In this document: in pieces, positions 1 through 38,260 of the stretch
Numbering within the stretch: position 1 is the first letter of the stretch
How the letters are laid out: each line of letters starts with the position of its first letter
IMG/VR virus record: IMGVR_UViG_3300020459_000031
Span: 1 to 38,260 of that record
Length of the DNA: 38,260 nt
Origin: a virus
Direction: 5' to 3' (one strand)
Position numbers and translations under genes: made by a program
The notes under the pieces: generated by a model
Seen by the model: the letters and a program-made list of their open reading frames with translations, nothing else
What the model was told of the DNA's origin: nothing
Databases searched by the model: none

Positions 1-2
1 AT

Positions 3-404
3 GAGGAAGCAATTGATCCATTTGATTTCTGGCAAGGTGCTAACTTCAAGTTGAAGGCAAAGAACGTTGCTGGTTATAGAAATTATGATTCTTCTGAGTT
101 TGCTGCTCAAAGTCCTCTATTAGATGACGATGATGCATTAGAAGCACTTTGGAAGAAGCAAAACTCTCTTCAAGAGTTTGTCGGTGCTGATCAGTTCAAG
201 TCTTATGAAGATCTTAAAAAGCGTCTTGGTTATGTTCTTGGTAACAAGACACAAGTACGTCAAGATCCAGAGACCATTGACGAAGATAATGATAGAGGTT
301 TTGCAGAGGAAATAGTTACCACTGCAACTAAATCTACTCCTTCTCCTAAAGAAGAAGAGGATGATGACGCACTATCGTATTTTGCACAACTCGCTGCTGA
401 ATAA
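3..404 (+). CDS. 32: Single-stranded DNA-binding protein gp32, C-terminal part (5' end outside window)
   Basis: The reading frame is open from the first complete codon of the window (position 3), so the start lies upstream; the internal TTG at 51 is not the start. The visible 133 residues begin with a DPFDFWQGANFKLK stretch followed by NVAGYRNYDSSEF, which I recognise as the end of the core domain of T4-family gp32. The tail is very acidic (EEEDDD) and ends LSYFAQLAAE. In T4, gp32 coats single-stranded DNA during replication, recombination and repair, and its acidic tail recruits partner replication proteins; the same layout is seen here. The gene is followed at once by a strong terminator and converges on gp53. 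Confidence 0.9.
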   Translation, partial: EEAIDPFDFWQGANFKLKAKNVAGYRNYDSSEFAAQSPLLDDDDALEALWKKQNSLQEFVGADQFKSYEDLKKRLGYVLGNKTQVRQDPETIDEDNDRGFAEEIVTTATKSTPSPKEEEDDDALSYFAQLAAE

Positions 405-410
405 CACAAG

Positions 411-436
411 AAAGGGGTCTCACGACCCCTTTTTTT
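411..436 (+). terminator. Rho-independent terminator after gp32, between convergent genes
   Basis: A 7-bp GC-rich stem (AGGGGTC / GACCCCT, extendable to 9 bp with flanking A:T pairs) closes a TCAC loop and is followed by a run of seven Ts. It lies 7 nt past the gp32 stop. The opposite strand also has a short T-rich stretch after the hairpin, so it may stop gp53 transcripts as well. The T run overlaps the gp53 stop codon. Confidence 0.9.
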
Positions 437-1112
437 ATGGCATAGTAACGTTTAGATTTTCTGTTTCTATGTATTTTTCGTTAATATATTGAGAAGACTT
501 TTGGTAAGTCATTATATCTCTAATATCATTTAAGAATGTTTGTAGATATCTTCTTTTTAGAACGTATATATTTCTTTTTTTATTATTTAATCGCACTTCA
601 TAATCAAAATTAGTAATACCAGTTCTAACATCAGTTCCAGATTTAGTCATATATCCATTTGTATTAGTTGGATCATTAAGATCACAGTAACTAATCTCAA
701 AATCATCATATACTACTTTTCCTTTTTTAAGAACTACTTTTTCATTAGTATCTTTTATTTCTTTAGTTTCATAGAATCTGGTATTGTTTAGTTCTGTACC
801 ATATTTTTCTTCTGCATAATCATATAAGTCTCTATCTGATAAAGGCCAATCGTTTCTTACATTAATAATACCAGCAGTTAAACATACCACCCAGTCAAAT
901 TCATCATTGCCATATAATTCTTCTGCAACAGTATCAGGTCTAGAACCTTCAGGTATTGCATACTTATTAAAAATAGTGAATACATTTTGTAAATCATCAC
1001 GTAGTTTTACTCTACGAAACAGATTTTTAACTTCTAAGTAATTTAATGAAGAATCTCTATCTTTAAGAAATGAAGGATAGAATAAATTTGGTAATTCTCT
1101 AAAGTATCCCAT
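435..1112 (-). CDS. 53: Baseplate wedge subunit gp53
   Basis: This 225-residue protein resembles T4 gp53, a baseplate wedge component that in T4 helps join the wedges around the hub. Visible family signs are the N-terminal MGYFRELPNLFYPSF, a region of the form RPDTVAEELYGNDEFDWVV (residues about 58-76, the RPxxxAxxxYGxxxxxWV pattern of the family) and a following NVRNDWPLS. The length is close to the T4 protein. It is the last gene of the minus-strand group gp4-unknown-gp48-gp53; its ATG lies one base after the gp48 stop, so it is probably translationally coupled. No separate promoter is visible in that gap. Confidence 0.88.
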   Translation of the reverse strand: MGYFRELPNLFYPSFLKDRDSSLNYLEVKNLFRRVKLRDDLQNVFTIFNKYAIPEGSRPDTVAEELYGNDEFDWVVCLTAGIINVRNDWPLSDRDLYDYAEEKYGTELNNTRFYETKEIKDTNEKVVLKKGKVVYDDFEISYCDLNDPTNTNGYMTKSGTDVRTGITNFDYEVRLNNKKRNIYVLKRRYLQTFLNDIRDIMTYQKSSQYINEKYIETENLNVTMP

Positions 1113-1113
1113 T

Positions 1114-2322
1114 TTAGTATCCTACTCCTGGTGTTGTATATGGATTTTCTGGATAATCTTCTGAATATATTGGTGTTAGTTCTGAGAAGTTAAGATCCAT
1201 TGTTAAAGAAATTGGAGAACCATCAGCATATGTTGCCCAGTTACCTTCTCCAGTATAATTAACTCCCATATCTGTTAAAGCACATAACTTAAATTTATGA
1301 AGATAGTTTGTACATCTACCTTTATATGCTAATCTGAATATATTGGGATTTTTAAGCATTGTATTACCACTTGCTAAACTACCACCTTTTGGTGCCATGT
1401 TTAACTTAAAGAATGTGATTATTCTTTTAACTTCTCTTGCTTCTCTCTCAAATCTTGGAGTAAACTTAAACTGAAACTTAAATGATCTAATTGCAGGACC
1501 ACTGAATAGCATTTCCATGTTTGGATTTATAACTGCTCCTTGAGTTCTGGCAAGTAATTGATTCACATCAACATTACCACCAAGAGTTTGTAATGCTGCT
1601 TCAGCAAGTTTCATTTGTACTGCTTCTGGATTTTTTGCAGCAGTTTCTAATGCTTTTGTTGATGCTTTACCTAATTGTTGAAAGAATTCTCCAGGATCTT
1701 CACTATTCATTCCACCTATTGCTCCATCAACAGCAGCAGCAACAAAATTATTCATACTGCTAGGTCCATAGTTTGCCTTGTTTGCATCAACTACTGCTGC
1801 TGGTACGGGAAGAATAGTAGTACCTAATTCTTTTGCATTTTTATCAGGACCACCTGTTATTCCAATACTTGTTTTTCCTTTTATAGTATTTTCTTTAGTA
1901 TAATAATCATTTCCTGCACCACCATTCCAACTTTTAGGATTTAATGCTCCTCTTTTATGAGTTGTTGTATAAGTTACATCTTCTGTAGATGTTTTTTTCC
2001 TTTTATATACTAATGCTGTAAATGTAATAAAATCTTGTAATGATGATAGAGCATCATATGGATATCTTAGTTGTCCTCCTGGTACAGGTGCATCAGTACC
2101 ACCTTTAGAATCTGATAATTGTCTAGCATCGTTTAATGCTTTACGTTCATCAGCTCTTGCTTTTGCTGTTAAACGTGCTTCTTCACGATTACCATCTTTA
2201 ATTGCTTGTTCTTGTTCTGAGCGAATTTTTTCTTGTTCTGCTTTATACGCTTCCTTCTCTGCACGTACTCTTTCACGCTTTTGTTTCCATGATTCTCTTC
2301 GCTGTTGACCGTTTAGACGCAT
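1114..2322 (-). CDS. 48: Baseplate tail-tube cap gp48
   Basis: At 402 residues this matches marine T4-like gp48, the protein that caps the hub and, with gp54, seeds tail tube assembly. The C-terminal half is the conserved part: NPNMEMLFSGPAIRSFKF, then FTPRFEREAREVKRIITFFK, then NYTGEGNWATYADGSP and ELTPIYSEDYPE, the signature I associate with cyanophage gp48. The first 75 residues are highly charged and helical (many Arg, Lys, Glu), probably a coiled coil. A box GCTAAATA on the minus strand at 2353-2346, inside the end of the upstream gene, could be its own late promoter, 23 nt before the ATG. Confidence 0.85.
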   Translation of the reverse strand: MRLNGQQRRESWKQKRERVRAEKEAYKAEQEKIRSEQEQAIKDGNREEARLTAKARADERKALNDARQLSDSKGGTDAPVPGGQLRYPYDALSSLQDFITFTALVYKRKKTSTEDVTYTTTHKRGALNPKSWNGGAGNDYYTKENTIKGKTSIGITGGPDKNAKELGTTILPVPAAVVDANKANYGPSSMNNFVAAAVDGAIGGMNSEDPGEFFQQLGKASTKALETAAKNPEAVQMKLAEAALQTLGGNVDVNQLLARTQGAVINPNMEMLFSGPAIRSFKFQFKFTPRFEREAREVKRIITFFKLNMAPKGGSLASGNTMLKNPNIFRLAYKGRCTNYLHKFKLCALTDMGVNYTGEGNWATYADGSPISLTMDLNFSELTPIYSEDYPENPYTTPGVGY

Positions 2323-2340
2323 CCTTATCGACCTATATTT

Positions 2341-2691
2341 TTAACTATTTAGCATGAATTTTCCAAAAGGTATTTTTTCAAGATCATTTATCTCTTCATT
2401 AGTAACTTTATACAGTTGTCCTGCTATTTCATTCCATGTATATTGTCTAGGTTGACCCCAGTGAAAGTTAATTCCACGAAATCCCCAAGAGAAAATATCT
2501 GTTACTGCCACAAAGGGATTTTGATCATATCTAATACCTGGAGTTTTAGGATTGTACACAAAAATATAAAATTCTCCTACATCAGGTACAGGTGTAACTG
2601 TATCATTAAGAGCATCCATTAATTCCAACATTAAATCATCAGCATCTTCAGTTCCAATTAAATTTTTTACAATAGGAGATAATCTACTCAT
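2341..2691 (-). CDS. Conserved T4-like phage protein of unknown function (between gp4 and gp48)
   Basis: A 116-residue protein with no recognised domain. It starts in an ATGA overlap with the end of gp4 and ends 18 nt before gp48, so it sits in a head/tail structural operon. The middle carries a distinctive run, VGEFYIFVYNPKTPGIRYDQ, followed by NPFVAVTDIFSWGFRGINFH and WGQPRQYTWNEI, rich in aromatic residues. I believe similar proteins occur at this place in other marine T4-like phages, which suggests a virion or assembly role, but I cannot name it. No signal peptide, membrane segment or catalytic motif is visible. Confidence 0.75.
   Translation of the reverse strand: MSRLSPIVKNLIGTEDADDLMLELMDALNDTVTPVPDVGEFYIFVYNPKTPGIRYDQNPFVAVTDIFSWGFRGINFHWGQPRQYTWNEIAGQLYKVTNEEINDLEKIPFGKFMLNS
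2346..2353 (-). promoter_or_regulatory. Putative late promoter box for gp48 (GCTAAATA)
   Basis: The minus strand reads GCTAAATA ending 23 nt before the gp48 ATG. This matches the (A/C)TAAATA box found before several other genes here and resembles the T4 late promoter element TATAAATA with C for A at one position. It overlaps the end of the upstream coding region. Confidence 0.5.
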
Positions 2692-3125
2692 TTGATTCCT
2701 AGTTCTCTTTCTGTCATGACTTTAAATTCCCAAAGACGATCTTTACAAAATTCATCTGCTGCTTTCCACTTTGCTTGGTTTTTAGCATATTCATAAACTT
2801 CTTTCATATAACCCCTTGTCTGTTTCTTTTGTTTTTTGGGCATTATTGTCTGCTTTTGGGGTTTAATTTCTATAATATACCTTTTGACTTTCCCATTGGT
2901 TTCTCTCACTTTAATATAGAAGTCTGGGTAATACCTATGTACCTTATTATCAATAGGAGATCTATATGGTAATACTATTTCTTCACTTCCCCATTCAAGG
3001 ATATTAGTATTAGAATCACAGTATTTCATAAACTTTAATTCCCAAAGTGACCTGTATACAATCTTGGTTGGATCGCCTTTATACTTGTAAATGCACCTTG
3101 GTTTATATTTTCCTCTATAAGCCAT
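2688..3125 (-). CDS. 4: Head completion protein gp4 (nuclease-like fold)
   Basis: This 145-residue protein matches T4 gp4 (also called 50/65) along its length: KYKPRCIYKYKGDP, VYRSLWELKFMKYCD, ILEWGSEEIVLPY, VHRYYPDFYIKV, YIIEIKPQKQT and YEYAKNQAKWKAA. T4 gp4 finishes the filled head so that the tail can join. The protein contains a TnsA/PD-(D/E)XK-like arrangement: E in the WEL region, D in YYPDFYI and E-x-K in IIEIKP are the candidate metal-binding and catalytic residues. It is the first gene of the minus-strand group, and its ATG lies inside one arm of the inverted repeat shared with gp54. Confidence 0.9.
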   Translation of the reverse strand: MAYRGKYKPRCIYKYKGDPTKIVYRSLWELKFMKYCDSNTNILEWGSEEIVLPYRSPIDNKVHRYYPDFYIKVRETNGKVKRYIIEIKPQKQTIMPKKQKKQTRGYMKEVYEYAKNQAKWKAADEFCKDRLWEFKVMTERELGIK

Positions 3126-3170
3126 CTAAATAGAAATAACAAAACCTCATAAAATATATTTAGATGGCTT
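3119..3170. promoter_or_regulatory. Perfect 14-bp inverted repeat holding divergent start codons and two late-promoter-like boxes
   Basis: The left arm AAGCCATCTAAATA (3119-3132) and right arm TATTTAGATGGCTT (3157-3170) are exact reverse complements separated by 24 bp. Each arm contains the ATGGC start of one gene (gp4 on minus at 3125, gp54 on plus at 3164) and, on the opposite strand, a TCTAAATA box facing the other gene. Each box ends 31 nt before its ATG, so the divergent promoters are mirror images. A further near match, CATAAAATA, lies at 3148-3156. Confidence 0.7.
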
Positions 3171-4090
3171 CGGTAATTCAAGACTTTAAGATGGATATCC
3201 TTCAGAGGAGGGAGATCTCAAAGCTATCCTTAAATAATCAGTTTCAAGTTAGTATTGGTAGTTTACCTAGTGGTGTTCAGTCGTATCTTAATGTTATTGG
3301 AGTAAATTGGAGATGGATTGCTGAAAATGCTGGATTAATGTGTAACGAAGCAACTTTACCAACAAGTTCATTTGCTACTGCAGAAGTTAAGGATAATTAT
3401 CATGGTATTAACCAACAGTTTGCACATAATAGAATATATGTAGAAAGTGATTTTACATTCTATATTGATCAAAATTATAATATGATAAAGATTTTTGAGG
3501 GATGGATGGATTACATTTCAGGTGATGATATAAATGGAGATCCAGCAAGTCCTACATTTTTTAGAAGATTTAATTATCCTAATGGTAATGGTGGAACTGG
3601 TGGATATAAAGCCAGTACAATGAGTATTACAAAGTTTGAAAAAAATGACAATTATGGAAGAAGACCATCATTAACATATGTCTTTCACAATATGTTTCCA
3701 AAATCAATAATTTCTATACCAGTTGCATATGGTGCTGCTGACTTAACAAGAGTAACAGTAACATTTCAATATGATCGTTATTATATTGAGAATACTCCAG
3801 CAACTAGTATTAAATCAAATGGAGAAACTCAATCTAGCAGATATGGTATAAATCCTTTAGATAATGTCTTTGGTATTGCTTCTCTTAAAAATAGTACGGA
3901 TAGAAATAAAAGATTATCTGACTTAAGGAGAAAAACAGAAACAAGAAGAAATTCAACTGGATCTCAAGTTATGGGTAGTATAGCTTCTGGATTGGTTAAT
4001 AGGAGTTTTAGAAAGGGATTATTTAAGAATGAGACAGTTGCTCAGTTTAAAGCAGCTACACAGGGTGGTTCTACTGGAAAAGATAAATAA
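3164..4090 (+). CDS. 54: Baseplate tail-tube initiator gp54
   Basis: A 308-residue protein matching marine T4-like gp54, the subunit that together with gp48 starts polymerisation of the tail tube. Supporting regions are LMCNEATLPTSSFATAEV (about residues 58-75), HNRIYVESDFTFYIDQNYNM, FEGWMDYISG, and the C-terminal MFPKSIISIPVAYG followed by TVTFQYDRYYIE. The order of tube-like beta strands resembles the gp19/gp54 tail-tube fold. The last 70 residues are basic and low in hydrophobics. It is the first gene of the plus-strand structural operon and shares the mirror promoter with gp4. Assignment to gp54 rather than another tube-like protein rests on similarity and on gp26 following directly. Confidence 0.82.
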   Translation: MASVIQDFKMDILQRREISKLSLNNQFQVSIGSLPSGVQSYLNVIGVNWRWIAENAGLMCNEATLPTSSFATAEVKDNYHGINQQFAHNRIYVESDFTFYIDQNYNMIKIFEGWMDYISGDDINGDPASPTFFRRFNYPNGNGGTGGYKASTMSITKFEKNDNYGRRPSLTYVFHNMFPKSIISIPVAYGAADLTRVTVTFQYDRYYIENTPATSIKSNGETQSSRYGINPLDNVFGIASLKNSTDRNKRLSDLRRKTETRRNSTGSQVMGSIASGLVNRSFRKGLFKNETVAQFKAATQGGSTGKDK

Positions 4091-4094
4091 CCCC

Positions 4095-4102
4095 TATAAA
4101 TA
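4095..4102 (+). promoter_or_regulatory. T4-type late promoter (TATAAATA) before gp26
   Basis: An exact match to the T4 late promoter element TATAAATA, 25 nt before the gp26 ATG and just after the gp54 stop. It is the clearest copy of the box in the window and sets the reference for the weaker variants. Confidence 0.75.
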
Positions 4103-4127
4103 AATATACGACTTGTTATTGCATATT

Positions 4128-4850
4128 ATGCCTTTACCAAAAATTAATACCCCAACATATGAGTTGGAATTACCTTCTACTGGAAAAAAAGTTAGGTACA
4201 GACCATTTCTAGTAAAAGAAGAGAAAATCTTAATTATGGCATTAGAAACTGAAGATATGAAGCAGATTTCTAATTCCGTAGTTCAGATACTGAATGATTG
4301 TATTCTCTCTAGGGGTGTGAAAGTTAAAGATCTTTCCACATTTGATATTGAATATTTGTTCTTAAATATTCGTGCGAAATCTGTTGGAGAAGAAGTTGAA
4401 GTTAATGTGACTTGTCCTGATGATGGTGAGACCATTGTACAGACAGCAATTAATATTGATGATATTAATGTCCTTAAGAATCCTGAACACAAGGATACAA
4501 TTAAATTGGATGATGATTTATCTGTTCAGATGAGTTATCCTTCTATGACTCAGTTTATAGAGAATAATTTTGATTATGCTAATGATAAAACTGATGTTGA
4601 TAAATCTCTTGAGGTAATTATTTCTTGTATTAGTCAGGTGTATAATCAAGAAGAGTCTTGGTCTGCTTCTGATTGTACAAAGAAGGAATTAAAAGATTTT
4701 GTAGACTCTATGAATACTAAACAATTCAAGGAAGTTGAGAAATTTTTTGAGACTATGCCTAAATTAACTCATACTCTTAACGTCAAAAATCCTAATACCG
4801 ATGTTGAAAGTGAGGTAGTATTGGAGGGACTAGCATCTTTTTTCAGTTAG
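4128..4850 (+). CDS. 26: Baseplate hub assembly protein gp26 (frameshift donor)
   Basis: A 240-residue protein starting MPLPKINTPTYELELPSTGK, recognised as gp26 of T4-like phages, a protein needed for baseplate hub assembly. I chose the ATG at 4128; an in-frame TTG at 4113 is further upstream but less likely. Typical regions are KVRYRPFLVKEEKIL, CPDDGETI (residues about 101-108) and MSYPSMTQF. The coding sequence ends TTT TTC AGT TAG: a six-T run and slippery heptamer T TTT TTC (4838-4844) sit directly before the stop, and the gp51 frame continues in -1. This suggests that gp26 is made both alone and fused to gp51, like the frameshifted tail assembly chaperones of other long-tailed phages. 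Confidence 0.85.
   Translation: MPLPKINTPTYELELPSTGKKVRYRPFLVKEEKILIMALETEDMKQISNSVVQILNDCILSRGVKVKDLSTFDIEYLFLNIRAKSVGEEVEVNVTCPDDGETIVQTAINIDDINVLKNPEHKDTIKLDDDLSVQMSYPSMTQFIENNFDYANDKTDVDKSLEVIISCISQVYNQEESWSASDCTKKELKDFVDSMNTKQFKEVEKFFETMPKLTHTLNVKNPNTDVESEVVLEGLASFFS
4838..4844 (+). promoter_or_regulatory. Putative -1 programmed ribosomal frameshift site (T TTT TTC)
   Basis: In the gp26 frame the heptamer reads T TTT TTC, so both P- and A-site Phe tRNAs can re-pair after a one-base backward slip (TTT, TTT). The zero-frame stop TAG follows one codon later. The -1 frame then runs for 62 codons to TAA at 5030-5032 through the conserved gp51-like sequence. No obvious downstream pseudoknot was identified by eye. 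Confidence 0.7.
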
Positions 4851-5032
4851 CTCTGGCTCATGAGAATCTGGAGAATTATTATAGGACTAATTTTTCTCTC
4901 ATGCAGCATCATAAATATAGTTTAACAGAGCTTGAAAACATGATTCCGTGGGAAAGAGAAATATATGTATCTCTTCTACAACAGTATATTGAAGAAGAAA
5001 ATCTAAAGGCACAACAGAGTGGCACTAATTAA
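4844..5032 (+). CDS. 51: gp51-like baseplate hub assembly protein, probably made as a gp26-gp51 frameshift fusion
   Basis: The -1 frame relative to gp26 reads QLALAHENLENYYRTNFS, then LMQHHKYSLTELENM, IPWEREIYVSLLQQY and an acidic, Gln-rich end. The TELENMIPWEREIYV region is the conserved core I associate with the small gp51 of marine T4-like phages, a hub assembly factor. It has no start of its own: reading back in this frame there is a TGA at 4811-4813 and no ATG, GTG or TTG before the conserved region; the first ATG (4901) would remove its first 19 residues. The simplest reading is translation by -1 frameshifting from gp26. The end overlaps the GTG start of the next gene by 14 nt. Confidence 0.75.
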   Translation, partial: QLALAHENLENYYRTNFSLMQHHKYSLTELENMIPWEREIYVSLLQQYIEEENLKAQQSGTN

Positions 5033-6869
5033 CACCCAAACTCAAAAACCAAAAATAAACGTTACCAATATTAAAAGTCCTATTGGTAAACTTAGTGCTG
5101 CTCCGATATCTAAGATTGGTCGTCCTACACTTAAAGTTACTAAACCAACTATTAAACCACTTGACTTAAATATTGATACTAAACAAACAGAAACAAATGT
5201 TGGTATCTTTGATAATATTATAGGATTAGAAAAAAAGACTGAGCATGTAGAATCTAGAATACAAAATATTGAAACAAAGGTACAAGTTAATGAGGATCTT
5301 CTTCTTAATAGTATTAGAACTAAACAAGAGGAATCATTAACGGAAGTAAATAAAACATTAGTAGAAATACAAGGAATTATAACTAAAGATTTTGCTAGTA
5401 GACTTAAGAAAGAGCAAAACGATGTTAAAAAGATAAGAACACAAAGTGATAAAGATAAAAAGGCTGGTGCAGAGTCTGGTGTAGAAAAAGCAACTAAGTT
5501 TTCAAGTACTATTACTAAACAATTTGATAAAGTAGTTGCTCCTGCAAAAAGTATTTTTAGTAAATTTTTGAGTTTTCTTGGAGTTGTTGCTACTGGGTTT
5601 GTAGTAACTCCAGTATTAAAATGGTTACGAAAGTCGGAAAATTTAGATAAGGTAACAGGAATATTTAATTTTTTATCTGATAATGCAGGATATGTTATTG
5701 CATTATTAAGTGGTGCTGTAATTTTTAAAGTTATTAATAAAGTACAGAAGATATTCAGGGCATTAAGAAATCTTAGTAGATTTTTCAGAGGACAACCACA
5801 ATTAATGAATCCTCGTGGTGGTCTTCCTACAGGTGGTGGTACATCCAGTGTCGGTCAAAGTTGGTCTGGGAAATATGGTACTAAGATTACTAGGACTGGT
5901 ACAAGAACTATTGGTGGTACTAGTAGATATGGTAAAGCATTACAGCAAGGTGGAACTCCTTTAACTCATGGTAGTGGTGCAAGTAGAACAGTTTCTACTT
6001 TTAAGAGAACTAAGAGTCCACTTAGTAAAGCAATGCAGACTGTAAATGTAGGTGCTAAAAATGTTGGAAGAAATCTATTTAAGTCTGTAAGTAAGGCAGG
6101 TACTAAGTTTCTAGGTAAAGGAATTATGAAGTTTCTTAGACCTATATTAAAGAAAATACCTGTCGTTGGAGTATTACTCGATTTTGGTATATCTGTTGCA
6201 TTAGGAGAGAATCCAGGTAGAGCAGCATTTGGTGCTATAGGTGCAGGTTTACTTGGTGCAATAGGTACAATGATTGGTGGTCCTGTTGGTATGTTCCTTG
6301 GTGGTTTTGCTGGAGACTGGGCAGGTAGAAAACTTTATGATGTATTCTTTAAGAAAATGGAGAAAGGAGGAACAGTACCAGGTCCGAAGATTAATAAAGA
6401 TATTACTCCTATATTGGGTACTCCTGGAGAAAAGGTTGTTAACTTGAAGCAAAGTAAACAGTTTGGACCTTTAATAGATGATATAAACTTTAATGGTGGA
6501 TCAATAGTCAATACTATGTTATCTTCACTTAAAGAACAAGATTCTAATAATGCATCCTTTGCTGCTGCAAATACTAAATTAGCATCTTTGATATCTGGTG
6601 TTCAGGAAACATCAACTACTCCTCAAAAAGATATTAAAACTACAATACCTATTAGTACACCAGATATTGCTAAGAAAAATCTTGAAAAACCATCTAAAGG
6701 TGGATCAGAAACAATAACTCTTCCTACAATTAAACAAAATGCTGGTGGTGGGCAAGATTCTTCAGATCCTCAAGGACCAGTTCCAAGTCCAGGTATTATT
6801 AGTGCAGAAGATGAATCTAACACGTATCTTTCTTATACAATGCAAGGATTAGGGATATATCAGGTATAA
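5019..6869 (+). CDS. Putative tail tape measure / baseplate hub protein (gp29-like position)
   Basis: A 616-residue protein from a GTG start that overlaps gp51; an AAAGG lies 9 nt upstream. The N-terminus is Pro/Lys/Ile-rich, residues about 70-155 look like a coiled coil, and hydrophobic stretches follow at about 180-205 (SIFSKFLSFLGVVATGFVV) and 222-242. Residues about 385-450 form a long Gly/Ala-rich hydrophobic segment (GAIGAGLLGAIGTMIGG). The C-terminal KGGTVPGPK ... TPGEKVVNL resembles a motif common near the end of tape measure proteins. Position right after gp26/gp51 equals that of the T4 hub/tape measure region, and T4 gp29 is of similar length. Direct similarity to gp29 is not obvious, so the call is by architecture and position. 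Confidence 0.65.
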   Translation: MALINTQTQKPKINVTNIKSPIGKLSAAPISKIGRPTLKVTKPTIKPLDLNIDTKQTETNVGIFDNIIGLEKKTEHVESRIQNIETKVQVNEDLLLNSIRTKQEESLTEVNKTLVEIQGIITKDFASRLKKEQNDVKKIRTQSDKDKKAGAESGVEKATKFSSTITKQFDKVVAPAKSIFSKFLSFLGVVATGFVVTPVLKWLRKSENLDKVTGIFNFLSDNAGYVIALLSGAVIFKVINKVQKIFRALRNLSRFFRGQPQLMNPRGGLPTGGGTSSVGQSWSGKYGTKITRTGTRTIGGTSRYGKALQQGGTPLTHGSGASRTVSTFKRTKSPLSKAMQTVNVGAKNVGRNLFKSVSKAGTKFLGKGIMKFLRPILKKIPVVGVLLDFGISVALGENPGRAAFGAIGAGLLGAIGTMIGGPVGMFLGGFAGDWAGRKLYDVFFKKMEKGGTVPGPKINKDITPILGTPGEKVVNLKQSKQFGPLIDDINFNGGSIVNTMLSSLKEQDSNNASFAAANTKLASLISGVQETSTTPQKDIKTTIPISTPDIAKKNLEKPSKGGSETITLPTIKQNAGGGQDSSDPQGPVPSPGIISAEDESNTYLSYTMQGLGIYQV

Positions 6870-6872
6870 TAA

Positions 6873-8084
6873 ATGGCAGTAACTGAAAAAGAAAAACTTA
6901 AATTAAATGTCAATAATATTAAAAGTGCATTATTGGATGGTAGAAAGAACCAAAATAAGATTGATAAGACAAAGAAAAGATTGGTTTTTAAGGGAGTACA
7001 AAAACAAAAACGATTACAAGCTGAATCTAGTGTAGAGAAAAAACCTGAATCAAAAGGGTCAAAATCTAAGAATATACTTGGTGGTATTGGTAAAAGTGTA
7101 ACCAGTATTTGGGATAAGGTATTAAATTTCTTTGGTATTATAGTTATTGGTGCTCTTATTAAGAAGTTACCAGATCTTATTGATGGAATAGAAAAAACAT
7201 TTGAGAAAATAAAAGGTGTATGGGATACTATAATGGGAGCATTTACTGCTATTGGTGAATCACTTGGAAAATTAGTTAATGCTTTTACTCCTATTTTTGG
7301 TAAAGATGTATCTAAAGAATTAAAAGATGCACAAAAAGAATTAGATATTTTAGATAAAGAAACTGATCTTGAACTTGATGATCTTCCAGAACAGGAAAAA
7401 CCCACAGATGATCTTTCTGATGCTCAGATTGAGAAAATAGTTGACGATACTGTTCCAGGAACACTTAATGATTCTGGCGGTACTGGTGGTGGAGAATCTA
7501 CAGCAGCATCTTCAAACCAACCTATGAAGATTGCGAAAAGAAAGATGGGTGGTGGTATTGAAAAGAGTGAACAACCAAATCAACAACCTGCAAGATCGCC
7601 AGAATCAACTACAGAAGATAGTCCACTTAAACTATTGCCTAAAGTTGCTAAAGAATCTACAAAACCAATTAAAGTATATTCAGAAAATATTGAAAAATTA
7701 AGTGATATTTTAGGACATACTAGGGGTACTGTAACTAATAAAAGAGAAAAGGCAAAAATTGAAGCAGAGGCTCTTTATTGGGTTAATAAAGAACGAAAAG
7801 AATTTTTGGGATTACCTCCTTTAAAGAAAATAGGTTATGCGCCTGGTGTGGAACTTACAAAACAAATGGGTAAAGAATATTTTACGGGAGTAAATAGAAG
7901 TGTATCTCCAGTTGTTAATAAGACAGGTAATATGAAATTATCAAATGATTCAGAAACAACTGTAATTACCTATATTCAACCAATAGAAACTACAAAAGTT
8001 GTAAGAACTTCTACTTCATCTGGATCTTCACCAGGATTACCTGAGCTTCAATCCACTAAAACTGAACATATTCCTATACCATAA
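6873..8084 (+). CDS. Structural protein with tape-measure-like N-terminal half
   Basis: A 403-residue protein three bases downstream of the preceding gene. It begins with a Lys-rich helical segment and carries at about residues 73-95 a hydrophobic stretch, SIWDKVLNFFGIIVIGALI, that lines up with SIFSKFLSFLGVVATGFVV in the upstream protein. Next comes an acidic helix (residues about 145-190), a Gly-rich linker with MGGGIEKSEQ, and a less complex C-terminal part ending in Thr/Ser/Pro. No enzyme motif is seen. The shared segment and tandem position suggest an old duplication, with the two proteins acting together in the tail lumen or hub. Its stop overlaps the next ATG (TAATG). Confidence 0.6.
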   Translation: MAVTEKEKLKLNVNNIKSALLDGRKNQNKIDKTKKRLVFKGVQKQKRLQAESSVEKKPESKGSKSKNILGGIGKSVTSIWDKVLNFFGIIVIGALIKKLPDLIDGIEKTFEKIKGVWDTIMGAFTAIGESLGKLVNAFTPIFGKDVSKELKDAQKELDILDKETDLELDDLPEQEKPTDDLSDAQIEKIVDDTVPGTLNDSGGTGGGESTAASSNQPMKIAKRKMGGGIEKSEQPNQQPARSPESTTEDSPLKLLPKVAKESTKPIKVYSENIEKLSDILGHTRGTVTNKREKAKIEAEALYWVNKERKEFLGLPPLKKIGYAPGVELTKQMGKEYFTGVNRSVSPVVNKTGNMKLSNDSETTVITYIQPIETTKVVRTSTSSGSSPGLPELQSTKTEHIPIP

Positions 8085-9403
8085 TGGCAGTTAAATACGA
8101 GTTATTTCAAATAGTATCCGCTAATGGCGAAAATTCTGTTGATCTTTATGACGGTCAATTTAGGGTATTATCTTTTGATTATTATGAAAGTATAGTATCT
8201 CCACATATCACAGGATCTTTAGTTATTAGTAGTAGTACTGGTGCTGCTAAGTCCCAAGATGATGCACAAGAAAGAGTTGGTTCTTTATATTCATCATTAC
8301 CTCTTCGTTCAGGTTGTGTAATACTTGCTTCAGTTAAATCAGAATTAGGAAAAACATTAGATTTTCATGGTGATCCATATAAAAGATTATATGTAACTGA
8401 TGTATCAGTTATTACTAAATCTTCTACATCTGAGAATATAGTTCTTAAATTTACTTCTAAGATAGCTTTAATGAATGAAACCAGTAAGGTTAATAAACAT
8501 TATAAAGGAAAAATTACTGATTCTATTAAGAAAATTATTAAAGAGAAATTAAAAATAGATGAGGATAAGACTTTTGTTGATGAATCTGTAAATTCATATT
8601 CATTTACAGGAATGAGAAAACGACCATTTGATTTATTCATTATGTTAGCAAGACAGACTGTACCTGCTAATACTTCAAATCCTGGATATTTTTGTTTTGA
8701 GACTAAAAGTGGGTTTAGTTATCTTTCTGCAGATACTTTAATAAACCAAAAAGTATTTCCTAAAAAGTATTTTTATAATGGTGTTACTGAAGCATCTGTG
8801 GAAAAGAAAGATGATTCTAATAATTATAAGGTTGAATCTTTAGTTACAGAAAAAGATCAAAGTTTATTATCACAGATTCGTTCTGGGGTATATGCTTCTA
8901 AAAATATATTCTTCAATCCATCAACGTGTGGATTTACTGAAGTTGATATTTCTGTTGGAAACCAGTCATTATCTGCTGATCCTAAGTTCTCTTCACTAGG
9001 TAAAAAGGAAGGATTACCAAATGTTTTGGCACAAGATTTTAATGAAGGTAACAAGTTTCATAGAGTACAAACTGCTATTTTAGATATAGGTGCTGACGAA
9101 ACAAATATTGCTGCTAATAATAGTCCAGAACTCCATTATGCTGCAGGAACTGCAAGATATAATTTACTATTTTCTCAAAGTCATGCTATTCAGGTTCCAC
9201 TTAATACAGATCTTGAAGCAGGATTTGTTATTGATCTTGAGATAGAAAGTACTTCTGATGATAAGGAGCAAGGACCAGATCAAGTACAAAGTGGAAGATA
9301 TATAATTAAAAGTCTTTGTCATCACATTGATTCTAATAAGGAAGTCACTTCAATGAAACTTATTCGTGATTCATATGGATTGCATGTTACTGGGAACGAA
9401 TAA
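8084..9403 (+). CDS. 27: Baseplate hub subunit, gp27-like
   Basis: A 439-residue protein that I read as the gp27-type hub ring subunit, which in T4 forms the trimeric collar joining tail tube and puncturing device. Signs are the N-terminal MAVKYELFQIVSANG, a beta-rich first domain with SFDYYESIVSPHITGSLVI, a second domain containing SYSFTGMRKRPFDLFIMLAR (about residues 170-189), and the C-terminal SGRYIIKSLCHHIDSNKE. This layout (tube-like domain, insertion, second tube-like domain) is that of gp27 and related gpD/VgrG N-terminal regions. It is followed with TAATG overlap by the gp5-like OB protein, as expected for the gp27-gp5 complex. Confidence 0.75.
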   Translation: MAVKYELFQIVSANGENSVDLYDGQFRVLSFDYYESIVSPHITGSLVISSSTGAAKSQDDAQERVGSLYSSLPLRSGCVILASVKSELGKTLDFHGDPYKRLYVTDVSVITKSSTSENIVLKFTSKIALMNETSKVNKHYKGKITDSIKKIIKEKLKIDEDKTFVDESVNSYSFTGMRKRPFDLFIMLARQTVPANTSNPGYFCFETKSGFSYLSADTLINQKVFPKKYFYNGVTEASVEKKDDSNNYKVESLVTEKDQSLLSQIRSGVYASKNIFFNPSTCGFTEVDISVGNQSLSADPKFSSLGKKEGLPNVLAQDFNEGNKFHRVQTAILDIGADETNIAANNSPELHYAAGTARYNLLFSQSHAIQVPLNTDLEAGFVIDLEIESTSDDKEQGPDQVQSGRYIIKSLCHHIDSNKEVTSMKLIRDSYGLHVTGNE

Positions 9404-9969
9404 TGGATTTATCTAATCTTAACTTTTATGGTCTTAGTACACATGAGTGGATAGGGGTTATTTTGCCTTTAGAATCTCAGAAAGAACAATCTTCAGGTAG
9501 TGTTGGTTGGGGATGGAGATATAAAGTAGCAATTATGGGATATCATCCTAATGATCAGACTCTTAAAGATGATGAAGTTACTTATGCATTAGTTGCTCTT
9601 GGAGTATCTGATGGTTCTGGTGCAGCAGGAAGACAAAGAACACCAAGATTAATTCAAGGTGATGTTGTTCTTGGTAAATTTTTAGATGGTGATAAGAAAC
9701 AAGTGCCTCTTATTACTAATGTTTTGGGTAGAACCTCAGAAACTAAACTTATAAACGCTAGGTTTGGTGCTAAAACTGGATTTGTTGGTGGATTAAAACC
9801 AGGTGTGACAGAAAATCAAGAATTTGCTGAGAATGATAATGTATCAACCCCACAAGTAAAACCAGCATCTAATAATACTGCACAAAATGCTACGACACCT
9901 ACTGGTGCTATTAATAGAATGGGATTATCAAGTACTCCACAGGTAGGTGGAATACCAAAACCTCAATAA
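9403..9969 (+). CDS. 5: gp5-like OB-fold baseplate hub protein (no lysozyme domain)
   Basis: The 188-residue product carries a gp5/VgrG-type OB domain over about residues 8-115: STHEWIGVILPLESQ, WRYKVAIMGYHP, then TYALVALGVSDGSG, LIQGDVVLGKFLDGDKKQVP and NVLGRT. In T4, gp5 has an N-terminal OB domain, a lysozyme domain and a C-terminal beta-helix. Here only the OB domain is present, followed by a Pro/Asn/Thr-rich tail of about 60 residues. The beta-helix-like portion is encoded separately at 11802, after an intervening 602-residue protein. The start overlaps the gp27-like stop. Confidence 0.75.
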   Translation: MDLSNLNFYGLSTHEWIGVILPLESQKEQSSGSVGWGWRYKVAIMGYHPNDQTLKDDEVTYALVALGVSDGSGAAGRQRTPRLIQGDVVLGKFLDGDKKQVPLITNVLGRTSETKLINARFGAKTGFVGGLKPGVTENQEFAENDNVSTPQVKPASNNTAQNATTPTGAINRMGLSSTPQVGGIPKPQ

Positions 9970-9972
9970 ATA
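9965..9972 (+). promoter_or_regulatory. Late promoter box (AATAAATA)
   Basis: AATAAATA overlaps the stop codon of the OB-fold gene and lies 24 nt before the ATG at 9997, the same spacing as the TATAAATA before gp26. Confidence 0.65.
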
Positions 9973-9996
9973 AAAATAGGAAATAGAACTTAATTC

Positions 9997-11805
9997 ATGG
10001 TTGCTTCACTTTCAAAAGTTCAAATTGATACTTTCACTAATCTCATTGAAGATAATCCGAAGGGATGGGAAAATGAGATTATTGATATTAAATCAAAGTA
10101 TTCTGATGTATTTAAGAAGGTATCTCCTCGTATAGAAAAGGACTTAAAGAAATTAAGTCCAGAGGATTACATGGTATGGCAAGATAGATTAAAAGAATAT
10201 AAGAAAGCAATAAGACCAGAAGTATCTCCTGCATCTTTTAGTACAGGAAGAGTTATTAATTTTGCAAATCCTTCTACTAATAGTTTTTTTGGTAAGACAG
10301 ATGGTGCATTAAAGAATTTTATGGGATTAGCTACTAATCCTTCTCTTTCTGGAGCATTAGATCTTGGAGGAGAGATTGCTGCTGCTTCGTCTAAAATTAG
10401 TAGTTTATCATCAGGATTTACCACTCAGATAACCAGTAGTTTGGGTGATTCATTATCTGGAGCTATTTCTGGGGGTCTTGCATCTAAAGCAGCAATAATA
10501 TTTGCAATGTATCCTGGTGCTAAATTATATGCTAAAGCATTAAAAAAAGTTATTGAGATGCAGACAAGTGTACTTGGACCTGCATTAAATATGTTTGAAG
10601 GACTTGAGTGTGTAGGAGATAAAGTTGGTGATGCGATGAAAGGTGTTATTGAAGATATGTTGGTTGAGATGGTTAAAAATTCTAAGCAAGTACCTGAATG
10701 TGCTAGTACAGAGTTTATTGGTGCAATTACTAATCAAATCACTGATAAGATTGATGGATTAGTTAGTCCACAATTAAGTGGAATTTCTAATATTTTAGGA
10801 GTAGCAATGAATGTAAAAGATATATTAAATCAAGGAATTAGTACGATTGATAATTTTTCTGGTTTATTTAAGTGTGGTGATAAGGAACCAACTTCTCTTA
10901 GTAAATATAAAATTGATGGTGGATTATTGAATATGTTAGATCCTGGTCAAGAACAGGCATTGATTGATAAAGCATTTGCAATGAGTGGTAGAAGTTCAGT
11001 TGGAAATGATATGTTAAATGCTTTTGAGCAAGCATATGGTGTATTTAATATTTTTGGTGGTTCTTCTAGTGGTGGTGCTGCTGGAATGAGTCCATGTAAT
11101 AGTAGAGATAATCCACCTCCAGGATCATGTGGTGCTCCTAAAGTTGAATTTTTTGGAGGTGGTGGTTCAGGTGCTCAAGGTGAAGTTATACTAGGCAAGT
11201 TTATTAATAAACTTGATAAAACTGATATTTATGGAGATATTATAAAAACTGCAAGTCTTATGGGTGTTAAAATAACACATCCAGGATCTAAGTACGAAAG
11301 AGAACCTATGGTATCTTTTACTGATCCCTGTAATCAAGGATATGGTGGTTATGGTAGAGCAGTTATTGATAAAAATATAAATTCACCAACTTATGGACAT
11401 CTTATTGATGTTATCATTATAAGTGAAGGTGAAAATTATCCAACATCAGGATATGTGGTTGAAGGTGCTGATGGAGATACTCCAGATCCATTTATTGATC
11501 ATATAATATGTGATCCTGGTGGATTTACATATGATATTGATGACTTTATAGAAGGAGTTGATCCTATTAGTGGAGAAATAGTACCTAATGAAGATTTTAT
11601 AATTAATATTAATCCTGATACTGGAGAAATTGTTAGTGTTACTTTAACTGCTGCTGGTGCAAATAAAAGATATGCTGCTTTCCCACAACTAAATATTAAT
11701 ACAACTACTGGTGTAGGTGCTGTTCTTCGTCCGATTATGTCAACAACTAGAAGTTCTATTGCATCAGATGAAGTTGTTGAATCTATTGATTGTATTACAA
11801 AATGA
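9997..11805 (+). CDS. Virion structural protein of unknown function, inserted between gp5-like parts
   Basis: A 602-residue protein without a named domain that I can assign. The first 80 residues are charged and helical, followed by a Ser/Gly/Ala-rich region (about 90-170) with a hydrophobic stretch AAIIFAMYPGAKLYAKAL. Residues about 195-300 are helical with sparse Cys. The C-terminal 200 residues are beta-rich with VDVIIISEGENYPTSGY-like and VSVTLTAAGANKRY repeats, a form often seen in marine phage tail proteins. It starts behind a late promoter box and ends in an ATGA overlap with the beta-helix gene. Gene order suggests a hub or spike component; no lysozyme Glu/Asp/Thr triad is recognisable. 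Confidence 0.6.
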   Translation: MVASLSKVQIDTFTNLIEDNPKGWENEIIDIKSKYSDVFKKVSPRIEKDLKKLSPEDYMVWQDRLKEYKKAIRPEVSPASFSTGRVINFANPSTNSFFGKTDGALKNFMGLATNPSLSGALDLGGEIAAASSKISSLSSGFTTQITSSLGDSLSGAISGGLASKAAIIFAMYPGAKLYAKALKKVIEMQTSVLGPALNMFEGLECVGDKVGDAMKGVIEDMLVEMVKNSKQVPECASTEFIGAITNQITDKIDGLVSPQLSGISNILGVAMNVKDILNQGISTIDNFSGLFKCGDKEPTSLSKYKIDGGLLNMLDPGQEQALIDKAFAMSGRSSVGNDMLNAFEQAYGVFNIFGGSSSGGAAGMSPCNSRDNPPPGSCGAPKVEFFGGGGSGAQGEVILGKFINKLDKTDIYGDIIKTASLMGVKITHPGSKYEREPMVSFTDPCNQGYGGYGRAVIDKNINSPTYGHLIDVIIISEGENYPTSGYVVEGADGDTPDPFIDHIICDPGGFTYDIDDFIEGVDPISGEIVPNEDFIININPDTGEIVSVTLTAAGANKRYAAFPQLNINTTTGVGAVLRPIMSTTRSSIASDEVVESIDCITK

Positions 11806-12353
11806 CGCAGTTAAAAAGACAGGTCGATTCTTTTGGACCAAAACTAGTTATAGAATCTGGATCAGATGAAGTAGGTGTTCCTGGAAGAACCACTTATCAG
11901 TTATTGTCTACCAATGATTCTGGTTTTAAGTACAACCAATCTCATCATGAAAATGGTATAAGTAGATTTTATTCTGATGGTAAGATTCAGGTTGAAGCAA
12001 TGGCACATCCCAAAGCATCTCCTGATGATACTGGTATGGCAATCATTGTACATAAGGGTAATATTGGTGTAGATGCCAATAGTGGTGATGTTTCAATTTC
12101 TGGTAGGAATATTACTATTGCTGCTGAAGATACTTTAATTCTTAAAGGAAATAAGATTCAGATTGGAGAGTCTAAAAAAGGAACAAGGTCTATTGATATG
12201 ATGGCAAATAAAATACATTGTCATGATCCAAGACTTGGTAATATAGCATTAGTTTTAAGAACACATAATATTTTTAGGTCATTTGCTGGTAGTTATTTGG
12301 GTTATGCCAAAATAGCAGCTAAAGCATCAGGTTTATCAGGGTTCCCACTATGA
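11802..12353 (+). CDS. gp5 C-terminal/VgrG-like beta-helix spike protein
   Basis: The ATG at 11802 overlaps the previous stop (ATGA); a TTG further upstream at 11790 was rejected. The 183-residue product has the short-period beta-strand pattern of the gp5/VgrG needle: GDVSISGRNITIAAEDTLIL and KGNKIQIG (residues about 95-125), plus SRFYSDGKIQVEA earlier. Such trimeric beta-helices form the membrane-puncturing needle of contractile tails. The C-terminal 45 residues are not helix-like (HNIFRSFAGSYLGYAK). Here the needle is a separate gene from the OB domain, unlike T4. It overlaps the next gene by ATGA. Confidence 0.65.
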   Translation: MTQLKRQVDSFGPKLVIESGSDEVGVPGRTTYQLLSTNDSGFKYNQSHHENGISRFYSDGKIQVEAMAHPKASPDDTGMAIIVHKGNIGVDANSGDVSISGRNITIAAEDTLILKGNKIQIGESKKGTRSIDMMANKIHCHDPRLGNIALVLRTHNIFRSFAGSYLGYAKIAAKASGLSGFPL

Positions 12354-15316
12354 GTTTTAATATACCATTAGAGAATTCTACTACTTATCAGGACAATCAT
12401 GTCTTTGAGAATGTTTATATCTATGGTGAATTAAATTATGATTTCACAGGCATTGAAAATATTGAATTTAAGAATGTTGATATTGGTGGTGATGTAACTA
12501 TAACTGGAATAACTACATTTTTAGATGATGTATATTTTAATCAGCTTATTAATGCAGAAGTATTAAAGGTAGGAATTTTAACTGTTACTGAGAGATCAGA
12601 TGTTGGTGCTGGTGGAACAGTTTTTCGTGTTGTTGTTTCAGATACTAAAAATGATCCTTCTGGTACTGATTATCTACAACCATATGCAGGTCGTGTAGGA
12701 ATAGGAAGTACACAACCAGAAAGAACATTAGATGTAATTGGTGATGTTCATATTTCAAAAGATCTTTATGATTCTGTTAATTCATCAGGTGCTAATGGGT
12801 ATTACTTAAATCAGGATAATAATGGAATAAGATGGGTTCCAACACCACCTGTTGGTATTGAGGGTATTTTAATACAGGAAAATAGTCAATATATTCCAGT
12901 TACAGGTGCTGCAAATACTTTTGGTGCTATTAATTTTTCACAAACTAATAGTCTTGGTTTGGGTACAGATAATCTTGTTGCAGATCCAGATCCAGATAAT
13001 TCTTCTTTTATTGCAAGAGTAAGAGGTAAGGATTATTGGGGGTATGTGGGTGGATATACCGATCCTGCTGTCCCAATTTATAGAATGTCAAATGTTGGCA
13101 TTCAGAATAATAATCCACAAGTTGCTTTAGATGTAACTGGTGCTGTTCATGCCACAGGTGCAGTAGATTTTGATTCAACTTTAAATGTTGATAATAATAC
13201 AACCCTTCAAGGTACATTAGAAGTAACTAATGCTACAGATCTTAATAGTACATTAAATGTTGCTGGTCAAACAATAATTGAATCTACAACAGGATCTAGT
13301 GATAAAGATACTGGTGCTCTTGTAGTAGAAGGTGGTGTAGGTATTGAGCAGAATCTTAATGTTGGTGCTGTTGCTCGTGTTCTTAGTACTAATGATGCTA
13401 CTAATGCAGACACAGGTGCATTACAGGTTGATGGTGGTGTTGGGATTAATAAGAAATTATATGTAGGTGATACTTTAACTGTTGTTGATAATACAGATCT
13501 TGATGGTCAACTAAATGTTGAAGGTGAAACTACACTTCAAAATAATTTAATTGTTAATCAGAATACAGATCTTGATGGCACATTAAATGTTGATGGAAAT
13601 GCTAAGTTCAATAATCCTGTTGAACTTGACTCAACATTAATTGATATTAATGGTACTGCTGCAGGACCAGGTGTTGGTAAAACTGATTGGCGTTTATCAT
13701 CTGTTGGTACTGGTGTATCATGGAGACCATCTGGTGTTGAAACTAAGAATACTATTTGGGTTACTAAAGATGGTGATGATTCTAATAGTGGATTATTGGA
13801 AGGTGACGCTAAAGGTACTGTAGGTGCAGCAGCTGCTATAGCAAATGAAGGTGATAGTATTAATATTCGTGCTGGAATTTATGTAGAGAATAATCCTATT
13901 GGTCTTAGAACAGATGTTGCAATTACAGGTGAGGATTTAAGATTGGTAACTATTGTTCCTGCCAATGTCGGTAAAGATGTATTTCATGTTAGAAATGGAT
14001 GTTTAATACAAAATCTTAATTTTGCTGGTTCAACTCAAACAACTAATCATCCTGGTTGTGCTGCTGTAGCATTTCCACCAACTCTTAATGCATTAAAGGC
14101 AAATACTGGATATATTAAACTGGGACCATTTGTTGTTCCTGCTAATAAGAGATATAAGAGTCCTTATGTAAGAAACTGTACTAACTTCATGACTGGTAGT
14201 ATTGGTATGAAGATAAATGGAGATCATGCAACTGCAAATGCTGTGGGTGATGATCTTAAATCAATGGTTTGTGATTCATTTACTCAATATAATGAAAATG
14301 GTATTGGTGTTTCACTTACTAATAATGGATATGCACAGTTAGTTTCAATATTTACAATTAACTGTGATGTAGCAATATTTGCAGACACTGGTGGACAGTG
14401 TGACCTAACAAACTCTAACTCATCATTTGGTAATTTTGGATTAAAGGCAGTTGGATTAGGTTCTACCGAATTTACTGGAAAGGTTAATATAGATACTGCT
14501 GCTGAAAAAGATACTATAGTCTTTAAGGAATTGCTTGATCCTGCAGGTAATGCAAGAAGACCTTATGATGGTCAGGCATTATATTTTAATATTAATTTAG
14601 ATAATTATCCTGACGCAGATGGTACTGGAAGAATTGATGCACCATTACAACAGTTAAAATCTGTTAGTATAATTAATAAAGGAACTGGATTTAGTGCAAT
14701 ATCTCCACCTAATATTATTATTAGGGATTCTGATGGAACTACAACACCAAAAGGACCACAAGGAATTGTTGCAGAAGCATTAGCAACTGTAGATTCATTT
14801 GGTCAATTATCTGAAATTGATGTTGTAAGCACTGGAAGAAATTATCTATCAACACAAAATATTGTTGTTGATATTGATGGAGATACAAGTCTTGCAACAG
14901 CAGTAATGGAACCAATTTATTATACGGTTTCTGCTGCAACCACTACAACTGCTGCACCAGCAGGAATTACTAGTGTTACTTTTAATGAATTTATTCCTTA
15001 TGAGTTAAAACTTGATGATCCTATTGACTTACGAAGAATTAGTAGGATTCTTACCAGTTCACATTCATTTGAGTACGTTGGTACGGGAACGGATATAAAT
15101 AGGTCAACACCTCTTCAAGGTGCTGTTCCTATTAAAGAGAACGAAGTTGTTGCTTTAGATGGAGCACAAATACCTTTCACCAGTACGGATCAAAAAGGTA
15201 ATTTTGATATTGGAGCTGGTATCCAAGTTGATCAAACAACCAACACAATTCGGGGAAGAGATTTCAGTCGAGCAATCCAAGCCGAAGTAACACCACTAAT
15301 ACTAGCATTGAGATAA
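12350..15316 (+). CDS. Large tail fibre / baseplate-associated structural protein with beta-helix domain
   Basis: A 988-residue repetitive protein. Residues 1-310 consist of beta-rich repeats (VGIGSTQPERTLDV, VGIQNNNPQVALDV). Two copies of the GALxVxGGVGIxxxLxVG module lie at about residues 320-375, and LDGTLNVDGN-like short repeats follow. At about 465-720 is a pectin-lyase-like parallel beta-helix region starting IWVTKDGDDSNSGL and including SINIRAGIYVENNP and TNSNSSFGNFGLKAVG, similar to a part of the 1929-residue fibre at 24844. The C-terminus (RILTSSHSFEYVGTG) also resembles that fibre. No receptor-binding tip or enzyme residues can be assigned. ATGA overlap with the beta-helix gene suggests cotranscription with the hub genes. 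Confidence 0.7.
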   Translation: MSFNIPLENSTTYQDNHVFENVYIYGELNYDFTGIENIEFKNVDIGGDVTITGITTFLDDVYFNQLINAEVLKVGILTVTERSDVGAGGTVFRVVVSDTKNDPSGTDYLQPYAGRVGIGSTQPERTLDVIGDVHISKDLYDSVNSSGANGYYLNQDNNGIRWVPTPPVGIEGILIQENSQYIPVTGAANTFGAINFSQTNSLGLGTDNLVADPDPDNSSFIARVRGKDYWGYVGGYTDPAVPIYRMSNVGIQNNNPQVALDVTGAVHATGAVDFDSTLNVDNNTTLQGTLEVTNATDLNSTLNVAGQTIIESTTGSSDKDTGALVVEGGVGIEQNLNVGAVARVLSTNDATNADTGALQVDGGVGINKKLYVGDTLTVVDNTDLDGQLNVEGETTLQNNLIVNQNTDLDGTLNVDGNAKFNNPVELDSTLIDINGTAAGPGVGKTDWRLSSVGTGVSWRPSGVETKNTIWVTKDGDDSNSGLLEGDAKGTVGAAAAIANEGDSINIRAGIYVENNPIGLRTDVAITGEDLRLVTIVPANVGKDVFHVRNGCLIQNLNFAGSTQTTNHPGCAAVAFPPTLNALKANTGYIKLGPFVVPANKRYKSPYVRNCTNFMTGSIGMKINGDHATANAVGDDLKSMVCDSFTQYNENGIGVSLTNNGYAQLVSIFTINCDVAIFADTGGQCDLTNSNSSFGNFGLKAVGLGSTEFTGKVNIDTAAEKDTIVFKELLDPAGNARRPYDGQALYFNINLDNYPDADGTGRIDAPLQQLKSVSIINKGTGFSAISPPNIIIRDSDGTTTPKGPQGIVAEALATVDSFGQLSEIDVVSTGRNYLSTQNIVVDIDGDTSLATAVMEPIYYTVSAATTTTAAPAGITSVTFNEFIPYELKLDDPIDLRRISRILTSSHSFEYVGTGTDINRSTPLQGAVPIKENEVVALDGAQIPFTSTDQKGNFDIGAGIQVDQTTNTIRGRDFSRAIQAEVTPLILALR

Positions 15317-15319
15317 GAC

Positions 15320-17293
15320 ATGGCAGTAGCACCAATTAATAAATTTATTACGATTGCGGTTCCTGTTTCACCCAACGAGCAAGAATTATATAAAGCACCC
15401 GTAGGTACTTCTGCTATTTTGTTGTATGCACAAGTAGCAAACGTTTCAGCAGCATCAACATTTCCACAGATTACATTTACACATAGAAGAAGAAGTGTTG
15501 CTACAAGAACTGCAGGAAATTTAAGGGATAATAGACTTGTTAGAGATATTGAGATACCACCAAATGATGCATTGGTTATTGTTGATGGTAGGTTAGTTTT
15601 AGAAAGAACTGCACTTGTAGAAGATTCTATTCGGATCACTGGTATTCAGACAGGAATTACCACAATAACAGATGTTAGATATAATGGTGGAACAGGAATA
15701 ACAACAGTTACTACATTAGTTCCTCATGGATTTAATGTAGATGATCAAGTAACTATGGCTGGTATAGCATTTACTTGTCCATCAACTGCTGGTATAACTA
15801 GTGCTATTTTCCCTAATCCACAAGTTGCTTTTGTTATTGATTCTATTGAAGGTGCTGTAGGCACATCAAAAACATTTACAACTAATTCTGGTATTGTTAA
15901 GAATTTACCTCATACTTATAGAGGAGCATTTCATAGGTTTGTTGGACTAGCAACTGAGACTGCTACACCTCTTGGAATTAGTACAGGTACTTCTGGTGGT
16001 CCATATTCTATCACTGCTGCTGATTATGATCCAACCGATGGTGATGTTGAATTAAAGATTGGTAGTCATGCATTATTAGGAGCAACTATACATACACCAA
16101 CTATAATTGGTGGTGCTAATGGTGATTATAATCGTGCTACTGGTGTATTGAGATTAAGAATACCAAGTCATAATTTTAATGATACTCAAAAGATTAAACT
16201 TAAAGAAGAATCATTTACATTTTCTTGTGGTTCTGGGACAGGAAAATATCCAAGACCTGCTAATCCTGATTCAGGAAGAGAAGCAGATCCTGCTTGGAAT
16301 ACATGGTTATCATTTTCAATTGTAGATTCCAATAATATTGATGTTCAGGTAGGAACTACTGCTAGTGGTGGTAATCATACTTTAACTGCTGTAGAATCTG
16401 GTAGTGTTCAGAGAGCAACTAATTTTGTTGTTCTTGATCCAAATTCATTGAAGTTTAAGTGTTCTCAAGATAATTATAAAACCGTACACACATATCCTAG
16501 ATCAACTGATCCAGCAATAACTAGAGGAGCAATTGCTGTTGGTCAAACTACCTATGCTCACACTTTTGTTAAAGCAACGGATGCTGTTACTGCTTCTGGA
16601 TTAGTTAATCAATCTTGGACTCCTACTGCTGCGACATATGACTCACTGACAGGAAATTTGGAATTAACAATAGGATCTGGTCATGCATTATTAGCTGCTG
16701 ATACTCATCAAGCTGATACTGGAACTACATATGATCCAAGAGTTGGGATTATGACCGTTCAACTAGCAGCAACACCAACTCAAGTTATTCAGACAGGACA
16801 GCAAGTTAAGATTAATGCTGGTGGTGTAACTTTCAGTTGTAATGCTGGTGGTGGAGTTGCTAATCAGGCATATCCAAGAACAACAGACCCTGTTTATGAA
16901 CAATGGAAATCAATTACTCGTATTAATGATAGTAAATTTAGTTTGGATGTTGGTATAGGTACTGGTGGACAATATGCCCACACATTTGTATCAGGTGTTT
17001 CTGGTGCTATTAATAGGGCAACAAGTAGAATTAGTATACCTGCTAATTCATTACAATTTACCTGTATGAGAGATTGGAATAAGACAGTCAAGACATATCC
17101 AAGAAGTACTGATCCTGTATACCAAAAACAAATAGCAATAGGATCAACATCTACTACTACAGTTACAGTAAATGTTGGTAAGACAAATACTGATACAGTT
17201 ACAATTCCAGTTGGAATATCGTCTTCTGGTGGAAGGGTCGGTCCATTACAAATGGAATTTATTGGAAGTATTCTAGAGAACAGTACAACATAA
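15320..17293 (+). CDS. Virion structural protein with internal duplication
   Basis: A 657-residue protein. The first 115 residues form a conserved-looking head (NKFITIAVPVSPNEQELYKA, FTHRRRSVATRTAGNLRDNR, IPPNDALVIVDGRLVLE). The rest is beta-rich. Residues about 236-398 and 440-599 are two diverged copies of a unit of about 160 residues, each running from YDxxxGxxEL-IG through FSC and YPR to a final TYPRSTDP. The C-terminus is Val/Thr-rich (TTTVTVNVGKTNTDTVT). It is encoded between two fibre genes with gaps of 3 nt and 1 nt, so it is probably a fibre or baseplate part. No enzyme motif was found. Confidence 0.65.
   Translation: MAVAPINKFITIAVPVSPNEQELYKAPVGTSAILLYAQVANVSAASTFPQITFTHRRRSVATRTAGNLRDNRLVRDIEIPPNDALVIVDGRLVLERTALVEDSIRITGIQTGITTITDVRYNGGTGITTVTTLVPHGFNVDDQVTMAGIAFTCPSTAGITSAIFPNPQVAFVIDSIEGAVGTSKTFTTNSGIVKNLPHTYRGAFHRFVGLATETATPLGISTGTSGGPYSITAADYDPTDGDVELKIGSHALLGATIHTPTIIGGANGDYNRATGVLRLRIPSHNFNDTQKIKLKEESFTFSCGSGTGKYPRPANPDSGREADPAWNTWLSFSIVDSNNIDVQVGTTASGGNHTLTAVESGSVQRATNFVVLDPNSLKFKCSQDNYKTVHTYPRSTDPAITRGAIAVGQTTYAHTFVKATDAVTASGLVNQSWTPTAATYDSLTGNLELTIGSGHALLAADTHQADTGTTYDPRVGIMTVQLAATPTQVIQTGQQVKINAGGVTFSCNAGGGVANQAYPRTTDPVYEQWKSITRINDSKFSLDVGIGTGGQYAHTFVSGVSGAINRATSRISIPANSLQFTCMRDWNKTVKTYPRSTDPVYQKQIAIGSTSTTTVTVNVGKTNTDTVTIPVGISSSGGRVGPLQMEFIGSILENSTT
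16025..17116 (+). repeat. Two-copy internal repeat in the 657-residue structural protein
   Basis: Copy one spans about 16025-16513 and copy two about 16637-17116. At protein level both contain YD....G..EL.IG, a FSC motif, a YPR motif, then a SVQRAT / AINRAT pair, NSL.F.C and TYPRSTDP. The copies are diverged, so this is an old duplication rather than a recent one. Confidence 0.7.
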
Positions 17294-17294
17294 T

Positions 17295-20200
17295 ATGGCA
17301 AAGTATATTAGTGGAAGAGTCAGGCGTACTGATCAGGACAAATTAACTGATGATAGGTTTAAGTATTTACGTCTTGAAGACGCAGAACCTAATTTAGGTG
17401 ATTCTCCAAATGCTGCTGGAACTCCAAGTATTCCTTCTGGACAACAGTTTCAACTTATTGGAGTACTTGGAAATCCAGGAGAAAGATATTGGTCTCCTAT
17501 TCAGGGTGGTGTTATTCCTGGATCTATTAGTATATTTGAGGAAGGAAGTCTTGTAGGTACTCTTAGTAGTATTACACAACTTGATTTTCGTGGTAATGGT
17601 GTAACTGCAACTGTAGGATTTACTTCTGATGTAAGATCAACTATAACAGTTAGACCTCCAGGAGATAATGAAAGGGTATTATATAAAGAAAATAATGATT
17701 TTGCATCATCAAACAAACTTCAGTTTAAGAGTTCTGTTGGTATTCTTACTGTAAGTAATGGTTTACAAATTACTGGTGGTGGAAGTTATAATTCATTTGT
17801 TGTACAAACTGATGGTAAGGTTGGTATCAATACAGTACCATCACAAGAATTGCATGTTAATGGTGATATAAGACTTGAAGGAACGATATATGACCAGACT
17901 AATAATGCAGGTGCTAACTCAAATATTTTACAGAAAAATAATGCTGGTGGTGTTGAATGGAAAGCATTAAATCAAGTTCAGGCTGGTGCAGGTGGAACAA
18001 TAAAAGATATACAATATCATGGTTCTACTGGAGTAGTTGCTGGTGCTAGTAATTTTAATTATGATCCTGATACTCAACGTGTAGGACTTGGTATAGAAAA
18101 TCCTGAAACATTATTAGATGTAAGAGGAGATGTTAATATTACTGGTTTAACTACAGCAACAAAATTGGATGTTACTGGTGTTTCTACATTTTCTGGAATA
18201 ACTTCTTTCAGAAATGATGTTAAGTGGGATGATAATAAGAAAGCATTTTTCGGAGATGGGTCAGATCTTTCCATATATCACGATACTTCAAATTCGTACA
18301 TCGAAGATGTGGGTGCTGGAGGACTTAAGATTCGTGGAACTAGTGTAAGTCTTGAGAAGAATCCAGCAGGATTTGCTCCAGAGTATATGATTAATGCAAT
18401 TGCTGGTAGTCTAGTTCAGTTGTACCATAATGGATCTGAAAAATTTCGTACTACTGGAACAGGTGTTAGTATAACTGGTACACTTGATACTGATGATCTT
18501 ACGACTGATAATATTAATATCACTGGTAAGGTTACAACTAAAGATTTACAAGTAACTGGTATAGCAACAGTTGATAATATCCAAATATATGATAATAGGG
18601 TTGAAACTACAACAGGTAATTTAGTATTAAATTCTAGTGCAGGAACATTAGAAGTTATAGATAAACTCTATGTTAATGATGTTCAAGATTCAACGACCCC
18701 AGATAATGGTGCAGTACAGGTTGCTGGTGGTGTTGGTATTGAAAAGAGATTAAATGTTGGTGGTGCAGTTTCATTTACAGGTCCATCGGTTGGTGTAGCA
18801 GTTACTCTTGCTGGAGCAGGTGGTATTACTACTACTGGTGGAGATTTATATATTGGTGATGATTTATATGTTAACTCAAATATAACTGTAGTTGATTTTA
18901 ATGCCCAATGGGGTAACATAACAAAGCAGTTAAACACTAATAGATTTAAGGCAACTGGTATATCTACGTTTACAAATAAGGTACATCTTTTAGACGATGA
19001 TGTGCTGCATTTTGGTGGTGCTGCGGATGCAAATGGTGACCTACAGATATGGCATAATAGTAGTAATACTTCATCTAATATAAAAGATACTTCTGGTGAT
19101 CTTAATATTCAGAGTAATAACATATATCTTCAAAATACTAGTGGTGTTAATTTTGCCAAATTTACTGCAGGTGGAGAAGCATCTTTATATCATAGTGGTA
19201 ATCTTAAATTTACTACTTCTGGAATCGGAGTTACCGTAACTGGTAAGTTGATGCCATCGGCAACTACTACTCATGACATTGGATCAGCAACAGAAAAATG
19301 GAATAGTGTACATGCACAGACATTTATAGGTGCAGTAACAGGTATATCAACTGGTGCAGATCGTACTTATGTTTCACTAGATGGTGCTAATTCTAATAGA
19401 CCTATAACATTTGTTGATAATAATACTGCAGGATATAAGCAGTTTTATTTTGATGCTAATACTTTATCTTTTAATCCATCTGCAAATCGTATTAATATTA
19501 CCAATGCAACTATAGGTAATGATTTAACTGTAACTGGTCCTTCAACATTCTCTGGTCTAGTTGATCTTAATGCTGACATTGAGGGTCATGTCAGTCCATC
19601 AGCAACTGATACCTATAATATGGGAGCATCAGATACTGATAGATGGAATAACATATATGCACAGACATTTATAGGACAATTAACTGGTAATGCTGTTAGT
19701 GCAGATACTGTTAAGGTATCTGCATTACCAAAGACTTTTGGTGGAGGAAGTAATGAATTTAAAAATACAACACATCATTTAACTTTTATTGAAGGGGAAG
19801 GAGATGGTTCAGCCGAAGATGTATTTACCCATACAAATGCAACTTTTACTCCAAGAACTAATCATTTAGTACTTGCTACTACTGGTCTTGCAGATTCTGG
19901 TAGTTTATATGCTGCTGGCAAACTAGAAACTGGTGGAGATTTAATAGTTGGTGATGATTCGACTCTTAAGTCTGATACAATTATTGGTGAAGGTTTTAGT
20001 CATGGTTCATTAAATGTTAAAGGAAAAATTATTTCACATTTAATTCCTACTGGTAATTCGATAAACATTGGTTCTGCATCAACGAGTTGGGGTACGGTAT
20101 ATGCAGATAGCTTCACTGGTGGAAGTGCAACTAAGGCAGAAACAGTTCAGATACATTCACAAGCAACTGGTACATATCATTTAACTTTTGTAGGTACTAG

Positions 20201-21989
20201 TGATGTTACTGGTGCTAATGAATATCAGGATATTTGTGTTGATAGTGCAGGTGATATTACCTATGATATGAATGCGAATAAACTTGTAGTACCAAAAATA
20301 CAACCAGGTCAACTTCTTGATGCATCAGATACTGGAAACGTAGGTGATGTACCTGTATCTGATGGTACTAATTGGACTTGGGGACCACCAGGATCTGGTA
20401 TTACTACTACAGCACAAAATTTACAAGGTGGTGTAGCATATAAGATTCCATATCAAACTGCTGCTGATACAACTGCATTCCTTCCTAATGGTACAGATGG
20501 TAAAGTATTAACTGCTCATGGTACTACTTCTGCTCCATCTTGGGAATCTACTGTTGCTACTGCTACTAATTTACTTGGTGGGGCAAAAGGATCCGTACCA
20601 TATCAATCTGATGTTGATACCACTGCATTCCTTGCAGTTGGAACAGCAGGAAAGGTATTAACAGTAGGTGCTAATGACACTATTGTATGGGGTGATGTTG
20701 CTGCTACTGCAACAAATCTAGTTGGTGGTAGTGCTAATTACCCAAATATAGTATATCAATCTGCTGCTGATACTACTAATTTCTTAGTTGCTGGTGCTTC
20801 TAACAAGTATCTGAAGATGAATGGTGCTGGTAATGGAATTGAATGGGGTGATGTAATTGCAACTGCTACTAATCTAAATGGTGGAGTAGCATCACAGATT
20901 CCTTATCAATCTGCTGCTAATACCACTGCTTTTATTCCTAATGGAACTTCTGGAAAAGTACTTACCAGTAATGGAACAAATGCTCCATCTTGGGAAGATG
21001 GTGTTGGTAGTAGTCTTGAGACATTAGCAAGAAATACTTCTACTGCTTGGCATTATTTAACTTTTGTTGATTCTAATAATACTACTGCTGCTAGTGAAAC
21101 AGTATACACCACTAGCTCATTACAATTTAAACCAACCGATAATCTATTGAAGATTACTAGTGATGATGGACCAGGTGGTGGAATTCAAGCTTATCAGATA
21201 GCTGAAGGTGGTAGTGGAAAGGTAGGATCTGCTAGTTCTATAATTATGGCATCAGGATCTAGTGGAGATCATAAGTGGTATTGGACAGATCCATCAGAGG
21301 TAGTTGATGCTGGTGGTGCATTAACTAATATTGAAGTATTATATACAAACGCATCTAATGGTGATAATTATAGCTGTGCTCAATCTGTATCAGTATCAAC
21401 TCCCGATTCTAATACAAAGAGAATTAACTTCCAATTTAATGGTACAACTGGTGCTAATGCTTATGGTAGAAAGTTTTTTCAGAATACAGCACCTAGTTCA
21501 CCATGTGATGGAGATATATGGTATGATACTAGTACTGGTTCTACAGGATCTCCAGATTCTTTAATTCCTGCTGGATCAAGGGTAGTATTCTATCAATCAA
21601 ATGCTCCTACTGGATGGACTAAGATAACAAACCATAATAATAAAGCACTTAGAGTTGTAAGTGGTTCTGGTGGTGGATCTGGTGGTAGTCATTCATTTAC
21701 AAGTACTTTTGCTAATAAATCTACAGGAAATCATACTATTACTTCAGCACAAGTACCTGCTCACAATCACACATATAATAACTACTACTTCGCAGAGAAT
21801 AATGGTAATTCTGGATTGCCAAATAATAATGCAGGTTCTAGAAAAGGTAATGACTGGGATAACAATCCATTCTCATTAGGTCAAAGTACTAATAATCAAG
21901 CTGGAACTACTGGTCAATCACATAATCATGGTAGTATAGACTTGCGTGTTCAGTATATTGATGTTATAATATGTTCTAAAGACGCATAA
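17295..21989 (+). CDS. Large tail fibre protein with tail-collar-like C-terminus
   Basis: A 1564-residue fibre. The N-terminal part (ERYWSPIQGGVIPGSISIFE, LVGTLSSITQLDF) is the virion-attachment-type head common in marine T4-like fibres. The shaft contains two DLxIxH...LYHxG..K..T modules (residues about 320-395 and 580-650), one GGVGI module (about 470-492), three units of the form INIGSASTSWGTVYADSFTG, several TFVD motifs, and four tandem units of about 49 residues at 1040-1235. The C-terminal part (AGSRVVFYQSNAPTGWTKIT, then SAQVPAHNHTY, His-rich) resembles the tail-collar/short tail fibre receptor-binding region. It probably forms a trimeric fibre. The next genes include a tail-fibre-assembly-like protein, fitting a chaperone next to its client. 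Confidence 0.8.
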   Translation: MAKYISGRVRRTDQDKLTDDRFKYLRLEDAEPNLGDSPNAAGTPSIPSGQQFQLIGVLGNPGERYWSPIQGGVIPGSISIFEEGSLVGTLSSITQLDFRGNGVTATVGFTSDVRSTITVRPPGDNERVLYKENNDFASSNKLQFKSSVGILTVSNGLQITGGGSYNSFVVQTDGKVGINTVPSQELHVNGDIRLEGTIYDQTNNAGANSNILQKNNAGGVEWKALNQVQAGAGGTIKDIQYHGSTGVVAGASNFNYDPDTQRVGLGIENPETLLDVRGDVNITGLTTATKLDVTGVSTFSGITSFRNDVKWDDNKKAFFGDGSDLSIYHDTSNSYIEDVGAGGLKIRGTSVSLEKNPAGFAPEYMINAIAGSLVQLYHNGSEKFRTTGTGVSITGTLDTDDLTTDNINITGKVTTKDLQVTGIATVDNIQIYDNRVETTTGNLVLNSSAGTLEVIDKLYVNDVQDSTTPDNGAVQVAGGVGIEKRLNVGGAVSFTGPSVGVAVTLAGAGGITTTGGDLYIGDDLYVNSNITVVDFNAQWGNITKQLNTNRFKATGISTFTNKVHLLDDDVLHFGGAADANGDLQIWHNSSNTSSNIKDTSGDLNIQSNNIYLQNTSGVNFAKFTAGGEASLYHSGNLKFTTSGIGVTVTGKLMPSATTTHDIGSATEKWNSVHAQTFIGAVTGISTGADRTYVSLDGANSNRPITFVDNNTAGYKQFYFDANTLSFNPSANRINITNATIGNDLTVTGPSTFSGLVDLNADIEGHVSPSATDTYNMGASDTDRWNNIYAQTFIGQLTGNAVSADTVKVSALPKTFGGGSNEFKNTTHHLTFIEGEGDGSAEDVFTHTNATFTPRTNHLVLATTGLADSGSLYAAGKLETGGDLIVGDDSTLKSDTIIGEGFSHGSLNVKGKIISHLIPTGNSINIGSASTSWGTVYADSFTGGSATKAETVQIHSQATGTYHLTFVGTSDVTGANEYQDICVDSAGDITYDMNANKLVVPKIQPGQLLDASDTGNVGDVPVSDGTNWTWGPPGSGITTTAQNLQGGVAYKIPYQTAADTTAFLPNGTDGKVLTAHGTTSAPSWESTVATATNLLGGAKGSVPYQSDVDTTAFLAVGTAGKVLTVGANDTIVWGDVAATATNLVGGSANYPNIVYQSAADTTNFLVAGASNKYLKMNGAGNGIEWGDVIATATNLNGGVASQIPYQSAANTTAFIPNGTSGKVLTSNGTNAPSWEDGVGSSLETLARNTSTAWHYLTFVDSNNTTAASETVYTTSSLQFKPTDNLLKITSDDGPGGGIQAYQIAEGGSGKVGSASSIIMASGSSGDHKWYWTDPSEVVDAGGALTNIEVLYTNASNGDNYSCAQSVSVSTPDSNTKRINFQFNGTTGANAYGRKFFQNTAPSSPCDGDIWYDTSTGSTGSPDSLIPAGSRVVFYQSNAPTGWTKITNHNNKALRVVSGSGGGSGGSHSFTSTFANKSTGNHTITSAQVPAHNHTYNNYYFAENNGNSGLPNNNAGSRKGNDWDNNPFSLGQSTNNQAGTTGQSHNHGSIDLRVQYIDVIICSKDA
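20412..20999 (+). repeat. Four tandem ~49-residue repeats in the fibre shaft
   Basis: Each unit follows the pattern TATNLxGG...IPYQSAADTTAFxPxGTxGKVLT.....APSWED. The four units cover residues about 1040-1235. DNA similarity between units is partial, for example in the sequence coding for PYQSAA. Confidence 0.8.
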
Positions 21990-21991
21990 TA

Positions 21992-22282
21992 ATGAAGTTA
22001 GAACCAGGAAAATTTTGTCCTTTGATTGGTAAAGATTGTATTCAGATGCAATGTTCTTGGTTTACTCAAGTGAGAGGAACTAATCCACAAACAGGTGAAG
22101 AAGTTGATGAGTGGGGATGTGCAGTTACTTGGGTGCCTATGTTGTTAATTGAAAATTCACAGATGCAAAGACAAACAGGTGCAGCAGTTGAATCATTTAG
22201 AAATGAAACTGTTAAAGTTGCTGATCGTTTAAGAATTGGACCTAAACCGATAAATATGTTAGAGGATAATACAATAAAATGA
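21992..22282 (+). CDS. Small conserved Cys-containing protein in fibre cassette
   Basis: A 96-residue protein, MKLEPGKFCPLIGKDC..., with cysteines at about 9, 16, 21 and 43, all in the N-terminal half, which would allow zinc or iron-sulphur binding. The sequence QVRGTNPQTGEEVDEWGCA looks well conserved, and I believe similar proteins occur beside fibre genes in other marine phages. The C-terminal half is helical and polar. It starts 2 nt after the fibre stop and overlaps the next gene (ATGA), so it is cotranslated with both. Its function is unknown; a role in fibre assembly or modification is inferred from position only. Confidence 0.7.
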   Translation: MKLEPGKFCPLIGKDCIQMQCSWFTQVRGTNPQTGEEVDEWGCAVTWVPMLLIENSQMQRQTGAAVESFRNETVKVADRLRIGPKPINMLEDNTIK

Positions 22283-22806
22283 GTAACGAAAAACTAACTA
22301 TTATACCCAGTGATAAGTTTATTGGTGTGGGATTAACAGGGTATGTCGGAATTGGTAGTGATTCTGATTGGAATTGGATTGCAGATAATATTCATGCAGT
22401 TCAGTGGAATGGTACTTCAGGACATGTTGAATATAATGATGGAACACCAGAAGTAGGATTAACTACAATATCAGATTATAAAGCAGGATATAGGAAGTGG
22501 GAAGCTGAAAGAGACAGAATTTCTACTGAACAAACAAGAATAGAAAATGAAAGAGATAATCAGGATTGGGCAAAAGTTTTAAGAAAATGGAGAAATATCT
22601 ACCTAGAAGATAGTGATTGGATAGTTGCTAAATCTGCAGAAGAAGGTGTTGTAGTACCAACTGAATGGAAAACCTATCGTAAAGCATTAAGAGATATTCC
22701 TGATGGGTTAAATTTTGATACTGTTAAAGCAATGGCAAAAGGAGCACAAACTGGAGTAGGACACACTGGATGGCCAACTGCGCCAGGAGGTTGGACTTTC
22801 TCTTAA
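22279..22806 (+). CDS. Tail fibre assembly chaperone-like protein
   Basis: The 175-residue protein has the layout of phage tail fibre assembly proteins: an N-terminal beta region with HAVQWNGTSGHVEYNDG, a central charged helix (YRKWEAERDRISTEQTRIEN), and a C-terminal EWKTYRKALRDIPDG followed by WPTAPGGW. The W..YR.ALRDIP...WP ending is typical of tail fibre assembly and XkdW-like proteins, which help fibre tips fold and trimerise. It lies immediately after the 1564-residue fibre and the small Cys protein, with an ATGA overlap. Which fibre it serves cannot be told. Confidence 0.65.
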   Translation: MSNEKLTIIPSDKFIGVGLTGYVGIGSDSDWNWIADNIHAVQWNGTSGHVEYNDGTPEVGLTTISDYKAGYRKWEAERDRISTEQTRIENERDNQDWAKVLRKWRNIYLEDSDWIVAKSAEEGVVVPTEWKTYRKALRDIPDGLNFDTVKAMAKGAQTGVGHTGWPTAPGGWTFS

Positions 22807-22808
22807 GT

Positions 22809-23300
22809 ATGAAAATAATTGATGATTTTTTAAGTGATGATGAGTACCAAAATCTTTTTTCATTCATAACAAATAATAATTTTCCTTGGACTTATGGTAA
22901 AATTGTGACCGATGGTTATGAACTAATTGATACTGAATATTATCAATTTACACATTCTTTTTATCAATTTGATTTACCAACAACATATTTTCAGCAGGTA
23001 GAATTTTTTAGAGAGAAGTTAGAAATGGCATCTCTTGTTAGAATAAAAGCAAATCTAAATCCTAGAACAGAAACGTTACAGATTCATGATGATGCTTGGC
23101 ATAATGATTTTGATAATATGACTACGGCAATTTATTATCTTAATACTAATAATGGGTTTACAAAATTTAAGAATGGTGATAAAGTAAATAGTGTTGCTAA
23201 TAGAATAGTAATTTTTGATAGTAATCTGAAACATACAGGTACTTCCTGTACAGATACACATGCTAGATTATTAATTAATTTTAATTATTTCTCTAAATAA
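22809..23300 (+). CDS. 2-oxoglutarate/Fe(II)-dependent oxygenase
   Basis: I chose the ATG at 22809 (MKIIDDFLSDDEY, the usual beginning of this phage family); an in-frame ATG at 22770 would add 13 residues that overlap the upstream gene. The 163-residue product has the jelly-roll oxygenase signature: HND (H98, D100) as the proximal iron ligands, TTAIYYLNTNNGFTKF as the following strand, H142 (NLKHTGTSC) as the distal ligand and R153 (HARLLINFNYF) to bind 2-oxoglutarate. Such enzymes hydroxylate protein side chains or small molecules using O2. Substrate unknown. It lies between the fibre assembly protein and the tail-collar protein. Confidence 0.8.
   Translation: MKIIDDFLSDDEYQNLFSFITNNNFPWTYGKIVTDGYELIDTEYYQFTHSFYQFDLPTTYFQQVEFFREKLEMASLVRIKANLNPRTETLQIHDDAWHNDFDNMTTAIYYLNTNNGFTKFKNGDKVNSVANRIVIFDSNLKHTGTSCTDTHARLLINFNYFSK
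23292..23299 (+). promoter_or_regulatory. Possible late promoter box (TCTAAATA), short spacing
   Basis: TCTAAATA overlaps the stop of the oxygenase gene and ends 12 nt before the next ATG. Spacing is shorter than for the other boxes, so it may be chance. Confidence 0.3.
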
Positions 23301-23311
23301 ACAAAAACACC

Positions 23312-23824
23312 ATGCCTATTAAAATAAGAAAAAGTGGTTCTTGGGAAACTGTTAGTGATGGTGCTGACGGTGCTGACGGTGCTAGTAACATACCTACTGG
23401 TTGTATCATGATGTTTTATGGTACTACTGCTCCTACTGGATGGCAGATATGTAATGGATCAAATGGATCGCCAGATTTGAGGAATAAATTTATTGTTTCT
23501 ACTGGTAGTAGTTATTCTCTTTCGGCTGAAGGTGGATCAAATAGTGTATCACTTACTGAGGCACAAATGCCATCACACGATCATGATGCCGATGCATCAG
23601 TAAGTGATCCAGGTCACAAACATCAGTTAAAAGGTGGTGTTGATGATGCTGATAGTGGTAGTTATATTTCTGCAGGTGATCAAACTGGTAATCTAAATGT
23701 TGGTGCAATGGATGATGCAACAACAGGTATTAGTGTTTCAATTGATATTGATAATGAAGGTAGTGGAAGTAGTCATGAGAACAGACCACCATACTTTGCT
23801 CTTACGTTTATAATGAAACTTTAA
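23312..23824 (+). CDS. Tail-collar domain protein with short collagen-like stretch
   Basis: A 170-residue protein. Residues about 17-27 are a short collagen-like run (DGADGADGAS). The rest is a phage tail collar (short tail fibre, gp12-type) domain: TTAPTGWQICNGSNGSPDLR, NKFIVSTG, SLTEAQMPSHDHD, and the C-terminal ENRPPYFALTFIMKL. Paired His residues (HDHD, GHKH) resemble the metal-binding His-x-His motifs of gp12-like tips. It is much shorter than T4 gp12 and so is perhaps a fibre tip or an accessory tip subunit. It lies between two 2OG oxygenases, overlapping the second (TAATG). Confidence 0.82.
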   Translation: MPIKIRKSGSWETVSDGADGADGASNIPTGCIMMFYGTTAPTGWQICNGSNGSPDLRNKFIVSTGSSYSLSAEGGSNSVSLTEAQMPSHDHDADASVSDPGHKHQLKGGVDDADSGSYISAGDQTGNLNVGAMDDATTGISVSIDIDNEGSGSSHENRPPYFALTFIMKL

Positions 23825-24408
23825 TGTTTAAGGAATTGATTTGGGTAAAGAAAAATTCTTTACCTAAAACCTTTTGTGATAAAGTAATAAAGAAATTTGA
23901 GAAAGAACCAAGAAAGAGTGCTGGTGTAATTGGTTCTAATGCTCCTAGAGTTGATAAGTCTATTAAAGATACAACAGATATTAATATTACAAATGTTAGT
24001 GGATGGGAAGAAGAAGATAATATTTTTTATAAAGCATTGCAAGAAGGGTTGGAAGAATATGAGACGTACTTAAAAAATATTCATTATCAGTGTGTTCCAA
24101 ATCCTCAATATCGGATGAAAGATGCTGGATATAAATTACAAAAATATGAACCTAATGGTTTTTACAACTGGCATAATGATTGGTGTATGAGTGATAGTCG
24201 TGGATCAAGAGTTTTTGTTTTTATGTGGTACTTAAACACACTTAAAGTTAAGGATGAAGGATATACAGAATTTTTTGATGGTACAAGATTGCAACCTAAA
24301 TGTGGGAATCTAGTATTTTTCCCTGCTACATGGACATATGTTCATCGTGGGAAGAGACCAAAGGTATGTAAATATTTGTGTAATGGTTGGATATATGCAC
24401 AATGTTGA
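23824..24408 (+). CDS. 2-oxoglutarate/Fe(II)-dependent oxygenase (prolyl-hydroxylase-like)
   Basis: A 194-residue protein with the double-stranded beta-helix oxygenase motifs: YEPNGFYNWHNDW gives H117-x-D119, VFVFMWYLNT is the next core strand, EGYTEFF follows, H174 (TYVHRGKRP) is the distal iron ligand and K183 (CKYLCNGWIY) sits where Arg/Lys binds 2-oxoglutarate. This form is close to phage prolyl-4-hydroxylase-like proteins. The N-terminal 110 residues are a helical lead-in. It overlaps the tail-collar stop codon, so the two are cotranslated, which suggests but does not prove that the collar/collagen-like protein is its substrate. It is clearly diverged from the other oxygenase at 22809. 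Confidence 0.82.
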   Translation: MFKELIWVKKNSLPKTFCDKVIKKFEKEPRKSAGVIGSNAPRVDKSIKDTTDINITNVSGWEEEDNIFYKALQEGLEEYETYLKNIHYQCVPNPQYRMKDAGYKLQKYEPNGFYNWHNDWCMSDSRGSRVFVFMWYLNTLKVKDEGYTEFFDGTRLQPKCGNLVFFPATWTYVHRGKRPKVCKYLCNGWIYAQC

Positions 24409-24432
24409 CAAATTTTTTATCTGTGGTATAAT
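24405..24432 (+). promoter_or_regulatory. Near-consensus sigma70 promoter (TTGACA-N16-TATAAT)
   Basis: TTGACA at 24405-24410 overlaps the stop codon of the oxygenase gene. TATAAT lies at 24427-24432 after a 16-bp spacer. Both hexamers are perfect matches. Expected transcription start is about 24439, directly before the small ORF. This looks like an early promoter for the host RNA polymerase set in a late gene block. Confidence 0.8.
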
Positions 24433-24456
24433 GCAATGAGTCATATTAGTGCATTA

Positions 24457-24636
24457 ATGGACGAAGAATATTTAATGAAGTGTGTGGTTGACCCCACCAA
24501 GAAAACTTTTTATATCTATTCTAATGAGGGAGATAGTAAAGAAGTTGTATGTGATAATACAGAACAATTTATGAATGTGCTAAGTGTAGTACGTGCTATG
24601 TGTCCTGAAGATAGACTAGTATATACAGATGCATAA
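24457..24636 (+). CDS. Small conserved early-type protein of unknown function
   Basis: Behind the sigma70 promoter is a short ORF, MDEEYLMKCVVDPTKK followed by TFYIYSNEGDSKEV and a C-terminal helix with MNVLSVVRAMCPEDR. An ATG at 24436 would give 66 residues, but it lies only 4 nt after the -10 box and upstream of the expected transcript start, so I prefer the ATG at 24457 (59 residues). The YIYSNEGDSKEVVCD part looks like a compact alpha/beta fold. No motif points to a function. As a host-promoter gene of a T4-like phage it could be a small early regulator or host-takeover protein; this is inference. Confidence 0.6.
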   Translation: MDEEYLMKCVVDPTKKTFYIYSNEGDSKEVVCDNTEQFMNVLSVVRAMCPEDRLVYTDA

Positions 24637-24639
24637 ATA
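24632..24639 (+). promoter_or_regulatory. Late promoter box (CATAAATA)
   Basis: CATAAATA overlaps the stop codon of the small early-type ORF and ends 21 nt before the ATG at 24661, in the usual spacing range. Confidence 0.55.
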
Positions 24640-24660
24640 AATCGGCTATATTTTTTCACC

Positions 24661-24786
24661 ATGCGTAAAGTTAGAGAGAAACAAAACGGTAAAAAGTTGT
24701 GGATTGAACGCAAGGAGAATGAGAAAGAAACAACAGAAAAAGATTTTATTAAGATGCATACTGAGATGAATAATGATGCCTCTTAA
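24661..24786 (+). CDS. Very short charged ORF (41 residues)
   Basis: ATG at 24661 opens a 41-codon frame, MRKVREKQNGKKLWIERKE followed by an acidic helical end rich in Met and Asn. It is strongly charged and probably helical. Support comes from the late promoter box 21 nt upstream and from filling an otherwise empty gap between the early-type ORF and the next fibre. I do not recognise the family. It could also be a non-coding leader. Confidence 0.5.
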   Translation: MRKVREKQNGKKLWIERKENEKETTEKDFIKMHTEMNNDAS

Positions 24787-24806
24787 TTTGTTCTACTTTT
24801 TACCTA

Positions 24807-24814
24807 ACTAAATA
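24807..24814 (+). promoter_or_regulatory. Putative late promoter box (ACTAAATA) for the 1929-residue fibre
   Basis: ACTAAATA ends 29 nt before the ATG at 24844, in a 57-nt gap with no coding. Same CTAAATA variant as at gp4, gp54 and gp48. Confidence 0.5.
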
Positions 24815-24843
24815 GAACATAGAAATATATTGAATATTTACCA

Positions 24844-27800
24844 ATGGGTCTCAATAAGTTAGAGAATTTTATTAAGAATATCGAGGGTCGTATTCTTTAT
24901 GTAAATCCAAATGATCTGGATGCCACAGATAGTATTGAAAATCAAGGAAACTCTCTTGCAAAACCTTTCAAGACGGTTCAGAGAGCACTTCTTGAATCAG
25001 CAAGATTTTCGTACATTCGTGGTACAGATAACGATATTATAGAGAAGACAAGTATACTCCTATTTCCAGGCGAACATATAATTGATAACCGCCCAGGATT
25101 TGCTATTAAGAAAGATGCAAGTAATCCTCTTCAAGCAAAGGCAGTTGCTCCAGGTGGTGCCCCTGAAACCATAGCACAAGATACCCTCACATTAAATTTA
25201 GATTCTAATTTCGACCTAACTCAATCTGATAATATACTTTATAAGTTTAATAGTATTCATGGTGGTGTTGTTGTACCTAGAGGAACCTCTTTAGTTGGTC
25301 TAGATTTAAGAAAGACAAAGATAAGACCAAAATACGTTCCAAACCCAACAGATGCTAATGTTAAGAAAAGTTCTATATTCAAGGTAACGGGTTCTTGTTA
25401 TTTCTGGCAATTCTCCATATTTGATGGAAATGAGAATGGATTAGTTTATACTGATGATTCTGATTTTAGTTCTAATAATCAGTCTAAACCAAGTTTCTCT
25501 CACCACAAATTAACTGTATTTGATTATGCTGATGGTGTTAATACTGCTGCAGGTTTTGATTTAACAGATCTTGACATGTACTATAGTAAGCTATCAAATG
25601 CTTATAATAGTTCTGCTGGTAAAGATAGAGGTATTAATGAGAAATATCCTGCTGATCCACTTGGATTCTCTAAACAGAGACCAGAATGGGAAATAGTTGG
25701 TGCATTTGCTGCTGATCCTGTTAATATTTCTAATATCGAATCTGGTGATGGAAGTAGTCCAACTACTGTTGTTACTGTTACAACAGCAACAGCACATGGA
25801 TTAAATGCTGGTACTCCAATTAAGATTAAAGGAGTTACTACATTAGATTATAATATTTCAACAGTAGTTCAGAATGTAACTGGTGAGAAATCATTCACAT
25901 ATCTTTTACCATTTGTAAGGACTAATTTACCTGCTAATCCTAGTTCTTCTAATGCAACAGTAACTATTGAGACTGATACAGTTGCAGGTGCATCTCCATA
26001 TATCTTTAACTGCTCTATGCGTTCTGTATGGGGTATGAATGGTATGCTTGCTGATGGTAGCAAAGCATCTGGATTTAAATCAATGGTTGTGGCACAGTTT
26101 ACTGGTGTCTCACTACAAAAAGATGACCGTGCATTTGTAAAATATAACCCAGATTCAAGATTATATAATAGTATTACAGTAAATCTTGCTAAAGGTTCTG
26201 CTCTTAATAGAGATGCGTCTTCTACTGATCCTGAGAAAGTATATCATTTAGATAGTAAAGCAATCTATAGAAGTGGATGGGAGACTAGTCATATTAAGAT
26301 ACAAAATGATGCTGTACTTCAGATTGTATCTGTATTTGCTATTGGATTTAATAAGCACTTTGATATTCAATCTGGTGCTGATGCTTCAATTACAAACTCT
26401 AACTCCAACTTTGGTCAATTATCTCTTGTTGCTGAAGGATTTAAGAAAGATGCATTTGATAAAGATAACCATTGCTTTATAACAAATATTATTACACCAA
26501 AAGCAATAACTGAAACTGCTCAACAGATTGAATGGCTTCCTCTTGATGTAACTAAGACAAAACAGACAGGTATTTCTAGTCATCTTTATATTGCTGATTA
26601 TACAGATAAAGATGATGCACCACCAACTCTTATTCAGGGTTATAGATTGGGTGCAAATCTAGAAGATAAATTGTATGTAACTGTTGGAGCAGGAGCTCCC
26701 ACTACTAATAATGCATCCATTGTTATGGTTTCTAATACAACTGGTGCTGGTACGACAGTATCTAATGGATCATTAGTTAGTGAAAAGAAATATAGAGTTA
26801 CTGTTGGACCGACTGGAATAACTAATAGACTTACTATAGGTAATAATGAATTATTAACTGGTGAAAAAATAAGGGTCTTTAGTGATGATGCAGACCTTCC
26901 AGAAAATATTGAAGATAATGTAGTATATTATGTAATTAATAATGGTGATAACAATACTATATCATTAGCATCGACTAAAACTAATGCTGAAAATGGTACT
27001 GAGATTAGTATCAATGATGGAACTAATCTTTATGTTTCAAGTAGAGTATCTGATAAAGGATCTGGTGATATAGGACACCCAATTCAGTATGATAATGTAC
27101 AAAATCAGTGGTATCTTCATAGTACTGTAGGTAATGCAATCTATAATGCTATTGTTGGATTTACTGGTCCTGAAACATCAACTAATACTGGTTATGTTAA
27201 TAGGGTTAATGATCCAAGATCTCTTGATGATAAACTTTATAAGTTACGTGTAGTTATTCCGAAGGAAGCAATTAATGCAAAGAATCCAACTGAAGGATTT
27301 GTTATTCAAGAATCTGGTTCTACTGGATTTAGAAAAAATGCTGATGCTTCTGCAACATCAATATTAACTTCTGATTATGATTTTAATAAGAATCTAAGAT
27401 TCATTAGAACTACATCTGAATCTGGTAATGTTGTAACTGTAGTAACAGAACAACCTCATAATCTAAATGTAGAAGATATTGTCAATATTAAAAAGGTAAA
27501 GAGTTCTAATAATACTACTGCTGCAGAAAATAAAGGTTATAATGGAACCTTTATTGTAACAGAAGTAAATAGTGACAAACAATTTAGATATTCTACTACA
27601 GATGTAGATGGAGTTCTTCATGCTAATCCTGGTACATTTACTAATGATGTAGCAGTTAGAGATACAGAACTTCCAAAATTTGAGAGAAATAATTGTAGAA
27701 GTAACTTCTATATTTACAGAAATGAAACTTTATCTGAGTACATTGAAGGTATTCAAGATGGTGTATATCATCTATTTGCATTAAAATCTGATAGAACAGT

Positions 27801-30633
27801 ACCAACAGAATTTACAGGATTAAAGTATAGTCAAAGTGTTGAAGATCTATATCCTCAACTTGATAAAGATAATTATGATGATAACCCAAATTCAGCAAAA
27901 TCATTTGCATTAAGAAGTCCTATAGGTGATGTTGTTACTGATGATCTTAAGAAGAGTATCACAAGAGAAAATGCAGATACTTTTATTACAGAACTTGGTA
28001 TAGGTCATAAGATTAGTGGAGTTACAACAACAACTTCTCTTGCTACTATTACATTTGATAGAGCACATAAATTTGCACAAATAGTTGCAGGAACTGTTAC
28101 TGCTGGTGCATCATATACTAATGGAACATATCAAAACGTCCCATTATTATCTGGATCTCAGACAGGAACATGGGCAGGTGCAACTGCAAGAGTAGTTGTT
28201 GCTGGTGGATCAGTAACTAGTGCTGAGATTGTATGTGCTGGATCTGGATATTCTACAGGTGCATTATTCTTTGATCAGACTGTTATAGGTGCTGGTAATG
28301 GTAATGCTAGATTTACTGTAAATGAGGTAACTAATAATATTGGAGATTGTGTACAAGTATCTGGTATTGGTACTGTCACTGATGGTATTGCAACAATAAC
28401 TGCTATTTCTGGTAATAGTGCTATTCAGATTCCAAGAAGTGGAACTGATCTTGCTATTGCTGGTCAGTATGTTATTAATAATGGTCCATCTGCTGGACTT
28501 GCATCTACTTCTTATGTAACATCAACTAAAGTTACTACATTTAATTGTACTTCTCCTCATGGATTAGTATCTGGTAATAAATTTAGAGTAATAAATGTTT
28601 CTAATAGTAATCTCGGTGATTTTATTGTAAAAGAAAGAGTTGGTGTTAACACATTTACTGCTATAACAAGTGGTACTGTAGCATCTCCATCTCGTATTAT
28701 TAAACATTCACTAGCTGCTACTAATGCAATATCAGATAATGATAATGAATCATTGGGTGCAAGAGGAATATCATTCTATGATAATACTAATTTAACTTTA
28801 AGTGCTGCAGTTCTTAAGGCTGCTAATGCTACCAGTCTTAGGATTGTTGGTATTAATACTCTTGCAAAAGCACCAATAGGATCTTATCTTCAAATTGATA
28901 ATGAAGTAGTTAGAGTTTCTAGTTCTTCATTAAGTGGAACTGGTAATAATGAACTTACTGTTATTCGTGGTGTATTAGGAACACCAAAAGAAGAACATGA
29001 AATAGATTCTATAGTTAAAAGAGTTAATCCAATAGCAACTGAATTGCGTAGACCTTCTATTATTCGTGCTTCTGGTCATACATTTGAGTATCTTGGTTAT
29101 GGACCAGGTAACTATTCAACTGGTTTACCACAGGTACAAAACAGAACACTAACTGATAGAGAAGATTTCTTATCACAATCACAAGAAAGGTCTTGTGGTA
29201 CTGTTGTTTACACTGGTATGAATAGTGATGGTGATTTCTATATTGGTAATAAGAGGATTAATTCTGCTACTGGTAAAGAAAGAACATTTGATGCTCCTAT
29301 TCCTACAGTTACAGGACAAGATCCTTCAAGATTGAGTGTTGTATTTGATGAAGTTACTATTAAAGATAGACTTACTGTTGAAGGTGGTAAATCAAAACGA
29401 ATCTTATCTCAGTTTGATGGTCCTGTTACTATTAACAATGAACTTAAAGTTGAACAGAAGTGTACTGTAAATGGTGCATTAAGAGCATATAATTTAGATA
29501 TTACAAGTGATGAGCAATCAACAAATGAAAATAACGGAGCACTAGTCATTCTTGGTGGTGTTGGTATTAAGAAGAATCTTAATGTGGGTGGAGACTTTAG
29601 TTGTGCAAGTTTTGGTGCTGATGGATTAGTTGTTTCTGGTATAGCAACATTCCAGAATGATGTTAATGTAGAGGGACCTCTTCATGTAAAAGATACAACA
29701 CAATCAAATGGTGTTGATGAAGGTGCATTAATGGTTGATGGTGGTGTTGGTATTAACAAACAGTTATATGTTGGTGCTGGTGCTACGGTTCAGGGTAAAT
29801 TGGATGTTGATTCTGATCTAAATGTTGATGGTGCTGCACAAATTGATGGTAATACCAATCTTGATGGAACTCTTACTGCTGGTGGTTTAACTACTATTAA
29901 CAATGGTGTAACTATTAATTCTGCTGGTAAGAACTTTGCTATTCAGAATGGTGCTGGAACTCCTGTCACTAAGTTTGACGTAGATACTGACAATGGTAAT
30001 GTAATTTCTAAAGGAACATATACTTCTACTGGAGATATGCTTCCAGAAACTGATGAAGGTGCAAGTTTAGGTTCTGCAACTAAGAGATGGGAATACATAT
30101 ATGCAACTAATATTACTGGTACTCTAACTGGTGGTGCTACTAAAGTAAAAACTACTGCTACGGATAGTGGAACTAATTATCTAACGTTTGTAGATGCTGC
30201 AACTTCAACTGATAAAGAAGATTTAAGAGTACATGCTAATTTCTATGTTACTCCTAATACTACAGCAGCTTCTGCTAACATGTATGTTAGAGGAGACATT
30301 ACTGCATTTGCAGGTGCAGCATCTGATGATAGATTAAAGACTAATAAAGTTATACTTGATGGTGCTCTTGATAAAGTATTATCCTTAAGTGGATTTACAT
30401 ATAATTGGAATGGATTAGCAGTAGATCTTGGATTTGTTGCAGAGGAAAAACAGGTTGGTGTATCCGCACAACAAGTACAATCAGTATTACCAGAAGCAGT
30501 TAAGAGTGAGACACTTGATGATAAAGAAATTCTCGTAGTTAAATATGAGAAAATAGTTCCACTTCTTATTGAAGCAATTAAGGAACTATCTGCTAAGGTT
30601 GATAACCTTGAACAAAAAATATCAGATAAATAA
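24844..30633 (+). CDS. Giant tail fibre with pectin-lyase-like N-terminal region and S74 self-cleaving chaperone
   Basis: A 1929-residue protein, the largest in the window. Residues about 15-580 form a beta-helix-like region (RILYVNPNDLDATDS, KPFKTVQRALLESARFSYI, ILLFPGEHIIDNRPG, TNSNSNFGQLSLVAEG). The centre is beta-rich linker and repeat sequence including HTFEYLGYGPGNYST. Two GGVGI modules sit at about 1565-1645, followed by short LDVDSDLNVDG-type repeats. The last 109 residues (from about 1821) are a peptidase-S74 intramolecular chaperone: ASDDRLKTN with the candidate cleavage Ser at 1827, VGVSAQQVQSVLPEAV, VKYEKIVPLLIEAIKEL. This domain helps the fibre trimerise and then cuts itself off. 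An ACTAAATA box precedes the gene. Confidence 0.85.
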   Translation: MGLNKLENFIKNIEGRILYVNPNDLDATDSIENQGNSLAKPFKTVQRALLESARFSYIRGTDNDIIEKTSILLFPGEHIIDNRPGFAIKKDASNPLQAKAVAPGGAPETIAQDTLTLNLDSNFDLTQSDNILYKFNSIHGGVVVPRGTSLVGLDLRKTKIRPKYVPNPTDANVKKSSIFKVTGSCYFWQFSIFDGNENGLVYTDDSDFSSNNQSKPSFSHHKLTVFDYADGVNTAAGFDLTDLDMYYSKLSNAYNSSAGKDRGINEKYPADPLGFSKQRPEWEIVGAFAADPVNISNIESGDGSSPTTVVTVTTATAHGLNAGTPIKIKGVTTLDYNISTVVQNVTGEKSFTYLLPFVRTNLPANPSSSNATVTIETDTVAGASPYIFNCSMRSVWGMNGMLADGSKASGFKSMVVAQFTGVSLQKDDRAFVKYNPDSRLYNSITVNLAKGSALNRDASSTDPEKVYHLDSKAIYRSGWETSHIKIQNDAVLQIVSVFAIGFNKHFDIQSGADASITNSNSNFGQLSLVAEGFKKDAFDKDNHCFITNIITPKAITETAQQIEWLPLDVTKTKQTGISSHLYIADYTDKDDAPPTLIQGYRLGANLEDKLYVTVGAGAPTTNNASIVMVSNTTGAGTTVSNGSLVSEKKYRVTVGPTGITNRLTIGNNELLTGEKIRVFSDDADLPENIEDNVVYYVINNGDNNTISLASTKTNAENGTEISINDGTNLYVSSRVSDKGSGDIGHPIQYDNVQNQWYLHSTVGNAIYNAIVGFTGPETSTNTGYVNRVNDPRSLDDKLYKLRVVIPKEAINAKNPTEGFVIQESGSTGFRKNADASATSILTSDYDFNKNLRFIRTTSESGNVVTVVTEQPHNLNVEDIVNIKKVKSSNNTTAAENKGYNGTFIVTEVNSDKQFRYSTTDVDGVLHANPGTFTNDVAVRDTELPKFERNNCRSNFYIYRNETLSEYIEGIQDGVYHLFALKSDRTVPTEFTGLKYSQSVEDLYPQLDKDNYDDNPNSAKSFALRSPIGDVVTDDLKKSITRENADTFITELGIGHKISGVTTTTSLATITFDRAHKFAQIVAGTVTAGASYTNGTYQNVPLLSGSQTGTWAGATARVVVAGGSVTSAEIVCAGSGYSTGALFFDQTVIGAGNGNARFTVNEVTNNIGDCVQVSGIGTVTDGIATITAISGNSAIQIPRSGTDLAIAGQYVINNGPSAGLASTSYVTSTKVTTFNCTSPHGLVSGNKFRVINVSNSNLGDFIVKERVGVNTFTAITSGTVASPSRIIKHSLAATNAISDNDNESLGARGISFYDNTNLTLSAAVLKAANATSLRIVGINTLAKAPIGSYLQIDNEVVRVSSSSLSGTGNNELTVIRGVLGTPKEEHEIDSIVKRVNPIATELRRPSIIRASGHTFEYLGYGPGNYSTGLPQVQNRTLTDREDFLSQSQERSCGTVVYTGMNSDGDFYIGNKRINSATGKERTFDAPIPTVTGQDPSRLSVVFDEVTIKDRLTVEGGKSKRILSQFDGPVTINNELKVEQKCTVNGALRAYNLDITSDEQSTNENNGALVILGGVGIKKNLNVGGDFSCASFGADGLVVSGIATFQNDVNVEGPLHVKDTTQSNGVDEGALMVDGGVGINKQLYVGAGATVQGKLDVDSDLNVDGAAQIDGNTNLDGTLTAGGLTTINNGVTINSAGKNFAIQNGAGTPVTKFDVDTDNGNVISKGTYTSTGDMLPETDEGASLGSATKRWEYIYATNITGTLTGGATKVKTTATDSGTNYLTFVDAATSTDKEDLRVHANFYVTPNTTAASANMYVRGDITAFAGAASDDRLKTNKVILDGALDKVLSLSGFTYNWNGLAVDLGFVAEEKQVGVSAQQVQSVLPEAVKSETLDDKEILVVKYEKIVPLLIEAIKELSAKVDNLEQKISDK
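30625..30632 (+). promoter_or_regulatory. Late promoter box (GATAAATA)
   Basis: GATAAATA overlaps the stop codon of the giant fibre and ends 14 nt before the ATG at 30647. Spacing is at the short end of the range. Confidence 0.45.
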
Positions 30634-30646
30634 CTAAAAAACTACG

Positions 30647-33124
30647 ATGCCTAATATAAGGAAGAGCTTTCACTTTAGAGAAGGAGTCCAAGTCGATGAT
30701 GAAGTACTCGTCGTTCGTGGATCTAGGGTGGGTATTGGTACTACTGTACCTGATGAAGCGTTAGATGTTCGTGGAGATGCTAAAGTAACTGGCATAGCAA
30801 CAGTTAATAATATATTCTCTTCTGGAATATCAACTCTAACTGAACTTAGAATAGGAACTGGTATAACAGTATCATCTTCTAGTGGCATTGTATCAGCAAC
30901 TAAGTTTGTTGGAGATGGATCTCTTTTAACCAGTCTTCCTACTTCGGCATGGACAAGTTATGGATCAACAGGAATATATACTCATTCTAATGTAGGTGTA
31001 GGTACTGCATTTCCAACAAGAGATTTACAAATAGGTGCAGATCCTTATGCACAATCAACTCTTTCTGGTGTAGGTATTGGATCTGATGGAAATATAAAAG
31101 CTAGTGGTATTGTAACAGCATCAAGTTTTGTAGGAGATATAACAGGTGATTTAACAGGTGAAGTTAATGCAGGTTCATTAGATACTAATGCTAATGGAGT
31201 TGTTGTAACTGGAGACTTAAGTGTATCTGGTGTTTCTACAGTTAATGATGATGTTAACTTTATAGGTGCTGCAAGTACTATTCAATTCGATAAATCGGAT
31301 AGTTCTTTAGACTTTAATGATAATGCTAGAATTAGACTAGGCAATAATTCAGATATACAGATTTTTCATAATTCTGGTGATAGTTATGGTTATATTAGAA
31401 ATTCTAATGTACAACCCTTAAGAATAACTGGTAATCTTACGCAGATAAGAAATTCTGCTGATACTAATAACATTGCTGATTTCCAGGAAAATCTTGGTGT
31501 TCAGTTATATCACATTGGAACTAAAAGATTAGTTACATCTGGAGTCGGTGTTACTATAACATCTCAACTAGATGTTGGTAATGTTGTTGCATCTAGTGGA
31601 TATGCAGGTGTTAGTGGAATAACAACAGTCGGTATTTCAACTACAGGTATTACTACAACTGGTGGTAGATTATATACTGCTGATGATATTAAAGCTGGTA
31701 ATGGATTAGAAGTTACTGGTGTCTCTACACTTGGAGTATCAACATTTACTGGTGATGTAAGTTTTGGTTCTACTGTATCATTTAATGATAATAGTAAAGC
31801 AACATTTGGTGATGGTGCAGATCTTTCCATACATCATACAGGATCAGACAGTATTATAAAGAATACAATTGGTCAATTAGCATTACAAAGCCCACAGTGG
31901 GGAGTTTCTGGTTCTGGAGGACAAGGATATAATATCTATTGTGTTGCAGGCGCACAAATTCAATTATATTATGCAGGAAATGAAAAACTAAAGACTACTG
32001 AAAATGGTGTTCAGATAACAGGAATAACAACATCTACTGGAAGAGTTGATGTTAGTGTTGGTGGTACTGCATTTACAGCATTACCTACAGGTAGAGTTGG
32101 TGTAGGAACTGCAATTCCTGGAGTAGATCTTCAGATTAAGAAACCAGTTAGTTCTACATTAGAACTTATTTCTGATACTGGTACATCTACCATAAGTATT
32201 GGTAATTCTGTAGGTGCTGGTAATAGTTCTGCACAGATTAAATTTGGAAATGGATCATTAGAGTTCTTTAATAAGGATCTTGGTAGTGTAAACATGTATC
32301 TTCATTCTGGTAGTGCAGGTGTTGGTACTGGTAGATTTGATTGGCTTTATGGACAAGGTAATGATGAATTAATGTGCTTAACCCATGAAAAGAAATTGGG
32401 TATAGGTATTACTAATCCATCAAACAATCTTCATGTTGTAGGCACATCTACAATTACAAGTCATTCTTATGTCGGTGGTAATCTACATGTTGATGGAACT
32501 ATCTACGGAACAGTTAACTTCCCAACTATTCTCAATAGCATACAAATAAACAATACTTCAGGTCTTTCTACATTCCATAATGTAACAATAGGCAATGTAG
32601 GTAATATTTCATCTATTGGTATTAATAATAATACTCCTAGAGTTTCCATAGATGCCTTTAGTGGACATATAATGGGAGGTAAACTTGGTATTGGTACTGC
32701 ACATATTAAGGAAGAGACTTCATTAACTGTACAAGGATTAACATTCTTTAATCATATTGGAATTGGTACTACTGCTGAAGTTTCTGGAAGTGGATCTGGT
32801 ACGTTACCTTCAGAAGGATTACAGGCACATGATACTACTATTGGAATTAAGAGTTGTATTACTAGGATTGAAGGAAACAGTACAATAACAACTAATGAAA
32901 GTACTTTAGTTGGTATAGGTACTACATTACCAAGAGCAGCAGTTGATTTTGCTTCTGCTGGAGATAGCACTGTTTTGGCAAATGCTAGATATATGCTTCC
33001 ACCTACGATAACAACTACTCAAAGAAATGCTTTAAGTTCAGTAGTTGCAGGTGCAATAATTTATAATACTGTCGATAATAAACTTCAATGTTATAATGGA
33101 TCTAGTTGGAACAATCTGTTCTAA
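30647..33124 (+). CDS. Tail fibre protein built of marine-phage shaft repeats
   Basis: An 825-residue fibre starting MPNIRKSFHFREGVQVDDEV. The shaft has typical marine T4-like units: GVVSATKFVGDGSLLT-type (here GIVSATKFVGDGSLLTSLP), VGVGTAFPTRDLQIG, two DIQIFH / DLSIHH ... LYHIGTKRL modules (residues about 235-305 and 390-460) and several GITTxxGR segments. The C-terminal NARYMLPPTITTTQRNALSS and VAGAIIYNTVDNKLQCYNGS form a conserved fibre ending that is also found in other phage fibres. No chaperone domain is present, unlike the preceding fibre. Probably a trimeric long or side tail fibre; its receptor is unknown. Confidence 0.78.
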   Translation: MPNIRKSFHFREGVQVDDEVLVVRGSRVGIGTTVPDEALDVRGDAKVTGIATVNNIFSSGISTLTELRIGTGITVSSSSGIVSATKFVGDGSLLTSLPTSAWTSYGSTGIYTHSNVGVGTAFPTRDLQIGADPYAQSTLSGVGIGSDGNIKASGIVTASSFVGDITGDLTGEVNAGSLDTNANGVVVTGDLSVSGVSTVNDDVNFIGAASTIQFDKSDSSLDFNDNARIRLGNNSDIQIFHNSGDSYGYIRNSNVQPLRITGNLTQIRNSADTNNIADFQENLGVQLYHIGTKRLVTSGVGVTITSQLDVGNVVASSGYAGVSGITTVGISTTGITTTGGRLYTADDIKAGNGLEVTGVSTLGVSTFTGDVSFGSTVSFNDNSKATFGDGADLSIHHTGSDSIIKNTIGQLALQSPQWGVSGSGGQGYNIYCVAGAQIQLYYAGNEKLKTTENGVQITGITTSTGRVDVSVGGTAFTALPTGRVGVGTAIPGVDLQIKKPVSSTLELISDTGTSTISIGNSVGAGNSSAQIKFGNGSLEFFNKDLGSVNMYLHSGSAGVGTGRFDWLYGQGNDELMCLTHEKKLGIGITNPSNNLHVVGTSTITSHSYVGGNLHVDGTIYGTVNFPTILNSIQINNTSGLSTFHNVTIGNVGNISSIGINNNTPRVSIDAFSGHIMGGKLGIGTAHIKEETSLTVQGLTFFNHIGIGTTAEVSGSGSGTLPSEGLQAHDTTIGIKSCITRIEGNSTITTNESTLVGIGTTLPRAAVDFASAGDSTVLANARYMLPPTITTTQRNALSSVVAGAIIYNTVDNKLQCYNGSSWNNLF

Positions 33125-33127
33125 ATA
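33120..33127 (+). promoter_or_regulatory. Putative late promoter box (TCTAAATA) for the halogenase
   Basis: TCTAAATA overlaps the stop codon of the fibre gene and ends 22 nt before the halogenase ATG. Same variant as in the gp4/gp54 inverted repeat. Confidence 0.5.
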
Positions 33128-33149
33128 ATTTTTAATTATATTATTCTAA

Positions 33150-34634
33150 ATGAAAAAAGTTGTAATTGTTGGGTCTGGGACTGCTGGATTGATTTCTGCT
33201 GCAATGATCAAAACCTATTGGGGTGATAGGGTTGATGTTTCTTTGTACCATGATGCTAGTAAAGAAACTATTTCAGTAGGAGAAAGTACGACACCATACA
33301 TTAATGCTTTTCTAAGTTTTTTTGGAATACCAGCGAATGAAATAATTAGAGAATTAGATGTAACGGTTAAGTTAGGTATTAATTTTAATAATTGGATACC
33401 TAATCAAAGTTATTTTCATGGGTTTAATTCAGTTAATATTGAGGGTAGAAGAGATGACTCACCTTCAACTTATAGTATTCTAAATGATGATTTTAATAGT
33501 GGATTTTTATATAATGAACCAACTGATACTGTTCCAGAAACATTATTTAATGATTTTTCATATGGATTACATATTGATACCAAACAATTTATAGATTTTT
33601 TAACTAAGAAGTTAGAAGGTAAAATAAATCTCGTAGATGATCTAGTAGAGGATGTAGTAGTCGAGAATGGAAATATTTCTCGTATTGTATGTAAAAATAG
33701 TGGAGTGGTCGAGGGAGATCTTTTTATAGATGCTTCAGGGTTTAATAGAATCTTGTTTCAACATCTAGATCCCAAGTGGAATGACATGTCGAGATATTTA
33801 CCTATAGATAGAGCAATACCTCAACAAGTACCATACGAGTTTGATGGTAAACTTCCATCTTATACTGTATCAGAAGCAACAGAGAATGGATGGATTTGGA
33901 AAATACCTATTGGAGATAGATACGGAACTGGTTATCTATATTCCTCAAAATTTACAAGTGATGAAGATGCAAGAGAAAAATATAATCAATGGTTAATTGA
34001 TAATTTTAATACACAACTTGAGACAGATAGAATAATTAAATATAAACCTGGATATTATGAAGATTATTGGATAGGTAATTGTTTAGCAGTTGGTCTTTCT
34101 AGTGGATTTGTTGAACCATTAGAATCAACAGGAATACATCTTATTATTAAACAAATGTATGATTTAATATTCTTTAACTCAAATTTAGAGAATTTATCAT
34201 TTAATAGAAAATCTGCTAATCTTATTAATAGAGAGTTGTATGTTGATATTATTAATTTTGTTGCTTTACATTATTGTACAAATAGAAATGACTCTGAGTT
34301 TTGGAGATATATGACATCTAATAAACTTGAATGGGTGCAAGATCTTGAAGAGAAATGTAAACATGAGTTTTTAGATATTACTATTTTTAGGAATAATCCA
34401 ACTAGATCATTATGGACGTTAGATAGTTACATAGCAGTAACACATGGACTTAATATACTTAGTAAGGATGCTATAAAGAAACATTTAGAATCAAAGGTTG
34501 ATGGTAATCAATTCTTCTATGGTGGAGATCAGATATTGGATGTTACAAAACAATTACATCAATATTCTATTGATAAAAAGAATGAAATTAAGTATATGTC
34601 ACATAGTAAAGCATTAAAAGCTATGAGTTATTGA
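33150..34634 (+). CDS. Flavin-dependent (tryptophan-type) halogenase
   Basis: A 494-residue, apparently complete FADH2-dependent halogenase. Visible motifs in order: N-terminal GSGTAG (8-13) for FAD binding, GESTTP (44-49), VTVKLGINFNNW with K74 at the place of the catalytic lysine that forms the hypohalite/haloamine species, LFIDASG (191-197), the class hallmark W248-x-W250-x-IP followed by GTGYLYSS, and AVGLSSGFVEPLESTGI (313-329) with the conserved Glu at 325. Length fits the 500-550 residue family. A related marine viral halogenase (VirX1, cyanophage Syn10) has been shown to iodinate a wide range of substrates in vitro. No flavin reductase or amino-acid pathway gene lies nearby; the neighbours are fibre genes. 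Confidence 0.93.
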   Translation: MKKVVIVGSGTAGLISAAMIKTYWGDRVDVSLYHDASKETISVGESTTPYINAFLSFFGIPANEIIRELDVTVKLGINFNNWIPNQSYFHGFNSVNIEGRRDDSPSTYSILNDDFNSGFLYNEPTDTVPETLFNDFSYGLHIDTKQFIDFLTKKLEGKINLVDDLVEDVVVENGNISRIVCKNSGVVEGDLFIDASGFNRILFQHLDPKWNDMSRYLPIDRAIPQQVPYEFDGKLPSYTVSEATENGWIWKIPIGDRYGTGYLYSSKFTSDEDAREKYNQWLIDNFNTQLETDRIIKYKPGYYEDYWIGNCLAVGLSSGFVEPLESTGIHLIIKQMYDLIFFNSNLENLSFNRKSANLINRELYVDIINFVALHYCTNRNDSEFWRYMTSNKLEWVQDLEEKCKHEFLDITIFRNNPTRSLWTLDSYIAVTHGLNILSKDAIKKHLESKVDGNQFFYGGDQILDVTKQLHQYSIDKKNEIKYMSHSKALKAMSY

Positions 34635-34640
34635 TAAATA
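34633..34640 (+). promoter_or_regulatory. Late promoter box (GATAAATA)
   Basis: GATAAATA overlaps the halogenase stop codon and ends 19 nt before the ATG of the Gly-rich adhesin gene. Confidence 0.6.
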
Positions 34641-34659
34641 GTAAAAAGTATAATTATCA

Positions 34660-36210
34660 ATGGCAGTAACAGTATCAAAAAATGGTCCTCATTTTACTTC
34701 AGGTGCTATAACATGGAGTGATTATAGAGATAAGTTTAAGAGAGCAACCACTGGTTCTGTAAGTGCGTCAGAAATGCACAGAATTACATCCACAAGTAAT
34801 ACAGATCCAACAATGCCTGACGCTACTGAAAATGCTTCAGTACCTACAGGTGGTACTATTGCAGCATCAAATATTAGAAATACAATTAAGTCTTATAATA
34901 TAACAGTAACAGGAGATAATAGTCAGTTCAATATTGGTAGTCAGTCTTGGAATAGTAATTATAATAAGAATATACAAAAGTGGACATATTTATTTGGATC
35001 ATATTATTCTAATTCTACTGGTACTCCTGCCCTTAGAACTGGATCTACAACATATAATAATACTTTATTAGTTGAAGGAACTGTAAAAGCAGCAGGTGGA
35101 GCAAAAGGACAATCACCTAGTGGTAATGGTGGTAATGGTGGTCATGCAATAGATGTTGCTGGTGGAAATAATATTCATATACAGTTGGTTGCACAGTCTC
35201 GTGTTTGGGGTGGTGGAGGAGGTGGTGGTGCTGGTGGACCTGGAATCTCAGGTGCATTTGGAACATGTAGAAAAGAATATGATATTCAAGGATGTGGTAG
35301 TCTTCCTGCATGTAATCAAGGAGGTACTGGTACTTTAATATCATCATTTACTGGTGATTGTTGTAATAAAATTAGGTATTGTGGTGGTCCTTGGAACTCA
35401 TTCTGTTGGCATGAATGTTGGGGTGACTGGAATTATGGAACCTGTAGGTTTGAGGCAAACTCAACTACTCCTGGTGTGCCTGTTGGTGGAAATGGTGGAC
35501 AAGGACAAGGAAATCAACAAATTAGAACTAATGGTTTTGCTGGAGCTCCTGCTGTTGCACCTTCATGTTCTGGTATTGGTACTATGAGTGGTGCTGATAT
35601 GACTCTAATTGGTGGATCATCATCTACATCTGGTGGAAATGGTGGACAAGGTGGAGATTGGGGTCAATCAGGTGATATTGGAGGTGCTAGAAATTGGGTA
35701 GCAGTAACCAGTGCTGGTTGGGCATCGGCAGCGTGGATGAATGATTTTGCAGTATATCCATCAAATAATAATACTTTAAGTGGTGTAAACCATGAAAGAA
35801 CATGGGATGTTTATGTATCTCAACAGACTGCACATCGTATAGATGTTAGAGCAGATAACTGGGCAGAAATTCTATGGGATGGTGCATCTCAAGGAACACT
35901 AGGTAATAATACAACATTCCCATTTCCTGCTGCATATACAAACGCTACAGTTTTTAATATATTAAGTCCTACTGTAGGATGGCATACAATAACTGCTAGA
36001 GTCTTTAATGGTACTGGAAATTATGATTGGAATACAAATCCAGGTGGAGTTGCATGGGTATTTAAGAAATCATCGTCAATCCAAGTAATTGCAACATCGA
36101 GATCTCCACATCAACAAGGAGGAATTGGTGGATCTGCTGGACATGCGGTAACTGGTAGTGGATATTATGTGACAGGTAATAATGGTACTACAGTTAAAGG
36201 ATCTATATAA
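34660..36210 (+). CDS. Gly-rich, Cys-rich putative receptor-binding adhesin
   Basis: A 516-residue protein. Residues 1-150 are a polar head. Gly-rich segments occur at about 152-160 (GNGGNGGH), 184-194 (GGGGGGGAGGPG), 274-288 (GGNGGQGQG), 323-341 (GGNGGQGGDWGQSG) and 487-515 (QGGIGGSAGH). Their spacing resembles the polyglycine helices of phage tip adhesins of the gp38 type. Between the second and third is an insert (about 202-265) with nine Cys and six Trp. Residues 346-475 look like a beta-sandwich (HRIDVRADNWAEILWDG, GWHTITARVFNGTGNYDWN, NPGGVAWVFKK). Its position downstream of fibre genes fits a fibre-tip receptor binder. Function is inferred from composition and place. Confidence 0.65.
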   Translation: MAVTVSKNGPHFTSGAITWSDYRDKFKRATTGSVSASEMHRITSTSNTDPTMPDATENASVPTGGTIAASNIRNTIKSYNITVTGDNSQFNIGSQSWNSNYNKNIQKWTYLFGSYYSNSTGTPALRTGSTTYNNTLLVEGTVKAAGGAKGQSPSGNGGNGGHAIDVAGGNNIHIQLVAQSRVWGGGGGGGAGGPGISGAFGTCRKEYDIQGCGSLPACNQGGTGTLISSFTGDCCNKIRYCGGPWNSFCWHECWGDWNYGTCRFEANSTTPGVPVGGNGGQGQGNQQIRTNGFAGAPAVAPSCSGIGTMSGADMTLIGGSSSTSGGNGGQGGDWGQSGDIGGARNWVAVTSAGWASAAWMNDFAVYPSNNNTLSGVNHERTWDVYVSQQTAHRIDVRADNWAEILWDGASQGTLGNNTTFPFPAAYTNATVFNILSPTVGWHTITARVFNGTGNYDWNTNPGGVAWVFKKSSSIQVIATSRSPHQQGGIGGSAGHAVTGSGYYVTGNNGTTVKGSI

Positions 36211-36228
36211 TACAAATCATTATTTGAT

Positions 36229-36534
36229 ATGGCAGATTTAATTGATAAGGGTAAGAATCTAGCAAAGTTTTCATGGGATCTTGTATCTTATATTCAGACT
36301 CATAAAGAATCAATATTTGCTAGTGATGATTTGTATAGAGAACGCATGATGATATGTAAGTCATGCGATAAGTATAAAGAATTGGAAAATGAGTGTAAGG
36401 TATGTGGATGTTATGTACCTATGAAGGCAAAGATAATACTTGATTCATGTCCTATTAATAAATGGACACCTTCTGATAAGGAATGGAATGAGAGGTTTGA
36501 TGATGTTATGAAAGAGATAGGTGAAAAATCATAG
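36229..36534 (+). CDS. Small zinc-ribbon-like protein
   Basis: A 101-residue protein with cysteines at about 43, 46, 56, 59, 61 and 74: CKSCDKYKELENECKVCGC, then SCPINKW. Two CxxC pairs ten residues apart fit a zinc ribbon or knuckle. The N-terminal 40 residues are helical (FSWDLVSYIQTHKESIF), and the C-terminus is a charged helix. I believe proteins of this form occur at the ends of fibre operons in other marine T4-like phages, but no function is known to me. It is the last gene of the fibre block, before a 130-nt gap with a terminator. Confidence 0.7.
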   Translation: MADLIDKGKNLAKFSWDLVSYIQTHKESIFASDDLYRERMMICKSCDKYKELENECKVCGCYVPMKAKIILDSCPINKWTPSDKEWNERFDDVMKEIGEKS

Positions 36535-36609
36535 TTTTATACATACCTTTGTATGGTTGCAAGGCAGACTCTATAAAACTTTAAGAACCAAAAGGCAAAC
36601 TGGCACACG

Positions 36610-36634
36610 AGACTCCACATAGGAGTCTTTTTTT
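36610..36634 (+). terminator. Rho-independent terminator closing the fibre block
   Basis: A 7-bp stem AGACTCC / GGAGTCT with an ACATA loop is followed by seven Ts. It separates the late structural block from the nuclease-like/methyltransferase pair. Confidence 0.88.
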
Positions 36635-36642
36635 GTTATGAT
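36614..36642 (+). promoter_or_regulatory. Possible sigma70-type promoter for the nuclease-like/methyltransferase pair
   Basis: TATGAT (five of six to TATAAT) at 36637-36642 has a weak -35, TCCACA, 17 bp upstream, inside the terminator hairpin. Expected start about 36649, 16 nt before the ATG, leaving room for the AAGGA ribosome binding site at 36654-36658. Confidence 0.4.
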
Positions 36643-36664
36643 GTAAGCATCAAAAGGATTTCTA

Positions 36665-37276
36665 ATGCTTACAAGAGAAGAACAAAATGAGATTCTTTCA
36701 CTAACGAGAGAGTTACTCCCATCTGTTTTAGAAGAGATTAATTTCGACCCTAATGACGGTAAGAAAGAGAAAGGACACAGAAGTGGTGAAGATTTAGAAA
36801 CCACCTTTGTACGAGAATTTATTGAGAGAGACAATATAAGATTTACTGAACCAACTGCTGATAGGGCAATGGCAGATTTCTTATTTAATAGTAATAAGAT
36901 CAATATTAAGTTTAGTTGTGTTAAAGGTGGACAACCAAACATGTGTGCTTGGGATAGATTATATAAGAAATTTTATGATGGAGAAATAGATTCATACTGG
37001 ATATTGATGATTAATGGTCTAACACAAGAGGTATGTCTTTTTAATCTATATGAACATCTTGATTATACCAATACTGATTTAGGAACAGGACAGACGATGT
37101 TGACAAAGGCAAGATTTGTGAAATATTTTAATCAAGATAAAGACTATACAATACAGAATAAAGATGATATACTGGATAAGTTAGATTGGATTGATGAAGA
37201 TGCTTGGGAAAGAATGACAAGAGCAAAAAGAAAGAAATTCAACGAAAGAAAGGAATTGCGTAATGATCGTAACTAA
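36665..37276 (+). CDS. Putative PD-(D/E)XK-like nuclease / restriction-type partner of the methyltransferase
   Basis: A 203-residue protein of no family that I can name with certainty. It has the order expected of a restriction-type nuclease core: acidic residues E42 and E45 (SGEDLETTF), then ADFLF with D71 at a beta strand, then INIKFS with K82 and Asn in place of the usual Glu/Asp (N80-x-K82), followed by KGGQPNM and a strand YWILMI. The C-terminus is a basic helix (RAKRKKFNERKELR). An AAGGA precedes the ATG. It overlaps the methyltransferase gene by 14 nt, the arrangement of many type II restriction-modification pairs. Alternatives are an inactive nuclease-fold accessory protein or a DNA-binding helper. 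Confidence 0.5.
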   Translation: MLTREEQNEILSLTRELLPSVLEEINFDPNDGKKEKGHRSGEDLETTFVREFIERDNIRFTEPTADRAMADFLFNSNKINIKFSCVKGGQPNMCAWDRLYKKFYDGEIDSYWILMINGLTQEVCLFNLYEHLDYTNTDLGTGQTMLTKARFVKYFNQDKDYTIQNKDDILDKLDWIDEDAWERMTRAKRKKFNERKELRNDRN

Positions 37277-38234
37277 ACATTATAATGATGATTGTGTAAA
37301 GTTTTCAGATTCGTATGAAGGTCAGTTTGACTCCGTAGTTACTGATCCACCATACGGAATTGAATATCTTGGCAATGATTGGGATTCGTACCAAAATTGT
37401 ATTGCATTTAAGTCTTCTACATGGGAATCTATCTCTAGGGTACTAAAACCTGGTGGATACATGTTGATCTTTGGTGCATCAAAGACATTTCATAGACTGA
37501 CATGTGCAGTTGAAGATTCTGGTCTTAAGATCAGAGATGTATTGATGTGGTTATATGGTCAGGGTATGCCTAAGAGTCAGAATATAGGTAAGAAAGATCC
37601 TAATTGGGAAGGATGGGGAACTGGTCTTAAACCTTGTTATGAACCTATATTATTAGCACAGAAACCTATATCAGAAAAGACAATAGTTAAGAATTTTCAG
37701 AAGCATGGTGTGGGTGGAATTAATATAGAAGAAAGTAGATTAGAATCAGGAAGATGGGCAGGTAATGTAATACATGATGGGAGTGATGAAGTAGAGAAAG
37801 AGTTTGCTAAATTTGGTGAAAGAGGGAATGGATGGGCAAGAAATTATGGTGTAGAAGATTATCAAGGTAGACAATATGGTGGAGGTGTATTTGGAGGAGG
37901 TGGATACATTGGAGATACAACATACTGTGATGAAGGAACTGCTAGTAGATTCTTTTATTCTACTAAGAGTTCAATTAAGGAGAGAACACATAATAGAACT
38001 ATTGATAACAATCATCCTACAGTTAAGAATATGGAATTGATGAAATATTTGATTAAGTTAATAACACCTAAAGGTGGAACAGTTTATGATCCTTTTGCTG
38101 GATCTGGAACTACATTAATAGCATCAAAGGAATTGGGATTTGATTCTATTGGAGTAGAATTATCTAAAGAATATTGCAAGATAATACAAGATAGAATAGA
38201 TGCAGTTACATCACCATTAGAACAAATACTTTAA
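37263..38234 (+). CDS. DNA methyltransferase, beta class (probably N6-adenine)
   Basis: A 323-residue protein with clear amino-methyltransferase motifs: motif IV VTDPPYGIEYLGNDW near the N-terminus (D28-P-P-Y31), LKPGGYMLIFGASKTFHRL next, and motif I VYDPFAGSGTTLIASKELGF near the C-terminus (D276 to T284) followed by SIGVELSKEYCKI. Catalytic motif before S-adenosylmethionine motif marks the beta class; DPPY fits N6-adenine (N4-cytosine possible). The middle (about 110-230), with a Gly/Tyr-rich stretch QYGGGVFGGGGYIG, would be the target recognition region. Its start overlaps the nuclease-like gene. It probably protects phage DNA or completes a restriction-modification pair; the recognition sequence cannot be read from the protein. 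Confidence 0.9.
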   Translation: MIVTKHYNDDCVKFSDSYEGQFDSVVTDPPYGIEYLGNDWDSYQNCIAFKSSTWESISRVLKPGGYMLIFGASKTFHRLTCAVEDSGLKIRDVLMWLYGQGMPKSQNIGKKDPNWEGWGTGLKPCYEPILLAQKPISEKTIVKNFQKHGVGGINIEESRLESGRWAGNVIHDGSDEVEKEFAKFGERGNGWARNYGVEDYQGRQYGGGVFGGGGYIGDTTYCDEGTASRFFYSTKSSIKERTHNRTIDNNHPTVKNMELMKYLIKLITPKGGTVYDPFAGSGTTLIASKELGFDSIGVELSKEYCKIIQDRIDAVTSPLEQIL

Positions 38235-38260
38235 TATAACTGAAGCGTCTAAATTGTAAC

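Follow-up and report, generated by a model that had tools for sequence, protein, structure and literature searches.

In the 38,260-nucleotide stretch of viral DNA analysed here (the window), the short gp26 and the gp51-like frame behind it very probably belong to one gene, from which -1 programmed ribosomal frameshifting would produce a short and a long tail assembly chaperone, as lambda does with G and GT. The original prediction proposed such a fusion from features that we could read directly: a T TTT TTC at the end of gp26, gp51 in the -1 frame with a TGA at 4811, and a gp51 without a start codon of its own, no ATG, GTG or TTG preceding its conserved residues. All of these were present. Reading the frames likewise bears out the predicted product: after a -1 slip F239 would be retained, the last residue of gp26 exchanged and 62 residues added, making 301 in total.

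The gp26-gp51 junction

The features of the locus and its surroundings, all on the + strand, are as follows.

3164..4090, +, upstream tail tube gene (phrog_45 tail tube, E 4.5e-35)
4128..4850, +, gene 26, short product of 240 amino acids, TAC-N-like (PF12322 T4_baseplate, E 1.8e-72, residues 9-239; phrog_150 baseplate hub, E 4e-79)
4811..4813, +, TGA closing the -1 frame upstream (read in the sequence)
4824..4829, +, GGAGGG, Shine-Dalgarno (SD)-like, presumed stimulator, 8 nt before the slippery run (codon bias at -5/-4 in relatives)
4838..4844, +, slippery heptamer T TTT TTC (in-phase T TTT TTN in 253/256 and 45/45 readable relatives)
4844..5032, +, gp51-like -1 extension, 62 codons and TAA, TAC-C-like (phrog_634 baseplate hub assembly catalyst, E 4e-31, a family for which no curated cut-off exists)
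4848..4850, +, gp26 stop TAG, bypassed by the slip (read in the sequence; slip-to-stop distance variable among relatives)
4856..4907, +, predicted RNA stem downstream of the slip, possible but weak stimulator (-16.4 kcal/mol; no consensus across 97 relatives)
5019..6869, +, downstream gene whose GTG start overlaps the extension (partial endolysin/unknown phrog matches)
6873..8084, +, tape-measure-like gene (phrog_1535 and phrog_991 tail length tape measure, E about 1e-4, weak)

Gene 26 ends GCA TCT TTT TTC AGT TAG, with the T run at 4838-4843, and the gp51-like frame, -1 relative to it, closes at the TAA at 5030-5032. The first ATG, GTG or TTG of the extension is an ATG located 53 nt beyond the first base of the gp26 stop; it encodes residue 20 and falls after the conserved H6, L9, Y12, N16 and F17. 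The PF12322 match of gp26 scores 244 bits against a curated cut-off of 24.5. Furthermore, the extension matches positions 227-278 of phrog_150, the gp26 family, which indicates that the gp26 and gp51 parts are joined in some phages.

Within the window, 12,343 codons contain 6 instances of an in-phase T TTT TT, and among 28 gene ends gp26 alone combines a T TTT TTN near its stop with a long -1 frame behind it. An open frame of 62 codons arises by itself in 17% of random placements and is weak evidence alone; the weight of the case is carried instead by the slip site that 298 of 301 relatives share.

Conservation of the slip site and alternative readings

Relatives were gathered with gp26 proteins or a gp26 alignment; the junction lay outside every printed search pattern. 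KVP40 gp26 as a query found only 2 loci. A junction alignment across many marine T4-like phages had been named beforehand as a check, and among the relatives collected here the T run and the -1 register are conserved: 298 of the 301 readable gp26 junctions have T TTT TTN in phase, followed by gp51 in the -1 frame, a count that includes near-copies and duplicates (KVP40, for example, appears twice), the statistics being based on 147 representatives with <90% nucleotide identity. The first set contributed 253 of 256 readable junctions (TTTTTTC 200, TTTTTTA 29, TTTTTTT 23, TTTTTTG 1), L085 and L090 being left out for want of a usable gp26 match and L194 for want of a stop. In the second set, drawn from genome assemblies, all 45 readable junctions were positive at protein identities of about 33-75% (31-72% to the window), with L282 (masked) and L305 (cut) left out. 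Three entries lack the slip: in the distant Vibrio phages K475 and GR28A a TAATG overlap is found instead, and for Aeromonas phage 31 the matched protein is gp51 and not gp26.

T4-like phage contigs were also seen at 47 loci of prokaryote assemblies (L259-L305), mostly MAGs, some named Euryarchaeota and one a Heimdallarchaeota bin; these are probably misbinned phage DNA.

Every one of the 253 slip loci in the first set has a -1 frame that stays open beyond the slip; where the extension is complete, as it is in 244 of them, it measures 56-68 amino acids. The distance from the slip to the gp26 stop is 6, 9, 15, 30 or 33 nt among the relatives. In L287, L296, L297 and L300 the stop lies 15 or 30 nt past the slip, not 6-9, and the slip and the -1 extension are retained; since the stop shifts while the slip stays, it is the slip that is conserved. 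The heptamer reads TTTTTTC in 121 of the representatives, TTTTTTA in 14, TTTTTTT in 11 and TTTTTTG in 1, and Phe-Phe pairs elsewhere in gp26 are encoded by TTT TTC in only 7 of 166 cases. The codon before the slip always ends in T, which is partly a product of the six-T selection rule (only 3/256 failed it). Judged from these sequences, the slip site is neither a chance occurrence nor a sequencing error, given that 298 of 301 junctions share it.

The alternative that survives best has ribosomes re-initiating, or initiating internally, just past the gp26 stop and making gp51 as a small protein in its own right. An ATG is present early in the extension in 85 of the 147 representatives and directly after the gp26 stop in 59, where a separate gp51 is possible too; it is annotated as the gp51 start in P-SSM2, S-SKS1, S-SSM7 and S-SRM01, KVP40, S-CRM01 and others have TAATG overlaps, and K475 and GR28A, which lack the slip, still have gp51 with a TAATG overlap. 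Against this, given that the window and 38 other representatives (39/147) have no ATG, GTG or TTG in the scanned start of the extension, that 23 more have only GTG or TTG, that the SD-like element lies about 24 nt before the post-stop ATG, too far for initiation by the standard spacing between SD and start, and that T TTT TTN is in phase in 147 of 147 representatives, albeit in a set selected for six T, we consider separate initiation very unlikely. It is the slippery run, and not a gp51 ATG, that the related genomes conserve.

Polymerase slippage on the six-T run, by which some mRNAs would carry gp26 and gp51 in one frame, strikes us as more improbable again. A T run is found in every slip locus and is longer in some (nine T in L293), but six T is short for transcriptional slippage, and the final C, kept in 121 of the 147 representatives, and the position of the run, in T TTT TTN phase and preceded by an SD-like element, point to the ribosome. 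Homopolymers are error-prone in general, yet the idea that an error in the T run hides a gene that is truly in one frame has no specific support and is refuted by conservation, since the six-T run and the -1 register recur in the isolates P-SSM2, S-SKS1, S-SSM7, S-SRM01, KVP40 and RHph_I1_18 and in unrelated, independent assemblies.

Stimulatory elements and candidate function

Frameshifting by the ribosome is the reading that we carry forward, and we propose a model that infers the slip itself, its efficiency, the role of the stimulator and the chaperone function from the observed sequence signals, their conservation, homology and a fold model. Genes 26 and 51 would be one gene read in two ways. 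Most ribosomes would stop at the TAG at 4848, giving the 240-residue gp26, the short chaperone. For a minority, pairing between 16S rRNA and the GGAGGG (4824-4829) would probably cause a pause; these ribosomes would shift by -1 on T TTT TTC and add 62 residues, giving the 301-residue gp26-gp51, the long chaperone. By analogy with lambda gpG and gpGT, the short chaperone would form a coat on the tape measure protein, and recruiting tail tube subunits would fall to the long one.

Codon choice in the relatives bears on the presumed stimulator. Five codons before the slip, Glu is encoded by GAG in 94 of 140 cases (27% at other sites; binomial P 4e-23), and at the next codon, four before the slip, Gly is encoded by GGR in 103 of 146 (40% at other sites; P 1e-13), both tests treating as independent sequences that are not; GGG at this Gly codon accounts for 44 of 146 against 7%. 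Such a bias indicates that the upstream SD-like GAG-GGR is under selection at synonymous sites. The accessible text of one paper describes SD-like sequences upstream of -1 slip sites as a known bacterial stimulator (PMC4066793).

Downstream of the slip, folding is somewhat stronger than in controls (mean z -1.12 to -1.83, n=71-73, against -0.57 to +0.09, n=74). A downstream pseudoknot or stem as a general stimulator was rejected, since RNAalifold gave no consensus structure over the 97 relatives put into the DNA alignment from 144 junction sequences listed. All five pairs of a 5-bp hairpin of the GGTCC-ATAT-GGACC type are found in 24 of 144 representatives, where synonymous shuffling gives 13.8 +/- 2.0 (0/1000), an excess which suggests that the hairpin is lineage-restricted; counted at >=4 of 5 pairs, the 44 found against 38.9 expected (71/1000) are unconvincing. 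The window has 4 of the 5 pairs. Perfect hairpins of this type, about 10 nt past the slip and with compensatory changes, were seen in one sub-lineage (L123, L139, L167, L172 and others).

The original prediction compared gp26 and gp51 with tail assembly chaperones. Gene order agrees with this: the tail tube gene is followed by gp26/gp51, the 5019-6869 gene and then the tape-measure-like gene at 6873-8084. The fold agrees moderately. An AlphaFold2 model of gp26 (mean pLDDT 90.0, pTM 0.84), built on 108 of 137 listed gp26 references, has an N-terminal domain that VIA-align places on the HK97 tail assembly chaperone 2ob9 with Z 7.7 (84 residues aligned, 4.0 A), alongside 3fgx (Z 8.0), 3klu (7.0), 5ir0 (4.8) and a next row at 3.8. 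Foldseek of the same model returned no match at E<=0.001 against the PDB and ranked 2ob9 second, at E 0.72 (prob 0.63). By sequence, gp26 reached Pfam Phage_TAC_14 at E 0.063, below the cut-off, and its profile matched no solved structure but one, at E 0.3; a model of a T4-like gp51 had no chaperone among its 50 listed VIA rows. The modelled gp26 fold thus appears to resemble the HK97 tail assembly chaperone, which is favourable but not proof. Where the comparison falls short is in the tape-measure identity of the downstream genes, the phrog matches being weak (E about 1e-4).

None of the frameshift-type records examined joins gp26 and gp51; gp51 is listed separately or omitted. Its annotation would be corrected to an extension of gp26 rather than a separate or missing gene, and the protein called a "hub assembly catalyst" would gain a testable function as the long tail assembly chaperone. 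Elsewhere in the window, three consecutive ORFs at 9403-12353 between them carry matches to tail lysozyme/hub families (phrog_1922, phrog_4540); the last of these ORFs begins at an ATGA overlap near 11802 and not at the listed TTG.

Comparison with lambda and T4

In lambda, G and GT lie between the tail tube gene and the tape measure gene, and the slippery sequence is G GGA AAG. The window locus is sited between a clear tail tube gene and genes with weak tape-measure matches; in contrast, its T TTT TTC is a different slippery sequence, and it carries an upstream SD-like element that sets it apart from gpG/gpGT. Pfam and phrog family scans of the window proteins found no lambda gpG relative. 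The arrangement of a short ORF with a -1 extension and a slip near the 3' end is common to both, as far as the accessible text of a 2016 review describes lambda (PMC5009743), and the same text has G-T frameshifting widely conserved in long-tailed phages except T4.

According to the accessible parts of papers that cite it, tail assembly chaperone frameshifting has already been published for T4-like phages by Vladimirov, Gautam and Davidson in 2022 (PMC10885494, PMC12846349, PMC12859696, PMC11131426), and the available text of one adds that some T4-like phages have a short gene plus a fused long gene instead (PMC10885494). The predicted role of gp26/gp51 as the T4-like counterpart of the frameshifted chaperones is thus supported but, on these accounts, not new. 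The window locus fits the published mechanism and is a well-supported new example of it. Reportedly, the 2022 study found frameshifting conserved in several T4-like groups and genes 26 and 51 separate in T4. In the literature searched, with subscription papers mostly outside it, we found no report of an SD-like element at the gp26 slip and no survey of marine contigs; as far as that search goes, the selection on the SD-like element and the breadth among uncultured marine T4-like phages are new.

T4 gp26 and gp51 are described, in the accessible parts of the two sources, as hub assembly chaperones, with the function of gp51 unknown (PMC3004832), and as proposed chaperones or cofactors (PMC9024508). 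Whereas the window has one locus with frames offset by -1, T4 has two genes on opposite strands, and its gene 26 ends without a T6 run, in Glu-Phe-Phe-Glu-Leu-Leu with codons that do not form a slip. T4 gp26 aligns with the short form of the window, and T4 gp51 is colinear with gp26 plus extension: by hhalign, the gp26 profile matches T4 gp51 residues 6-186 (E 1.7e-9) and the extension profile, from an alignment of 57 of 129 references counted, matches residues 207-245 (E 2.4e-6). In the model of a T4-like gp51 (AlphaFold2, pLDDT 87.5, 9 sequences) the elements come in this same order, and additional helices follow. Since T4 gp51 aligns with both parts, we believe it to be the long form as a single gene, and in T4 the short and the long form seem each to come from a gene of their own.

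In a tree of 34 rows, the frameshift type, T4 gp26 and T4 gp51 each fall on one side of a branch (92/89, 97/98 and 100/100) and K475 and GR28A are nested with the frameshift type; its root is not resolved, so the branch order does not say which state is older, and 11 rows called _FS (the window, P-SSM2 and others) were shortened by a constant 58 residues and may retain a few extension residues. In K475 (L093) and GR28A (L094) the gp51-like frame is still -1, with a TAATG stop-start overlap and no T6 slip. We tentatively suggest, at slightly below an even chance, that frameshifting tuned by an SD-like element is the older state, and that T4 genes 26 and 51, through a duplicated long gene, and the overlap of the K475/GR28A type, through re-initiation, are later replacements. 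Within one family, the same two products would be supplied in three ways.

Follow-up and report, generated by a model that had tools for sequence, protein, structure and literature searches.

Halogenase genes have been noted in cyanophages for years, and their role has remained unsettled. Flavin-dependent halogenases (FDHs) are well documented in these phages and are usually classed as metabolic (PMC10452541, PMC2984593); one review lists halogenase genes in 20 of 153 cyanophage genomes (PMC10452541). Why, then, would such a gene lie in the middle of a tail fibre gene cluster, and what would its product halogenate? The gene in question was found on a 38-kb viral fragment from IMG/VR, whose tail and baseplate genes are T4-like and whose relatives are cyanophages; the whole stretch of 38,260 nucleotides was analysed and is called the window here. 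A long tail fibre gene with S74, a gene for a tail-fibre-like protein, the FDH gene, the gene of a glycine-rich adhesin and a DUF6171 gene follow one another in this order (Table 1). In our estimate, with a probability of about 0.6, the FDH is an active enzyme dedicated to the gp38-like adhesin encoded downstream and halogenates tryptophan in its receptor-binding loop. Cyanophage FDHs are already known, and what is new here is the location of this one and its co-evolving partner.

Table 1. Features of the FDH-adhesin locus, in window coordinates.
Feature	Position	Strand	Basis or remark
Long tail fibre (1929 aa) ending in an S74 chaperone	24844..30633	+	Pfam, PHROG
Tail-fibre-like protein, 825 aa; in relatives precedes FDH and adhesin, or adhesin alone	30647..33124	+	
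Late-box-like element TTCTAAATAAT, TAAATA core at -28 of the FDH start	33119..33129	+	Positional enrichment
Flavin-dependent halogenase (FDH), 494 aa	33150..34634	+	PF04820, catalytic motifs all intact
Second late-box-like element, TGATAAATAGT, before the adhesin gene; TAAATA core at -25	34632..34642	+	Positional enrichment
gp38-type glycine-rich adhesin, 516 aa, proposed substrate	34660..36210	+	AlphaFold/Foldseek: 9v85, 6f45
Cys/Trp-rich hypervariable loop of the adhesin and end of its GGGGGG core, residues ~183-274, holds CGGPWNSFCWHECWGDWNYGTC	35206..35481	+	Proposed modification target
DUF6171 protein after the adhesin	36229..36534	+	Similar small proteins follow the adhesin in many related loci

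The FDH reading frame is complete, from its ATG start to its TGA stop. The protein matches the Pfam family Trp_halogenase (PF04820) with E=2.3e-88 over residues 3-440, at a score of 297.5 bits (cut-off 21) that covers profile positions 1-448 of 458, and it matches the tryptophan halogenase family PHROG 2928 with E=2.1e-97. The GSGTAG motif (residues 8-13), K74, W248-I-W250-K-I-P253 and E325 within PLESTGI are all present. Among 40 aligned relatives of the FDH, with identities down to 32%, no substitution was seen at G8, G13, K74, W248, P253 or E325, and conservation is at least 90% at G10 and W250. The reading frame, both family searches and the alignment thus agree with the first-pass annotation, which had described a complete FDH with intact hallmark residues within the tail fibre genes. 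The AlphaFold model, which like that of the adhesin has about 40 sequences behind it, reaches a pLDDT of 92.7, and its top structural matches are SttH, AbeH, PyrH and PrnA (Z ~40-44), as expected of a halogenase fold. In ten pairs of close relatives dN/dS is 0.025-0.17, i.e. the gene is under purifying selection and has therefore been retained for its function. Judging from its sequence, the window FDH is probably active as a halogenase, and the formation of a carbon-halogen bond is apparently the reaction to be predicted for it.

With the free-tryptophan halogenases PrnA, PyrH, RebH, SttH and AbeH, the window FDH shares the fold, the FAD motif, the catalytic Lys and Glu and WxWxIP. However, AbeH and PyrH have a YHG..E stretch for which the window protein shows no match: in the profile alignment, their YHGFE-YS stands opposite non-matching residues around L421-Y427 of the window protein. 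These residues matter for free Trp, and BrvH, MibH and VirX1 are likewise without a match (PMC8269204). The missing stretch would suit an enzyme whose substrate is not free Trp. The free-tryptophan enzymes also differ in their setting, as the window carries no biosynthetic cluster; neither a flavin reductase nor a biosynthetic gene was recognised among its main ORFs scanned, which upholds the earlier remark that none is nearby. The precedent used here comes from MibH, SrpI, MppI and ChlH of RiPP pathways, FDHs that halogenate peptide- or protein-bound Trp (PMC12615548, PMC10286304). Those enzymes modify RiPP precursors or products, whereas the substrate proposed here is a virion structural protein. 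The fold of MibH matches the window FDH model with Z 38.2.

Alternatively, the FDH could halogenate a small molecule, be it free Trp, an indole, a metabolite of the host or a compound used in defence; it would then be an auxiliary metabolic gene and the adhesin site an insertion hot spot. VirX1 of cyanophage Syn10 reportedly iodinates diverse small substrates, reviews class phage FDHs as metabolic or cite a suggested protection from antibiotics, and related FDHs are found at other sites too. VirX1 (PDB 6qgm), which had been brought up for comparison, is indeed a phage FDH of PF04820 with a shared fold (Z 35.6, 24% identity). Nevertheless, we had to abandon it as a close model. It occupies a distant branch of the FDH tree (L164) and a different Syn10 neighbourhood, in tandem with a second FDH, and no adhesin of the present family was found within the 17-kb Syn10 stretch examined. 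The best bacterial Trp halogenases score better than VirX1 both in phmmer (E of 1e-53 to 1e-55 versus 7.5e-39) and in structural comparison (Z of 43-44 versus 35.6).

The protein encoded directly after the FDH was also modelled. Its pLDDT is 78 overall and mostly 79-98 over the first 340 residues, the loop included. A Foldseek search with this model retrieved the receptor-binding domain of PP01 gp38 (9v85, E=2.5e-6) and the gp37-gp38 tip of S16 (6f45, E=8.1e-3, probability 0.98). A PDB sequence search with the adhesin profile gave no significant chain match, so that only the fold search connects the protein with gp38. On the strength of the model, the glycine-rich neighbour is probably a gp38-type receptor-binding tip, and the FDH gene therefore directly precedes a probable receptor-binding tip gene. 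A probable place at the tip of the tail fibre, in contact with the receptor, agrees with the position of the gene beside the fibre genes. The gp38 proteins of PP01 and S16 are built around a polyglycine sandwich, from which loops project that bind the receptor, or presumably do so (PMC12892980). The modelled protein shares the polyglycine core and the protruding loops. It differs from them in that no halogenase is reported for S16 or PP01 and in that its Cys-rich loop is a different insertion. In this family of adhesins, a Cys-rich and highly variable loop of ~60-80 residues follows the GGGGGG core.

Two further features of the window adhesin deserve mention. An extra region of ~120 residues after the loop (window 35694-36072, residues ~345-471) is modelled with pLDDT under 60 and matches PHROG 773, 'major head protein'. 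Foldseek also aligned ~70 columns of the model with resistin (1rgx and 1rfx, E ~0.1, probability 0.97-0.98). The columns in question may be those of the Cys-rich loop, and the likeness between disulphide-rich structures may be due to chance.

The pairing of FDH and adhesin recurs. In an adhesin-anchored scan that was blind to FDH, the halogenase gene lies directly upstream of the adhesin gene in 40 of 80 IMG/VR loci, and no FDH adjoins the adhesin in the remaining ones, some of the 80 beginning too near the adhesin for the absence of an FDH to be judged. Several FDH-less loci have an empty site, with 0-22 bases separating the tail protein from the adhesin. PF04820 was absent from the records of FDH-less adhesins (0/29 and 0/13, i.e. 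0/42), which are metagenome fragments and cannot prove absence. Because the gene is present in half of the loci, the site is empty elsewhere and the FDH-less records are free of PF04820, the pair is best read as a presence/absence module with a fixed site. P-SSM2 has the fibre-tip site without an FDH and carries another FDH far off in its genome; none of the cyanophage FDHs of S-SSM7, S-PM2, P-SSM2 and HTVC008M is located at this fibre-tip site. Some close relatives of the window FDH are also found elsewhere (L104, L105, L109, L110, L112, L114, L125 and L128), and an adhesin search of these records, which are partial, found none in a run without a positive control.

The closest annotated FDH is that of S-SRM01 (MW015081), with 54% identity. 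It is the only FDH in the record of 240,842 bases, the gene order is that of the window, and its neighbour (QPX48018.1), annotated as a gp37-gp38 adhesin tip, has a Cys/Trp-rich loop with the segment CNWWGNCWW. S-SRM01 differs in being a freshwater Synechococcus isolate and in the family of its loop. The paper on S-SRM01 does not mention the halogenase. Two minor observations concern other relatives. In L005, L006, L009 and L010, which belong to one FDH sublineage, a 61-aa ORF (MGYYIKKTGLSGKTVYWTGG...) lies between FDH and adhesin. The 94-kb record of L126 (G063) contains, besides its intact FDH, a further and apparently partial FDH match at ~47411-48391 that consists of two short pieces within one 398-aa frame.

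We compared 37 FDH-adhesin pairs with FDHs under 95% identical. Distances between FDHs correlate with those between loops at r=0.81 and with those between adhesin N-termini at 0.67. The partial correlation of FDH and loop is 0.67 given the adhesin N-terminus (37 pairs, p=2e-4), 0.66 given both the N- and C-terminus (37 pairs, p=2e-4) and 0.65 once the N-terminus and the two tail-protein ends are controlled for (29 pairs, p=3e-4), where all p-values come from Mantel tests on clustered lineages, which may be anti-conservative and overstate significance. When 30-column windows were moved along the adhesin, the partial signal was 0.44-0.51 in the loop and 0.20 at its trailing edge, and approximately zero or negative outside of these. 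Loop families, as set by identity thresholds, change 6, 4 and 2 times on the FDH tree, which is the theoretical minimum at each threshold, versus 9, 5 and 4 times on the tree of the adhesin N-terminus and likewise on that of the tail protein, some of the trees including weakly supported branches. The window itself is an example. Its FDH is closest (60-64%) to the FDHs of L075, L036 and L044, and the loops of all share GPW-x-SFC, while the adhesin N-termini of these three are only 36-37% identical to that of the window.

Since the loop is separated from the FDH gene by the sequence for the adhesin N-terminus, simple physical linkage fails to explain the loop signal. The same geometry bears on the idea that FDH and loop travel together by recombination as a host-range module and are not related as enzyme and substrate. 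The tail-fibre regions of T4-like phages often recombine, and several loop families are common to distant N-termini. However, a transferred block would include the N-terminus, which covaries less, and we consider this the least probable of the explanations weighed here. It also makes the small-molecule substrate introduced above unlikely that the FDH tracks an internal loop better than the N-terminus nearer to its own gene, in addition to the unmatched YHG..E and to the lack of a recognised biosynthetic partner or reductase in the window. By these comparisons, the evolution of the FDH is tied to one loop of the adhesin. From this co-variation we infer that the window FDH would act on peptide- or protein-bound Trp.

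Could the target be a different virion protein? The C-terminus of the tail protein, encoded just ahead of the FDH gene, shows co-variation with the FDH as well (partial 0.43) and often holds Trp. The FDH might modify this or another structural protein, with the loop changing in parallel owing to a shared adaptation to the host. However, the correlation of FDH and loop survives control for the tail protein, whereas that of the loop and the tail-protein C-terminus given the FDH is -0.05. Moreover, similar Trp residues are kept in the tail C-terminus of phages that lack the FDH. The C-terminal signal is explained by linkage, as this end directly adjoins the FDH gene, and a target of this kind appears very unlikely.

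The composition of the loop points in the same direction as the co-variation. All 47 distinct FDH-linked loops contain at least one Trp (mean 4.09), and in the six that hold exactly one it is found at CGW..C. The mean is 1.81 in FDH-less loops of the empty-site type and 0.27 in those of the other type. With near-copies removed, the figures are 4.04 with FDH and 1.45 without (p=1.1e-5), and Trp shows the largest difference of all 20 residues compared. In a phylogenetic regression that used the N-terminus tree, the presence of FDH added 1.97 Trp to the loop (p=0.003), and Trp in the remainder of the adhesin showed no such effect (p=0.52). Unfortunately, the independent-pairs test had merely 2 usable pairs and was underpowered. 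The relation is one-sided. FDH-less adhesins have at least one loop Trp in 13 of 27 cases and none in 14, which rules out the idea that Trp occurs in the loop only when FDH is present, and the presence of Trp alone is no predictor of FDH. A CxWxC-type motif was dropped because it had been defined post hoc. Loop Cys also rises with FDH (p=0.00075) and Tyr falls; as Cys rises alongside Trp, composition does not fix the modified residue.

The joint rise of Cys and Trp brings up another possible chemistry, in which the FDH would oxygenate the loop, i.e. hydroxylate Trp and possibly lead to a Cys-Trp cross-link, as QhpG and LodB/GoxB do for cysteine tryptophylquinone. QhpG, whose fold resembles that of FDHs, adds two hydroxyl groups to a peptide-bound Trp (PMC7876137), and the S-SRM01 FDH bears a weak similarity to QhpG and LodB. 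This similarity is far below threshold, at ~20 bits for cut-offs of 240 and 400, and the window FDH has no match to either protein. The window FDH keeps K74, W248-x-W250-x-IP and E325, and its family score is strongly that of a Trp halogenase. Oxygenation is thus slightly less probable still than modification of a different virion protein.

Halogenation of the adhesin loop remains the preferred reading. The first-pass annotation had proposed a search of virion proteins at large for halogenated Trp or Tyr; the comparative evidence now appears to single out the Cys/Trp-rich loop of the adhesin as the target. In such a scheme, the FDH would be supplied with FADH2 by a host reductase, together with oxygen and a halide (bromide or chloride). 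Late in infection, while the adhesin is being joined to the tail fibre or at some point earlier, it would halogenate the indole of at least one Trp in the hypervariable, Cys-rich loop. The surface that meets the host would thereby become different in hydrophobicity, stability or binding specificity. The reaction itself, Trp as the residue, the halide, the timing and the benefit to adsorption are points that we infer. The evolutionary tie between FDH and loop suggests a virus that chemically decorates its own host-binding tip. The broader proposition that T4-like phages carry dedicated halogenases for Trp in their own tip loop, each lineage matched to a loop family, as a device of host range or adsorption, seems to us to stand at slightly better than even odds.

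As for timing, the element in front of the FDH had been called a putative late box, and as a motif it holds: its core lies at -28, and TAAATA is concentrated upstream of genes. On the + strand, 11 of its 28 copies fall within the 60-nt zones upstream of genes, which total 1440 of the 38260 bases of the window (binomial p=2.5e-9). The 8-mer TATAAATA, with one mismatch allowed, is not enriched window-wide, and hence only the position of the element is informative. A sigma-70 promoter scan performed no better than on shuffled sequence. With a plausible late promoter, the FDH would probably be produced at the time of virion assembly.

In the literature searched, with most subscription journals beyond reach, we found no report of a halogenated virion protein and none in which a halogenase of a phage is connected with tail fibres or any virion protein. 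The pairing of halogenase and loop narrows the question of what these genes do to one isolate, S-SRM01. If the preferred reading is true, it would provide an example of a virus that enzymatically halogenates its own structural protein, and chemical modification would form a layer of host recognition beyond sequence. The family would also constitute a natural library of halogenases matched to folded, disulphide-rich loops, with a use in protein labelling.

Oxygenase genes accompany FDH genes in several places. In the window, a 2OG-Fe(II) oxygenase (PF13640, E=5.2e-13) is encoded at 23824-24408, directly after a tail-collar-fibre-like gene. In several relatives, 2OG-Fe(II) oxygenase and DUF6445/2OG-like genes flank the FDH and adhesin, among them L003:7423-8004 (a clear 2OG-Fe(II) oxygenase), L003:10580-11140 and L005:5235-5771, and their products may modify the same tip. 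L011-L015 carry a second cassette, with a Gly-rich adhesin that starts with MAAPDWSN and has the Trp segments YNWQRV and RRREWWSRYPS. Behind this adhesin gene come, in turn, a gene resembling 2OG oxygenases, one for what may be a second flavoprotein (~455 aa) and an FDH gene. Finally, the distant IMG/VR loci L160, L162, L163, L155 and L143 have 2-4 FDH genes and several 2OG-Fe(II)-oxygenase-like genes each, in some cases beside tail genes, and these clusters look like oxidative modification cassettes.
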